Origin: Promethearchaeota archaeon
GTDB taxonomy: Archaea; Asgardarchaeota; Lokiarchaeia; Sigynarchaeales; SOKP01
Direction: 5' to 3'
Length of the DNA stretch: 7,424 nt
Assembly: GCA_019894735.1 (NCBI GenBank)
Contig: JAGXOB010000070.1
Location: 1 to 7,424, forward strand
Shown here: positions 1-7,424 of the stretch, piece after piece
How positions within the stretch are numbered: position 1 is the first letter of the stretch
Layout of the letters: each line of letters opens with the position of its first letter
Notes under the pieces: generated by a model
What the model was told of the DNA's origin: nothing
Seen by the model: only the letters and a program-made list of their open reading frames with translations
Databases searched by the model: none
Translations under genes and position numbers: made by a program

Positions 1-732
1 CAACGATTGAACGAACAATGCCCAATTTACAGAGTTCCAGTAGAATACGACCTTTCAGGAGCAAGAGCAATCAAGGAACAACAAGTAGGTAAATCTATGG
101 CTGGAGAATTTATAACCGATCTATTTATTAAAACATTGCCTACAATAATTTTCACAATATTAGGTATATTCACAATCTTCTGGTTACTTGGATATCTTAG
201 TGTTCTACCAATTGGAAGCTTAACCACGATTAACAATTTGGTTCTGTTATGGGCTATCGGATTCACTGTTATGGGATTTGGAGTCATTATTAGAACTTCC
301 TTTATGTATCGAAAAGGATTTGCGCCCAATACTATGGTTGAATTAGTTTCTAATATAAATGTTTCTCCAGTTCGCCCCGTACCCGCTTTAATTGATGGTA
401 CAATTATTGGAAAAGGAATACCGGGACATTGGTTATCGGAAGATTTGTACTTTCAAGATAAAACTGGTCGGATGTACGTTGATTACCGATTTGGGTTTAG
501 ACTTATGGATTTCTGGTGGGCGCTCAGGAGAGCTGATCAATTAGTAGGACAGAATGTAAAAATTCAAGGGTGGTATAGAAGAGGTCCAGGTCCATATTTA
601 CAAGTAGACACTATTTGGACTCAAGATGGTAAAAGATTTCGGAACTACTCTAAGCATATGACTTACATTTTAGCAGTCCTATTCTTTGTGATAAGCGCCA
701 TCGTCTTTTATCTGTGGTTTGCTGTAATTTAA
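1..732 (+). CDS. 5'-truncated membrane protein; probable C-terminal part of an HtpX/M48-type metalloprotease
   Basis: The frame is open from the first base, so the true start probably lies upstream; the TTG at 7 has no ribosome binding site in view. Numbering from that TTG, residues about 42-66 and 76-97 form two hydrophobic transmembrane helices. Residues about 98-215 are soluble, and 219-240 form a final membrane helix ending at the C-terminus. The soluble part has an OB-fold-like, beta-rich pattern with segments GIPGHWLSEDLYFQD, MYVDYRFGF and GWYRRGPGPYLQVD. From memory, this 'PVRPVP...GxGIPG...SEDL...GWYRRxPxPY' pattern occurs at the C-terminal end of long archaeal M48 (HtpX-like) membrane proteases. 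That is recall, not a search. No HExxH zinc motif is present here; it would have to lie upstream. A ten-T run follows the stop. Alternatively it is an uncharacterised membrane protein with an NfeD-like OB domain. Confidence 0.6.
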   Translation, partial: QRLNEQCPIYRVPVEYDLSGARAIKEQQVGKSMAGEFITDLFIKTLPTIIFTILGIFTIFWLLGYLSVLPIGSLTTINNLVLLWAIGFTVMGFGVIIRTSFMYRKGFAPNTMVELVSNINVSPVRPVPALIDGTIIGKGIPGHWLSEDLYFQDKTGRMYVDYRFGFRLMDFWWALRRADQLVGQNVKIQGWYRRGPGPYLQVDTIWTQDGKRFRNYSKHMTYILAVLFFVISAIVFYLWFAVI

Positions 733-742
733 TAATAATGAA

Positions 743-765
743 CAATTTTTTTTTTATTCTTTTTG
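743..765 (+). terminator. Oligo-T transcription terminator after the membrane protein gene
   Basis: A run of ten T residues (746-755) and a second T-rich run begin about 14 bases after the stop codon. Archaeal RNA polymerase terminates at such U-tracts without needing a hairpin. This separates the membrane protein gene from the U32 gene. Confidence 0.55.
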
Positions 766-841
766 ACATTAATCTTATTCAACATGTTATTTTTTCAAAT
801 GACATTTCTTAACAGCAAATTACATCAAGAGGGAATTGACT

Positions 842-2098
842 ATGCGAGATAATAATAAAAAAAAAGTGGAACTAATGACACCTTTAAAAAATTTTAAATC
901 TTTAAATGCAGTTTTAGGTAAGGCAGATGCGGTTTTTTTTGGTGTAGAAGCTTTTAATATGAGAATGTTCAGCGATAATATCAAGTTAGACGACTTAAGT
1001 AGCATCGTAAAAAAATGCCACGACAACAATATTCTGGCTTATTTAACCACGAATGTGATAGTATATGAAAACGAATTTGACCTACTCAATAAAGTATTAG
1101 ATAATGCTGTCGAAGCAGAAATCGACGCGGTAATCATACACGACATCGGTGTTATTGAAAGCGTTAAAGAAAAGGGTTTATCGTTTCACATCTCAACCCA
1201 GGCCAACATCTCAAATTCCCGGACTGCAAACTTCTATGAAAAGTTAGGAGCTGAAAGGTTAATTCTCGCTAGAGAACTATCATTAGACCAAATTAAAGAT
1301 ATAAAGTGTAAGGCACAAATTGCTGAAATAGAAACTTTTGTTCACGGAGCTCAATGTACTTCTGTATCCGGGCGTTGTTATTTTTCGGCTGAGGTCTGTG
1401 GATCCCAAGAGTATTCTGCTAATAGAGGAAGGTGCGTACAACCTTGTCGCAGAAAATGGCGAGTATATGATGACCAATCAAATGAATTTCTCTACGATGG
1501 AGTTTTTTTCGTTAACTCCAAAGATTTATGCATGATTGGACACATTCCAAAATTAATTGAAGCTAATATTGATGCTTTCAAAATTGAAGGACGAATGAGA
1601 GATCCTATTTATATAGAAGAAACGACCGCGTGTTATAAAGAAGCCATCGAAGCATACTACGACAACACATATACCCCGGATAAAGTCCAGGAGTGGCTAA
1701 ATCGATTAAACAAAGTGTATAATAGAGGTTTTTCAACAGGGTTTTACTTCGGACAACCAAAAGGAAGCGAAATTCAACGAGAACTTGATGGAAATATTTC
1801 AAACTATAAAAAAGTTGAAATTGGAAAGGTTCTTTCTTATTTTCCCGATAAAAAAGCGGCTAAAATTCTCCTGTCAAGAGGTAAATTGCATCTAGACGAC
1901 GAAATATTTATCATTGGAACCCACACAGATACATATTTGCGCCAAAAAATTACATCAATTCAAATTAAACAAAAGGGAAACCTGACTGAAACGCCGTTAA
2001 TTAAAACGCAGAAAGATAGAATAGCCGTAGGAATTTTGGTAGACACCGAAGTTAAGAAAAATGATAAAATCTTTAAACTTGAAGCTAAGCAGTCGTAG
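842..2098 (+). CDS. U32-family protein (peptidase U32 / TrhP-RlhA-like Fe-S protein)
   Basis: This is a 418-residue protein, a usual length for the family. The N-terminal two thirds follow the U32 TIM-barrel pattern: ELMTPLKNF at the start, FHISTQANISN in the middle, and the signature ETFVHGAQCTSVSGRCYFS. Numbered from ATG 842, cysteines 172, 179, 186, 198, 202 and 230 are candidates to bind a 4Fe-4S cluster. In characterised relatives (UbiU, RlhA, TrhP), four cysteines in this arrangement hold the cluster. NSKDLCMIGHIPKLIEANID and DAFKIEGRMR complete the core, and a beta-rich C-terminal domain follows. Despite the name, well-studied members act in oxygen-independent hydroxylation of tRNA, rRNA or quinones rather than proteolysis; which substrate applies here is unknown. 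I chose ATG 842 over the in-frame TTG 836 because AGAGGGA (828-834) sits 7 bases before the ATG but only 1 before the TTG. Cys186 and a two-residue longer spacing before the RGRC cysteine differ from the bacterial pattern I know. Confidence 0.92.
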   Translation: MRDNNKKKVELMTPLKNFKSLNAVLGKADAVFFGVEAFNMRMFSDNIKLDDLSSIVKKCHDNNILAYLTTNVIVYENEFDLLNKVLDNAVEAEIDAVIIHDIGVIESVKEKGLSFHISTQANISNSRTANFYEKLGAERLILARELSLDQIKDIKCKAQIAEIETFVHGAQCTSVSGRCYFSAEVCGSQEYSANRGRCVQPCRRKWRVYDDQSNEFLYDGVFFVNSKDLCMIGHIPKLIEANIDAFKIEGRMRDPIYIEETTACYKEAIEAYYDNTYTPDKVQEWLNRLNKVYNRGFSTGFYFGQPKGSEIQRELDGNISNYKKVEIGKVLSYFPDKKAAKILLSRGKLHLDDEIFIIGTHTDTYLRQKITSIQIKQKGNLTETPLIKTQKDRIAVGILVDTEVKKNDKIFKLEAKQS

Positions 2099-2108
2099 TT
2101 TTGAAATT

Positions 2109-2133
2109 AAAAAAATAAATAAAATAAAAAAAA
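2109..2133 (-). terminator. Oligo-T terminator of the first SCP2-like gene (minus strand)
   Basis: On the minus strand this reads as an 8-T run (2126-2133) followed by a 7-T run (2109-2115), starting about 50 bases after the TAG stop of the SCP2-like gene. It lies in the convergent gap with the U32 gene, so it serves the minus-strand transcript. Confidence 0.5.
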
Positions 2134-2183
2134 GTTAGAAGAGATTTCCTATAAAGTTTTACACAGGTTAAAATATAGCTTTA

Positions 2184-2618
2184 CTATAAATCTTCAGCTA
2201 AATCTTCGTACGCTTCTAAAGCAAGCTCGATAATCTCTTGAAAGGCCATTGCGTCTTGAAGATTACCCTCGACGGTAATGTCGCCAGCCATGTATGCGCT
2301 AGTGGCGTCAACTTCGCCGAATAACATACCGGAGCCTACCTCTTTCGTTGCGGAGAATGTAAATGATGGATTTTCTACGTCACCCTCGCCAAATTCCAAT
2401 GAGCCATCGTGGGCTTTTAACCAGAATTTTTTGTCAGCATCGGTAATATTCATTTGGATAGTGATATCCATATCTTCCAATTCTTCTTTTAAATCTTCGT
2501 TTTCTACGGCAATCTGTTTGAACAGCTCGAAAACTTTTAAAGTATCCATTACGTCCGAAGCAGCAGCCCCGGCGTCAAATTTTCCTTTCAACTCTTTTAT
2601 TAAAGCTTCATCAACCAT
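2184..2618 (-). CDS. SCP2 sterol-binding-domain-like protein, acidic paralogue A
   Basis: This is a 144-residue protein made of a single SCP2-like domain; the family is known to bind lipids and other hydrophobic ligands in an internal tunnel. An N-terminal helical region (1-50) is followed by beta strands (DITIQMNITDAD, FWLKAHDG with Trp66, FTFSATKE). The hallmark SCP2 tail is SAYMAGDITVEGNLQDAM (107-124) plus an amphipathic C-terminal helix. It parallels the FFQGKLKITGNMGLAMK segment of eukaryotic SCP2. The protein is strongly acidic, without signal peptide or membrane helix, so cytosolic. It is about 85% identical without gaps to the gene at 2910-3344, and residues 98-136 are identical. The weak ribosome site AGGTTGA lies 6 bases before the ATG. 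Its ligand and partners cannot be told from sequence. Confidence 0.9.
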   Translation of the reverse strand: MVDEALIKELKGKFDAGAAASDVMDTLKVFELFKQIAVENEDLKEELEDMDITIQMNITDADKKFWLKAHDGSLEFGEGDVENPSFTFSATKEVGSGMLFGEVDATSAYMAGDITVEGNLQDAMAFQEIIELALEAYEDLAEDL

Positions 2619-2655
2619 GATTTTTCAACCTTTTATTATACTTTTATGATTTGGT

Positions 2656-2665
2656 ATTTTATTTA
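2656..2665 (-). promoter_or_regulatory. Candidate TATA box for SCP2-like gene A
   Basis: Minus-strand TTAAATAAAA is centred about 43 bases upstream of the ATG. An archaeal start site about 25 bases downstream would give a leader of some 15-20 bases that includes the AGGTTGA ribosome site. Such motifs are frequent by chance in AT-rich DNA. The gap between the two SCP2 genes (2619-2909) shows no gene; it also holds the terminator of the upstream paralogue. Confidence 0.3.
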
Positions 2666-2831
2666 AGATTTTGATAGATTAAACAAATACTATAATGTAT
2701 AACTCTTTACACTATAAAAAGGTTTTATTTCTTTTGGTAATTATACTGCGAAATCTATAGTTACTTTAGTCTGCTACTGAATAATTTTGCGAAATTTGTC
2801 GAATATCAAAAATTCATAATCAGTAATTTAA

Positions 2832-2875
2832 TAAAAAGGAACAAAAAAAATATAGAATTAAAAAGAAAAAGTAAA
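2832..2875 (-). terminator. Oligo-T terminator region of SCP2-like gene B (minus strand)
   Basis: The minus strand reads several T runs, including an 8-T run at 2843-2850 and 5-T runs on both sides, starting about 35 bases past the TAG stop of gene B. With the candidate promoter upstream of gene A, this suggests the two paralogues are transcribed separately. Confidence 0.45.
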
Positions 2876-2909
2876 ATTTAAGTTATTACTAAAGAAGATG
2901 TTTGCGTTT

Positions 2910-3344
2910 CTATAGATCTTCAAACATGTCTTCAAGAGCTTCTAAAGCTAGTTCAATAATCTCTTGAAAGGCCATTGCGTCTTGAAGATTACCTTCAACG
3001 GTAATATCACCAGCCATGTATGCGCTAGTAGCGTCAACTTCGCCGAATAACATACCTGAGGCTACTTCTTTCGTAGCAGAGAATGTGAATGATGGATTAT
3101 CTACTACACCTTCGCCAAATTCCATAGTTCCATCGTGAGCTTTTAACCAGAATTTTGCGTCAGCATCGGTAATATTCATTTGGATAGTGATATCCATGTC
3201 TTCCAATTCTTCTTTTAAATCGTCGTTCTCTTCAGCAACTTGCTTAAAGAGCTCGTAAACTTTTAGTGTATCTTTTACGTCTGCTGCCGCGGCACCAGCT
3301 TCCATTTTTTCCTTCACTTCTTTTAATAAGGCTTGGTCAACCAT
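2910..3344 (-). CDS. SCP2 sterol-binding-domain-like protein, acidic paralogue B
   Basis: This 144-residue protein is a tandem paralogue of the gene at 2184-2618; I count 21 differing residues and no gaps. Most changes fall in the N-terminal helix (Q4, KEKMEAG) and the last ten residues (LEDMFEDL), while the SCP2 core and the SAYMAGDITVEGNLQDAM segment are unchanged. DNA identity is high across the coding region but is lost in both flanks, which points to selection on the protein rather than a very recent copy. A good ribosome site, AGAGG (minus strand 3359-3355), sits 10 bases before the ATG, stronger than that of gene A. Predicted cytosolic, acidic, lipid or hydrophobic-ligand binding by family. 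Confidence 0.9.
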   Translation of the reverse strand: MVDQALLKEVKEKMEAGAAAADVKDTLKVYELFKQVAEENDDLKEELEDMDITIQMNITDADAKFWLKAHDGTMEFGEGVVDNPSFTFSATKEVASGMLFGEVDATSAYMAGDITVEGNLQDAMAFQEIIELALEALEDMFEDL

Positions 3345-3571
3345 TGTTTTTTAACCTCTTTTTGAATTTTAACTTATAATTTTAGTTTAACAATTAAATT
3401 GAATTGTGATTATAGATAATTTTTTGTAATTTATAAACCTTTAATCGTTACCCCTACAAATTTCAAAAAGTTTTTATTGGGGTTTGAAAAATTTGATGTA
3501 AAAATGAAATTCCTATTAGTTAGAATGAGATTTATCAAAAGATTTTATCGTTACTTATTGAAATAATAGAG

Positions 3572-3577
3572 AAAAAA
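3572..3577 (-). terminator. Oligo-T terminator directly after tRNA-Asp
   Basis: On the minus strand six T residues follow immediately after the encoded CCA end of the tRNA, the usual arrangement for an archaeal tRNA transcript. Confidence 0.55.
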
Positions 3578-3594
3578 TGGCGCCCACACCGGGA

Positions 3595-3624
3595 GTTTCA
3601 TCGCGTATGGTTTTCACACGCGGA
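3595..3624 (-). other. BHB intron at tRNA-Asp position 59/60 (T-loop)
   Basis: A 30-base intron splits the T-loop. Exon TTCA pairs with intron TGAA as the 4-bp central helix. The flanking 3-nt bulges are AAT and ACT. The archaeal rule (cut after the second bulge base on each side) gives AA^T and AC^T and restores a perfect TTCAAAT loop closed by CCGGG/CCCGG. Inside the intron CGCGTGTG and CATACGCG form an 8-bp hairpin with loop AAAAC. Confidence 0.85.
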
Positions 3625-3676
3625 TTTGAACCCGGGTCGCAGGAGTGACAGTCCCGAATGCTGGACCGGACTACAC

Positions 3677-3706
3677 TTTCACACTTGTACAGGTTTTCTG
3701 TATCAA
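3677..3706 (-). other. Intron in tRNA-Asp near position 9 (acceptor/D-arm junction)
   Basis: About 30 bases lie between the acceptor stem plus TA and the D-stem GTGT. Exon CACA pairs with intron TGTG to give a 4-bp central helix with bulges TAT and AAA, and intron TACAG/CTGTA forms a hairpin with loop AAAAC. The strict bulge rule leaves one extra A between positions 9 and 10, so the 3' boundary is uncertain by one base. Confidence 0.7.
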
Positions 3707-3735
3707 TATGTGGGCTTTATCTGCATAATGGGCAT

Positions 3736-3762
3736 AATCTAAATTAAATTTAATCTAAATTA
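3736..3762 (-). promoter_or_regulatory. Candidate tRNA-Asp promoter with an 11-bp direct repeat
   Basis: The plus-strand word AATCTAAATTA occurs twice (3736-3746 and 3752-3762), 16 bases apart. On the minus strand this places AT-rich TTTAATTTAG about 25-35 bases before the tRNA 5' end, where an archaeal TATA box is expected. The repeat may be a doubled TATA element or chance. The rest of the gap up to 4166 has no open frame I would call a gene. Confidence 0.35.
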
Positions 3763-3914
3763 GTGATTAATCAAATAATGAAAAATATAAAAATTTTATT
3801 GTATAACCGTTTTTACTTTTATCTAAGCTTAATTATAGAATTGATTATTTAATATATTTTACTAGATATACTCCTGCAAAAAGTAAGATTTGGAAAGTTT
3901 TTTAAGATTTGATT

Positions 3915-3950
3915 TAGAATCGATTCTAGTTGTTTCGAAATTAGAATTTC
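3915..3950. repeat. Two adjacent short palindromes in the 3716-4166 intergenic region
   Basis: TAGAATCGATTCTA (3915-3928) is a perfect 14-bp palindrome. GAAATT-AG-AATTTC (3937-3950) follows 8 bases later. Both share the word TTAGAAT. Such symmetric sites are typical of dimeric regulator operators, but this one is about 215 bases from the nearest start codon. Short palindromes also arise by chance in AT-rich DNA. Confidence 0.3.
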
Positions 3951-4124
3951 TTAAAACACCATATTCTGATTTTGTTTTATTATGGAACAAAGGAATTAAA
4001 CAATAACGGTAAAGGAAATCAGTAATTTATATGGTTTATAATATTTGGAATAAAAGATTAAAATTGAATGAAATTAGGATGGAATTTCTTGATATAAGCA
4101 TCATTAGAAAAATTAAATAACTTA

Positions 4125-4134
4125 TCTATAAAAA
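4125..4134 (+). promoter_or_regulatory. Candidate TATA box of the methyltransferase gene
   Basis: TCTATAAAAA is centred about 37 bases before ATG 4167. Transcription about 25 bases downstream would start near 4155 and give a leader of some 12 bases. That is consistent with the absence of a ribosome binding site there. Confidence 0.4.
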
Positions 4135-4166
4135 TTTTAATCGAATGAAATTTTGTATTGTTTATT

Positions 4167-4733
4167 ATGGAAGAAAAAATTCAATTTATCGATCCTCAGA
4201 AGATTGATCTGACAAATTTCGAGCTAAAAGGGAGAATCTTGGATATAGGCGGAGGAGGAGAGGGAGTAATTGGTCAATTAAAAGGAAAACAAGTAGTAGC
4301 AATTGATCCTAAGAAAACTGAACTTGAAGAGGCTGCTTCAGGCGATTATTTAAAAATTATAATGGATGCAAAGGATTTACAGTTTTTAGACGACACTTTT
4401 GATACTATAACCGCTTTTTTCACATTAATGTATATCCCTCTTTCAGATCATCAAAAAGTATTCGAGGAGATTTATCGCGTTACAAAAAAGGGAGGGGAAT
4501 TTGTCATCTGGGATTTTAAAATTCCGAAGCGAAAAAGCTCTGATAAGGATTTCTATGGTCTTTACTTGGAAGTTAAGATTAGAGAGAAAAATATCTCAAC
4601 GGGGTATGCTACAAAATGGAAAAGAGAACAAGATTTAGAATATTACTTAAATCTAGGTAAGTCGATTGGATTTAAAATCTTAGAAAGTCATATAACCAAT
4701 GAAGTATTCCAAATCAGATTCCAAAAAGAGTAG
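4167..4733 (+). CDS. Class I SAM-dependent methyltransferase
   Basis: This 188-residue protein has the standard Rossmann-type motifs. Motif I is RILDIGGGGEGVIGQL (23-38), the SAM-binding glycine loop. The acidic end of strand 2 is VVAIDP (Asp47), which binds the ribose of SAM. Motif II/III is IIMDAKDLQFLDDTFD, followed by ITAFFTLMYIPLSD, and EEIYRVTKKGGEFVIWDF is the post-motif helix and strand. This is the methyltransferase 11/25 type acting on small molecules, lipids or proteins; the substrate is not readable. I preferred ATG 4167 to the in-frame TTG 4158 because it starts MEEKIQF and suits the short leader from the upstream TATA box. It precedes two divergent SCP2-like genes on the same strand, but 183 bases and T runs (4756-4761, 4829-4834) separate them, so co-transcription is doubtful. 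No signal peptide or membrane helix is present. Confidence 0.88.
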   Translation: MEEKIQFIDPQKIDLTNFELKGRILDIGGGGEGVIGQLKGKQVVAIDPKKTELEEAASGDYLKIIMDAKDLQFLDDTFDTITAFFTLMYIPLSDHQKVFEEIYRVTKKGGEFVIWDFKIPKRKSSDKDFYGLYLEVKIREKNISTGYATKWKREQDLEYYLNLGKSIGFKILESHITNEVFQIRFQKE

Positions 4734-4755
4734 TATTTGGTAGATTTAATAATCG

Positions 4756-4761
4756 TTTTTT
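4756..4761 (+). terminator. Oligo-T terminator after the methyltransferase
   Basis: Six T residues follow the stop by about 22 bases, with a second six-T run at 4829-4834. These are weak but plausible archaeal U-tract terminators. Confidence 0.35.
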
Positions 4762-4844
4762 CATTTACCAACAAACTAACTTCATCAATAGAAATCTTTT
4801 GATTCCACATTAATATTCCATATTAAACTTTTTTCTGAAGAAAT

Positions 4845-4855
4845 AAAAATATATA
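4845..4855 (+). promoter_or_regulatory. Candidate TATA box of divergent SCP2-like gene C
   Basis: AAAAATATATA is centred about 67 bases before ATG 4917 and would give a leader near 40 bases that includes the purine-rich AGGAATAAGGA. A second AT-rich element, TTTATTTATA (4867-4876), would give a shorter leader; I cannot choose between them. Confidence 0.25.
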
Positions 4856-4916
4856 GTCGTTTTATCTTTATTTATAGGAATAAGGATTTTTCAAAGAAGT
4901 ATTTATCTGTAAACCT

Positions 4917-5348
4917 ATGGTCAGTCAAAACCCAATTAGTTCAATTTTGAAAAGTTTGGACAAGGATAGTAAGAAATTTGCTTATGTGTTAGATAAAATC
5001 ATTAAGACTGTAGTAAAAATCATGAACAATACAGGAGAACTAAAGGAGGAACTAATAGGTTATGACGATATTTATCAAACATATGTGACTGATGCAGATT
5101 TTAATTATTGGTTGGAAGTATCGGAAGGTAGCATTTATTACGAGAAAGGAATTAACCCTAAAGCTTTATTTACCATTAACTTTAAGAAGGATATAATTAT
5201 TCAAATTTTAAAAAATGAAATAAGCGGGACAGATGCTTTCATGAAAGGAAAAATTAATGTCGAAGGGTCTCTCTCTCAAGGGTTAAGATATATAAAGCTT
5301 TTCCGAATATTTGTAAAGTATCTAAGTAAAAAAAACGGTAGTAATTAA
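4917..5348 (+). CDS. Divergent SCP2-like protein C, lysine-rich
   Basis: This 143-residue protein is a single SCP2-like domain, recognisable by alignment to paralogues A and B. LKEELIGYDD matches LKEELEDMDI, VTDADFNYWLEVSEGSIYY (Trp65) matches ITDADKKFWLKAHDGSLEF, and DAFMKGKINVEGSL (106-119) matches SAYMAGDITVEGNL. Identity is low outside these blocks. A and B are acidic, whereas this one is lysine-rich and ends in YLSKKNGSN, so its surface charge and probably its partner differ. The start is ATG 4917; no close ribosome site is visible, the nearest purine-rich stretch being about 30 bases upstream. It is followed 129 bases later by a second divergent paralogue. Predicted cytosolic; ligand unknown. 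Confidence 0.78.
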   Translation: MVSQNPISSILKSLDKDSKKFAYVLDKIIKTVVKIMNNTGELKEELIGYDDIYQTYVTDADFNYWLEVSEGSIYYEKGINPKALFTINFKKDIIIQILKNEISGTDAFMKGKINVEGSLSQGLRYIKLFRIFVKYLSKKNGSN

Positions 5349-5399
5349 TCGTTTTCTACTTCTTATCATGGCAATATTATATAATACTATAAGTGATCA

Positions 5400-5446
5400 A
5401 TCAATAGTATTTTCATAATATTGATAGTAAGAATTACGATCGTAAT
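5400..5446 (+). promoter_or_regulatory. Inverted repeats upstream of SCP2-like gene D, possible operator
   Basis: ATTACGATCGTAAT (5433-5446) is a perfect 14-bp palindrome ending 31 bases before the start codon. ATCAATA (5400-5406) and TATTGAT (5419-5425) form a second inverted repeat with a 12-base spacer just upstream. The position fits an operator over the promoter of gene D, though no regulator gene is in view. Confidence 0.35.
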
Positions 5447-5477
5447 AAGTTTTAAAATTAAAGTCTTAGAGGGATAA

Positions 5478-5939
5478 ATGTTAGTAATGATTGATTCAAA
5501 TGCTATATTGATGATGCTAAATTCATTGGAGTCGTCAGAAAGCACATTTAAATCTACAATAGACAAGTTCATTAGACTAGGAATAAAGATTGCAGGTGAA
5601 ACCGAAGAATTTTATGAAGAATTGAAATTATACGATGACAAAATGTACCACATATACATTAAGGACATTGATTATAATATCTGGTTAAAGAAGATCGGTG
5701 GATCGGTTACCTACAACAATTCGTTCTACGAAGAAAATTCAGAGGGGTTGGGCGTAATTCACTTTTTTCTTAGCAAAACTACCATGAAAAAAGTCATAAC
5801 ACGGAAAATACAAGCAGCTGATGCGTTTATGAGAGGTTTAATTAAAACTAGGGGTTCGTTATCTGATGCTATTCACGCAAAAAATCTTCTATCTTTATTT
5901 TTTACTCATATGGATTATATCGCCTACAATTCTGATTAA
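5478..5939 (+). CDS. Divergent SCP2-like protein D
   Basis: This 153-residue protein is the most divergent of the four SCP2-like proteins in the window. Recognisable blocks are EEFYEELKLYDDKMY, IKDIDYNIWLKKIGGSVTY (Trp69) and AADAFMRGLIKTRGSL (113-128), in the same order and spacing as in gene C. An insertion of roughly ten residues (NNSFYEENSEG) lies after the second strand. Thr-Arg replaces Val-Glu in the core tail motif. The start at ATG 5478 is supported by AGAGGGA (5468-5474) 3 bases upstream, a slightly short spacing; ATG 5487 is the alternative. It may be a lipid-binding paralogue or a member that has changed ligand. A hairpin terminator follows. Confidence 0.7.
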   Translation: MLVMIDSNAILMMLNSLESSESTFKSTIDKFIRLGIKIAGETEEFYEELKLYDDKMYHIYIKDIDYNIWLKKIGGSVTYNNSFYEENSEGLGVIHFFLSKTTMKKVITRKIQAADAFMRGLIKTRGSLSDAIHAKNLLSLFFTHMDYIAYNSD

Positions 5940-5941
5940 AA

Positions 5942-5970
5942 AATAAGAAATGCTTATTATATTATTTTTT
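5942..5970 (+). terminator. Hairpin plus T-run terminator after SCP2-like gene D
   Basis: AATAAG (5942-5947) and CTTATT (5953-5958) form a 6-bp stem with loop AAATG, right after the stop codon. A six-T run follows at 5965-5970 and a seven-T run at 5985-5991. Confidence 0.55.
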
Positions 5971-6080
5971 AATGGGATAGATAATTTTTTTAGAAATAAA
6001 ATATAACATTAAACATTCAATTTTTTCTCATCGTATGTTTTAAATCAGAAAAAATTGGGCCTGTAATCTAGCCTGGATAA

Positions 6081-6108
6081 TTGTGAGATATTTTATCGCA
6101 CGATCCTA
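6081..6108 (+). other. BHB intron in the D-loop of tRNA-Arg
   Basis: Exon GGAT (6075-6078) pairs with intron ATCC (6103-6106) as the 4-bp central helix, with bulges AAT and TAG. Cutting AA^T and TA^G removes 28 bases. The inside forms a stem from TTGTGAGAT and ATCGCACGA with one mismatch. A 30-base alternative (6080-6109) would give the more usual 10-base D-loop, so boundaries are uncertain by a base or two. Confidence 0.75.
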
Positions 6109-6133
6109 GGGGTGCCCGGCTTCGGACTGGGAT

Positions 6134-6161
6134 GTTAGATGGAATATTCCATCGACCCAAA
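6134..6161 (+). other. BHB intron at tRNA-Arg position 45/46 (variable loop)
   Basis: Exon TGGG (6128-6131) pairs with intron CCCA (6156-6159) as the 4-bp central helix, with bulges ATG and AAG. Cutting AT^G and AA^G removes 28 bases and leaves a standard five-base variable loop ATGTC. The intron core GATGGAATATTCCATC is a perfect palindrome forming its hairpin. Confidence 0.85.
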
Positions 6162-6194
6162 GTCGCAGGTTCAAATCCTGCCAGGCCCATTAAA

Positions 6195-6199
6195 TTTTT
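6195..6199 (+). terminator. Short T-run after tRNA-Arg
   Basis: Five T residues begin 6 bases after the discriminator base; a minimal archaeal tRNA terminator. Confidence 0.35.
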
Positions 6200-6409
6200 C
6201 CTTTGGTTAAACTAAGTTATGTAAAAAAATGTGTGTAATTTAGTAATTATATCACAGTTTTGTTATGAAAAAAGGATTCCTTGTGAAATGTGTTGTAATA
6301 TGTTTAATTGGTCCTAATTCAGATCTTAATGATCTTTTCGATTTATTCCTTTTCTTTTTTGCGAATTTTTTACAACAAAGATACATTTTTTGTTGACAAA
6401 AAACGATAC

Positions 6410-6419
6410 ATTTAAATAG
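6410..6419 (+). promoter_or_regulatory. Candidate TATA box of the longin-like gene
   Basis: ATTTAAATAG is centred about 75 bases before ATG 6490 and would give a leader near 50 bases. The stretch 6200-6489 otherwise shows no gene, only AT-rich sequence. Confidence 0.3.
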
Positions 6420-6489
6420 GATTTTGATCTAAATAATAGATAGTGAACACAATTTTTCTATTCCAAAACTAATTTTTACCACAAAAAAT

Positions 6490-7290
6490 ATGATCGAATT
6501 AGATGATATTTCTCAGGATTCATTGGTGCTACCAAAGGCAATCCAAGTGTTAGGTATAGGTTTAGTTTCAATGACCGAAAATCGATATAATCTTGTGTTC
6601 AATAAAGGGATTAGCCGTTCACTAATAAAAGACTTAATACATCTCTATCGTATCGAGATTTTAAGTAAGAAAGAAGGAAAAATAATAGACCTACTTGGAG
6701 TTTTCACAGTTTACATTCATTTTTATTCTTATGGGAACGAAAGAATCACATTATTCTATATAAACGAGAAAGATAAGTTAGTTAAATATGAAGATCTTTG
6801 TTCATTTTCGAGATTATTAGCTAAATTATATTGTTCAAATGTCTCACATTCCAAAATAAGGCAAATCTGTAATAAAGCAATTCCTTGTGTTAAAGGGCTT
6901 TCGGCACTCTTTGTAATTAGTACAAATGGTCACACATTATTTACAAAAATCAGAAATGATAAGTCAAAACTAATAAATAATTCTGTCCAAATTGGGGGTT
7001 TTCTGTCTGCTATTTTAATGTTTTCAAATGAAATTATTGGCAAAAACTCTGGAGAAAGTCTTCAATCCATTAATTTTGAAAACCAGCAATTTCTTATAAC
7101 TGTCGAACACGAAATCATTTTTGCATATCTTGTAGAAGAATCAACAAAATCTGAAACTATAGAAAGATATATAGAATTGATAAGAGAGGAATTTTTTGAG
7201 CTATACTACGACTGCTTGACAGATTTCAATGGTGATCTCAACCAATTTCACACTTTTGAACCAGTAGTTGAAAAATATTTTTCAATTTAA
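6490..7290 (+). CDS. Probable tandem longin-domain protein (Asgard trafficking-type)
   Basis: This is a 266-residue soluble protein. Residues about 133-245 follow the longin-like pattern I associate with Asgard proteins: a strand ALFVISTNGHTLFTK, then the helix-turn GGFLSAILMFSNEIIG, then strands SINFENQQFLITVEHEIIFAYLVEES and a long C-terminal helix. Residues about 20-115 show a similar order (GIGLVSMTENRYNLVFNKG, VFTVYIHFYSYGNERITLFYIN, FSRLLAKLYC) and are probably a second, more diverged longin domain. Longin domains in eukaryotes sit on small-GTPase regulators (Mon1-Ccz1, Ragulator-type) and SNAREs. Here the likely partner is a Ras-like GTPase, but none is in the window. No membrane segment or signal peptide. 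The start ATG 6490 lacks a clear ribosome site. The identification rests on fold pattern, not on a diagnostic motif. Confidence 0.72.
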   Translation: MIELDDISQDSLVLPKAIQVLGIGLVSMTENRYNLVFNKGISRSLIKDLIHLYRIEILSKKEGKIIDLLGVFTVYIHFYSYGNERITLFYINEKDKLVKYEDLCSFSRLLAKLYCSNVSHSKIRQICNKAIPCVKGLSALFVISTNGHTLFTKIRNDKSKLINNSVQIGGFLSAILMFSNEIIGKNSGESLQSINFENQQFLITVEHEIIFAYLVEESTKSETIERYIELIREEFFELYYDCLTDFNGDLNQFHTFEPVVEKYFSI

Positions 7291-7351
7291 TAGGTCGTTC
7301 ATAAAAAAAAGTGTTCGCGAAATTAGTACTCGCATAAAATCTCACCCAAAC

Positions 7352-7361
7352 ATATTTATAA
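7352..7361 (+). promoter_or_regulatory. Candidate TATA box of the gene at the right edge
   Basis: ATATTTATAA is centred about 27 bases before ATG 7384, which would place the transcription start almost on the start codon, as in leaderless archaeal mRNAs. A second AT-rich TTTATAAATTTAT lies closer. Confidence 0.35.
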
Positions 7362-7383
7362 TTCAAATTTATAAATTTATTAG

Positions 7384-7424
7384 ATGACGCTGATAATAGA
7401 TATGGACGCTATATTGGACAATTT
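7384..7424 (+). CDS. 5' end of a gene cut by the window edge
   Basis: An open frame starts at ATG 7384 and runs to the last base, giving MTLIIDMDAILDN. It follows a well-placed TATA-like element. Its first residues resemble those of SCP2-like protein D (MLVMIDSNAILMML; shared I-D-x-x-A-I-L), so it could be a further divergent SCP2-like paralogue. Thirteen residues are too few to be sure; it may be unrelated. Confidence 0.4.
   Translation, partial: MTLIIDMDAILDN

Follow-up and report, generated by a model that had tools for sequence, protein, structure and literature searches.

A conserved cluster of four SCP2-like genes in Lokiarchaea encoding putative carriers of apolar molecules

What do four small SCP2-like genes do side by side in an archaeal genome: do they encode carriers of some apolar molecule, do they act together with the genes around them, or is the cluster a family expansion of an ordinary kind? 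We considered a stretch of 7424 nucleotides (the window) that contains such genes, designated A–D. The reading that we favor, with a probability of about 0.65, is that A–D encode stand-alone SCP2-type paralogs, putative soluble carriers of an apolar molecule; its basis is the SCP2 family match (A–C) or fold (D), the conservation of the cluster and two duplications. Of all known organisms, Asgard archaea are the most closely related to eukaryotes; among the papers open to our literature search we found none joining SCP2 or sterol carrier proteins with Asgard archaea or Lokiarchaeota.

Family membership of the four genes

Four single-domain open reading frames were confirmed. Genes A (2184..2618) and B (2910..3344) are on the minus strand and encode acidic SCP2-like paralogs of 144 aa each; on the plus strand are gene C (4917..5348), encoding an SCP2-like protein of 143 aa, and its divergent sister, gene D (5478..5939), with 153 aa as listed. 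Many homologs of D are 150 aa long with the N-terminus MI(D/G)S, so the ATG at 5487 (150 aa) is probably the start of gene D, rather than the codon at 5478. Along the plus strand the order of genes is M48, U32, A, B, tRNA-Asp, methyltransferase, C, D, tRNA-Arg, longin and a gene beginning at 7384.

A search of the four proteins against PF02036 (SCP2; curated Pfam cut-off 21.3 bits), which the earlier note had proposed, placed A (53.0 bits, E 4.8e-14), B (51.9 bits, E 1e-13) and C (35.5 bits, E 1.3e-8) above the cut-off and D (18.1 bits, E 3.5e-3) under it. Thus, the claim of four SCP2-like genes stood as to their positions and as to A, B and C; the failure of both C and D to match the family, or a different fold for them, had been named as the outcome that would speak against it, and here C passed, while D missed the cut-off and kept the SCP2 fold. 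In the family of D, 12 of 17 members matched PF02036 at E ≤ 0.1 (best 4e-6), hhalign related D to C at 99.5% and to A/B at 95.9%, and the predicted structure of D is an alpha/beta SCP2 fold. On this model, gene D is a related protein with SCP2 fold and not a PF02036 member passing the cut-off.

Homologs were numerous at E ≤ 1e-3 (520 for gene B, 295 for gene C), and several homologs of A–D already carry the label of SCP2 proteins in sequence databases. The motif A[YF]MxGxIxxxG[NS]L, said to link all four genes, was indeed found in A, B, C and D; among the homologs listed it occurred in 119 of 120 (search with B), 115 of 120 (C) and 21 of 83 (D), with a looser form present in 78 of the 83 listed by the D search.

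The closest known proteins are stand-alone archaeal SCP2s (PF02036) such as AF_1534 of Archaeoglobus (PDB 3cnu, 3bn8); sequence matches to these chains were seen for A (3cnu, E 5e-8; 3bn8, E 4.7e-7) and for C (3cnu, E 1e-8). In comparison with the solved chains (116–128 aa), the A–D proteins are longer (143–153 aa), and the model of D, the only one of the four, shows extra helical sequence at the N-terminus; also, the Lokiarchaeal genes are clustered in four, with A/B far more acidic than C/D. Another known relative, the C-terminal domain of alkyl sulfatase (PF14864), differs in that its metallo-beta-lactamase catalytic part is present in none of A–D, and PF02036 scores above PF14864 for A, B and C.

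Charge and duplication history

Genes A and B are identical in 123 of 144 residues (85%) and 367 of 435 bases; C and D share 49 of 143 residues. The net charge (K+R−D−E) is −25 for A and for B, +4 for C and −2 for D; the same values, −25 (A/B), +4 (C) and −2 (D), are the medians among the homologs listed. The pair A/B is therefore acidic, as had been claimed, but ‘near-identical’ was too strong a wording for 85% identity. Similarly, the idea of opposite surface charges holds for A/B (−25) against C (+4) and not for D; of the two plus-strand copies, only C is basic.

In a tree of 43 SCP2 proteins, A/B grouped with other acidic SCP2s and C grouped with D (support 90/92), with several long branches in the tree and 12 of its 40 inner forks open. 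Since the tree splits A/B from C/D, the cluster most likely combines two lineages, each duplicated separately; in this respect, the repeated duplication of an SCP2-type carrier suggested in the earlier note is supported.

The region 2184-3344 (minus strand) has the look of a mosaic: the first third of A/B tracks orthology across genomes and the rest is more alike within a genome. Comparing A with B, we saw the same codon at 18 of 35 positions in the first third, 30 of 38 in the middle and 29 of 39 in the last; for A of the window and its ortholog in locus L001 the corresponding counts were 35 of 41, 27 of 39 and 31 of 40. At silent sites, A and B are thus about as similar as the two orthologs over the last two thirds of the gene, but not over the first, a pattern that suggests local gene conversion.

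An invariant island in genes A and B

The least expected feature of the cluster is a 29-residue island, GEVDATSAYMAGDITVEGNLQDAMAFQEI, located towards the C-terminus of the SCP2 domain: residues 101–129 of A (2232..2318, minus strand) and the same sequence in B (2958..3044, minus strand). It is identical in 22 of 22 A/B copies from the window and loci L001–L014 and in 25 of 25 copies from 20 further outer regions (drawn from 20 of 61 genomes that match A/B at E ≤ 1e-40). The locus copies examined, which are the stronger A/B matches with uninterrupted reading frames, thus agree in 47 of 47 cases. In the residues preceding the island, the 25 outer copies match A of the window at only 55–81 of 96–97 positions. 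The search with B listed 120 homologs; over the 36-residue stretch around the island, 89 of them had no mismatches, 24 had one, five had two and a single one had five, with a deletion in one more; this tally is biased towards conservation because the search favors shared words. The island has 5–20 of its 29 residues in common with SCP2 paralogs elsewhere in the genome and 6–12 with C and D.

In the A/B codon comparison, the use of the same codon within the island was ordinary. An RNA element or an overlapping gene as a cause of the island is thus unsupported, and, with codon choice not unusually conserved, selection on the island acts at the protein level.

One could speculate that A and B are acidic binding proteins of SCP2 fold that dock a conserved partner through the island, with lipid binding lost or secondary. 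The net charge of −25 and an island without a single change in the copies read from loci would fit such a role; however, in solved SCP2s the C-terminal part helps to form the ligand tunnel as well, so a constraint imposed by the ligand explains an island in this location equally well. We consider the docking role unlikely.

Returning to the carriers, we expect that each SCP2 protein would shelter one apolar ligand in its predicted SCP2 tunnel, the putative ligand being a lipid of isoprenoid type, some precursor of lipids or a compound resembling quinones, and would present it to enzymes or membranes. The strongly acidic A/B would stay cytosolic, with the island as their ligand- or partner-binding face; C/D, which are near-neutral to basic, may make contact with the membrane or with some other partner. 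For lipid-binding tests, the set presents a concrete and cheap target: putative soluble SCP2 carriers that are conserved and duplicated and have one near-invariant surface.

The cluster in other genomes

A survey of SCP2 copy number and gene order, also proposed earlier, showed that the cluster recurs, with orthologs of A found in conserved gene order. Within the phylum, an ortholog of C (E ≤ 1e-35) was present in 39 of 227 genomes, and in 32 of the 39 (counted by hand) an A/B gene was found within 5 kb of it; one of the 32, G006, was counted on an A/B fragment at a contig edge. As for the other seven genomes, A/B is about 7 kb from C in G184 and about 48 kb in G185, C is at a contig end in G195 and G196, and the contigs carrying C in G120, G194 and G198 contain no A/B. 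Gene D is more restricted: among 17 such loci, a true D was seen beside C only in three nearer ones (L048, L049 and L051); the remaining loci have C alone, except L040, with a second C/D-like copy.

Matches to PF02036 numbered 6–11 per genome in 11 Lokiarchaeal genomes; at least one match was present in 100 of 119 genomes of the phylum, with a maximum of 13. Scanning named genomes for the C family gave 14 loci, every one of them from Lokiarchaeota/Lokiarchaeia metagenome-assembled genomes (MAGs); a Lokiarchaeal origin is accordingly the most likely one for the window. Most homologs bore the source name Lokiarchaeota or Promethearchaeota; the name Hermodarchaeota occurred a few times, and one homolog was from a MAG labelled Nanopelagicaceae.

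Are such clusters routine across Asgard genomes, the outcome that the earlier note held against their being special? Within Lokiarchaea this is largely so, given the 32 genomes out of 39 with A/B close to C, and in the phylum it is common for a genome to have several SCP2 genes. Because the cluster recurs in related genomes, we would characterize it as a conserved but mostly ordinary family expansion and not as a new kind of system. The cluster is real and conserved within Lokiarchaea, and the island is a notable feature deserving a bench test.

Neighboring genes and their linkage

Genes around the cluster were surveyed in 14 outer loci, set apart from 10 nearer ones. All counts for outer loci are lower bounds (L036 spans 13 kb, L037 begins at the contig start, L040 spans 9 kb). 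Upstream flanking genes were present in 8–13 of the 14 loci and more distant downstream ones in 0–8; examples of flanking genes are a 227-aa gene (13 of 14), an acetyl-CoA hydrolase (12) and zinc-ribbon genes (11). The neighbors of the SCP2 genes are part of a conserved block of the chromosome and do not have to work together with the carriers.

The leftmost gene (1-732) is truncated and encodes the last 243 aa of a membrane peptidase of M48 type; its full-length ortholog in L003, with 572 aa, matches PF01435 (E 1.4e-28). Next to it are a U32-family gene (842..2098, plus strand; PF01136, E 2.1e-76) and, beyond A and B, a generic class I SAM methyltransferase (4167..4733, plus strand; PF08241, E 1.2e-15). 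In the outer loci, an M48 gene and a U32 gene were each found near A/B and C in four of 14; the methyltransferase was found in none at E < 1e-10, with one weak 36-bit profile match in L044.

The adjacency of U32, SCP2 and UbiE-like genes brings to mind an O2-independent lipid-modifying module similar to UbiT-UbiU-UbiV plus UbiE, in which the U32 protein would hydroxylate, and the methyltransferase would methylate, a quinone-like lipid carried by SCP2. The U32 protein has the Cys set CX6CX18CX3C plus Cys at residue 230, and so has the four cysteines of a 4Fe-4S site by the general U32 pattern, which is not UbiU-specific; a Cys set of such kind has been shown to bind 4Fe-4S in U32 proteins (PMC6747719). 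The spacing in UbiU is different, CX6CX16CX38C. We saw 1–4 U32 matches per genome in 11 Lokiarchaeal genomes, the paralog at the SCP2 cluster (842-2098) having the full Cys set; with this number of matches, one may have another role.

Among NCBIfam models the closest to the U32 protein was TrhP, a tRNA hydroxylase (187.8 bits, cut-off 534), scoring above UbiU (134 bits, cut-off 440) and UbiV (61.6 bits, cut-off 275), with all three far below cut-off; the UbiE-type models were far below cut-off for the methyltransferase. Furthermore, UbiU-UbiV is a heterodimer (PMC6747719), whereas a UbiU and UbiV pair was not found in the window, which has a single U32 gene. The linkage of the U32 gene was lost in most outer loci and the methyltransferase was found in none of the 14 at E < 1e-10, in contrast to the nearest upstream flanking genes (8–13 of 14). 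Such loss weakens the case for a module of this type, and we find it distinctly unlikely, slightly more so than partner docking by A/B. The accessory SCP2 proteins of ubiquinone synthesis, UbiJ/UbiT, are another close known comparison; the cluster differs from them in having no UbiU/UbiV pair and in keeping the U32 linkage in only four of 14 outer loci, and the sequence identity to UbiJ is about 11%.

Downstream of D are a longin-type gene (6490-7290, plus strand) and the start of a gene of a 118-aa family (7384-7424, plus strand). The latter had been thought to begin a fifth SCP2 gene; this candidate was rejected, as the orthologs, 118 aa long, have no Pfam match at E ≤ 10 (four members scanned). 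The protein is strongly conserved, with a mean column identity of 86% over four orthologs (e.g. L003:12453-12809), and the family has no solved relative. By eye only, the protein is roadblock-like.

The longin-type protein scored 22.5 bits with PF19036 (Mon1/Fuz-type), below the cut-off of 26.1. Its model has two bb-a-bbb-a units and no third unit was seen, with only residues 133–266 well tested. A profile search against PDB gave only three weak, unrelated matches; Mon1-Ccz1 was not among the 50 matches listed by VIA for the model and was present in the Foldseek list.

Could the SCP2 carriers be lipid cargo proteins of a membrane-identity module, with the putative tandem-longin and 118-aa proteins, steered by a small-GTPase regulator? 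The longin gene was found in 10 of the 14 outer loci and the 118-aa gene in 13; since other flanking genes (the 227-aa gene, the acetyl-CoA hydrolase) are equally conserved, this linkage amounts to nothing beyond block synteny. Also, a tRNA gene separates D from the longin gene, Pfam identified no GTPase among the eight window proteins, and the Mon1/Fuzzy rows of Foldseek had TM-scores of only 0.22–0.29 with rmsd of 15–20 Å over the whole protein. Asgard GTPases, roadblock and longin proteins are treated in PMC10933270, where the part available to us does not mention SCP2. We regard a module of this kind as very unlikely. A functional operon with the longin gene, considered separately, was inseparable from block synteny in the outer-locus survey. 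Equally improbable is the boldest scheme, a dedicated lipid-handling set with acidic A/B and their frozen island, C/D as partner, steered at membranes by the longin protein, which would represent early regulated lipid trafficking.

tRNA genes with inserts

ARAGORN and Rfam gave no match in the window, though it has two tRNA genes, found by comparison with orthologs: tRNA-Asp(GTC) at about 3578-3715 (minus strand) and tRNA-Arg(TCG) at about 6057-6189 (plus strand). The tRNA-Asp is interrupted twice, by inserts of ~30 bases each: the first follows base 8 (about 3678-3707) and the second is in the T loop; the copy in L003 is insert-free, with 78 bases. These inserts are likely to be archaeal introns at unusual places. 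The tRNA-Arg, of about 133 bases, has inserts at about 6080-6109 and 6136-6161; its orthologs, 76–77 bases long, are whole in L004, L006, L007, L008, L011 and L012. The inserts are present in some relatives and missing in others.
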